Assembly (NCBI GenBank): GCA_028282325.1
Contig: JANQID010000139.1
Location: 1 to 39,441, forward strand
Direction: 5' to 3'
Origin: Chloroflexaceae bacterium
GTDB lineage: Bacteria; Chloroflexota; Chloroflexia; Chloroflexales; Chloroflexaceae
Length of the DNA stretch: 39,441 bases
Of this stretch, positions 1 to 39,441 are shown piece by piece. Below the pieces are notes generated by a model. The model did no database searches. It was not told where the DNA came from and worked only from the letters and a program-made list of their open reading frames with translations. The position numbers and the translations under genes are program-made. How positions within the stretch are numbered: the stretch's first letter is position 1; every line of letters begins with the position of its first letter.

Positions 1-1
1 G

Positions 2-181
2 GGGAAGGGTGCTGAGATCTCCGCGCAATCTGCAAGATTGACTGAAGCTGCTCCAGAACAGGCGACGAGTGATTCGCCGCCTGATGCAAGCGCTGAGCCG
101 GAGGCGTCTTCGGAAACTCAACAGTCTCCAACCGACGCGAATACAAATAGTAGTGAAACCACAAAGGAGGACTCCGAATGA
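2..181 (+). CDS. C-terminal tail of an upstream gene (partial)
   Basis: An open frame enters from the left edge and stops with TGA at 179-181. The 59 visible residues are a low-complexity acidic tail rich in Ala, Glu, Ser, Thr, Pro and Gln, ending in TKEDSE. No domain can be recognised, so the function is unknown. The stop overlaps the ATG of the next gene as ATGA, so the two genes are translationally coupled and very likely share an operon. In Bacillus the gene before ytfJ/gerW encodes a DUF2953 protein (YtfI). That is a possible identity here, but nothing visible supports it. Confidence 0.6.
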   Translation, partial: GKGAEISAQSARLTEAAPEQATSDSPPDASAEPEASSETQQSPTDANTNSSETTKEDSE

Positions 182-585
182 AGGAGAATCTCAACATTAT
201 GGTAACGCCAATCGAGCAGATGCTGGAACGCTTGAACGTAAATTCGGTTTTCGGTCAGCCCTCGCGCGAAGGCGATGTGACGGTTATTCCGGTTGCGGAA
301 ATGCGGCTGGGTTTCGGCTACGGCAGCGGTTATGGCCCCAATCGCGAGCCTGGAGCTATGGTCAAGCAGAATGGCCAGAACGGTGCGTCCGATGAAGGCG
401 CCGGCAGTGGCGGCGGCGGCGGCGGCGGCGTTACCCCCCGCGGCTATGTGCAGATCACGCAGCTTGGCGTGAGGTTCGAGCCGATCATCGATCAGACGCG
501 CATCGCATTGGCAAGCTTTGCGCTGGTGGCGTGGGTCGCGTTCTGGATTTCCAAGACGATCCGCGAGGTTGGCCGACGAAAATAG
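178..585 (+). CDS. GerW/YtfJ-family protein with glycine tract and C-terminal membrane helix
   Basis: This 135-residue protein starts at ATG 178, about 8 nt after a strong AGGAGG. The N-terminal part has the GerW/YtfJ pattern: an amphipathic PIEQMLERLNVNSVFG segment, then TVIPVAEMRLGFGYGSGYG, a glycine-rich linker (about residues 73-86, with a run of nine Gly) and a VTPRGYVQIT beta segment. Residues ~108-126 form a hydrophobic helix (ALASFALVAWVAFWI), so the protein is probably membrane-anchored at its C terminus. In Bacillus this family is linked to spore germination. Here the organism is probably not a spore former, so the role is unknown. The gene is coupled to the upstream gene by an ATGA overlap. 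Confidence 0.8.
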   Translation: MKENLNIMVTPIEQMLERLNVNSVFGQPSREGDVTVIPVAEMRLGFGYGSGYGPNREPGAMVKQNGQNGASDEGAGSGGGGGGGVTPRGYVQITQLGVRFEPIIDQTRIALASFALVAWVAFWISKTIREVGRRK

Positions 586-722
586 CCTTCGCCGCTGTGA
601 GCGGTCTGGTTATCTGATCACGATGGCTGTGCGGCGGCGCTTCCGGCGCTCTTCACCAGGGAGATTGCCGGGAGCGCCTGAAGTGTTTCCTGAAACATAT
701 TGCGACAAGGAGGTCATAACAT

Positions 723-2705
723 ATGGCGGACGCTGCCGAGGGAAAGCTGCTGTGGGAACCAACCAAGGAGTTTCAGACCCAGAGCAATATGTATGCCTAT
801 ATGCGCTGGCTGGCCGAGCGCAAAGGCCTGCAATTTGTAACCTATGCCGAGCTCTGGAAGTGGTCGGTTGAGCACAGCGCCGATTTTTGGGCGACTATCT
901 GGGAATTTTACAACGTCAAAGCATCGCGCGATTATACGCAGGCGCTAACCGGTTCGGAAATGCCGGGAATGCGCTGGTTCGAGGGCACCGAGTTGAATTA
1001 TGCGGAACATGTTTTTCGCCATGCCGCGTCTGATCATCCGGCGGTGCTATTCCAGTCTGAACGCCAGCCGCTTGCTGAACTCTCGTGGGGCGAGTTGCGC
1101 CGACAGGTTGCGGCGGTTGCCGCAGCGTTGCGCGCAATGGGCGTCGAGCGCGGCGACCGCGTCGTTTCGTATATGCCCAACATTCCTCAGTCGCTGGTTG
1201 CGTTTCTGGCCGTTGCCAGCATCGGTGCGATCTGGTCCAGTTGCTCGCCCGACTTCGGCAGTCCCAGCGTCATTGATCGCTTTAGCCAGATTGAGCCAAA
1301 AGTGCTGTTTGCCGTCGACGGCTATCAGTATGGCGGCAAGGCCTTCGATCGCCGCGCCGTCGTGGCCGAGTTGCAAGCCGCATTGCCAACCTTGCAGCGT
1401 ACGGTGTTCGTTCCCTACCTTGATCGCGCCGCACAGCCCGATGGCCTGTCCAATGTGATGCTGTGGGACGCGGCCCTGGCTCACACGGGTGAGTTGATGT
1501 TCGCGCAGGTTCCGTTTGACCATCCGCTTTGGGTGCTGTATTCGTCGGGGACGACCGGCCTGCCCAAGCCGATTGTCCAGAGTCAGGGCGGCGTCCTGAT
1601 CGAGCATCTCAAGGCGATTGGATTGCACTTTGACGTCAAGCCGGGCGACCGCTTCTTCTGGTTTACGACCACCGGCTGGATGATGTGGAATATGCTGATC
1701 GGTTCGCTATTGCTGGGCGGGACGGCGCTGATGTATGATGGCAGCCCCGGTTGGCCCGATATGAACCGGCTCTGGCAATTCGCCGAACAAGCCGGGATGG
1801 CCTTCTTCGGAACCAGCGCCGGTTATCTCACCGCTTGTATGAAGGCCGAACTTGAACCGGGAACGACCTTTGATCTCAGCAAGTTGAAAGCGATCGGTTC
1901 AACCGGTTCGCCGCTGCCGCCGGAAGGTTTCGATTGGGTCTATGACCGCGTCAAGCGCGATCTCTGGCTGGTGTCGGTCAGCGGCGGCACGGATGTCTGC
2001 TCCGGCTTTGTGTCGGGCTGCCCGCTGCTGCCGGTCTACTCCGGCGAAATCCAGTGCGTCTGTCTGGGCGTGTATGCACAAGCTTTCGATGTCGATGGCA
2101 ACGCGGTCACGGGAGTGATGGGCGAACTGGTAATCACCGAGCCGATGCCGTCGATGCCGATCTACTTCTGGAATGATCCGAATAACGAACGCTATCGCGC
2201 GAGTTACTTCGAGATGTATCCCGGCAAATGGCGGCATGGCGACTGGGTGGTAATTTCGGATCGCGGCAGCGTGGTGGTTTACGGGCGCTCCGATTCGACG
2301 ATCAACCGTATGGGTGTGCGTATGGGCACCAGCGAGATCTATCGCGTGGTCGAGAGCATCCCTGAAGTGATCGACAGCCTGGTGATCGATCTCGAAGGTT
2401 TGGGTGGCGCAGCCTATATGCCGCTGTTTGTCGCGCTCAAAGACGGCGTGACACTCGATGAAGCGTTGGCAAAGCGAATCAAGACGCTGATTCGCGATGC
2501 GTTGTCGCCGCGCCACGTACCCGATGACATCTTTGTGATCCCCGAAGTGCCGATGACATTGAGCGGTAAAAAGCTTGAAGTGCCGGTGAAGAAGATTCTG
2601 GCGGGTGTGCCGGTTGTGAAGGCGGCCAATCCCGACTCGTTGCGCAACCCGTATATGCTGGATTACTTTGCGGATCTGGCCGGTCAACTGCCGAAGAAGC
2701 AGTGA
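723..2705 (+). CDS. aacS: acetoacetyl-CoA synthetase (acetoacetate--CoA ligase)
   Basis: The 660-residue protein belongs to the ANL adenylate-forming superfamily and activates acetoacetate to acetoacetyl-CoA with ATP and CoA in the cytosol, so ketone bodies or storage-polymer breakdown products can be used. Visible motifs are the P-loop-like YSSGTTGLPKPIVQ (~residues 271-284), TTGWMMWN (~316), the hinge region GDWVVISDRGSVVVYGRSD, and the C-terminal catalytic lysine context SGKKLEVPVKK (~residues 615-625). The N-terminal LWEPTKEF and the segment PMPSMPIYFWNDP separate acetoacetyl-CoA synthetases from acetyl-CoA synthetases, and the length fits the family. The ATG follows AAGGAGGTCATAACAT, a strong ribosome binding site. 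The 137-nt gap after the GerW-like gene makes an independent transcript possible. Confidence 0.93.
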   Translation: MADAAEGKLLWEPTKEFQTQSNMYAYMRWLAERKGLQFVTYAELWKWSVEHSADFWATIWEFYNVKASRDYTQALTGSEMPGMRWFEGTELNYAEHVFRHAASDHPAVLFQSERQPLAELSWGELRRQVAAVAAALRAMGVERGDRVVSYMPNIPQSLVAFLAVASIGAIWSSCSPDFGSPSVIDRFSQIEPKVLFAVDGYQYGGKAFDRRAVVAELQAALPTLQRTVFVPYLDRAAQPDGLSNVMLWDAALAHTGELMFAQVPFDHPLWVLYSSGTTGLPKPIVQSQGGVLIEHLKAIGLHFDVKPGDRFFWFTTTGWMMWNMLIGSLLLGGTALMYDGSPGWPDMNRLWQFAEQAGMAFFGTSAGYLTACMKAELEPGTTFDLSKLKAIGSTGSPLPPEGFDWVYDRVKRDLWLVSVSGGTDVCSGFVSGCPLLPVYSGEIQCVCLGVYAQAFDVDGNAVTGVMGELVITEPMPSMPIYFWNDPNNERYRASYFEMYPGKWRHGDWVVISDRGSVVVYGRSDSTINRMGVRMGTSEIYRVVESIPEVIDSLVIDLEGLGGAAYMPLFVALKDGVTLDEALAKRIKTLIRDALSPRHVPDDIFVIPEVPMTLSGKKLEVPVKKILAGVPVVKAANPDSLRNPYMLDYFADLAGQLPKKQ

Positions 2706-2954
2706 GCAGAGGCGCCGGGGGTCAGCGTGTACACCCATTTCCCTTATCCCGACGATCCGGCGACGCCAGGCAGTTTTGGTATGCGCCAACTCTCGTCATC
2801 GTCGTTGACGGCGTATGCGATCTATCGCTGGCTGATCGATCACCGGGATGATCTGGCGGTTCCGCTGGTCAGCTGTCGATTGTTGCTCTCGCCAGCATCG
2901 ATCGAGAAAACGGTCGAACTCCACCGCTTGATGTCGATGCTAACTAGCGTATGC
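2706..2954. other. intergenic stretch with a weak forward ORF
   Basis: This gap lies between the converging aacS and plsC. A GTG-started frame at 2727 reads about 75 plausible residues (YPDDPATPGSF...YRWLIDHRDDL...) before running antisense through the 3' end of plsC. It has no convincing ribosome binding site and no recognisable family. It may be a gene fragment or chance. No terminator hairpin with a T tract was found here. Confidence 0.3.
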
Positions 2955-3608
2955 TCATTTAACCTGGCTCAGGCGAAGCACCTCATCCCGCAACTGGTTT
3001 GCAACCGTTTGCCAGGTCGCGCGATTTTGCAAATCGGCTTTCAGGTTGCGGAGGGGCGCGCCGAAACGCACCTTCACCGTGCGGGGACGTGGCACAGCAG
3101 CGCCTTTGGGTAAGACGCGGGTGCTGCCCTCGACCCAGGCCGGAATGACAGGAATGTCGGGAAACTCGGCGATCAACCGGCCAACACCGCTGCGAAATGG
3201 CCCGACGCGCCCGTCGCGGCTGCGGGTGCCCTCGGGGTAAAGCACGATGCCATAGCCTTCGCGGAGAGCGCGAACGACATGGCGCAGCGGATTGGTTCGG
3301 CTCCGCATGTTGCGGTTGACCGGAACGACGTTAAAGAGGATTCGGGCAACGAACTGGCGAATACCGCGATCAAAAAAGTAGTCTTGCGCCGCCGCTGCGA
3401 CCACGCTTGATCGTCGTTTGGGCGGCATAGCGGTGAAGAGAACCGCCGTGTCGGCATGGCTCGAATGGTTTGAGATTAAAATGAAAGCGCCTTCCTTTGG
3501 GATATTCTCTACCCCTTCAACGCGAAGACGGCAATAGTAGCGAACGAAGGTTGCAAAAAACGCTGGAGCGATGCGAGCGAATGGATGACGGTTTGTATAC
3601 AGGCTCAT
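2955..3608 (-). CDS. plsC: 1-acyl-sn-glycerol-3-phosphate acyltransferase
   Basis: This LPLAT-family enzyme transfers an acyl chain to lysophosphatidate to make phosphatidate in membrane lipid synthesis. The H-x4-D catalytic motif is seen in NHSSHADTAVL (~residues 46-56), the glycerol-phosphate binding motif in YPEGTRSRDG (~residues 122-131) and the fourth family block in VIPAWVEGS. An ATG lies two codons further upstream (3614), but GGAG is placed six bases before the ATG at 3608, which is the preferred start and gives 217 residues, normal for PlsC. The gene stands alone and converges on aacS. A -10-like TATTAT lies upstream in the reverse direction near 3650. Confidence 0.9.
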   Translation of the reverse strand: MSLYTNRHPFARIAPAFFATFVRYYCRLRVEGVENIPKEGAFILISNHSSHADTAVLFTAMPPKRRSSVVAAAAQDYFFDRGIRQFVARILFNVVPVNRNMRSRTNPLRHVVRALREGYGIVLYPEGTRSRDGRVGPFRSGVGRLIAEFPDIPVIPAWVEGSTRVLPKGAAVPRPRTVKVRFGAPLRNLKADLQNRATWQTVANQLRDEVLRLSQVK

Positions 3609-3716
3609 ATCCATCTCCGTTGACGTACGGTCAGGAAAACCGAACTATAATAGCATATTCTATGCGCGTCTGATTTTTTGATCGGGCAATTGCTGTGGAT
3701 CTCTGGTTAGCAGGTT

Positions 3717-3725
3717 TGGTATGAT
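3717..3725 (+). promoter_or_regulatory. possible extended -10 promoter for the repeat protein
   Basis: TGG followed by TATGAT (3720-3725) matches an extended -10 element 55 nt before the start codon of the following gene. No good -35 hexamer is seen at the normal distance. Confidence 0.35.
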
Positions 3726-3779
3726 GTGTTCGCATACTATGACATTCAACAACCTTGAATGAGGAAGGAGAATATCGCG

Positions 3780-5657
3780 TTGACAGCCATAATGCAAAAG
3801 ACTCCGTGGAAACTCGTCGGCTGGCTGACGCTTATCACCTTGCTGGGAACGATGTTCCTTGCTGTTCGTCCGGTGAGCGCCGCCAGCGGCACGGTTGTGC
3901 CGCCGCAAGGCCAAACTGGTACGCGCTTTCATTTTACCGCTACCGGCTTCGAACCGGGCGAACGGGTAGATTCGTGGGTGACTGCGCCGGATAGTTCGAC
4001 CAGTCCCCGCTACCCTTCAGTATACGCCGACAGCGCCGGTATGGCGATCTGGTCTTGGGATGCTCCCGCCGGCGTCTTGCTGGGCCAGTGGACGATGGCC
4101 GCGCGGGGTATTCGTTCGGATGTTCGCGTATCCATTCCCTTTGAGATTGTCGCCTCCGATCCGTTGAACGTCCCCGCCAACGTCAATCCGACGAGCGGCG
4201 CGCCCGGCGCGACGTTTACGTTTACTGCGTCGGGTTTCAAGCCCGACGAGCGGGTGGCGCCCTGGCTTATTCAACCTGATGGCGAGAGCCGCGAGTTGGT
4301 AGAAGGTGAATTGACCTGGACCTTTGCCGATGAGAATGGCGATTTCACCTGGGTCTGGAACTCTCCGTCCGACGCGCCGGGCGGAAATTGGAAATCGGTC
4401 GCGCGCGGCATCGAAAGCGGGCTGGAAATTGTGATCGAGTTTACCGTTGCGGCGCCGCCCGCCGCGCCGCCCGAACGGAGCGTCTGGCCGGCGAGTGGCG
4501 GAGCGGGTACGACGTTCGCATTCACGGCGGCCGGTTTCGACCCCGGCGAGCAGGTCGGCACGTGGTTAAATGATCCGAACGGCAATCGTCTTGACGCTAC
4601 GCCCTGGCTGATTGCCGACGATAAAGGGAGCGTCGCCTGGAATTGGACCGTTCCCGAAAATGTTCTTGGCGGCGTCTGGCAATCGGTCGCCAAGGGCCTC
4701 AATAGCCGAGTTGAAGTCATCATCACGTTTGAGGTGATCGGCCCCAACGCGATTCCGACCTCGCCGCCGCCATCAAACAGCGTCAATCCGACGAGCGGTG
4801 CGCCCGGCGCGACGTTCTCATTCGCCGCCGAGGGGTTCAAACCGGGCGAAGATGTGTTCTACTGGCCGCTGACGCCGGAGGGCGTTCCAGTTGCCGATAA
4901 GTTCACCGAATTCACCGTTACGGCGAGCCCCGAAGGCCGGGCCGAGTGGAGTTGGACGGCTCCCGCCGATGCGATGTTTGGGCAGTGGACGATGGCGGCG
5001 CGCGGTGAGACCACTCGTTTTGAAGTCCAGATTACGTTTACCATTACCGCCCCCGGCCCGGAAGACCCCTTCATTGGCGTGGTTCCCGATGTGGGTGATC
5101 CGGGAACGACATTCACCTTCCTGGCCAGGGAATTTAATCCTGAGGAGCCGGTTGATGTCTGGACCGACGGCCCCAACGGCGAGATTATCGCGCTCACCCG
5201 CACCGACGAGTTGAAAGCCGATCGGTTTGGCAGTGCGCGCTGGACCTGGGTTGTGCCGGACGATGCCGCCGCCGGTACGTGGCGCATTGTAGCCAGGGGA
5301 CGCGACAGCGGCGAGACTCGATTCGTTGACCTGCGCGTTGTCCGTGATGCGCCGCTCCTTGAAGCGGCCCCGCTCTATACCATCAGCCCGGCGAGCGGCG
5401 CGCCTGGCACGACGTTCACCTTTACCGCCGGCGGTTTCAAGGTGGACGAGTTTGTCGGCTACTGGCTGAATGCGCCGGATCGGAGCGTTGTGCGGGTTGA
5501 TCAGGAAATCCGTGCTGATAGTAACGGTCAGGTTACCTGGACATGGACCGCGCCTCTCGATGCCCAGCGCGGAGGTTGGCAAATGGTGGTGCGTAGTTCG
5601 CAGAATGACGACGTGATTAACGACGTTCAATACATTATCGATTTCCGCATCGAATAA
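3780..5657 (+). CDS. exported protein of six ~100-residue beta-type repeats
   Basis: The protein has an N-terminal signal or anchor (basic QKTPWK, hydrophobic LVGWLTLITLLGTMFLAV, then VSAAS as a probable signal peptidase site) followed only by six tandem repeats. Each repeat opens with a block like NPTSGAPGATFTFTASGFKPDE, has a W-L-x-P-D/N-G stretch in the middle, and closes with WTAPADAxxGxWxMVARG. The pattern fits Ig-like or IPT-like beta sandwiches of cell-surface proteins, but no named domain can be assigned. An ATG lies at 3759, but AAGGAG (3765-3770) sits nine bases before the in-frame TTG at 3780, giving 625 residues. There is no LPxTG or C-terminal anchor, so it is secreted or held by its N-terminal helix. 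A strong terminator follows, making the gene monocistronic. A role in envelope or adhesion is a guess. Confidence 0.8.
   Translation: MTAIMQKTPWKLVGWLTLITLLGTMFLAVRPVSAASGTVVPPQGQTGTRFHFTATGFEPGERVDSWVTAPDSSTSPRYPSVYADSAGMAIWSWDAPAGVLLGQWTMAARGIRSDVRVSIPFEIVASDPLNVPANVNPTSGAPGATFTFTASGFKPDERVAPWLIQPDGESRELVEGELTWTFADENGDFTWVWNSPSDAPGGNWKSVARGIESGLEIVIEFTVAAPPAAPPERSVWPASGGAGTTFAFTAAGFDPGEQVGTWLNDPNGNRLDATPWLIADDKGSVAWNWTVPENVLGGVWQSVAKGLNSRVEVIITFEVIGPNAIPTSPPPSNSVNPTSGAPGATFSFAAEGFKPGEDVFYWPLTPEGVPVADKFTEFTVTASPEGRAEWSWTAPADAMFGQWTMAARGETTRFEVQITFTITAPGPEDPFIGVVPDVGDPGTTFTFLAREFNPEEPVDVWTDGPNGEIIALTRTDELKADRFGSARWTWVVPDDAAAGTWRIVARGRDSGETRFVDLRVVRDAPLLEAAPLYTISPASGAPGTTFTFTAGGFKVDEFVGYWLNAPDRSVVRVDQEIRADSNGQVTWTWTAPLDAQRGGWQMVVRSSQNDDVINDVQYIIDFRIE
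3894..5655 (+). repeat. six in-phase intragenic tandem repeats of 288-303 bp
   Basis: The repeat-opening codon falls at 3894, 4182, 4482, 4782, 5079 and 5382, giving unit lengths of 288, 300, 300, 297 and 303 bp. At DNA level the 36-bp blocks starting at 4181 and 4781 differ at one position, and the block at 5381 is close to both, so the repeats arose by duplication and have exchanged sequence. Confidence 0.85.
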
Positions 5658-5719
5658 GCGCATAGGCCAGAAAAGCGGTATCTGCGGCGTAATCTTTATA
5701 TCCGACAGCGGTTGATTAT

Positions 5720-5776
5720 GCCGGGGATGGAGCGCAGGAATGATGAATCTTCCGCTCCATCCCCGGCGCTTTTTTA
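5720..5776 (+). terminator. rho-independent terminator
   Basis: A perfect 15-bp stem (GCCGGGGATGGAGCG, 5720-5734, with CGCTCCATCCCCGGC, 5753-5767) encloses an 18-nt loop and is followed directly by GCTTTTTTAT. It ends the transcript of the repeat protein. Confidence 0.93.
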
Positions 5777-5819
5777 TGCGATTGTCATTCCGCTTCGCCG
5801 TCAATTTGCTAGCATGCGC

Positions 5820-5825
5820 TATAAT
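5820..5825 (+). promoter_or_regulatory. possible -10 element for sbcC
   Basis: A consensus TATAAT lies 60 nt before the sbcC start, just after the upstream terminator. No clear -35 hexamer is visible 16-18 nt upstream. Confidence 0.4.
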
Positions 5826-5884
5826 GGCGTGCGTGGCGTGAGCGGCTTGAGCCGCTATGTTTGCCGATCACCATTCCCAAAACT

Positions 5885-8800
5885 ATGATTCCCCAAGAAC
5901 TTATTCTGCGCAATTTTATGTGCTATCGCGAGGATCTGCCTCCGCTTAAGCTGGACGGACTGCACGTCGCCTGTCTCTCCGGCGAGAACGGCGCGGGCAA
6001 GTCGGCGCTGCTTGAGGCGATCATCTGGGCGCTGTGGGGCAAGGCGCGCCTGAAAGACGATGACCTGATCACGCTGGGCGAGACGGAGATGCAGGTCGAG
6101 ATGATTTTTCAGCTTAATGGCCAGTGCTACCGCGTGATTCGCCGCCGTCAGCGCGCCAGGAGCGGCTCGCGCAGCAGCGGCAAGAGCTCGCTTGACTTGC
6201 AAGTGCGGAACGAGGACAACTGGCGCTCGCTTGGCGAGAGCACCTTGGCCGAGACGGAGCGTGTGATCGAGCAACTACTGCGTATGCGCTATGAGACGTT
6301 CATCAACGCCTCGTTTCTGTTGCAGGGCCGCGCCGACGAATTTACGCGCAAGACGGCCGGCGAGCGCAAGCAAGTGCTGGCCGATATTCTCGATCTGCAA
6401 GAGTATGCGCTGCTCGAAGAGCGCGCTCGGCAGCGCGCGAAGCGGCTCGATGGCGAGATCAAAGGCATCGACGGATTGATCGCCCATTTGCAGCAACAGG
6501 CCGATCAACTGGAAATCTACGAGCAGTTTGTGCGCGATAGCGAGGAGCGCGTCGCTGCATTATCCGAGAAGTTGTCCAACGCCGAGGTTGAACAGCGCGA
6601 GACCGACGACCGAGTGCGCGATCTGGAGACCAAAGCCGATCAGCACAAGGCATTGCGCCGGCAACTGGCGACGCTTCACGACCGACGCCGCGAGCAAGAA
6701 CAGGAGATTGCCGCGCTCCAGGCGCGCATCGGGGAGTCTGAAGCGCTCCTTCAGCGTAGCGACGCGATCGCGGAAGGTATGCAAGTATTGCGGGCTGCAC
6801 GCGCCGAGCAAGAGCGATTGGAGGGTCTGCGCCCGCGTTATGAGGAACTGCGCGAGCAACGCGCCCAGTTGCAAGATGTGCTGCGGGAGGAGTTGCGCCG
6901 ACTTCGCAGCGATCGCGATCGCTGGTTGAACGAGCAGCAACGCCTGACGGCGCAGGTTGAGCGCCGTCCGCAGGTTGAGGGCGAGCAGACCGCGCTTGAG
7001 CGCCGGATGGAGGCGCTCACGGCGTTGCATAACGAGGCGCGCACCCTCCGCGAACGGATCGCCGGGCTTGATGAACGCATTAGTCGCATCCAGGGCCTGT
7101 TGTTGCAACGAAGCGAGCTGAACAACACGATTGAGCGACAGCGGAGCAGCCTGGCAGCCGTTCGAGACGAGCAGCAGCGCGGTGTCAAGCGGTTGGAACG
7201 CCAGCTTCGTGATGAGCCGCGCTGGCGGGCCGATCTGGAGGCGGCGCTGGCTCAACAGCAAGCGGTTGAAGAACAGTCCGTCCGCCTGGAAGCGCTGCGT
7301 GAGCGCGAGCGCGCCGCGACAACGCGCATTGGCGAGCTGCGTGCGTTGCGGGCGCAAGAGCAACGCCAGATCGAGCAAATCGAGCGCGACCGCGCGCGCC
7401 TGGCCAAGTCGCCGGAGACGACCTGCCCATTGTGTCACAGCGACCTGGGTCACGATGGCATTGCGCACGTGCTGGCGCATTACGACTCGGACAGCGCGGA
7501 TCTCAGCGCGCGTCAGCAGAGCTATGATCGCGAGATCCGCGATCTTGGCGCAACACTCGACGCCATCAACGACCAGATGCGCGATGTCGGGGCGCAGCTT
7601 GATCAGGCGCGTCAACAGGCGGCTCGTGTTGAGATGCTGCGCCAGCAGCTTGCACAGGCTGACGAGTGGCGTCGTGAATTGGAGCAGGCCCGGATCCGGC
7701 GAGACAGCGCAGTTCGCCAACTCGACGCCCAGGATTTCGCCCCCGACGAACGCGCTGCGCTGCGCAAGCTTGACGCCGATCTGGCCGATCTTGGTCTGTC
7801 CGCGCCGGGCGATACGCAGCAAGCTTCAGGCGTCGAAGCCCTTGACCTTGAACGAACCGAATGCAAGCGGCAGTTGGCCAGCCACGAGCGTCAGCTTGAA
7901 GAACGCGCCGGGCTTGAAGCGCAGGTCGCCAGACTCCAACACGAGCTTGAAGAAATAACCCGCGCTGCTGCCGAACTGCCGGCGACCAATCGGCAACTTG
8001 CCGCGTTGGACGATCAAATAGAGCGCGGCGACTTCGCCCACGAAACGCGCGTAGCGGGGCGTGCGATCGATGCCGATCTGGCGGCTCTGGGCTATAGCGT
8101 TGAAGTGCACAACGCAGCCAGCGAAGAGGTGCGAAGGCTGGCGCACTGGATTGACGAAGAACGTCGCTTGAACGAAGCTCGTATTCGCCTGGAAGGTGAT
8201 CAACAGCTTCTCCGGCAGGCGAATGAGATTCGCGATCAGCGCAACGCCGAGATCGAAAGCATAACCGGCGAGAGTGCGGTGCTTGAGCAGGCGTTGCAGG
8301 CTCTGCCGAAGGAGCGCCAGCGCGCCCAGGCGTGCGCCCAGGTCGTCGCCGAACAACGGCGCGAGTTGGATGCCGCGACGCGCGACCGCGAGTACAAACG
8401 CAGCTTGCGCGACAATGCCCGGCAATCCGCCGAACAACTGGTTCAGGAACAAGAACGTCGCGCTGCGCTGGTCGAACGTCTGGGGGTGTTTCAGGAGCTG
8501 ACCGAGGCGTTCGGCAAAAAAGGCGTGCAGGCGATGCTGATAGAGATGGCCATACCGCAGATCGAAGATGAAGCCAATCGCTTGCTCGCACGGATGACCA
8601 GCAACCAGATGCATGTCGCGTTTGAAATGCAACGCGCGACGAAACGCGGTGATACGGTCGAGACCCTGGAGATCAACATTGCCGATGCGCTGGGCACGCG
8701 CATCTACGACGCCTTCAGCGGCGGCGAGGCGATGCGGGTCAACTTCGCAATTCGGATCGCCCTCTCGCGATTGCTGGCTCGTCGCGCCGGCGCCAGCCTG

Positions 8801-8998
8801 GAGACGCTGGTGATCGACGAGGGCTTTGGCGCGCTCGATGCCGATGGGCGCGAGCGATTCATCGAAGCAATCACCAGTGTGCAACAGGATTTTCGCCGGA
8901 TTCTCGTGATTACGCACATTGATGAACTGAAAGAGCGTTTCCCAATTCAGATTGAAGTCATAAAGACCGATCAAGGCAGTCGCTGGGTTATGCGCTGA
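5885..8998 (+). CDS. sbcC: SbcC/Rad50-type AAA-like ATPase
   Basis: This SMC-like ATPase of the SbcC/Rad50 family works with the nuclease SbcD/Mre11 on DNA ends and hairpins in repair. From the N terminus: Walker A GENGAGKS (residues 33-40), a Q-loop region, a long Glu/Arg/Gln-rich coiled coil, a zinc hook CPLC (514-517) at the middle, the returning coil, the ABC signature FSGGE (~943), Walker B LVIDEG with the D-loop ALDADG (~974-984), and a switch histidine in VITHID. The ATG at 5885 gives the usual N terminus (MIPQELILRNF, 1037 residues). An in-frame TTG at 5861 would add eight residues; neither has a clear Shine-Dalgarno sequence. No sbcD gene is adjacent, which is unusual because the pair is commonly an operon. 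Confidence 0.92.
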   Translation: MIPQELILRNFMCYREDLPPLKLDGLHVACLSGENGAGKSALLEAIIWALWGKARLKDDDLITLGETEMQVEMIFQLNGQCYRVIRRRQRARSGSRSSGKSSLDLQVRNEDNWRSLGESTLAETERVIEQLLRMRYETFINASFLLQGRADEFTRKTAGERKQVLADILDLQEYALLEERARQRAKRLDGEIKGIDGLIAHLQQQADQLEIYEQFVRDSEERVAALSEKLSNAEVEQRETDDRVRDLETKADQHKALRRQLATLHDRRREQEQEIAALQARIGESEALLQRSDAIAEGMQVLRAARAEQERLEGLRPRYEELREQRAQLQDVLREELRRLRSDRDRWLNEQQRLTAQVERRPQVEGEQTALERRMEALTALHNEARTLRERIAGLDERISRIQGLLLQRSELNNTIERQRSSLAAVRDEQQRGVKRLERQLRDEPRWRADLEAALAQQQAVEEQSVRLEALRERERAATTRIGELRALRAQEQRQIEQIERDRARLAKSPETTCPLCHSDLGHDGIAHVLAHYDSDSADLSARQQSYDREIRDLGATLDAINDQMRDVGAQLDQARQQAARVEMLRQQLAQADEWRRELEQARIRRDSAVRQLDAQDFAPDERAALRKLDADLADLGLSAPGDTQQASGVEALDLERTECKRQLASHERQLEERAGLEAQVARLQHELEEITRAAAELPATNRQLAALDDQIERGDFAHETRVAGRAIDADLAALGYSVEVHNAASEEVRRLAHWIDEERRLNEARIRLEGDQQLLRQANEIRDQRNAEIESITGESAVLEQALQALPKERQRAQACAQVVAEQRRELDAATRDREYKRSLRDNARQSAEQLVQEQERRAALVERLGVFQELTEAFGKKGVQAMLIEMAIPQIEDEANRLLARMTSNQMHVAFEMQRATKRGDTVETLEINIADALGTRIYDAFSGGEAMRVNFAIRIALSRLLARRAGASLETLVIDEGFGALDADGRERFIEAITSVQQDFRRILVITHIDELKERFPIQIEVIKTDQGSRWVMR

Positions 8999-9034
8999 AC
9001 AAATGCCCCCAATTTGTTAAGAGGACGACTGCAG

Positions 9035-9118
9035 ATGGACATTACCGTCCTGACCATTAGCGTCGCGCCCGATACTCGCGATTTCCGCCCTGATCCAGCG
9101 CGCCGTTTCCGGCGTTAA
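9035..9118 (+). CDS. possible 27-residue ORF
   Basis: An ATG preceded by AAGAGGAC at ~14 nt opens a 27-codon frame (MDITVLTISVAPDTRDF...) just after sbcC. It might be a small peptide or the remains of a longer gene. Nothing recognisable is encoded and the support is weak. Confidence 0.2.
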   Translation: MDITVLTISVAPDTRDFRPDPARRFRR

Positions 9119-9238
9119 AACATTGCTAACGCTGCCGTTTCAAAAGCGCAGCCAGATGTCATAACGCAATCACACTGCAATGCGCCTATCGGCGTTGATC
9201 AGGATGTTGCGTTGAACGATGCGAATGGAGTTGTGACA

Positions 9239-9787
9239 GTGAATAATTCATTTGATTCCAATGAAGACGCCAACAACAATCATCGGCATGAAGCTGAATC
9301 TGACTTTAACTTGAACGACGCATATACGAACGGTCGCCGGGCATTTGCGGAGTTGGGGCGCTACCTGGAAGAAGATGGATGGTATCCTCAGCAATTAGAC
9401 GAGAGAACCGTCTATCGGATGAGCTACAAGGGCCGTAGCGCTTCTTTCTTTTGCTATGCGCAAGTGCGGGTTGATGCCGAGCAGTTGATTTGTTACGCTG
9501 CATCGCCCGTGCAGATTGCCGAGGATATGCGCAGCGCTGCGGTTGAATACCTGACACGCGCTAATTGGGGCCTCTATATCGGCAATTTCGAGATGGATTA
9601 TAGCGATGGCGAGGTTCGCTTCAAGAGCAGCATCGACTTTGAGGGCGAGTCGCTGACGTCGAACCTTATCCGCAATACGATCTATCCGGCTGCGCAATTG
9701 ATGGATCGCTATCTTCCGGGTTTGATGAAGGTGGCGTTCGGCAACGTTGAGCCGCGCGCGGCGATTGAAGAGGTGGAAGGCGATTAG
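9239..9787 (+). CDS. YbjN domain-containing protein
   Basis: The protein (182 residues from this start) carries a YbjN-like domain, a fold related to type III secretion chaperones and found as a stand-alone cytosolic protein in many bacteria. The visible signature runs from YLEEDGWYPQQL through SFFCYAQVRVDAEQLICYA and ends with the family's helical MDRYLPGLMKVAFG. In-frame TTG (9212) and GTG (9233) codons lie upstream, but GGAG at 9227-9230 is eight bases before GTG 9239, the preferred start. The N-terminal ~20 residues are Asn/Asp-rich and probably disordered. No enzymatic role is known; chaperone or stress functions have been suggested for the family. Confidence 0.75.
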   Translation: MNNSFDSNEDANNNHRHEAESDFNLNDAYTNGRRAFAELGRYLEEDGWYPQQLDERTVYRMSYKGRSASFFCYAQVRVDAEQLICYAASPVQIAEDMRSAAVEYLTRANWGLYIGNFEMDYSDGEVRFKSSIDFEGESLTSNLIRNTIYPAAQLMDRYLPGLMKVAFGNVEPRAAIEEVEGD

Positions 9788-9835
9788 TCTGCGTTTGCGC
9801 GTTCGTGTGCATCGCCTATCGAGGAGCGGTTAGCC

Positions 9836-10771
9836 GTGCTGCAACCGATCACTGAACGAACCTTTTACCTTCCCGGTGCAAATAACCTCGGCGTTATCGC
9901 CACCGGCGACGGCGACGCGATCGCGATTGATACCGGTCTGGATAAGAATTCCGGGCGCGCGCTGCGCAAGGCGCTGGATGCAGCGGGTTTGCAGTTGCGC
10001 GCGATCATTAACACGCATCACCATGCCGACCACATTGGCGGCAACGACTACCTGTTGCGCAACCTTCCCGGCGTGAGTGTGTATGCGCCGCCGCTCGAAG
10101 CGGCCCTGATCGAACATCCCGTGCTTGAGCCGGTGTATTTCAACCAGGGGGCGCGGCCGCATACTGCCTTGCGCAATCGCTGGTTAATGGCGCCGAGATC
10201 GCCGGTTCAGCATATATTGGGCGATCTTGCGCGCATCGAACGCGGCGAGCCGCAACAAGCCGAAGTGGCCGGCGTCGCCATCGAGATCATCCCCGTTCCC
10301 GGTCATAGCCTGGCCCAGATCGCCGTAGCCTGCGATGGCGTTTGTTTCGCCGCCGATGGTTTCTTTGGGCCGGCAGTTCTGGAGAAGCATGGCATTCCCT
10401 ATGCCCACGACGTTGCCGCACAGTTGACCAGCCTCGACCGTCTCGCTGCGCGTGATGAGCACTGGTTTCTCCCCGGCCACGGCGAGCTGGTCGCGCGCAA
10501 CGTGGTCGGCGATCAACTGTCGGCCAACCGTGCGGCTATCGAACGCTCGAGCGCGATGGTGTTGCAGGCGTTGGAAGCACCCGGTGATGCAGTTGCGGCT
10601 ACTGCGCGCGTTGTGCGGAAGTTGTATGGCGAGGTGGCATTGCCGGGCATTCCCCAATACGTGGTCTTTGCGGGAGCGGTAGCCGCCCACCTTAGTTTTC
10701 TTGAACAACAGGGATTGGCCCAGGTCTCCCTGGAAGCGGACGGACTGATCTGGCGACGAACCGCAACGTAG
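9836..10771 (+). CDS. metallo-beta-lactamase-fold hydrolase
   Basis: A 311-residue MBL-fold protein with the zinc motif THHHADHIGGN (~residues 60-70), a further HSL histidine after the conserved PVPGHS (~155), an Asp in CFAADGFFG (~175) and the late PGHGE histidine (~219). Together these supply a binuclear metal site. The C-terminal ~80 residues are helical, as in glyoxalase II-like members. The substrate cannot be told from sequence; hydrolysis of a thioester, lactone or phosphodiester is possible. The start is GTG, nine bases after GAGGAG. It follows the YbjN gene by 48 nt on the same strand and could share its transcript. Confidence 0.85.
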   Translation: MLQPITERTFYLPGANNLGVIATGDGDAIAIDTGLDKNSGRALRKALDAAGLQLRAIINTHHHADHIGGNDYLLRNLPGVSVYAPPLEAALIEHPVLEPVYFNQGARPHTALRNRWLMAPRSPVQHILGDLARIERGEPQQAEVAGVAIEIIPVPGHSLAQIAVACDGVCFAADGFFGPAVLEKHGIPYAHDVAAQLTSLDRLAARDEHWFLPGHGELVARNVVGDQLSANRAAIERSSAMVLQALEAPGDAVAATARVVRKLYGEVALPGIPQYVVFAGAVAAHLSFLEQQGLAQVSLEADGLIWRRTAT

Positions 10772-11043
10772 AACGTTGACCAGTAGCGCACCTGATGCTA
10801 TTATTGTCGCTGCGACGAGCGAACAGGACTCCGATAGTCAAACAATTGTATCCTCTCCGATCCTGGCATTTTGCATATCGGTTGTTTCGCTTGCCGATAA
10901 CTTCTCCAGATCGTTCGCCATCATATCGTATCGCGTGATGCCGAGACATTTCATTATGTCGTGGCGCTGATTGAAGATTCTCTGTGCGTCGCTCATAGAT
11001 TCGCTGCATAATTCACTGCGTTGAGAAAGAAGGGGTTGCCACG

Positions 11044-12189
11044 TTGAACTGGCTGCGCTATCTCCTCATCTTTGTCCCTATCGCGTTTGTTGCCGAGTTC
11101 TGGCTGCATAATCCGCTGCTGGTGTTCATTTGCTCGTGCATTGCGCTCATCCCGCTGGCCGGGCTGCTCGGCGAGGCCACCGAGGAACTGGCGGTTCACA
11201 CCGGCCCGCAGGTTGGCGGGTTGTTGAACGCGACGCTGGGCAATGCCGCAGAGCTGATCATCGCGATCGTCGCGTTGAGCCAGGGCAAGATTGAACTGGT
11301 CAAAGCATCGATCACCGGGTCGATCCTCGGCAATCTGCTGCTGATTTTGGGCCTGAGTTTGCTAATCGGCGGGGTGCGCCACGGTATTCAGCGCTTTGAT
11401 CGCCAGGCGGCGGGCGTTGCTGCATCGATGATGACCCTGGCGGTAATTGGTCTGATCGTGCCGACGCTATTTGAGGTTCTCCACGAGATTCAGCTTGGCG
11501 AACTTGAGTTGTTCAACACCCAGGTGGTTGATCCGGCGCTCGATCAGTTGAGTATGGGGGTCGCGGCCATTTTGATGCTGATCTACATCCTCAGCCTGAT
11601 CTTTTCCTTCCAGAAGCCAGAACGCAGTACAAGCGGACACTCTGGCGTTGATGATCATTCTGCCGAAGAGGAAACCCATACCGCACGCTGGAGCGTGCCG
11701 TTTTCAGTCGGCGTGTTGACCGTCAGCACCATCGGAATCGTGTTCCTCAGCGAATTCCTGGTCGGCGCGGTTGAGCCGGTTGTCGAGAGCCTGGGCGTCA
11801 GTGAACTTTTCCTCGGCGTAATCATTATTCCGCTGGTGGGCAACGTCGCCGAGCATATTGTGGGTGTGCAGGTAGCGGCGAAAAATAAAATGGACCTCTC
11901 GCTGGCGATATCGATGGGCTCCAGTTTGCAGATCGCGCTGTTCGTCGCGCCTTTGCTGGTTTTTGTTAGCCTGCTCTTTGGGCCGGAGATGACATTGTTC
12001 TTCAGCCTGTTCGAGGTGGCGACGCTGGGCCTTTCGGTGCTGATCGCCGCACTTATCGCCGTCGATGGCGAGAGCAATTGGTTAGAGGGGGCGCAATTGC
12101 TGGCAGTATATGTTATCGTCGCGCTCGGCTTCTTCTTTATTCGCCCTGAAGCGGCTGAACACGCAATGCGCTGGCTTGGTGTCGGCTAG
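11044..12189 (+). CDS. cax: Ca2+/H+ antiporter (CAX family)
   Basis: An inner-membrane exchanger that exports Ca2+ in return for protons. About eleven hydrophobic segments span the 381 residues. The two inverted CAX alpha-repeats are clear: GNAAELIIAIVALSQGKIEL (~residues 62-81) and GNVAEHIVGVQVAAKNKMDL (~265-284), each with the acidic residue that binds calcium. Between them lies an acidic, His-containing loop (DDHSAEEETH, ~residues 203-212) like the acidic loop of other members. The start is TTG after GAAGGGG. The LysR gene begins 39 nt downstream on the same strand and may regulate it or be co-transcribed. Confidence 0.92.
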   Translation: MNWLRYLLIFVPIAFVAEFWLHNPLLVFICSCIALIPLAGLLGEATEELAVHTGPQVGGLLNATLGNAAELIIAIVALSQGKIELVKASITGSILGNLLLILGLSLLIGGVRHGIQRFDRQAAGVAASMMTLAVIGLIVPTLFEVLHEIQLGELELFNTQVVDPALDQLSMGVAAILMLIYILSLIFSFQKPERSTSGHSGVDDHSAEEETHTARWSVPFSVGVLTVSTIGIVFLSEFLVGAVEPVVESLGVSELFLGVIIIPLVGNVAEHIVGVQVAAKNKMDLSLAISMGSSLQIALFVAPLLVFVSLLFGPEMTLFFSLFEVATLGLSVLIAALIAVDGESNWLEGAQLLAVYVIVALGFFFIRPEAAEHAMRWLGVG

Positions 12190-12228
12190 GACGCATAGCG
12201 ATTGGCGATGGATGGGTGGTGAGATACT

Positions 12229-13170
12229 ATGCTCAATACGTTCCATTTGCGGACATTTCTCGTGGTTGTTGAGGCCGGGAATTACACGGCTGCCGCCGAG
12301 CAGTTGCATATGTCGCAGCCTGCGGTCAGTCAGCATATTCGGGCGCTTGAGGAGCAGTTGGGGAATGTGCGGTTGTTTCGGCGTGTGGGACAACGTATGA
12401 TGCCAACTCACGCTGGCGAAGAACTGCTGGGGATGGCTCGCGATCTGGTTCTGCTCGCTGAGCGCGCCGAGCAGAAAATCCTGGCGCTCCGTGGTCATGT
12501 CGCTGGCCGTGTCGCCATCGGGTGTACACCCAACAGTGGCGAACGATTGCTTCCGCCGCTGCTGGCCGCTTTTCATGCCAGCTTTCCTGCGATTATGCTC
12601 GAGGTGGAGGTTGCGCCGACCGATATGCTGCTCGATGCTTTGAGCAACCGACAGCTCTCCGTCATCCTGGTCGAAGAGCAGCATCGCCGTCGCGGATGGG
12701 TCTCTCACGTACTCGGTCATGAACATCTGGCGCTGGTTGCCCCGCCGGGCCATGCTCTTCTGACCGGTCAGTCGCTGTCATTGAGCGCGTTGAAAGATTG
12801 CGCTCTGGTGTTGCCGAGCAACGGTTCTCCGCTGCGTCGCGTCATTGATGAGCGATTGCGGCGGCGCGGCATTAGCCTTTCGGCGACGCAAGTGGTGCTG
12901 GAAACCGACAGCATCGCGATGATGGCCCAATGCATCCGCGCCGGTTTAGGGGTTGGCTTCATTCCTGATAGCTGCCTGGCGTGCATCGAAGATCTCGACC
13001 GGATTCAACTCTCGGATGGTCCGTTGCATCAGGAATGGCGTCTCCTGCATATCGGCGAACGTGAAGCTTCACGCGCCGCGTCTGAGTTGTTCAAGTTTCT
13101 CAGCAGCCCCCAGGCTCTGGAATTGCTGACCTCGCTTGGCATCCAGTCCCCTGCTGAGACGAGCGAATAG
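12229..13170 (+). CDS. LysR-family transcriptional regulator
   Basis: The 313-residue protein has the N-terminal LysR winged helix-turn-helix (residues ~1-60: FLVVVEAGNYTAAAEQLHMS, QPAVSQHIRALEEQLG, LFRR) followed by a linker helix and a two-lobed substrate-binding domain (~90-295). It binds DNA as a multimer and responds to a small molecule that cannot be predicted. It lies immediately after the antiporter gene on the same strand rather than divergent from a target, so autoregulation or control of a distant gene is as likely as control of cax. Confidence 0.9.
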   Translation: MLNTFHLRTFLVVVEAGNYTAAAEQLHMSQPAVSQHIRALEEQLGNVRLFRRVGQRMMPTHAGEELLGMARDLVLLAERAEQKILALRGHVAGRVAIGCTPNSGERLLPPLLAAFHASFPAIMLEVEVAPTDMLLDALSNRQLSVILVEEQHRRRGWVSHVLGHEHLALVAPPGHALLTGQSLSLSALKDCALVLPSNGSPLRRVIDERLRRRGISLSATQVVLETDSIAMMAQCIRAGLGVGFIPDSCLACIEDLDRIQLSDGPLHQEWRLLHIGEREASRAASELFKFLSSPQALELLTSLGIQSPAETSE

Positions 13171-13194
13171 GAGCGAACATGCTTTCGCTCCTAT
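13167..13194. terminator. stem-loop between convergent genes
   Basis: ATAGGAGCGA (13167-13176) pairs perfectly with TCGCTCCTAT (13185-13194) around an 8-nt loop. The left arm includes the LysR stop codon. No T tract follows in either direction, so it is terminator-like and may act as a 3'-end stabiliser for the LysR or rlmD transcript. Confidence 0.5.
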
Positions 13195-13228
13195 CTCTGC
13201 CCGAGTTTATTCCCTATCCTGTCAGAAA

Positions 13229-14479
13229 TTAATCACGCGTCTGGCGTTTGAGCAGAGCGACGCTCTCGATGTGCGGCGTCTGGGGGAAAAGATCGACCGG
13301 CTGTATGTTGACAAGCCGATAGCCGGCGTCGATCAACGGACGCACGTCACGGGCGAGGATAGCCGGATGGCACGAGACATATGCGATACGTGCCGGCGCG
13401 AGGTTGAGCAGTGCGGCCAATGCCATCGGGTGGCACCCCCGGCGGGGCGGATCCAGAATCGCGGCGCTATATACGCCGTCGAGTCCGGACAACGCTCGCT
13501 CGACCGGCGCTGTGATGAAGCGAACATTCGTAATGGCGTTGAGATTTGCGGTGCGTTCGCCGTCGGCGACAGCCTGGGGATTCTCTTCGATGGCGACGAC
13601 TTCATGCACCGTTTTGGCAAGCGGGAGTGCAAATGCGCCTGCGCCGCTATAAGCGTCGAGCAAACGATCCTCTGATTGCAATGCCAGACCTGCGCGGATG
13701 GTTGCGAGCAGATGTTCCGCCTGAGCAGTGTTGATCTGAAAAAAGCTGGCTGGTGTCAGGGAAAAGACCACATCGCCGAGTTCTTCATAGAGCGTGATCG
13801 TCCGGCGGTGGGGATTGTCGGGCAATGCGACGCCGGCCAGCGTAGGAACGGTATCGCGCCAGCTTTTCGCCAATGTCGTAAGATCTTCTGCCCCGCTCAG
13901 TTCGGCGACTGCATAACCGTAGGCTTCACTGGCGCGCAGGGTTACATGGGCAGGCTTTTTCTGCGGTTGGCCAGCTAGCGCTGATCTCAATCCGCGCAGC
14001 GTATCGTTGAGCACGGGCAAGAGAAGCGGATCAGCCTCGCGGTCAACAATGCGGTGTGAACCGGCAGCGTAATATCCCACGCGTGCGCCATTGATATGGA
14101 GATGCGCGCTGTTCCGGTAGTTCCACGGATGCGGCGCAGGGATCACCGGTTTGACGCACACCTCGTCCAGTCCGGACAGCTTGACCATCTGCTCGCGAAT
14201 GATTGTCTGTTTGAAGCGCAACTGCGCTTCGTAGGCGATATGTTGCCACGGCGCGTGATCGGCGTCCGGCAAGCGTGGTTCCACTCGCTCGGCGGCGGGC
14301 GTGATTACTGCTTCCACAGCGCCGCGGATATATTTCGCCTTGCGTTCATACACCCGCACACAGATTCGTTCTCCAGGCAATGCGCCGGCAACAAAAACCA
14401 CCTGCCCCTGCCAGCGTCCAACGCCTTCGCCACCCTGTGCGATGCCATCGATAGTTAACTCTAGTTCGTCGGTATGCAT
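13229..14479 (-). CDS. rlmD: 23S rRNA (uracil-5-)-methyltransferase, RlmD/RumA type
   Basis: A SAM-dependent enzyme that methylates C5 of a uracil in 23S rRNA (U1939 in E. coli RlmD). An N-terminal TRAM domain (~residues 1-58) is followed by the catalytic domain with the SAM motif LLDAYSGAGAFALPLA (~266-281), the DPPRRGC motif (~341-347) and the nucleophile cysteine in YVSCHPA (~366-372). The segment that normally holds the Fe-S cysteines (CPxxxxCGGC) is shortened to PRLPDADHAPWQH (~68-80), with no cysteine, so the cluster is absent. The ATG shares one base with the stop of the preceding receiver gene (TAATG), so translation is coupled to a signalling operon. Confidence 0.9.
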   Translation of the reverse strand: MHTDELELTIDGIAQGGEGVGRWQGQVVFVAGALPGERICVRVYERKAKYIRGAVEAVITPAAERVEPRLPDADHAPWQHIAYEAQLRFKQTIIREQMVKLSGLDEVCVKPVIPAPHPWNYRNSAHLHINGARVGYYAAGSHRIVDREADPLLLPVLNDTLRGLRSALAGQPQKKPAHVTLRASEAYGYAVAELSGAEDLTTLAKSWRDTVPTLAGVALPDNPHRRTITLYEELGDVVFSLTPASFFQINTAQAEHLLATIRAGLALQSEDRLLDAYSGAGAFALPLAKTVHEVVAIEENPQAVADGERTANLNAITNVRFITAPVERALSGLDGVYSAAILDPPRRGCHPMALAALLNLAPARIAYVSCHPAILARDVRPLIDAGYRLVNIQPVDLFPQTPHIESVALLKRQTRD

Positions 14480-15483
14480 TATGCTTCAGTAACATCATCC
14501 AGCAAATCGCCGTACAGCTTGTGTACGCATTCGGGACAGATGGTATGTGTAAAACTCGCTTCAGAATGTTTATGCAGATAGGTCTCGATGTTCTGCCATT
14601 GCCCATCCCGATCACGAATTCGCTTGCACGATGCGCAAACGGGGAGCAGTCCGCGCAGAATGCGAATCTTCGCCAGGGCCTCTTCTAACTGGGCGATCAA
14701 TTGCTCGCGTTCATACTCGGCTTTTCGGCGCTCGGTCTCATCGGATAGAGTCAGCACAACGCCAATCAACGTGTTTGCGTCATCCTGGATCGGCGCGACC
14801 GAACCGGCAATTGGCCGTTCGACGCCGCTCTTGGTGCAGATAATCATCTTTGCGCCGAGATTTGTTCCACCCTGTTCAAGCGATTCGGCCCCTGGAATGG
14901 TAATCGGTTCGCGGGTTCGCTCATCAAAGATCGTCCATACTTCAGCCAATGGAAGATCTTCAGCTTCCGATAGTTTCCAACCGGTAAGACGCTCGGCTGC
15001 CGGATTCATAAAGGTAATCTTGCCGACAACATCGGTGGCGATGACGGCATCGCCGATACTTTGGAGCATCGTAGCGCACCACTTCTGATTCTGGCGCAAT
15101 TGACGCTCCATCTGGTGTTTATAGAGTGCAATGTCGATGGTAATCCGCAATTCACGGCTGTCAAACGGTTTGAGGATATATCCGAATGGCTCAGTTAGCT
15201 TCGCCCGTTGAATGGTATCATCATCAAGATATGCGGTGAGGTAGATAACCGGAATATCAAAACGAGAGCGAATCTGCTCGGCAGCTTCAATGCCATCCAT
15301 CGATCCGCTCAATCGAATATCCATTAGCACGATACCGGGTTGGCTTTCCTGGGCCATTTTGATGGCTTGCTCGCCGGATAACGCAATGCCAGGAACGGTA
15401 TAGCCGAGGTCTTTCAAACGGTTGCTGATGCTCTGTGCAATAATCACTTCATCTTCGACGATTAAGATGTGCGCGGATCGCAT
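14479..15483 (-). CDS. response regulator: receiver + PAS + Cys-rich C-terminus
   Basis: The N-terminal receiver domain (~residues 1-122) has the acidic pair EDE (10-12), phospho-acceptor Asp in VLMDIRL (~residue 55), Thr in YLTAY and Lys in LKPFD. A PAS domain follows (~137-255), then a coiled coil and a C-terminal Cys-x2-Cys ... CPEC segment (CASCKRIRD ~293-301; CPECVHKLY ~317-325). This tail is common after PAS domains and looks metal-binding. There is no DNA-binding or catalytic output domain, so signalling is probably through protein contacts. It starts 3 nt after the sensor kinase and overlaps rlmD by one base. Confidence 0.88.
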   Translation of the reverse strand: MRSAHILIVEDEVIIAQSISNRLKDLGYTVPGIALSGEQAIKMAQESQPGIVLMDIRLSGSMDGIEAAEQIRSRFDIPVIYLTAYLDDDTIQRAKLTEPFGYILKPFDSRELRITIDIALYKHQMERQLRQNQKWCATMLQSIGDAVIATDVVGKITFMNPAAERLTGWKLSEAEDLPLAEVWTIFDERTREPITIPGAESLEQGGTNLGAKMIICTKSGVERPIAGSVAPIQDDANTLIGVVLTLSDETERRKAEYEREQLIAQLEEALAKIRILRGLLPVCASCKRIRDRDGQWQNIETYLHKHSEASFTHTICPECVHKLYGDLLDDVTEA

Positions 15484-15486
15484 AGG

Positions 15487-17712
15487 CTAGCGCTCCTTCG
15501 GTTTTGGCTCGGCGAATGTGATAGCGAATGTCGTTCCCGCATGCTTTTCCAATACGAACGTTCCTTTTAACTGACGAACGAGCATCTGGAAAAGTTGTAA
15601 GCCTAACTTACTTATCTGTTGCAGATCAAAACCTTGCGGCAAGCCAACGCCATTGTCGCTCACGATCAATCGGAGGAGATGATCGTCTACTTTGTTGAAG
15701 GCGATGCGAATAGCGCCCTGGCGGCCGGACGGAAATGCATACTTGAGTGCATTCGAGACTAGCTCGTTGATAATCAAGCCGCAGGGAATGGCAGCATCGA
15801 TAGGGAGGAAGACGTTATCGATCTCAATAGAAAACGTAGCGGCGTAGGCGTTGGAGGTATATGATTGCTGCAAATAATCCGTCAAATCATAGACGTATTG
15901 AGAAAAATCGATGAGGGTCAGATCGGCAGATTGATACAATTTCTCGTGAATAACAGCCATGGATCGAATGCGATTCTGGCTTTCGCGGAAAGCCTCAACG
16001 TTTTTGGTATCAGGGGACTGTTCGGCCTGGAGATCCAAAAGGCTGGAAATGATTTGCAGGTTGTTTTTAACCCGATGGTGGATCTCTTTTAGCAGGACAT
16101 CCTTTTCGCGCAACGATGCTTGAAGTTGTTCTTCAGCCCGGATGCGATCCTCGATTTCATGGCGGAGCATCTGGTTAGCATTGACAAGGTCAAAGGTTCG
16201 TTCGACGACGCGGCGCTCCAATTCTTCGCGCGTCTGCTTCAAAAGGTTTTCGGCGTACTTGCGCGCTGTAATGTCAACCGCGGCGCCAATGATCTGGCGA
16301 GGACGGCCGTTGTCGTCGCGTGTGAACACGACGTTGCGATTATATAGCCAGCGCCAATCGCCGTTGGCTGCACGAATACGATACTCAGCTTCAATAAACT
16401 CATCATCGGCTGCATCTGCGCACTGCTGATATTGCCGTTCAAGGATAGGACGATCGTCAGGATGAATCAGCTCGTGTAAGAAGTTTTTCTCAATGCGCTG
16501 GAACTCCTCTGCTTCGTATTTCATCATAATCCGCACGGCGCGATTCGCATAGACATTGCGGTGGGCGTCAAGATCGTACACGTAGACAATTGCGGCGACG
16601 GTATCGGTAATCTGGCGTATGAAATTCTGGCTTTCGCGCAAAGCTGCGTTAGCGCGCTCCAGGTCGATTGTGCGTTGTCGCACGCGTTGTTCGAGTTCGT
16701 AGCGCGCGCTGTGTAATGCGCTCTCGATCTGTTTTTGTGCGGTAATATCCTCGATCATCGCGAAACTGAACGGTTGCTGAATGGCGCTCGCCGGCAAGAT
16801 CGTAGCGCTCACGCTGGCCCAGACGATCGAACCATCTTTTTTTGTGTATTGCTTCTCGAAACGATCGGTGATGTCTCCCTGCGCACGCGCTTTTGCGATC
16901 CGGGCGAGTTCTTTATGCCCTTCCTCAGGCGAGAGCAGGTCAATGACGCGTTTTTGGAGCAGTTCGTGTTCGGCGTAGCCGAGCATCTCGCAAAATGCGC
17001 GGTTGACGTTGATCAGGCGGTGATCAACATCGGTAATAGCAATGCCGATTGGCGAGGCATCAAAGACAGAAGCGAGCAGAGCCTGGGTCTTTTGCAAGTC
17101 TTCGCTGGCCCGTTTGTATTCAGTGATGTCGCGGCTGGCGCCGAGAATGGAAACAACTCGGCGCTCGACCGGGAGCCATTGCGGGCGGGCTGTATTGCGC
17201 AGCCAATGAATCTGGCCCCGGCTGTCGATGAAGCGGATGGTTTGCTCATCCGTGTAGCCAGCGAGTAGGCGCTTGAGATGCTGCTTAATGATGGCCTGAT
17301 CGTCAGGATGTGTTAGTGCTACCAGTTCGGCGGATGTGGCAGGCAGCTTCAGGTCAATGCCGAGGTTCTGCATAAACGCATCGGAGATCCACTCCAGGAA
17401 CACCACCCCGTCAGGATCTACTCGTGCGCGATAGACATAGTCTGATGTGATCTCGGAGATGATGCGATAATCTTCCTGAGAATGCTGAGCATCTAACGAT
17501 TCTCTAGATACGTCCAATGGCGTCGTCTGCGGTTGGCGCTCTTGCGTCATCGCATATATATGATCGATAGCCGTTGCCAATTCGTCGGCGATCTTGCTGA
17601 GCGAGCGTGATGCGTCTGGCGCAGTAGTGCGGTGCTGCTCGCCGATTGCGGCGACTTGAGCTTGAAGTGCGAGAAGACGTTGGGCAAGGCTGTCAAGATT
17701 TTCAATGTTCAT
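15487..17712 (-). CDS. multi-PAS histidine kinase (HisKA_2 type)
   Basis: The 741-residue protein is cytosolic, with no membrane helix. An N-terminal coil is followed by three PAS/PAC modules (~80-205, ~207-335, ~365-490), coiled-coil linkers, a HisKA_2 phosphoacceptor domain with [11 protein letters not shown] (~535-545) and an ATPase domain with N-box [12 protein letters not shown] and G-box DNGVGLP. The HisKA_2 class is usual for kinases paired with receivers lacking DNA-binding domains, as is the case with the gene 3 nt downstream. The ligand of the PAS domains is unknown. No strong Shine-Dalgarno sequence precedes the ATG. A near-palindrome lies upstream at 17780-17800 (ATGCGGAGC-N3-GCTCTGCAT). 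Confidence 0.9.
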
Positions 17713-17884
17713 AGGCGTCTGTCGCAGTATACTGCGCTGATAAGCTGTCGCCGCAGGTGTGTCGATTCATCCGATTGTTATGCGGAGCAAAGCTCTGCAT
17801 AGTGACCAGCTAAACTGTTAAGCAGTCATACTTCCCAAAATTCGAGAACGAACGCGGTAGAACGGATTGCGAATCGCAGGAAGA

Positions 17885-19279
17885 TTACTCGAATACGGCT
17901 TTGTCAATCAGCTCAATATCAACGGGATAGTCTCCGGTGAAGCAGCCGGTGCAAAAACTGCACGGCGACTGACCGGTCGCTTTGATCAAGCCTTCGAGGC
18001 TCAAATACGCCAGGCTGTCGGCATCCATATCCTGGCGAATTTCCTCAACGCTCATCCGGTGAGCGATCAATTCGGGGTAGGTCGCCATATCAACGCCGAG
18101 GAAACAGGGATGGCAGATCGGCGGCGATGATACGCGCATATGGACCTCGCGCGCGCCGGTCTTGCGGATCATATGCACCATCGGCCGGCTGGTGTGGCCG
18201 CGTACGATACTGTCATCGATCATCACAACGCGCTTGCCGCGCAAATGATCGGTGAGCGGATTAAACTTGAGTGCGATGCCAACTTTTCGCAAGCGGTCAT
18301 CCGGCTGAATAAAGGTTCGTCCGATGTAGCGGTTTTTGATCAACCCTTCGCTATACGGTATGCCGGATTCCTGGGCATAGCCGATGGCGGCGGGGATGCC
18401 GCTGTCGGGCACCGGAATGACGAGATCGGCGTCGGCGGGTGCTTCGCGGGCAAGCTGGCGGCCGGCGGCCACGCGCATAGCGTGTAGTGATGTCTCATTG
18501 AGCATGCTGTCGGGGCGGGCAAAATAGATGTATTCAAAGAGGCATGAGGCTTTCCGTGGCTCGGGCATCAGCGCTATGGTAATCGGCCCGTCTTCGCCGA
18601 TGCCGACAATTTCACCGGGACTAATCTCTCGCTCGAATGTCGCGCCAATGGTGCTCAGCGCGCAACTTTCCGACGCAACAACCCAGCCATTCTCGCCGAG
18701 GCGTCCCAGACACAGAGGATGAATGCCCCAGGGATCGCGCAGTGCATATAATGCCTTGCTGGTTAAAACGGTCAGGCTGTAGGCGCCCTGTGCCCGAACC
18801 ATAAAAATTTTCAGCTTTTCTTCCCAGGTGCGCCCTTCGCCCCCGGCCAGCATCTGCGTGACGACTTCGCTGTCGCTGGTGCTGGTGAGACCGACGCCAC
18901 GCCGCAGCAACTCCTGGCGCAGATCGAGCGCGTTGGTCAGATTGCCGTTGTGCCCGACTGCCAGTGGCCCCAGCACGCTTTCGACCACGAATGGCTGCGC
19001 ATTCTCGATCTTTGAGGAGCCGGTGGTCGAGTAGCGCACGTGCCCAATTGCTAAATAACCGCTCAGCGGGCGTAGTTTATTCTCATCAAAAACTTGTGCG
19101 ACCAGTCCCATATCCTTGTACACACGGATGCGTCGTCCGTCGGATGTGGCGATTCCTGCGCTTTCCTGTCCACGATGCTGGAGCGCATACATTCCGAAGA
19201 ATGTGAGTCGGGCGACATCGGCATCTGGAGAGAAAATGCCGAATACTCCGCATGCGTGTGAGGGTTTATCGCCAAACAT
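17885..19279 (-). CDS. purF: amidophosphoribosyltransferase
   Basis: PurF makes phosphoribosylamine from PRPP and glutamine, the first committed step of purine synthesis. After a short propeptide (MFGDKPSHA) the class II glutamine amidotransferase domain starts with Cys10 in CGVFGIF, and the phosphoribosyltransferase domain has the PRPP loop VVMIDDSIVRGHTS (~residues 350-363). Cysteines in KASCLFEY, SPPICHPC and PCSFCTGCF are placed as in the Bacillus-type enzyme that carries an Fe-S cluster. The 464 residues fit that class. A GGAAGAGG lies upstream of the ATG. The gene stands alone on this strand, with the kinase operon 172 nt downstream. Confidence 0.96.
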   Translation of the reverse strand: MFGDKPSHACGVFGIFSPDADVARLTFFGMYALQHRGQESAGIATSDGRRIRVYKDMGLVAQVFDENKLRPLSGYLAIGHVRYSTTGSSKIENAQPFVVESVLGPLAVGHNGNLTNALDLRQELLRRGVGLTSTSDSEVVTQMLAGGEGRTWEEKLKIFMVRAQGAYSLTVLTSKALYALRDPWGIHPLCLGRLGENGWVVASESCALSTIGATFEREISPGEIVGIGEDGPITIALMPEPRKASCLFEYIYFARPDSMLNETSLHAMRVAAGRQLAREAPADADLVIPVPDSGIPAAIGYAQESGIPYSEGLIKNRYIGRTFIQPDDRLRKVGIALKFNPLTDHLRGKRVVMIDDSIVRGHTSRPMVHMIRKTGAREVHMRVSSPPICHPCFLGVDMATYPELIAHRMSVEEIRQDMDADSLAYLSLEGLIKATGQSPCSFCTGCFTGDYPVDIELIDKAVFE

Positions 19280-19351
19280 GCACAGTTGCCTCTTCCTTGG
19301 TTTCCTTTTTTATGCATACAACTCGCATATGATAAACATGCCAGGACTCTC

Positions 19352-19357
19352 ATTATA
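19352..19357 (-). promoter_or_regulatory. possible -10 element for purF
   Basis: On the reverse strand TATAAT lies 73 nt before the purF ATG. The -35 region (AACAGT or ACAGTT at 16-17 nt) is weak. No PurR or guanine riboswitch motif was recognised. Confidence 0.4.
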
Positions 19358-19496
19358 AACCCTTTTCTAGAATAACTGTTTTGTAATCCGGCGGAATATG
19401 GTTGGTGCAACTTGCAGGAGCGACAGTGCGCGCCGGCAAGTTTAGACGGCGTAGCTATGCGATAAATGCGCCCGTCGGTCAATCTGCACGGCGGAA

Positions 19497-19526
19497 TTGG
19501 CGGAAAGCTGTAATCCCTTCTATAAT
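19497..19526 (+). promoter_or_regulatory. sigma70-type promoter for the histidine phosphatase gene
   Basis: TTGGCG (19497-19502), an 18-nt spacer and TATAAT (19521-19526) lie 64 nt before the ATG at 19591. Confidence 0.6.
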
Positions 19527-19590
19527 ACACGGCGGTGAAGCAACCCGGTCAACCAGCATTGATTTTCTACACAAAGCGAGATGCCCAACT

Positions 19591-20220
19591 ATGCGTTTGA
19601 TCCTCATCCGCCACGGTGAGACCGAATGGAATGTGACGTTGCAATACCAGGGCCACGCAAATATTCCGCTCAACGATCGCGGGCGCTGGCAGGCGCGTGC
19701 GGTCGGCGAGCGGTTGCGACAACTGCAAGCCTCGGCCATTTATGCGAGCGATATTGCGCGCGCGTGGGAGACAGCCGAAATTATCGGCGAATCTGTTGGG
19801 TTGACGCCGCAGCCAATGGCGGAACTGCGCGAGATCGATGTGGGGCAATGGGAGGGCCTCACTCCCGAAGAGCTGTATCGTCGGTTTCCGGATCACATGC
19901 GTGAATATGAACGCGACCCGGCGCGCACGGTGCGCCTGGAGGGCGAGTCGTACGCGCAGCTTCAAGAGCGGGCCCTGGTTGCTCTTCAATGCATTCACGA
20001 AACGCATCAACCCGATGAGACAGTCGTGGCGGTTTCGCATGGAGGGACGATTCGGGCGTTGTTATGCCATATAATCGGGCTCAATCTGATCTATTTCGGA
20101 CGCATCTGGCTTGACAACGGCTCGATCACCGAGCTTCGCTACGGCAAGCACGGCTGGCGTTTGATGCGGCTCAGTGATGCAGCGCATCTGGAGGGGGAAA
20201 CGTTCGAAGGCGGCGAATAA
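19591..20220 (+). CDS. histidine phosphatase family protein (phosphoglycerate mutase-like)
   Basis: The 209-residue protein begins MRLILIRHGETEWN, the family's phospho-histidine motif at the N terminus. It also has DRGRWQA, the acidic LREIDVGQWEG (~residues 79-89) and the second catalytic His in VAVSHGG (~149-155). The frame is open upstream to 19402, but the promoter lies inside that extension and family alignment places the start at 19591. Members include cofactor-dependent phosphoglycerate mutase, cobalamin phosphatase CobC and general phosphatases; the length favours a phosphatase. No cobalamin genes adjoin it, so the substrate is open. Confidence 0.88.
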   Translation: MRLILIRHGETEWNVTLQYQGHANIPLNDRGRWQARAVGERLRQLQASAIYASDIARAWETAEIIGESVGLTPQPMAELREIDVGQWEGLTPEELYRRFPDHMREYERDPARTVRLEGESYAQLQERALVALQCIHETHQPDETVVAVSHGGTIRALLCHIIGLNLIYFGRIWLDNGSITELRYGKHGWRLMRLSDAAHLEGETFEGGE

Positions 20221-20280
20221 GCCGATTCGATCGGCAACTCGAATATGCAGCGGTGCGACACGGCGATGTCTGTTATGACG

Positions 20281-20323
20281 ACCGCCCGTTCGTATCGCTT
20301 TTTAGTTGGGGCGGCGGTTTTTA
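20281..20323 (+). terminator. probable rho-independent terminator
   Basis: ACCGCC (20281-20286) pairs with GGCGGT (20313-20318), which runs into TTTTT. The stem is only 6 bp with a long loop, so strength is uncertain. It follows the phosphatase gene. Confidence 0.5.
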
Positions 20324-20338
20324 GAACCTGTCTAAAAA
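20318..20338. repeat. palindrome TTTTTAGA-N5-TCTAAAAA upstream of ppc
   Basis: A perfect 8-bp inverted repeat around ACCTG. Its left arm is the T tract of the preceding hairpin. It could extend the terminator or be a protein site. Its centre is 30 bp before the first AGACT-N5-AGTCT palindrome. Confidence 0.6.
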
Positions 20339-20350
20339 GGGGCGGAAAGC

Positions 20351-20415
20351 AGACTGGTCCAGTCTTCCATAAAAGCGTTTGCAATGGTATGTCGGCTGCG
20401 AGACTAGCCCAGTCT
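20351..20415. promoter_or_regulatory. twin palindromic operators flanking a candidate ppc promoter
   Basis: Two 15-bp sites share the form AGACT-N5-AGTCT: 20351-20365 (AGACTGGTCCAGTCT) and 20401-20415 (AGACTAGCCCAGTCT), exactly 50 bp apart. Between them TTCCAT (20365-20370), a 17-nt spacer and TATGTC (20388-20393) form a weak promoter. The first site would touch the -35 and the second would cover the transcription start, the geometry expected of a repressor that loops or clamps the promoter. The binding protein is unknown. Confidence 0.55.
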
Positions 20416-20441
20416 TTTCAGGCATAAATTGAAGGAGTATT

Positions 20442-23300
20442 ATGACGGAATTTCCACCATCCGAATATATCCATTCGCACGAACGTCTCGAAACGAATAT
20501 CCGGTTCCTCGGTCAAGCGTTGAGCCGGGTGCTCAACGAACAGGGCGGCGCCGAGGCATTCGCCCTGGAAGAGCAGGTTCGCTCGATCGCGCTGGATCTG
20601 CGGGCCAACCCCTCAAGCGCCCACGCGCGCGATCTGGCCGCCTTGATTGCCGGTCTCTCGGTTGAGCAGTTGCGGCGCTTGATCAAGTCGTTCACCCTTT
20701 ATTTCGGACTGGTGAACCTGGCCGAGAACGTTGAACGATTGCAGGCGTTACGCGACCGCGATCTCCACGATTTCCCGCAGCCGCGGGCGGAGGGCATCGC
20801 TGCGGCGGTGGGCGAATTACGGCGTCACGGCGTTTCGGCGACGGAGATCCAGCGGTGGATGCGCGGCGCGCTGATTATGCCCGTCTTTACAGCGCACCCG
20901 ACCGAGTCCAAGCGCCGCACCACGCTGGGCAAACTGCGCCGCATTGGCGATGCGCTCTCGATGCTGGTTTCTGAAAAGAGCTTGCCGCCGTATGAGCGCA
21001 CCGCGCTGGTCGCGCGCATCGAGGAGCAAATCATCGCGTTGTGGCAAAGCGATGAGGTGCGGGTGATCAAGCCGGCCGTCATCCATGAAGTGCAAAATGG
21101 CCTGTTCTATTTCGAGAATGTGTTGCTGGTCGAAACGCCGGCCATCTACCGTGAGCTGGAGCACGCGCTCCGTGAATACTATCCGGATTACAAATGGGAT
21201 GTGCCGGCGTTATTGCGTTTCGGTATGTGGATGGGCGGCGATCGCGATGGCAACCCATATGTCACGGTTGATGTCACGGTCGAGACGGTGCGCCTGCTGC
21301 GGGTGACGATGATTCGCCATTTCCTCGCCCAGATCGAAGAATTACGCCAACAACTGAGCCAATCCACCCAGCAGATTGTGATAAGCGACGATCTCCAGCA
21401 GCACCTGGAGAATTATGCGAATGTGTTTCCCGACCTGGCGAATTATCTCAACTGGCGGTATCCGCGCGAGCCGTATCGCCAGATGTGCAGTTTCATCACC
21501 GCGCGGTTGCAACATACGCTGGAGCATGTCAATACGCACGCGCCGCGCTGGGGCGGAGAAACGCTGCTCCCGGCGTCCGATTCGTTCTACTATTGCAGCG
21601 ACGCATTGCTCGATGACCTGCGCGTTATTGATGTCAGCCTGCGCGCGAACCAGGGCGCACGCGCCGCTGATGGCCTGTTGCGCGATCTGATCGTGACGGC
21701 GGAGGTGTTTCGCCTCCACGCGGCCACGCTCGACATTCGCCAGCACAGCGGTCGCCACTCCAGTGCCTTGCACGAGGTGCTGGCCGATGCCGGAGTGTGC
21801 GATGACTATATGGGTATGGACGAGGCGGAGCGGGTCGAGCTGCTGGCTCGCGAGTTAGAAAGCGCGCGTCCGTTGATTCCAGCCCGGCTGTCGATATACA
21901 GCGTTGAGACCCGCGAGGTCATTGAGACGTTTCGCACCATTGCCGCGTTGCTTGAGCAAATCGATCCGCAGGTGATCGAGACCTACATCATCAGTACCAC
22001 CACCGCGGTGAGCGATATTCTCGCCGTATTGCTGCTGGCCCGCGAAGCCGGATTGTTCAAGATTGGCCAGTTCAGCCGTCTCAATGTAGCGCCGCTGTTC
22101 GAAACCGGCGACGATTTATCGCGGGCCGGTGCGCTTCTCGATGCATGCCTGAATCTGCCGGTCTTTCGCGAGCACCTCCGTCTGTGCGGCGATGTTCAGG
22201 AAGTGATGCTCGGCTATTCGGACAGCAACAAAGAAGGCGGATTTGTGGCTGCAAACTGGGCGTTGTACCAGGCGCAGATTGATCTCTGCAATGTTGCGCG
22301 TCGCCATGGCATCCGGCTGCGGCTCTCCCACGGCCGCGGCGGCGCGGTGGGTCGTGGCGGTGGTCCGGCCAACCAGGCGATTATGGCCCAACCGCCTGGA
22401 ACGCTGCGCGACCATTTTAAAGTCACCGAACAGGGCGAAGTTATCTCGGATCGCTATTTCGAACCGCGCGCCGCCCATCGCCACCTGGAGCAAGTCATGA
22501 ACGCCGTGATGCGCGGCAGCTTCCCCGAGGCGGCGGCTCAGCCCGATCCAGAATGGCTCACGGCGATGGAACATATGGCGCGTATCGCCCGTGAGCGCTA
22601 TCGGTCGCTAGTCTATGATAATCCCGATTTTTTGACCTATTTCCGCAACGCGACGCCGATATCCGAGATCAGCCACCTGCGCATCGGCTCACGCCCGGCC
22701 AGCCGACGCGCCAGCAACCGCATCGAGGATCTACGCGCGATCCCGTGGGTGTTCAGTTGGATGCAAAGTCGCCACACGCTGCCGGGTTGGTATGGCCTGG
22801 GCGCTGCGCTGACGTGGTTTGTCGAGCAACGGGCGGCGCATCCAACCGCTAACAGCGAGTCGCCGCCCGCCGTCGATTCAAATGCCAACCTGGTCCTGTT
22901 GCGCGATATGTATCAACACTGGCCGTTCTTTCGCACGGTGATCGACAATGCGCAGATGATCTTGTCTAAGGCGGATATGGGCATTGCCAGGCAGTATGCG
23001 AACCTTGTTCCTGACCAGGCGTTAGCCGATCAGATACACGGCGTGATCGCAGCCGAGTACGAACGCACCTATCGCATGATTTGCTCTGTGGCAGAAATTG
23101 ATGAGTTGCTCGATAGCCGCAAAACCTTATGGCACTCGATCCAGCGGCGCAATCCCTATATCGATCCGCTGAGCTATATCCAGATTGAGTTGCTGCGCCG
23201 TTTGCGCGATGCCCCGTCCGGGCCGGAGCATCACGCAATTGAAACGGCGATGCTTATGAGCATTAATGGCATTGCCGCCGGGCTGAAGAATACCGGCTAG
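20442..23300 (+). CDS. ppc: phosphoenolpyruvate carboxylase
   Basis: This 952-residue cytosolic enzyme carboxylates PEP with bicarbonate to oxaloacetate, the main anaplerotic reaction and part of autotrophic carbon flow in some Chloroflexota. Visible signatures are the catalytic histidine block TAHPTESKRRT (~residues 150-160), MGGDRDGNP (~265-273), GYSDSNKEGG (~589-598), and SHGRGGAVGRGGGP (~629-642), where the glycine loop covers the active site. The C-terminal end is NTG, as in other PEPCs. ATG follows GAAGGAGTATT. The N terminus lacks the plant phosphorylation serine motif. Two palindromes in the leader suggest transcriptional control. Confidence 0.96.
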   Translation: MTEFPPSEYIHSHERLETNIRFLGQALSRVLNEQGGAEAFALEEQVRSIALDLRANPSSAHARDLAALIAGLSVEQLRRLIKSFTLYFGLVNLAENVERLQALRDRDLHDFPQPRAEGIAAAVGELRRHGVSATEIQRWMRGALIMPVFTAHPTESKRRTTLGKLRRIGDALSMLVSEKSLPPYERTALVARIEEQIIALWQSDEVRVIKPAVIHEVQNGLFYFENVLLVETPAIYRELEHALREYYPDYKWDVPALLRFGMWMGGDRDGNPYVTVDVTVETVRLLRVTMIRHFLAQIEELRQQLSQSTQQIVISDDLQQHLENYANVFPDLANYLNWRYPREPYRQMCSFITARLQHTLEHVNTHAPRWGGETLLPASDSFYYCSDALLDDLRVIDVSLRANQGARAADGLLRDLIVTAEVFRLHAATLDIRQHSGRHSSALHEVLADAGVCDDYMGMDEAERVELLARELESARPLIPARLSIYSVETREVIETFRTIAALLEQIDPQVIETYIISTTTAVSDILAVLLLAREAGLFKIGQFSRLNVAPLFETGDDLSRAGALLDACLNLPVFREHLRLCGDVQEVMLGYSDSNKEGGFVAANWALYQAQIDLCNVARRHGIRLRLSHGRGGAVGRGGGPANQAIMAQPPGTLRDHFKVTEQGEVISDRYFEPRAAHRHLEQVMNAVMRGSFPEAAAQPDPEWLTAMEHMARIARERYRSLVYDNPDFLTYFRNATPISEISHLRIGSRPASRRASNRIEDLRAIPWVFSWMQSRHTLPGWYGLGAALTWFVEQRAAHPTANSESPPAVDSNANLVLLRDMYQHWPFFRTVIDNAQMILSKADMGIARQYANLVPDQALADQIHGVIAAEYERTYRMICSVAEIDELLDSRKTLWHSIQRRNPYIDPLSYIQIELLRRLRDAPSGPEHHAIETAMLMSINGIAAGLKNTG

Positions 23301-23319
23301 CCAATGCTTGACTAGAACT

Positions 23320-23385
23320 CGACAAGCGTTCGGGCTGTCTCATCAGGCTTTTCGAGCGACAGCCGAATGACGCCTAGGCTTGTCG
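23320..23385. terminator. nested hairpin between convergent ppc and a small reverse gene
   Basis: The outer arms CGACAAGC (23320-23327) and GCTTGTCG (23378-23385) enclose an inner stem of TTCGGGCTGTC (23329-23339) with GACAGCCGAA (23358-23367), which has one bulged G. No T tract follows on either strand, so it may be a barrier or 3'-protecting structure rather than a classical terminator. The right outer arm lies in the last codons of the reverse gene. Confidence 0.45.
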
Positions 23386-23640
23386 TTCGCCGCGCAACTG
23401 GTCCACGCGCCAGCGGGCCAGCTCGCCGATCTGGCTGTAGGACTCGGCCATATCCGGCGCGCGCCCTGGCGATCGCTGCTCGGCGTCGATCGCTTCGGCC
23501 AGCGCCAGCAAGCCGTCAATGTTATCGACCACGTCCTGATACCGGTTCATCAAGGCGTAGAATTTGCCGTGCAGCGGATTGCATACCCGCAAATCGTAGC
23601 GTCGATTCATCGTCATTGCGTGCAGCTTCTCCATCTCCAT
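23374..23640 (-). CDS. small hypothetical protein, 88 residues
   Basis: A mostly helical, soluble protein with a basic middle (HAMTMNRRYDLRV) and an acidic, Arg-containing C-terminal half (LLALAEAIDAEQRSPG...RWRVDQLRGE). AAGGAG is placed about 10 nt before the ATG, and the frame has normal codon use, so it is more credible than the overlapping forward frame. The family is not recognised. TATACT on the reverse strand near 23767-23772 may be its -10. It converges on ppc. Confidence 0.55.
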   Translation of the reverse strand: MEMEKLHAMTMNRRYDLRVCNPLHGKFYALMNRYQDVVDNIDGLLALAEAIDAEQRSPGRAPDMAESYSQIGELARWRVDQLRGERQA

Positions 23641-23831
23641 CGTTTTGTTGCTCCTTATGCTTTGTGAAAAGACCGGATCGATTCGCCGATCTCCACGCAG
23701 CTACCGTCACGTTGAATTGATGCGGCTCTCGCATTCCGGCAATCAGATGTCTTCGTTCCGCGGGCAAGTATAGCACGCCCGCGCTTTCTGCGTCAGTGTT
23801 CAGTCGTTGCAAATTTCGCAGAGTTGTGTAG

Positions 23832-24047
23832 ACGGTTCGATTGTCGGACTACAAGGAGATATGGACGCTGGTGTGCTTCTATCCGGGCGACTTCACCTAT
23901 GTGTGCACGACCGAAGTCGCCGGTATGATCCGCAACTTCTCGCGGATGAAAGAGTTTGGCGTCAAGGGCGTCGCCATCAGCGCCGACTCGATCTACTCGC
24001 ACAAGGTGTGGGCCGAGACCAGCCCGGCGATTACCGCCGCCTTATAG
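23832..24047 (+). pseudogene. internal fragment of a peroxiredoxin (AhpC/TSA) gene
   Basis: About 70 residues match the core of 2-Cys/1-Cys peroxiredoxins: RLSDYKEIWTLVCFYPGDF, then TYVCTTEVAG with the peroxidatic cysteine, and ADSIYSHKVWAETSP. The N-terminal strand before the active site (normally ~35 residues) is missing, with an in-frame TAG at 23829, and the frame stops at ITAAL, where at least 80-100 further residues are expected. No ribosome binding site suits a start. The motif itself is intact but the protein could not fold, so this is a gene fragment. Confidence 0.8.
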
Positions 24048-24089
24048 AGAGCAGGTAAAAGATGGACAACGGATCTGAAACGGCATCAT

Positions 24090-24245
24090 TCAGTTGGTGT
24101 CGGTATGCCCAGAGGGGGCGGCAGTTCCGGGCACGTTTGCGCATACGGTTCGTCGGGGAGGTAGAGATCCCACTCATCCAGAGTGAGATTGCGCGTTGCG
24201 GACTGGCAAGCGTCGTTGAGCTGAGTAGTTCCGGGCGCGGGGAGT
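24090..24245 (-). pseudogene. C-terminal remnant of a WD40/signalling-ATPase type protein
   Basis: A reverse frame ending with TGA at 24090-24092 reads LNDACQSATRNLTLDEWDLY followed by LPDEPYAQTCPELPP. This strongly resembles the conserved end of large WD40-repeat or AAA-type signalling proteins (ACRLANRNLTxxEWxxYxxxxPYxxTCP). No start and no repeats precede it; it fades out near 24245. The attribution rests on memory of the motif. Confidence 0.5.
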
Positions 24246-24384
24246 ATGCGCGCAGTTCCGTCGCGACTACGGTTTGCAATCCGGCCTGGTTACAATCGGT
24301 GACAATGGTTGGATTCTCCAGTTCTACCGGCGCAATCGGTGCGGGGCAAAGGTTGGGCAGAGCCGCCGCTTGGGAAGTGAACAC
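24246..24384 (-). pseudogene. N-terminal-like remnant of a secreted beta-helix-type protein
   Basis: A reverse GTG at 24384, 11 nt after GAGGAGG, opens the frame FTSQAAALPNLCPAPIAPVE followed by NPTIVTDCNQAGLQ. The segment TIVTDC-x2-AGLQ resembles the entry to right-handed beta-helix proteins (VVTxCxxxGLxxAL...). The resemblance is lost after about 45 residues, where the frame meets the WD40-like tail in another phase. Identity is tentative. Confidence 0.3.
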
Positions 24385-24409
24385 GGCTTGATGCCTCCTC
24401 GCTGGTTGA

Positions 24410-25639
24410 TTACTCTTCGGGGTCGATGGGCAGTGTGACTATCGCGGTCGTGCCGGCGCCAGGCACACTCTCGAAGCGCAACGTTCCGCGGTGCCGCTCG
24501 ATGATGCCAAAGCTCACCGCCAGTCCCAGGCCGCTGCCCGTGCCGATCGGCTTGGTGGTAAAAAACGGCTCGCCGAGGCGCGCCAGCGTCTCCTGATCCA
24601 TACCCGCGCCGGTATCGCGCACGCTCACGATGATCGCGTCGCCGCGTTGCTCGCTGGCGACCTGGATCTCGCCACGATCTTCAATTGCCTGTATTGCGTT
24701 GGTTAGCAAGTTGAGGAAGACCTGGTTGAGTGCGCTGGGACGGCATACGATCGGGGGGAGCTCGCTATAGCGCTCGGTGATCTCGATCCGCTCTTTGCAC
24801 AGCGGACGTACAATGCGTATGGTGCTGATCAAACCTTCGTTGATATCGGCTTCTTTCGTCTCGGCTTCATCCAGGCGCGCAAAGTTGCGCAGCGAATGCA
24901 CGAGCGTGCGAATACGCTCCGCGCCATCCTGACTTTCCGTGATCAGGTCGTGGAGATCGTCCCACAGGTATGCCATATCAACGGCCTGTTCGGCGTCGTC
25001 GATAGCGGCGCGTTCCGTGCCGTCGGCGCGTTTGCGAAGGGCGGCGTAGGCGACGAAAAGTTGGCGCAGTCCCGATTCAATCCCGGCCAGATGATCGATG
25101 TTGTTGGCGACGAATGCGAGCGGGGTATTGATTTCGTGGGCCACACCGGCCACCAGTTGGCCAAGGGCGCGCATCTTCTCGGACTGTACGAGCTGGGCCT
25201 GGGTGAATTTCAAATCGGCGTGAGCTTTCTCCAGTTGCCGCAACGCGCCCTCAAGTTGCTGGTTGGTAACTGCGAGGCGGGCGGTCAGGTCGAGCTGCTG
25301 GCTCTGATCGTGCCCGACCATCGCCAGCCCGATGATCGCGTCGCGGTCGTCGTGCAGCACGGTCGTGGTATAGCCGATCAGCACCGGCTCGCCGTCCGCC
25401 CGAATATGGTCAAGCTCCCAGTCGACGACACCGCCTTCAGCAAATGTTCGTTCGATCATCAGCCGACCTTTATCGCAACTATATTGATCGAGAAATACGG
25501 CAAACGGCTGCCCGATCAACTCGCCGGACGGGCGCCCGAAGAGGTGCTCGGCAGCCGGGTTGGCGCTGGTAAATATGCCATCGCAATCGAGCGTCGCCAT
25601 CACCAGACTGGATTGGCGAAAAAGATGTTCTGTCCACAT
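24410..25639 (-). CDS. PAS histidine kinase
   Basis: The 409-residue soluble kinase has an N-terminal PAS domain (~residues 5-120: ANPAAEHLFGRPSGELIGQPF), a coiled coil (~125-160), a HisKA domain with the phospho-histidine in AGVAHEINTPLAF (~165-177) and an ATPase domain with N-box NLLTNAIQAIED, DTGAGMD and GTGSGLGLAVS (~370-380). HEINTP places it in the HEN/HEIN class. It follows the receiver gene by 46 nt, so the two are the likely pair. The input signal is not identifiable; there are no membrane helices. Confidence 0.92.
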   Translation of the reverse strand: MWTEHLFRQSSLVMATLDCDGIFTSANPAAEHLFGRPSGELIGQPFAVFLDQYSCDKGRLMIERTFAEGGVVDWELDHIRADGEPVLIGYTTTVLHDDRDAIIGLAMVGHDQSQQLDLTARLAVTNQQLEGALRQLEKAHADLKFTQAQLVQSEKMRALGQLVAGVAHEINTPLAFVANNIDHLAGIESGLRQLFVAYAALRKRADGTERAAIDDAEQAVDMAYLWDDLHDLITESQDGAERIRTLVHSLRNFARLDEAETKEADINEGLISTIRIVRPLCKERIEITERYSELPPIVCRPSALNQVFLNLLTNAIQAIEDRGEIQVASEQRGDAIIVSVRDTGAGMDQETLARLGEPFFTTKPIGTGSGLGLAVSFGIIERHRGTLRFESVPGAGTTAIVTLPIDPEE

Positions 25640-25685
25640 AGCCGTTGCGAGGCTCCCGACCGTTGACGCTCCTATGCGGGCGCAC

Positions 25686-26642
25686 TTATGATCGCGGCGC
25701 CTGGCTTGCCAGGAAGCGTGAACGGTAATAGGTTATCAAATATCCCATCAATTCCATCAGGAGCAGCCGACTTTCTTCAACCAGCGCCTGGACGCGCGCC
25801 GAAGTCGCATCGCGCAGTTGCAGTTTCAGCGCGGTGCTGTGAACTTTGACCAGATCGCGCGGGCTGACGCACAGATCGCCCATACGCATGCTCATTTCGC
25901 GAAGCTGCTCCGACACGTTGTGTTCGACTTTGTAGGCACGATTGAGCATCGCTTGCTGGATCAGGTCTTCATATTGTTGGACAAACTCATGGAACGTTTC
26001 GAACGTCATCTGGCTCGCCTCTATCGGCTCGCTGTCGGCGCCCGCTTCCGCTTCGACGGCCTGGTCGGGCGATGCATATTCCGTCGCCGATTCCACCGCC
26101 TGTTCATCCCAGGCGCTCAAGGTCTTGGACACATCGCCAGTCGCGAGCTGGTTGATCGCTTTGCGCAGGTCTTCAACTTCCTCCTGCATCCGGGTGACGA
26201 CTTCGGAGGATTTGCGCAGCATATCGCGGTTGAGAAAGCTGGCCTGGTACGTTCGGGCAGCCTTCTCCAGGCGCTGTCGCAGTTCGGAAATGTCCCACGG
26301 TTTCGGGAGATAGCCGCGCACCGTGCCCAGGTTAATCGCGTCGATCAGCGCGGTGATGTCGGTATAGCCGGAAATGATCACCCCGATAGATTCGGGACGA
26401 ATATGCTTCACTTGCTCCAGCAGCTCCACGCCTGTAAGGCCCGGCATACGCTGATCGGCCAGCACGACGGCGATATCCTCGCGTTCAATGATATCCAGGG
26501 CCTCTCTGGCTGATGTGGCGGTGAACACGGTAAACTGATCGCGTAAACTGCGCGCAAGCGAGCGGGTGACTTTATCCTCGTCGTCAACGACGAGGATTGC
26601 CGGCTTCGTCCTGATGTTTAGATCATCATTACCAGCCATCAT
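25686..26642 (-). CDS. response regulator: receiver + RsbU N-terminal/KaiA-like domain
   Basis: The receiver domain (~residues 13-130) has DDED (20-23), the phospho-acceptor in VLADQRMPG (~residue 63), Ser in IISGYTD and Lys in LPKPWD. The motif set DQRMPGLTG/YLPKPW is typical of RpfG-like receivers. A coil and acidic linker (~135-220) lead to a C-terminal helical domain (~225-318) whose VSPRDLVKVHSTALKLQL resembles the N-terminal domain of RsbU phosphatase (SPEEVISIHKSAL), a fold shared with the C-terminal domain of KaiA. No phosphatase follows it. It may recruit an RsbT-like or other partner on phosphorylation. It is divergent from the B12-binding gene. Confidence 0.8.
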   Translation of the reverse strand: MMAGNDDLNIRTKPAILVVDDEDKVTRSLARSLRDQFTVFTATSAREALDIIEREDIAVVLADQRMPGLTGVELLEQVKHIRPESIGVIISGYTDITALIDAINLGTVRGYLPKPWDISELRQRLEKAARTYQASFLNRDMLRKSSEVVTRMQEEVEDLRKAINQLATGDVSKTLSAWDEQAVESATEYASPDQAVEAEAGADSEPIEASQMTFETFHEFVQQYEDLIQQAMLNRAYKVEHNVSEQLREMSMRMGDLCVSPRDLVKVHSTALKLQLRDATSARVQALVEESRLLLMELMGYLITYYRSRFLASQAPRS

Positions 26643-26833
26643 TGCTTCAATGCCCTAGTGGCCACGACAGCGTGCGGCGACCGTAGAAAACGCTTCGGTT
26701 GCGTTGATTGGGATAGCTCAGGTTTGTCACGTTCATGATAGGGGGTTCCGGCGTACTTCGTCAAGCCGCGCTTTCCCGCAATTGCCCGCTTTGCTGCAGG
26801 CAAGATAACGTTTTGTTTTTCTATGGGCTACGC

Positions 26834-26839
26834 TATAAT
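26834..26839 (+). promoter_or_regulatory. possible -10 element for the B12-binding gene
   Basis: TATAAT lies 64 nt before the ATG in the 261-nt divergent region 26643-26903. The -35 is weak (TTGTTT at 15 nt). No reverse promoter for the receiver gene was found with confidence, and nothing else was recognised in the gap. Confidence 0.45.
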
Positions 26840-26903
26840 AATGGCGTATGAAAACATTAATCGTGCCAAAGTCCACGATTCGTAACAATGCACGACGAGG
26901 TGT

Positions 26904-27983
26904 ATGATGGACAACAAGCACTTTCCAGATATTACGTTACAGTCAGAATACCTCGAGGCGATGCAGCTTGGCAGCGGGCGCGCCGCCGATCGCGTGGTCG
27001 AGCGCGCGCTTGATGTCGGTGTCGCCGCCGGCGATGTGTATCTCGATATTTTCCAGCCGACCGCCTATGAGATCGGTCGTCTCTGGCAGGCGAATAAATT
27101 CACCGTGGCCCAGGAACATCTGGCCATCGCGATCATCGAGCGGCAGATGGGTGAATTGCACTCGTTGTTCAAGCCCCAGCAGCAGCGCCATCGCACGGCT
27201 GTTATCGGGTGCGTGCCGAAGGAGCAGCACCGCGTCGGCGTGCGCATGGTCGCCGATTTCTTCGAGGAAGATGGCTGGGAGGTGCATTACCTGGGCGCGA
27301 CGACGCCTGTTGCATCGTTGGCGGCGGTCGCCAAGGAGACACAGGCCGATTTGATCGGCCTCTCGGTGAGTATGTTTTATCATCTGCCGTATGTAGTGGA
27401 GTTTACCAAAACGCTGGCGCAGTCCGGCCTGGAAGACATACCGATTATGGTCGGCGGTTTGCCGTTTGTTCAGCAGCCTGAATTGGCCAATGGGTTGAAT
27501 ATTCAGTTTAGCGCCATTGATGCGCGGGAGGCGGTGCGCAAAGCCAATGCGCTGTTCGCGCAGCCGACCCCAATCTCGACGCCGCTCTACCTGCCTACTG
27601 CAACCGCCGCCCAGGCGGCGGCTGTGCTTGAGCGGCGTTGTTCGCAGATTATCAATGCGGCGACTGCGCAGGCATTGGAGGATCGCGACGAGATCGCGCT
27701 TTTGGGCGATCAGGCAGCATCTATGTTCGTCGCTGGCTTCGAGGCGGTGACGCGAACTATCGAAACGGCGCTGCTCTTGCAGAATACCGAATTGGTCGAG
27801 CGTCAACTGGTCTGGTTCAACGAGCGCCAGGCGCATGATGGGGCTGCGCTGGAACGGCTGGCCAATCATCTAGCGATTTACAGCGTGGTAATCGAGGATG
27901 TGCTGCCGGCAGATATAGCGCAGATTGTGAATCATTATGTGCGTTGGATGATCAATCGCCAGAACGAGTTGATCCACGCATAG
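26904..27983 (+). CDS. cobalamin-binding sensor, CarH photosensory-module type
   Basis: The 359-residue protein has an N-terminal four-helix B12 cap (~15-95) and a Rossmann-type B12-binding domain (~98-215). EQHRVG (107-112) supplies the lower axial histidine (H109), followed by VADFFEEDGWEVHYLG. In the cap, W61 and E71-H72 keep the W-x9-E-H pattern that cradles adenosylcobalamin in the light sensor CarH. The residue after the Trp is Gln, where CarH has the His that ligates cobalt after light. No MerR DNA-binding domain is present. Instead residues ~230-359 form a helical output domain of unknown family. It faces a divergent kinase/receiver pair and probably signals through protein contacts; light, B12 level or redox are possible inputs. 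ATG 26907 is an equal start. Confidence 0.82.
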   Translation: MMDNKHFPDITLQSEYLEAMQLGSGRAADRVVERALDVGVAAGDVYLDIFQPTAYEIGRLWQANKFTVAQEHLAIAIIERQMGELHSLFKPQQQRHRTAVIGCVPKEQHRVGVRMVADFFEEDGWEVHYLGATTPVASLAAVAKETQADLIGLSVSMFYHLPYVVEFTKTLAQSGLEDIPIMVGGLPFVQQPELANGLNIQFSAIDAREAVRKANALFAQPTPISTPLYLPTATAAQAAAVLERRCSQIINAATAQALEDRDEIALLGDQAASMFVAGFEAVTRTIETALLLQNTELVERQLVWFNERQAHDGAALERLANHLAIYSVVIEDVLPADIAQIVNHYVRWMINRQNELIHA

Positions 27984-28014
27984 CGCCAGATTCCGACGCA
28001 AGCGTTGGGTTTTC

Positions 28015-28047
28015 AGATCTGACAGGTTTTCAAAACCTGTCAGATCT
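28015..28047. repeat. 33-bp perfect palindrome
   Basis: AGATCTGACAGGTTTT (28015-28030) and AAAACCTGTCAGATCT (28032-28047) are perfect inverted arms around one C. It lies 32 nt after the B12-sensor stop. It looks like a dispersed palindromic repeat; TTGTGTTT following it may also allow termination. Confidence 0.75.
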
Positions 28048-28116
28048 TTGTGTTTACCCGGATGTGGTGTGGACGAATGCAGAGTGACGAACGGCGTAGA
28101 GTGGGTTTTGCGGCAT

Positions 28117-28151
28117 ACCAAACGCCCGACAAATATCGCCGGGCGTTTGGT
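28117..28151 (-). terminator. hairpin terminator-like structure after tRNA-Asn
   Basis: A perfect 12-bp stem (ACCAAACGCCCG with CGGGCGTTTGGT) and 11-nt loop lie 8 nt past the tRNA 3' end. There is no T tract outside the stem in either direction. Confidence 0.6.
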
Positions 28152-28159
28152 GTTGCGTT

Positions 28160-28234
28160 TGGCTCCCCGACGTGGATTCGAACCACGAACCTACTGATTA
28201 ACAGTCAGCCGCTCTACCGTTGAGCTATCGGGGA
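28160..28234 (-). tRNA. tRNA-Asn (GTT)
   Basis: The reverse strand folds as a full cloverleaf. The acceptor TCCCCGA pairs with TCGGGGA, the D arm contains AGCTCAACGGTAGAGC, the anticodon arm GCTGA-CTGTTAA-TCAGT has anticodon GTT, and the T arm contains GGTTCGAATCC. The discriminator is G and CCA is encoded. It inserts asparagine at AAC/AAU codons. Confidence 0.95.
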
Positions 28235-28258
28235 TTATAGGTTCGCTCACGAGAGAAG

Positions 28259-28287
28259 AGTATAGCATATTCGGGCGATTCGCGCAA
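28259..28287 (-). promoter_or_regulatory. promoter of tRNA-Asn
   Basis: On the reverse strand TTGCGC (28287-28282), a 17-nt spacer and TATACT (28264-28259) lie 24 nt before the tRNA 5' end. Confidence 0.7.
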
Positions 28288-28403
28288 CCGTTATGCGTCG
28301 TTATGACAGGGCATGAGCAAAGTCACTTGATATCTATATCACTACCGCGAATTTTGGCTCCCTAATGCGATCACTAAAACACTGACCACTACCTTCAGCA
28401 CAC

Positions 28404-28530
28404 TACCACGATGCTGAACTCTTGCTCGCTGACGGCAAACTTGTACTTGTTCCACTCGCTTCGCAACCGCTTTCCCTTGATGTCCTGCTGCAAGCCATCA
28501 CAGATGACAATCAAAGCCATAATGCCAGTC
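28404..28530 (+). pseudogene. MazE/AbrB-type antitoxin C-terminal fragment
   Basis: The frame from 28404 reads YHDAELLLADGKLVLVPL, then SLDVLLQAITDDNQSHN. This resembles the end of MazE-like antitoxins (VEDGKLVLxPV...YTLDELLAxITPENxH). The N-terminal swapped-hairpin DNA-binding domain is missing, with an in-frame stop at 28384-28386, and no toxin gene follows. The rest of 28288-28574 holds nothing recognisable. The frame then runs antisense into dmeF without family likeness. Confidence 0.4.
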
Positions 28531-28574
28531 GGTCCAACAAGCGCATCCACTCGACCGCCTCTCGGCGTGCGAGA

Positions 28575-29552
28575 TTATGGCACCGCTTGATGATCGGGAT
28601 CTTCGTGCAGGCATTCGTGAACCTCGATAGTGATATGAACTAGGCCAAGGTTGGAAGGAATCAATTCTTTGTAATGTTCTGGTGGCTGAGGATCGCGGGC
28701 GACCACCGAGATAATGACGCCATAGATGTTCGGACCAATCAACCAGAGGTGAAGATCTGCAACCTGATGGTCATCGTCCTCGATGGATTGTTTGATTTTC
28801 ATTTGGATATGTTCGGGACCTTGTTTATCGAGCAGGATATCGCTGGTGGTACGCAACAGGCCCCACGACCAGCGTGATACCAGGATAGCCCCGACGATTC
28901 CCATGAGTGGATCCATCCAGATGAGACCAAGGTATTTGGCCGCCAGCAAAGCAAAGATGGCAAGCAATGACGTGAGAGCATCAGCTAGAACGTGAAGATA
29001 TGCGGCCCGGAGGTTATGGTCGTGGTGGTGGTGATGTTCGTGATCGTGGTGTTCGTGGCCATCATGTTCGTGATCATGATGATCATGGTGATCGTGATGT
29101 TGGCCCAGTATGAAAACTGAAGCTCCATTGACAATCAGACCAAGAACAGCCACGAAGATGGCTTGATTGAATGCAATCTCAACCGGCAAGATGATGCGTT
29201 CAACGCTTTCCCATGCCATTATCAGCGCAAAGATCATCAGCAAGACCGCGCCAGTGAATCCGCCCAGCGCATTGACCTTGCCAGTGCCAAAGCTGTATTT
29301 CGCGTCGTAGGCATGGCGGCGGGCGTAAATGTAGGCGAAAGCGTTGATGGTCAGCGCGGCCGCGTGCGAGGCCATATGCAGACCATCGGCGAGCAGAGCC
29401 ATTGATCCGAAGATGATCCCCGTAGTGATTTCGACGACCATCATCGTGGCGGTTATGGCGATGACGATGATCGTGCGAAGCTCACCGGTCCGTTTTTGGT
29501 CTTGGCCGAACGCATGCGTGTGCTGCCAGCGTTGCAGGTTGTCATGGTGCAT
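28575..29552 (-). CDS. dmeF: cation diffusion facilitator, DmeF type
   Basis: This inner-membrane CDF exporter (325 residues) exchanges divalent metal, probably Co2+/Ni2+ or Zn2+, for protons. The N terminus HTHAFGQDQKRTGEL is typical of DmeF. Six membrane helices follow, with metal-site residues in LLADGLHMASH (helix II, ~residues 53-63) and VLADALTSL (helix V, ~193-201). The loop between helices IV and V is very His/Asp rich (HHDHHDHEHDGHEHHDHEHH, ~151-170). The C-terminal cytosolic domain contains DLHLWLIG and the CLHEDPDH end. Its ribosome binding site AAGGTGAG overlaps a possible 17-codon leader. The gene upstream is decayed. Confidence 0.92.
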   Translation of the reverse strand: MHHDNLQRWQHTHAFGQDQKRTGELRTIIVIAITATMMVVEITTGIIFGSMALLADGLHMASHAAALTINAFAYIYARRHAYDAKYSFGTGKVNALGGFTGAVLLMIFALIMAWESVERIILPVEIAFNQAIFVAVLGLIVNGASVFILGQHHDHHDHHDHEHDGHEHHDHEHHHHHDHNLRAAYLHVLADALTSLLAIFALLAAKYLGLIWMDPLMGIVGAILVSRWSWGLLRTTSDILLDKQGPEHIQMKIKQSIEDDDHQVADLHLWLIGPNIYGVIISVVARDPQPPEHYKELIPSNLGLVHITIEVHECLHEDPDHQAVP

Positions 29553-29558
29553 ATCGAC

Positions 29559-29612
29559 TCACCTTTCGTTTGCTGTATTCTCCAATGCCGTAATGAAATG
29601 GTTGTCTGCCAT
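29559..29612 (-). CDS. possible 17-codon leader peptide before dmeF
   Basis: An ATG after GAGATTGGG opens MADNHFITALENTANER and stops 6 nt before the dmeF ATG, within the dmeF ribosome binding site. It could couple or sense translation, or be the tail of the longer reverse frame that runs through here by chance. Confidence 0.25.
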   Translation of the reverse strand: MADNHFITALENTANER

Positions 29613-29710
29613 CCCAATCTCTCTTTCTTGATTGCAGCAGCAATAGCGTATATACCTGGCGCTTGAAATCATGTGATCGCGGGTTGGCAATGATCGCCGC
29701 CATTGCTCAT

Positions 29711-29909
29711 TTATACGATAAACCACATTACGCCAACAACGGCCAGCGCGAGTACGACTCCCCTCACAACTACCTTTGAGAAACCCGATGAAGTGGAACA
29801 TGAAGTCGCGATAGCCTTTTGCTCCTTCAGTGCCCGCCAGAGGCGGGTTCATCGGGTCAATGAGCAGCGTGCCGCACCAGTCAATCACCGCCAGATCGAA
29901 CACATTCAC
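29711..29909 (-). pseudogene. small membrane protein gene with a frameshift
   Basis: GTG at 29909, preceded by GGGAGG, opens MNVFDLAVIDWCGTLLIDPM and continues to FMFHFIGFLK. The frame then loses its hydrophobic character, but skipping one base restores VVVRGVVLALAVVGVMWFIV, a membrane helix followed by TAA at 29711-29713. The ~65-residue product would be a small membrane protein of unknown family. It lies right after the ABC exporter remnant, so it probably belonged to that cluster. Confidence 0.5.
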
Positions 29910-30197
29910 GATGGGGCACCTCCCCTGTCGCTGTGACCGGTGGCAGTGGATTGCGCGCAGCCCCCAATCCTGGGCTTCCGAAAACTTGTTCCACAGCCCC
30001 GCGTAGACCCCGCCCGCCACGACCAGTGTGCTATGATCGCCAATCTCGACGACGCGACGATGAGCGTCTTGCCCGCCGTCAGGCTGGCGATGGCGGCGTG
30101 GATTTTGGCTTCGTTTTCCGGGTCTGCGAAGGCTGTGGCTTCATCCAGGACAACGATATCGGTAGCGTCCGGTTTGCCCAGGCGGATACTGAAATCC
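29910..30197 (-). pseudogene. 3' remnant of an ABC exporter ATPase/permease
   Basis: The reverse strand reads IVVLDEATAFADPENEAKIH through SLTAGKTLIV, which is Walker B and D-loop of an MsbA/IrtB-like exporter. A change of phase with loss of about 25 residues leads to VEIGDHSTLVVAGGVYAGLW and FSEAQDWGL, the normal C-terminal end. The membrane domain, Walker A and signature motif are missing. The fragment begins directly at the stop of the ECF S gene, so a deletion joined the two. Confidence 0.75.
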
Positions 30198-30800
30198 CTA
30201 GACCTCCTCTTGCATCTCTTGTCCCAGTGCAAAGCTATTGAGTACACCTGTTCTGGCGATGGCATTACTCATCTGCCGGGATAGGACAACGCCCAGGGCA
30301 CAACTTGCTATGTTGATCAGCACAAGACCAATGACCATACCTGTACTTAGATTCTGCGCACCATACATCGGGAAGGTCATTGTGAAGAACGCTGTGCCGC
30401 CAATGACGCCGCCCAACATCATGGGCAGCCAGCCGTAGTGGCGATAGCGTGTAACCAGAAATGGCAGCTCATATACGACACCTTCGATAAGCCTTCCTAT
30501 GATGGTCATAAAGCCAAAAGGCGTGACCGGGGACATGACGATCCCCGTAACCAACTCAGATATGATTGCTGCGCCAGGGCGTCTTATGATATAGGGTGCC
30601 GTCAGGCCGGCCATCACAAAGGCGCCGTTGAACACGGCAATTCCCAGAAGCGGCGTCGTGGCTGCCCAAAGCATGATGCCCAGATTCATGGCGGCGGCCA
30701 CGATCAGGCCGAACACAATTCCGATCACCGCGGTAACCAGGAGGTCGCGTGTGGTCCAGGCCCTAAGGCCCGTCTTTTTGGTAGTTGTTTGGGCGGACAT
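30198..30800 (-). CDS. ECF transporter S component (MptD/YkoE-like)
   Basis: A 200-residue membrane protein with about six hydrophobic segments, matching substrate-binding S components of ECF vitamin or metal importers. TTRDLLVTAVIGIVFGLIVA, RRPGAAIISELVTGIVMS and GWLPMMLGGVIGG are typical. The frame is open to 30845, but AGGAGAACTT precedes the ATG at 30800. S components need A/A' ATPases and a T component; none follows. Instead there is an exporter remnant, so the protein is probably an orphan that would need a module encoded elsewhere. A promoter with an overlapping palindrome precedes it. Confidence 0.75.
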   Translation of the reverse strand: MSAQTTTKKTGLRAWTTRDLLVTAVIGIVFGLIVAAAMNLGIMLWAATTPLLGIAVFNGAFVMAGLTAPYIIRRPGAAIISELVTGIVMSPVTPFGFMTIIGRLIEGVVYELPFLVTRYRHYGWLPMMLGGVIGGTAFFTMTFPMYGAQNLSTGMVIGLVLINIASCALGVVLSRQMSNAIARTGVLNSFALGQEMQEEV

Positions 30801-30892
30801 AAGTTCTCCTGTCAATTTGTGTCCGTGCATTCGGATACAAGACATAAGCGCTGACGGCGCGCAGCGAATTCGTAGAATATGCTAATTTTTGA

Positions 30893-30925
30893 GGTTAGAG
30901 TATACTAACCCATGGTGTTTGTCAA
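30893..30925 (-). promoter_or_regulatory. promoter with overlapping palindromic operator for the ECF S gene
   Basis: On the reverse strand TTGACA (30925-30920) is followed at 15 nt by TATACT (or at 17 nt by TACTCT). The -10 sits in GGTTAG-N6-CTAACC (30893-30910), a palindrome suited to a repressor. The half-sites resemble those of DtxR/IdeR boxes, but the spacer is longer. Confidence 0.55.
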
Positions 30926-30933
30926 GTTAATGC

Positions 30934-30949
30934 TTACACAATAGTGTAA
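30934..30949. promoter_or_regulatory. palindrome TTACAC-AATA-GTGTAA
   Basis: A perfect 6-bp inverted repeat with a 4-nt spacer lies 8 nt upstream of the -35 hexamer. It is a second probable protein site of the ECF S promoter. Confidence 0.45.
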
Positions 30950-30963
30950 ATTTATACGCGCTG

Positions 30964-31128
30964 TTAGGGGTTAATTCCCCCAAATGCAGTGCGGCGCTGC
31001 TCGAGCACAAAGGCGTCGAACTGGGTCGCCGCCATTTGGCGTACGAAGAGCACGGCCAGGCCGATGCCGACCAGGCTGATCAGCGCGAAAGCGAGGACAA
31101 GGCGGGCGGAAAGAGAGCGCATGATCAT
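30964..31128 (-). pseudogene. N-terminal remnant of a sensor histidine kinase
   Basis: ATGATCATG at 31128 opens MRSLSARLVLAFALISLVGI, a signal-anchor helix, then LFVRQMAATQF, and stops at 30964 after 54 codons. The start of a membrane sensor kinase is clear but the HAMP, HisKA and ATPase domains are missing. It follows the broken regulator gene with the spacing of an intact two-component operon. Confidence 0.7.
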
Positions 31129-31134
31129 CACCTG

Positions 31135-31325
31135 TCACCCGTCTGGCTGTTCACGGCAGCGATAGCCCGCGCCAAAAACCGTTTCCACATAGCGCGGGTG
31201 CGGGCGACCAGCTCTTTCATACCAAACGGCTTGGTGACATAATCATCGGCGTCGAGCTCCAGGCCGACAACCCTGTCGGTCTCATCGACGCGCGCGGTGA
31301 GAAAAAATGACCGGTTCGAAGCGTT
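31135..31325 (-). pseudogene. OmpR-type response regulator remnant
   Basis: The reverse strand reads [20 protein letters not shown] and [18 protein letters not shown], the second half of a receiver domain. Almost the whole winged helix is missing and the sequence resumes in another phase with [13 protein letters not shown], the family's C-terminal end, then REQPDG and TGA. A T6 tract just before FLTAR (PVI|FLTAR) adds another frameshift. The first ~75 residues of the receiver are absent, cut off next to the metal permease stop. Confidence 0.8.
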
Positions 31326-31343
31326 AGGAGTAAAAGCGTCTCG

Positions 31344-32453
<1,110 letters not shown>

Positions 32454-32474
32454 ATGCGTCCTCCGTCGTCTAGA

Positions 32475-33602
32475 TCAACCGTACCGTCCGACCGCTGCTT
32501 GTTCCGCTCGATGCTTGCCCTCCGGCGTAAGCGTCCAGGCATCGACCCCAACCCGTTGCGCCCAACCGCGGGTTTCGAGCGTCTCCAGGCTGCGTTGAAC
32601 GCCGCCGCGACGGGCGTCCATAACCCGAAGCACCTCGATCGAATGACCGTGTTTAAGCGACTCATGCTGCTGCGACAGGGCATAGAGGTCGCCGAGGACG
32701 GCTTCGAGTTTCAGACGCCGTCGGTTACGCTGGCGCCGTAGCCAGTTCCACACGATGCCGCGATTCGGCGCAAATAGCATCGAGAAGAGCACGATAGCGC
32801 TGATGAACAGCACGATGACCGGCCCGGTAGACAACCCGCGCCCCATAGCGCTGATCAGCGCGCCGGCAATGCCGGCCAGGCCCCCGAACGCGCCGGCAAG
32901 AGCTACCATCAGACCGAGACGGTTGGTCCATTGGCGCGCCGCCGCCGCGGGCGCCACAATCATCGCGCTCATCAACACGACGCCGACAGTCTGCAAGCCG
33001 ACGACGATGGCAATAACGACGAGCGATGTGAGCAAAATGTCGAGTAGGCGGATCGGAAAACCCTGACTGGCGCCAAATTCGGGGTCGAAGCTGAGCAGTT
33101 TGAACTCTTTCCAGAACAGCAACATCAGTGCCAACGCCACTGCGCCAAGACCGGCCATTGTAATGACATCGCGTTCGACCAGGGTGGCGGCTTGCCCAAA
33201 CAAAAAGCTATCGAGACCGGCCTGGGCTGCGTTGGGCAGCTTCTGGATGAAGGTCAGCAGCACCATGCCGAAGCCGAAGAAGACGGCAAGCACGAATCCC
33301 AGGGCGGTATCCTCTTTGATGCGCGTCATACGAACGATGCTCATCATCACCAGCGTTGCTGTCCATCCGGCCAGGGCCGCGCCCAGCAAGAGGATGAGCG
33401 GGGTTTTGCTGCCGGTCAGCAAGAAGGCAAGCGCGATGCCGGGCAGCGCCGCGTGTGACATTGCGTCGCCCAGCAGCGCCTGGCGTCGCAGCACGGCATA
33501 GCAGCCCAGCGTGCCGCTGATAATGCCCAGCGTCGCGGCGCCAAGTGCAACCGTGCGCAGCGTGTAGTCGGTGAACAGTTCTTGCAGAATATGCCAATCC
33601 AT
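32475..33602 (-). CDS. metal ABC transporter permease with C-terminal winged helix (first permease)
   Basis: A second ABC-3 permease of the same operon, TroC/MntB-like. Membrane helices fill residues ~10-280 with the blocks LLGDAMSHAALPGIALAFLL (~43-62) and VGVVLMSAMIVAPAAAA (~210-226). The tail (~295-375) has a helical segment and a winged-helix-like GVQRSLETLETRGWAQRVGV followed by WTLTPEGKHRA. The frame is open to 33629, but CGGAGG lies before the ATG at 33602, giving 375 residues. Two different permeases in one operon imply a heterodimeric channel, as in TroCD/MtsCD. Confidence 0.88.
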   Translation of the reverse strand: MDWHILQELFTDYTLRTVALGAATLGIISGTLGCYAVLRRQALLGDAMSHAALPGIALAFLLTGSKTPLILLLGAALAGWTATLVMMSIVRMTRIKEDTALGFVLAVFFGFGMVLLTFIQKLPNAAQAGLDSFLFGQAATLVERDVITMAGLGAVALALMLLFWKEFKLLSFDPEFGASQGFPIRLLDILLTSLVVIAIVVGLQTVGVVLMSAMIVAPAAAARQWTNRLGLMVALAGAFGGLAGIAGALISAMGRGLSTGPVIVLFISAIVLFSMLFAPNRGIVWNWLRRQRNRRRLKLEAVLGDLYALSQQHESLKHGHSIEVLRVMDARRGGVQRSLETLETRGWAQRVGVDAWTLTPEGKHRAEQAAVGRYG

Positions 33603-33629
33603 AAAAACCTCCGCCGGAGACTGCCGCAA

Positions 33630-34397
33630 TCAACTTGCCAGCGTTTCAGGCGCGCTTCCGTTCGCGCGACTCAGGAAGGAGACCCGACCACCGTAAGCCA
33701 GGCGTAGATTTTCCTCCGTAAATACGTCATTGACGGGGCCGCTGGCAATCTTGCGCACATTCAAGAGCGTCACCCAGTCGAAATATTCCGGCACAGTCTG
33801 CAAGTCGTGATGCACGACGATAACCGTCTTGCCGGCGGCGCGCAGTTCTTGCAGCAGCGTCACGATGGCGCGCTCAGTCGTGGCGTCGACGCCTTGAAAC
33901 GGCTCGTCCATAAAATAGATCTGGGCGTCTTGCACGAGCGCGCGGGCGAGAAACACTCGCTGCTGTTGTCCACCGGAGAGCTGGCTGATCTGGCGATCGG
34001 CGAAATCGCGCATCTTGACTTTGTCCAGCGCCGCGAACGCCAGTTCGCGCTCGCGGCGACCGGGACGGCGTATCCACCCAAGCGCGCCGTAACGACCCAT
34101 CATCACCACATCGAGCACGCTGGAGGGAAAATCCCAATCAACGCTGCCGCGCTGGGGCACGTATCCGACCAGGCGACGCTGCTCGGCATATGGTTTGCCG
34201 TAGATCAGCGTCTGCCCAGCTGCGGCACGCACGAGACCGAGCATTGCCTTGATCAGCGTCGTTTTTCCGGCGCCGTTTGGCCCGACAATGGCCATCAATA
34301 GGCCGCTCGGCACGTTGAGATCGATATCCCATAACACCGGCTTGTCGCGGTAAGCGACCGTCAGATCGGTGACTTCAATGGATCTGTCGCTATACAT
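33630..34397 (-). CDS. metal ABC transporter ATP-binding protein
   Basis: The ATPase subunit (255 residues) of the metal importer, TroB/ZnuC/MntB-like. Walker [15 protein letters not shown] (~residues 38-51), Q-loop [20 protein letters not shown] (~77-96, with the RGSVDWDFP typical of manganese/zinc-type ATPases), signature [15 protein letters not shown] (~140-154), Walker [13 protein letters not shown] (~160-171) and the H-loop VHHD (~197-200) are all present. The frame is open to 34445, but GGAG nine nt before the ATG at 34397 supports that start. 27 nt separate it from the first permease. Confidence 0.93.
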
Positions 34398-34441
34398 TAG
34401 GTATGACTCCCTATTTGCTATCAAATGATGATACACACGCC

Positions 34442-34528
34442 GCATGTCACCCTGAGCGAAGCGAAGGGGAAGGGTCTCGGTGTTATTGGAACCTGAGATT
34501 CTTCGCTGCGCTCAGAATGACCGCATGC
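34442..34528. repeat. imperfect inverted repeat element inside the metal operon
   Basis: GCATGTCACCCTGAGCGAAG (from 34442) and its continuation CGAAG are mirrored by CTTCGCTGCGCTCAGAATGA then CCGCATGC (34501-34528). The motif GTCAYYCTGAGCGAAGCGAAG is known as a dispersed hairpin repeat in many bacterial genomes. It occupies most of the 161-nt gap between binding-protein and ATPase genes and could form a long hairpin in the transcript. Confidence 0.7.
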
Positions 34529-34558
34529 GGTGCCTCCAAATATTGTTTGGTAGCTTCG

Positions 34559-35581
34559 TTAGCGTTGCTGGGCTGTCGTCGAGGTCATCGCACCGACGAT
34601 CGTATCGATGTTGTGGCGCACCATCCCGATGTAGGTTCCCTCTATTGTGCCTGGCTCGCCCATTGCGTCCGAAAAGAGCTCGCCGCCGATCTGCACATTG
34701 TGTCCCTGCGCCTGCACAGCTGACTGAACTGCCTCGACATTGCGCACCGGGATCGACGATTCGATGAAGATAGCTTGGATCTGACGTTCGGCGATAAAGT
34801 CGGCCAGATCCTGCACATCGGCGGTGCTGGCTTCGGTTTCGGTGCTGATGCCCTGCAAGCCGCGCACCTCGAAGCCATAGGCGCGACCAAAGTAGTTGAA
34901 CGCATCGTGCGCTGTGATCAAAACGCGTTGCTCCTCGGGAACGGTCGCCGCCTGCTCCTGCACATACGTGTGCAGCGCTTCCAGTTCCTGTAAATAGGCT
35001 GCGGCATTCGCCTGGTAGAGGTCGGCGCTGCCCGGATCGAGCGCGGACAGAGTGTCGCGCACATTCTCAACCGCTTGCATCCAGAGTGTCACGTCGAACC
35101 AGATGTGGGGATCGTAGGCGCCCTCGAAATCTGGGGGTGCAAGCAGCACGCTGCGATCAATGCCGTCCGTCACCGCAACGGCTGTGTTGCCCAGATCGTT
35201 CATCCGCTCCAAGACGCCGCTCAGTCCCGCTTCGAGATGCAATCCGTTGTAGAAGATAATATCGGCCTGTTGGAGTTTGCTGACATCACTTTCGCTGGCC
35301 TTGTAGAGGTGCGGATCAACCCCAGGCCCCATCAGTCCCTCAACCTCCGCTCGGTCGCCGCCGACCTGCTGCACGATATCGGTGATCATGCCAACTGTGG
35401 CGACAACGCGGATGTTGCGATTCGCCAGATCAGGGCTCGGTTGGATCGCCGCTGCAGCGGGTTGGGCGTTTGGTTCAGCAGCAGGCGTATCTGTGGTAGT
35501 GCCGCAGGCTGCGAGGATGACGAGAAGAAGGCTTGCGATGAATGCAATGTTCCATAGTCTGGCGCCAGATTGCTTGATCAT
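34559..35581 (-). CDS. metal ABC transporter substrate-binding lipoprotein
   Basis: The 340-residue lipoprotein (signal LLLVILAAC with lipobox Cys at ~residue 26) is a cluster A-I binding protein like TroA/ZnuA/PsaA. Likely metal ligands are His in GVDPHLYKAS (~residue 87), His in LITAHDAFNYFG (~222), Glu in IFIESSIP (~270) and Asp in GELFSDAMG (~302). A His-His-Glu-Asp set is usual for Mn2+/Fe2+ binding, while ZnuA proteins have a His-rich loop, absent here. The longest frame starts at 35617, but AGGAG six nt before the ATG at 35581 decides the start. It is the first gene of the four-gene importer. Confidence 0.92.
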   Translation of the reverse strand: MIKQSGARLWNIAFIASLLLVILAACGTTTDTPAAEPNAQPAAAAIQPSPDLANRNIRVVATVGMITDIVQQVGGDRAEVEGLMGPGVDPHLYKASESDVSKLQQADIIFYNGLHLEAGLSGVLERMNDLGNTAVAVTDGIDRSVLLAPPDFEGAYDPHIWFDVTLWMQAVENVRDTLSALDPGSADLYQANAAAYLQELEALHTYVQEQAATVPEEQRVLITAHDAFNYFGRAYGFEVRGLQGISTETEASTADVQDLADFIAERQIQAIFIESSIPVRNVEAVQSAVQAQGHNVQIGGELFSDAMGEPGTIEGTYIGMVRHNIDTIVGAMTSTTAQQR

Positions 35582-35654
35582 TGGTACTCCTAATATGTTT
35601 TGCTTCAACATTGACAACGCTCAGGGAAAGTCTTAGCTATCCCCACCTGTATTT

Positions 35655-35697
35655 TTTAGGCTATCCTAAATTTAACATAGCCAATGGCTCGTGTCAA
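35655..35697 (-). promoter_or_regulatory. promoter with DtxR/MntR-like box for the metal importer operon
   Basis: On the reverse strand TTGACA (35697-35692), a 17-nt spacer and TAAATT (35674-35669) form a promoter. The palindrome TTTAGG-N4-CCTAAA (35655-35670) overlaps the -10 and the start point. The half-site and spacing match boxes of DtxR/MntR/IdeR-type metalloregulators, so repression by Mn2+ or Fe2+ is inferred. Confidence 0.75.
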
Positions 35698-35792
35698 GAC
35701 AAAGAGCGCATTTTGGTCATGGATTCTGATAGAAGGCGCTCTCTTGCCCATCAACGTTCGGGGCGGTTATTGTGTGAAGGACTTGAGGCTGT

Positions 35793-36212
35793 CTACTCGT
35801 GCGGATCCTGGAGATGGAGATGATCGTCGTGTCCTTGGCGATGGCCATGATGATGGTGATGATCTTGGCGATGCTGACCGGGCGTGACGGTAATCAGCCT
35901 GCCGCCGAGATATGCTTGCACTGCGGCATCGGGATCCTTTTCGGCAGTGATCAACCCCGTGATCGATTGTTCGATCAGCCCCTGCGCCAGCCCCGGACCC
36001 ATACCGCCGCTAATCAACGCTTCGATGCCGCTTAGCGGGTGTTCGACGCTTACTCCATGACCGATTTCGTGCAGGGTTTGATCTGGCGCCAATTCGACCA
36101 GGCGTTTATCGCTAATGGCATTATCGGCGATGTCATAGACCCAGAACGTGCGGCAGCGTCCGGCATGGCCGGTAATGGTGCGTTGATTTTGACTCGTTAC
36201 AGCAATTTTCAT
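35793..36212 (-). CDS. NifX/NafY-fold (dinitrogenase cofactor family) protein with His-rich tail
   Basis: Residues ~1-105 match the NifB/NifX/VnfX family (PF02579-type): MKIAVTSQNQRTITGHAGRC, then FWVYDI, and GIEALISGGMGPGLAQGL, a fold that binds metal-sulfur cofactors. No nitrogenase genes are visible, so, as for stand-alone relatives, the cargo is unknown. The C-terminal tail (~112-139) has about a dozen His (DHHHHHGHRQGHDDHLHLQD), suggesting divalent metal binding. The frame is open to 36338, but GGAG nine nt before ATG 36212 fixes the start (139 residues). It lies between the protease gene and the metal importer, whose own promoter starts about 95 nt downstream. Confidence 0.82.
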   Translation of the reverse strand: MKIAVTSQNQRTITGHAGRCRTFWVYDIADNAISDKRLVELAPDQTLHEIGHGVSVEHPLSGIEALISGGMGPGLAQGLIEQSITGLITAEKDPDAAVQAYLGGRLITVTPGQHRQDHHHHHGHRQGHDDHLHLQDPHE

Positions 36213-36259
36213 AAACGACATCTCCACAGTATAAACTATGCGCGAATGCACAATGGTTT

Positions 36260-39106
36260 TCAGTCTCTTGCAAGCCGTAATCGCACTGCCGGGTCGCCCA
36301 GCAGTGCGTAGTTTCGGGCGTCGTTGCGCGCGACCCACAGCGGCGCAAGCATCGCCGGATCGAGATGTTTGCCAAATGCGCCTTCCTCGATGCGATCGGC
36401 GAGGGTTGCGGCGACGGCGCCCTGGCGCATATTGAACTGATCCGTCGCGAAGCCTAGCCGCTTGCCGGCCAGAATGCGCGCTAATACATCGTGGAACGCT
36501 TGCACTTGCGCCGGGGCGCCTGCCGCACTGAATGAGTAGTTCCAGGCGCGATCAACATGGCCAAGGACAGCCAGCGCACCGCGGGTCAGCAGGTGTTGGG
36601 GCAGTTGGGCCACGAATGCGTACGGCGCGATCAACCGTCGGGGCGCGTCGGCCTGGAAGGCGAATTGATCCTCGTGGGGTGATCCGGCGCCGTAACAGGC
36701 GAAACAGACCATCACCATCCCATCGACGCGGGTCGGGTCGGGCAGATCCTCGGCGGCGAACCAGTGCTCGCGTTTGATCGTGCCGAATCCGGTCCAATCC
36801 TGGCAGAGCAACGCGCCCTGGTGATCGAGGAGACGCGGATCGGCGCTGGGCAGACCGATGCCGTGGGTGGCGCTGAACAACAGCGCGGGCGGGCCGTCGT
36901 TGTCGCCGCGCAGCACGCCGGTCAGGTTGGCGTGGGTGGCGTCGCCCGCCAGCAGCATGCGTTGCGCAAAACCGGCTGCTGTCGCTACGCCGGGTTGCTG
37001 ATGTTTGCCTTGCACCAGCGGCAATACGAGCTCGGCGGCGCTGCTCTGCGTCGCCGAGTCGCCATCGTGGCGCGTCCCGAAAAACACCGCATGTTTGCGA
37101 ATAGGGGCAGCGGATTTCTCGTAGGCGATCACCTGCTCAGCATAGGCTGTGTACGCTTCCAGGCGGTGCTGGCCATCCGAGGCGGTGAAACAGAGGCGGC
37201 CCACGCCCCAGAAGAGATCCAACTCGTATTGGAACACAAACGGCAGCGCAGTCGAATCGCCGTCGGTGACTGGCCCGGATCGCCCGACCAGCAGCAAATA
37301 GAATGGCACGCCCTGCAACGGCTCAACGGGGCCGTGGGCTACGCCGTGACGCTCCAGCCACGTGCTGCCGGTCTCGCCGTGCCGGTAGAGTAGCACCGGC
37401 ATGCCGCTAAACAACGGGGCATTGACATCGCTGACATGGCGCGCGAGCCAGTCGCCGCAGCGCTCGCCGGGGCGAACATCCAGCGACGGTATGCGCAATC
37501 CCTGCTCGCGAACGCGATGTTCGATCAGCGGGCTGAGCGCTTTGATCAACGCAGCGTCATCGTCGGCGTTGACAACGATCGCCCAGCGGCTTTCACGCAA
37601 GTCGTCCTCGTTAATGCCAAACCGTAGGCCGAGGTGTTGCTTCTTCGCCTGGCGAACTTTTTCTTTGTGCAGCAGATTCAGTTCGTCGGGATCGGCGTTG
37701 TCAATGGCCATACGACTGGCGGTTGGAACATTGATCTGAGCCAGCGGGAGACCGGTTACGCCATCAATCCCGTTCACAAAGACGCTGACGCCATCGGTGT
37801 TGGCTTCGACTTCGGCATATGGCAGCGCTGTCGCAATCGGGCCGATCGGTAGTTCCGACGCCGACGTTGGCATCGATGCGCGTTCTGCCGGCGCCGGGGT
37901 TGGCGCGACGGGAGCGCTTGATGCTAGTTGCTCTGGCTGAGCCTGGGCCAGCGTCGCCAGTTGCGCAACGAGCGCATCGAGCCGCTGCTGAATAGCGCGC
38001 GCTTCTGCGTAGAGCGCCTGGATGTCAGGTTGCGGGGCGTTGAACGATTGTGGCTGCGTCGTTGTTTCCGGGCGCGGCTCAGCAGCAACGCCGTTGATGA
38101 CAAACGCTGCCAGATTCTGCTCGGACACCAGCCGATAGGGGATATGCGCATAGCCGGGGCCGTCGGGATTCTCACTGCCCCAATCGGTACCCCAACTGTT
38201 GCGCACGATAAAATAGCCGCCTCCAGGCGCATCGGGATCGTCGCGATAACCGACGGCTGCCATCGCGTGCCCCCCCAGGCTCGCTTCACCCGGCAGCGGT
38301 TGGCGCACGCGCCCCAACGTGCGCGATTGCCAGGCGCTGGTCCAGTGCTCGTTGATCGGCAGGCCGAACAGCACCGCCTGACCTTTAGCTAGTGCGGCCT
38401 GAATGCGATAGAGGTTTTTGGACGGGAGAGCGGTGAAACTGGCGATCCGTCGCTGCCGGGCTTCATTCGGCGCGGCGGCGGGCGGTGGCCCCTGCCCGGC
38501 GTTGGCGTTGTCCGGCTGTGGATTATAGGGCCAGGTCGGCTCGGCGCAGATGCCAGCCTCGGTCAGTGCTTTCATCGCCACATCGGGGCGGGTGCCGACA
38601 TCTCCGGGGATACCGTCGCGTTCTTTACACGCCCAGTAGAGAAATTGCTCGGAGAGGTCGGTTGTATCGCCGCTCGCCAGTTGATAGAGCGCTGCCAGGG
38701 TAAATGCCACGCACGTATTGCGCTTACCCTGATGCATCGGCGGGGTAAGGGACGCGGAGAGGTCGATCTCGGGCGGCAGCAATTCGGTTGGCAGATCAAA
38801 GGATACCTCTTCAACCACTTCCATACCCTCGAAGATCGCGCCGGTTCCGACCGCCAGCTCGGTCAGCACATCGAACGAAAAAGCCGGCGGAATGACCAGA
38901 TCGGCAGCCTTGATCAGCGCGTCGATGCGATCCTGGGTGATGCCGAGTGCATGCGCCAATGCACTTGTGCCATTGCCAAACTGGCGGTTGCTTGATCGGG
39001 CCGTGGTGACAAATTCTTCGGCGCTGGCGATCCAAAAGGCGGCGAGCTTCTGGCGAATATCGGCGTCAAACTCGGGGATGGTCTCTAGCAACGTGAGGTT
39101 GGGCAT
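36260..39106 (-). CDS. dual protease: papain-like C1 domain fused to a clan CD (C25/CHAT-like) domain
   Basis: Numbering is from the in-frame ATG at 39121 (953 residues); GGAG supports the ATG five codons later. Residues ~7-78 form a helical, HhH-like N-terminal domain. Residues ~105-345 form a papain-like domain with HQGKRNTCVAF (oxyanion Gln131, nucleophile Cys137), GGHAMAAVGY (His285) and FIVRNSWGTDWG (Asn308). A Pro/Ala linker (~346-435) and an unassigned domain (~435-690) follow. The last ~210 residues contain LLFSATHGIG (His753), MVMVCFACYGAG (Cys806 or Cys809) and a terminal YALLGDPAVRL, the pattern of clan CD peptidases such as C25 or CHAT. No signal peptide is seen, so it is probably cytosolic. 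It starts 2 nt after the nucleoside phosphorylase stop. Confidence 0.82.
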   Translation of the reverse strand: MPNLTLLETIPEFDADIRQKLAAFWIASAEEFVTTARSSNRQFGNGTSALAHALGITQDRIDALIKAADLVIPPAFSFDVLTELAVGTGAIFEGMEVVEEVSFDLPTELLPPEIDLSASLTPPMHQGKRNTCVAFTLAALYQLASGDTTDLSEQFLYWACKERDGIPGDVGTRPDVAMKALTEAGICAEPTWPYNPQPDNANAGQGPPPAAAPNEARQRRIASFTALPSKNLYRIQAALAKGQAVLFGLPINEHWTSAWQSRTLGRVRQPLPGEASLGGHAMAAVGYRDDPDAPGGGYFIVRNSWGTDWGSENPDGPGYAHIPYRLVSEQNLAAFVINGVAAEPRPETTTQPQSFNAPQPDIQALYAEARAIQQRLDALVAQLATLAQAQPEQLASSAPVAPTPAPAERASMPTSASELPIGPIATALPYAEVEANTDGVSVFVNGIDGVTGLPLAQINVPTASRMAIDNADPDELNLLHKEKVRQAKKQHLGLRFGINEDDLRESRWAIVVNADDDAALIKALSPLIEHRVREQGLRIPSLDVRPGERCGDWLARHVSDVNAPLFSGMPVLLYRHGETGSTWLERHGVAHGPVEPLQGVPFYLLLVGRSGPVTDGDSTALPFVFQYELDLFWGVGRLCFTASDGQHRLEAYTAYAEQVIAYEKSAAPIRKHAVFFGTRHDGDSATQSSAAELVLPLVQGKHQQPGVATAAGFAQRMLLAGDATHANLTGVLRGDNDGPPALLFSATHGIGLPSADPRLLDHQGALLCQDWTGFGTIKREHWFAAEDLPDPTRVDGMVMVCFACYGAGSPHEDQFAFQADAPRRLIAPYAFVAQLPQHLLTRGALAVLGHVDRAWNYSFSAAGAPAQVQAFHDVLARILAGKRLGFATDQFNMRQGAVAATLADRIEEGAFGKHLDPAMLAPLWVARNDARNYALLGDPAVRLRLARD

Positions 39107-39108
39107 AC

Positions 39109-39441
39109 TCACGGACTCCATCTTTCCACAATGCCGTGGATCAGCGCGGCAAACTTTGGCCTGGCGGCGTCGCCCGCAGCAATGACCTCTTCATGATTGG
39201 CCGGTGGACTATCGGGCAGCGCCAGATTGGTGATCAACGAAAAACCCAGGACGCGCATTCCTGCGTGGCGGGCTACGATAATCTCCGGTGCGGTTGACAT
39301 ACCCACCGCATCCACTCCCAACCTTTGCAGCATGCGCAACTCGGCGGCGCTCTCGAAGTGCGGCCCGCTGAGCATGGCGTACACGCCCTCGCGGAGAACG
39401 ATTCCCTGGTCTCTGGCTACAGCGCGCGTCGTCGGAACCAG
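39109..39441 (-). CDS. purine nucleoside phosphorylase (partial)
   Basis: The C-terminal 110 residues run off the right edge of the window. The enzyme splits purine (deoxy)nucleosides with phosphate to base and (deoxy)ribose-1-phosphate. The PNP class signature is clear: [16 protein letters not shown], then [20 protein letters not shown] (Met/Glu-region of the purine site) and [23 protein letters not shown] with the base-binding Asn. This is the trimeric PunA/DeoD2 type rather than the hexameric DeoD. Its stop lies inside the possible extended start of the protease gene, so both are probably co-transcribed. Confidence 0.9.

Follow-up and report, generated by a model that had tools for sequence, protein, structure and literature searches.

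The window analyzed here is a contig of 39,441 nucleotides from a Chloroflexaceae bacterium. Near its end lies an open reading frame (ORF) of 953 codons, counted from the longest ATG, whose predicted product carries a papain-like (clan CA) and a gingipain-like (clan CD) protease in a single chain; we refer to it here as the dual protease. Its probable start is M6, at position 39106, where its relatives likewise begin. This codon lies two bases past the stop codon of a gene for purine nucleoside phosphorylase, and the two genes are probably cotranscribed. All residue numbers follow the 953-residue count from the ATG at 39121, whereas the coordinates of the initial annotation assumed the M6 start. 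The features are as follows.

36260-39121, minus strand: dual-protease ORF (C1/C25-like), longest-ATG version; M6 at 39106 is the probable start
38882-39100, minus strand: small helical N-terminal domain, residues ~8 to 80, family specific; also found as standalone genes upstream of relatives of the papain half
38093-38785, minus strand: papain-like domain (C1A, xylellain type), residues ~113 to 343, based on Pfam, PDB, fold, and conservation
38729-38731 (Q131), 38711-38713 (C137), 38267-38269 (H285), and 38198-38200 (N308), minus strand: papain catalytic codons
37802-38086, minus strand: variable linker, residues ~346 to 440; predicted helix with low pLDDT beyond it, dN/dS of 0.24 to 0.66
37121-37657, minus strand: residues ~489 to 667, the noncatalytic first lobe within the C25-like fold, based on fold alignments
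36263-37801, minus strand: whole C25-like (clan CD) protease, residues 441 to 953; model pLDDT of 91.8 and pTM of 0.93, Z of 23.8 against 1cvr
36863-36865 (H753) and 36695-36697 (C809), minus strand: clan CD catalytic codons; C806 (36704-36706) is not conserved
39109-39441, minus strand: 3' end of the purine nucleoside phosphorylase gene, directly upstream; the contig ends at 39441

The motifs listed in the initial annotation are all present, namely, Q131, C137, H285, N308, ATHG (H753), VCFAC (C806/C809), and YALLGDPAVRL (residues 938 to 948). The chain has nothing beyond the catalytic domain at its C terminus and ends with the LLGDPA signature. Elsewhere in the window, positions 31344-36233 (minus strand) hold a zinc uptake row made up of a FeMo-Co-type protein with a His-rich tail, ZnuA, an ABC ATPase, and two permeases of the ABC-3 type. 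The C-terminal part of one of these permeases (32475-33629) matches the archaeal domain HVO_A0261_N below the cut-off (E value of 3e-5).

Among 400 sampled genomes of the window's phylum, a homologue was found in 22 of the 23 genomes of the window's family and the papain half in 21 (own genome counted). The named relatives are all Chloroflexales, including metagenome-assembled genomes of Oscillochloris and Viridilinea, and within one Chloroflexales family (filamentous green bacteria) the dual-protease gene is near-core. At most loci the gene order is conserved as recO, bPH/SHOCT, purine nucleoside phosphorylase, and dual protease. None of the 25 relatives begins with a signal-peptide-like stretch as judged by eye, for which reason we place the protein probably in the cytosol.

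A complete papain-like Q/C/H/N set had been claimed for the N-terminal half, and Pfam, fold, and conservation all bear this out. Peptidase_C1 (PF00112) matches the dual protease with an E value of 3.2e-13 (50.7 bits against a gathering cut-off of 20.7), and the closest PDB sequence to this half is xylellain (E value of 3.9e-17). A whole-chain AlphaFold model, built from 25 sequences with a pLDDT of 68 and numbered from M6, served for the papain half alone; its residues 85 to 342 match xylellain (3ois) with a Z score of 25.4 and an rmsd of 2.4 over 238 aligned residues. Q131, C137, H285, and N308 are kept in 40 of 40 N-terminal relatives (partial ones added). The order of the Cys/His pair with the oxyanion Gln and the Asn, the Pfam score, and the papain fold place the domain in peptidase family C1A. 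It shares the fold and the Q/C/H/N set with xylellain but differs from it in carrying another N-terminal domain and in being fused to a second protease.

That N-terminal domain gave no confident family against Pfam and PDB profiles (best E values of 0.0079 and 0.00078, respectively, the latter with a designed protein), and calling it a putative helix-hairpin-helix (HhH) domain is a reading of the pattern only. Genes encoding it alone (112 to 152 residues) stand directly upstream of a papain-family gene at six loci (L045, L047, L048, L049, L050, and L051) and match it with E values of 1.6e-10 to 1.8e-7 (for example, 7648-8007 of L045). The standalone proteins could be adaptors or inhibitors, and in the dual protease the domain is probably an interaction or inhibitory module.

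The C-terminal half was modeled on its own (residues 440 to 953, 44 sequences), giving a pLDDT of 91.8 and a pTM of 0.93. The best fold match in VIA-align 2 was gingipain R (1cvr; Z score of 23.8, rmsd of 3.3, 310 residues), followed by gingipain K (4rbm; Z score of 21.9), the Craspase CHAT protease (15.4), and separase (14.8), while with plain Foldseek the top ranks went to separase and Craspase, at modest scores. The initial annotation had allowed for a fold that was not caspase or gingipain like, an outcome that did not occur. It had also set apart a domain of about 250 unassigned residues between the two proteases. Residues ~489 to 952 align to gingipain as one unit, and the alignments to gingipain, separase, and Csx29 begin at residues 47 to 73 of the C-terminal model, whereas those to the single-lobed metacaspase, MALT1, and legumain begin only at model residue ~229 (residue ~668). 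The supposed domain is therefore the noncatalytic first lobe of the gingipain-like fold, and a separate third domain at 435 to 690 was rejected.

The C25 likeness that had been read from the end of the chain is supported by the first rank of the gingipains and by profile-profile comparison with canonical C25 domains of the same phylum (probability of 96.6%). The unfiltered profile alignment sets H753, C809, and the LLGDPA end on the canonical C25 His, Cys, and end, with only the GRL-motif region being of high confidence by itself. The Pfam C25 model (PF01364) scores the dual protease at 16.4 bits (E value of 0.0056), under its 23-bit gathering score, and because of this we call the half C25-like rather than C25; some C25-like paralogues exceed the cut-off, at 23.1 to 33.9 bits. 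Neither CHAT (PF12770) nor caspase C14 (PF00656) matched in Pfam at E values up to 1, so that the likeness to CHAT proteases and caspases is at the fold level only, and NCBIfam gave no match for the dual protease. With the gingipains it shares the two-lobed caspase-like fold, a His and then a Cys after core strands, and an LLGDP-type C-terminal signature; it differs in being only 14% identical, in a His-Cys spacing of 56 residues, and in lacking, by eye, a start that resembles a signal peptide. Craspase CHAT (Csx29) and separase are likewise two-lobed clan CD proteases, but their TPR/CRISPR or securin control parts are absent here. The same genome also encodes, at another locus (L118, G000:C65), a canonical Pfam C25 protein (E value of 2.5e-93), and the C25-like branch is thus not the genome's only C25 relative.

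Half of the catalytic pair proposed from ATHG and VCFAC needed correction. Among relatives with the region present (partials added), H753 is invariant (35 of 35), as is C809 (33 of 33), and in the model each comes after the end of one core strand (model residues 308 to 312 and 364 to 368), as in clan CD; this conserved dyad and the two-lobed fold are features of peptidase C25. C806 was rejected as the nucleophile, being mostly Leu in the relatives, and C809 is the predicted clan CD nucleophile. The dyad is missing from a single relative in the wider set, encoded in L117, where both residues were lost together. This protein of 1,794 residues (2088-7469, minus strand) carries the degenerate C25-like domain and a C-terminal CHAT-like domain and adjoins a CHAT gene (685-2097, minus strand) on a contig that also has ParA, ParB-like, and DnaB genes.

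Over the 25 full-length relatives, all six catalytic residues (Q131, C137, H285, N308, H753, and C809) are invariant. Median dN/dS values in one genus were 0.038 for the papain part, 0.043 for the C25-like part, and 0.244 for the linker; in another genus they were 0.09, 0.10, and 0.66, respectively. Purifying selection thus acts equally on the two domains. The low dN/dS values and the invariant residues indicate that both active sites are under selection, and both are very likely active. The claim that one chain holds two unrelated, intact protease domains is thus supported, with a gingipain/caspase-like fold and an invariant H753 and C809 on the C-terminal side, so that neither finding named in the initial annotation as a refutation was obtained.

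The linker consists of one long predicted helix (residues ~367 to 393) and a Pro/Ala-rich stretch, with low pLDDT past the helix. Tandem copies without the papain domain retain the sequence from residue ~363 onward, and the linker helix therefore goes with the C25-like part. Such a long, variable linker between two conserved active sites is what an autoprocessing device might have, in which the C25-like protease would mainly cut its own chain to free and activate the papain domain, like C80 in MARTX-type proteins. Gingipain zymogens, too, undergo proteolytic processing (PMC4357240). However, an Arg or Lys occurs somewhere in residues 392 to 438 in only 17 of 25 relatives and is lacking in the other 8, so that gingipain-like specificity would not serve everywhere, and a universal Arg/Lys self-cleavage in the linker was not supported. 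Moreover, papain-less C25-like proteins with both His and Cys kept are common, and the paired but unfused genes described below require action in trans. We consider autoprocessing as the main function quite improbable.

In a maximum-likelihood tree, the fusion proteins and their papain-less derivatives form one clade with support of 100/100, and the papain/C25-like fusion arose once. Papain-less copies of three genomes (G246, G295, and G214) sit inside the fusion clade, which means that the papain domain was lost there. At L065 (1639-10995, minus strand), a full-length dual protease is followed by three tandem papain-less C25-like copies with His and Cys intact. Unfused C25-like proteins form a separate clade, nine of them from a second conserved gene row whose members are a response regulator, the C25-like gene, two genes of unknown function, SufE, a sensor kinase, and a second response regulator. 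The C25-like half thus exists alone, both in the papain-less copies and in the unfused clade, and can accordingly work without the papain domain.

Several other contexts of C25-like genes were observed. The paralogues of the two-component row (L072 to L079 and, in the own genome, L081 at G000:C140, 5437-11969) have a C-terminal domain homologous to the product of a gene of ~110 residues two genes downstream (hhalign, 97.1%, E value of 6e-11), and the two products are a possible homotypic adaptor pair judging by this homology. At L083 (5516-9180, plus strand), a C25-like domain and a carbon-nitrogen hydrolase form one fusion protein, and the gene directly before it weakly matches astacin-like metalloproteases. 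At L085 (4978-7634, minus strand), a C25-like gene is directly followed by a patatin-like phospholipase gene.

A profile of residues 6 to 350 recovered papain-half relatives in other phyla. The best-supported members of this papain family match with E values of <1e-100 and are set apart from ordinary xylellain-type papains (5e-47 and weaker), with G540 (3e-78) and G978 (3e-53) as outliers. The family is rare, being found in 3 of 294 genomes of the phylum of G405 and in 2 of 279 of that of G404. The survey of neighbors proposed in the initial annotation revealed that clan CD genes recur beside the family outside Chloroflexales. In an Anaerolineaceae locus (L043), a C25-like gene (5345-6814) is followed immediately by the papain-family gene (6913-8016). 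In G405 and G406, two same-strand genes for C14 caspases, their HG and DAC motifs intact, come after the papain-family gene, in G404 two C14 genes begin ~6 kb on from it, and in G407 a CHAT gene and a C14 gene lie ~3 to 5 kb away. The upstream neighbor in G402 is a CHAT-HEAT gene, separated by ~530 bp that contain repeats, and the two are therefore not clearly one operon. The caspases of G404, G405, and G406 are fused to FGE domains, and two kinase-FGE genes are among the neighbors in G401.

A C14 or CHAT gene thus lies within 8 kb of the papain-family gene at five of eight loci (G402 and G404 to G407) against 0.19 expected from the genome-wide C14 and CHAT counts (P = 1.7e-7; about 2e-4 with one of each related pair kept), a count that leaves out L043, G540, and G978. 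The other three counted genomes (G184, G401, and G403) have no C14 or CHAT gene nearby, and inspection revealed no such gene near the weaker hits in G540 and G978. The C-terminal extensions of the Verrucomicrobia and Phycisphaerae relatives (L047 to L051) had no Pfam match.

Because the papain family repeatedly adjoins clan CD protease genes in other phyla, the recurrent clan CA/clan CD pairing suggests that the two protease types are functionally coupled. The idea in the initial annotation that one protease could process or trigger the other would be one form of such coupling. Our favored explanation of the dual protease, to which we give about an even chance, is a two-protease switch with coupled, regulated proteolysis, probably in the cytosol. 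The small helical domain would precede the xylellain-type protease as a probable interaction or inhibitory module, and the long helix and flexible linker would tie this protease to a complete, two-lobed clan CD protease of C25-like type. Both activities would serve a common pathway, in which one of them probably controls or follows the other, and the trigger might be a signal or oligomerization, the latter through either the linker helix or the N-terminal domain. The fused protein would then be the Chloroflexales version of a pairing made elsewhere with separate neighboring genes. Several points count against coupling: the clustering of clan CD genes can have other causes, the sample is small, three of the eight counted loci show no C14 or CHAT neighbor, the CHAT gene of G402 is not clearly in one operon with the papain-family gene, and the C25-like half also exists without papain.

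The near-core distribution, the synteny with recO, the PH-domain protein gene, and the purine nucleoside phosphorylase gene, and the strong purifying selection would also suit constitutive intracellular turnover, with two endopeptidases of different specificity fused to degrade damaged or surplus proteins in the absence of any trigger or cascade. We regard this as unlikely, since the gene row has no chaperone or unfoldase partner and the papain family elsewhere adjoins caspase, kinase, and FGE-domain genes rather than turnover genes. Known clan CD relatives, moreover, are mostly specific, regulated enzymes, which again argues against bulk turnover.

The same neighbors point in another direction, that of an executioner in defense or programmed death that an infection or stress signal would turn on to degrade cell proteins, a role put forward in the initial annotation. 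C14-FGE, CHAT, and kinase-FGE genes, whose domain types are reported from putative conflict systems (PMC7159879 and PMC8195603), adjoin the papain relatives, and the degenerate C25-like/CHAT-like fusion of L117 stands beside a CHAT gene on its ParA/ParB/DnaB-bearing contig. Putative conflict systems of multicellular bacteria include caspase and FGE domains (PMC7159879 and PMC8195603), as do the surroundings of the papain-half relatives; however, those caspase/trypsin systems are centered on NTPases and named adaptor domains that are absent from the dual protease. Neither the chain nor the recO/bPH/PNP row has a STAND, MoxR, or NACHT NTPase or a named effector-associated domain, and the PADLOC models gave no match to the dual protease at E values up to 1. 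The gene is vertical, syntenic, and near-core with housekeeping neighbors, unlike a patchy defense gene, and appears to behave as a resident gene of its family. The defense-like context is found around relatives only; for these a defense role is possible, and for the dual protease itself it is quite unlikely.

More broadly, and tentatively, the switch could be one instance of a so far undescribed module found in several phyla that pairs a papain-family protease with a caspase-type one (C14-FGE, CHAT, or C25-like); the two would act in a regulated cascade of proteolysis in stress, cell death, or defense. The papain enzyme would carry the small N-terminal domain, often with a standalone copy next door, and the dual protease would be the fused, domesticated form.

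Each half of the protein is of a known fold class, the papain half within C1 and the C25-like half under the Pfam cut-off. MARTX proteins combine a C80 (clan CD) domain with other cysteine protease domains in one chain, and the concept as such is therefore not new; they are, however, secreted multieffector proteins in which C80 does the autoprocessing, and C80 is a clan CD family other than that of the dual protease. A literature search, mostly without subscription papers, returned no account of a C1/C25 fusion or of papain/clan CD gene pairing. The two papers on conflict systems mention C25 or gingipain in neither case and name papain once each, in other contexts (PMC7159879 and PMC8195603). 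On the basis of these comparisons, the family-wide, probably intracellular clan CA/clan CD fusion appears to be a new form, and the papain half, including the small domain at its N terminus, forms a distinct family, newly seen here, that adjoins clan CD genes elsewhere.

In eukaryotes, proteases of clan CA (cathepsins and papain) and clan CD (caspases and metacaspases) play central roles in cell death and regulated proteolysis. To our knowledge, the two are hardly known as hard-wired together in bacteria. The dual-protease set provides a reference for a branch of the gingipain fold that is divergent and probably intracellular, and a natural fusion that is intact across a whole family, together with the repeated gene pairing, makes bacterial cross-clan protease cascades directly testable.
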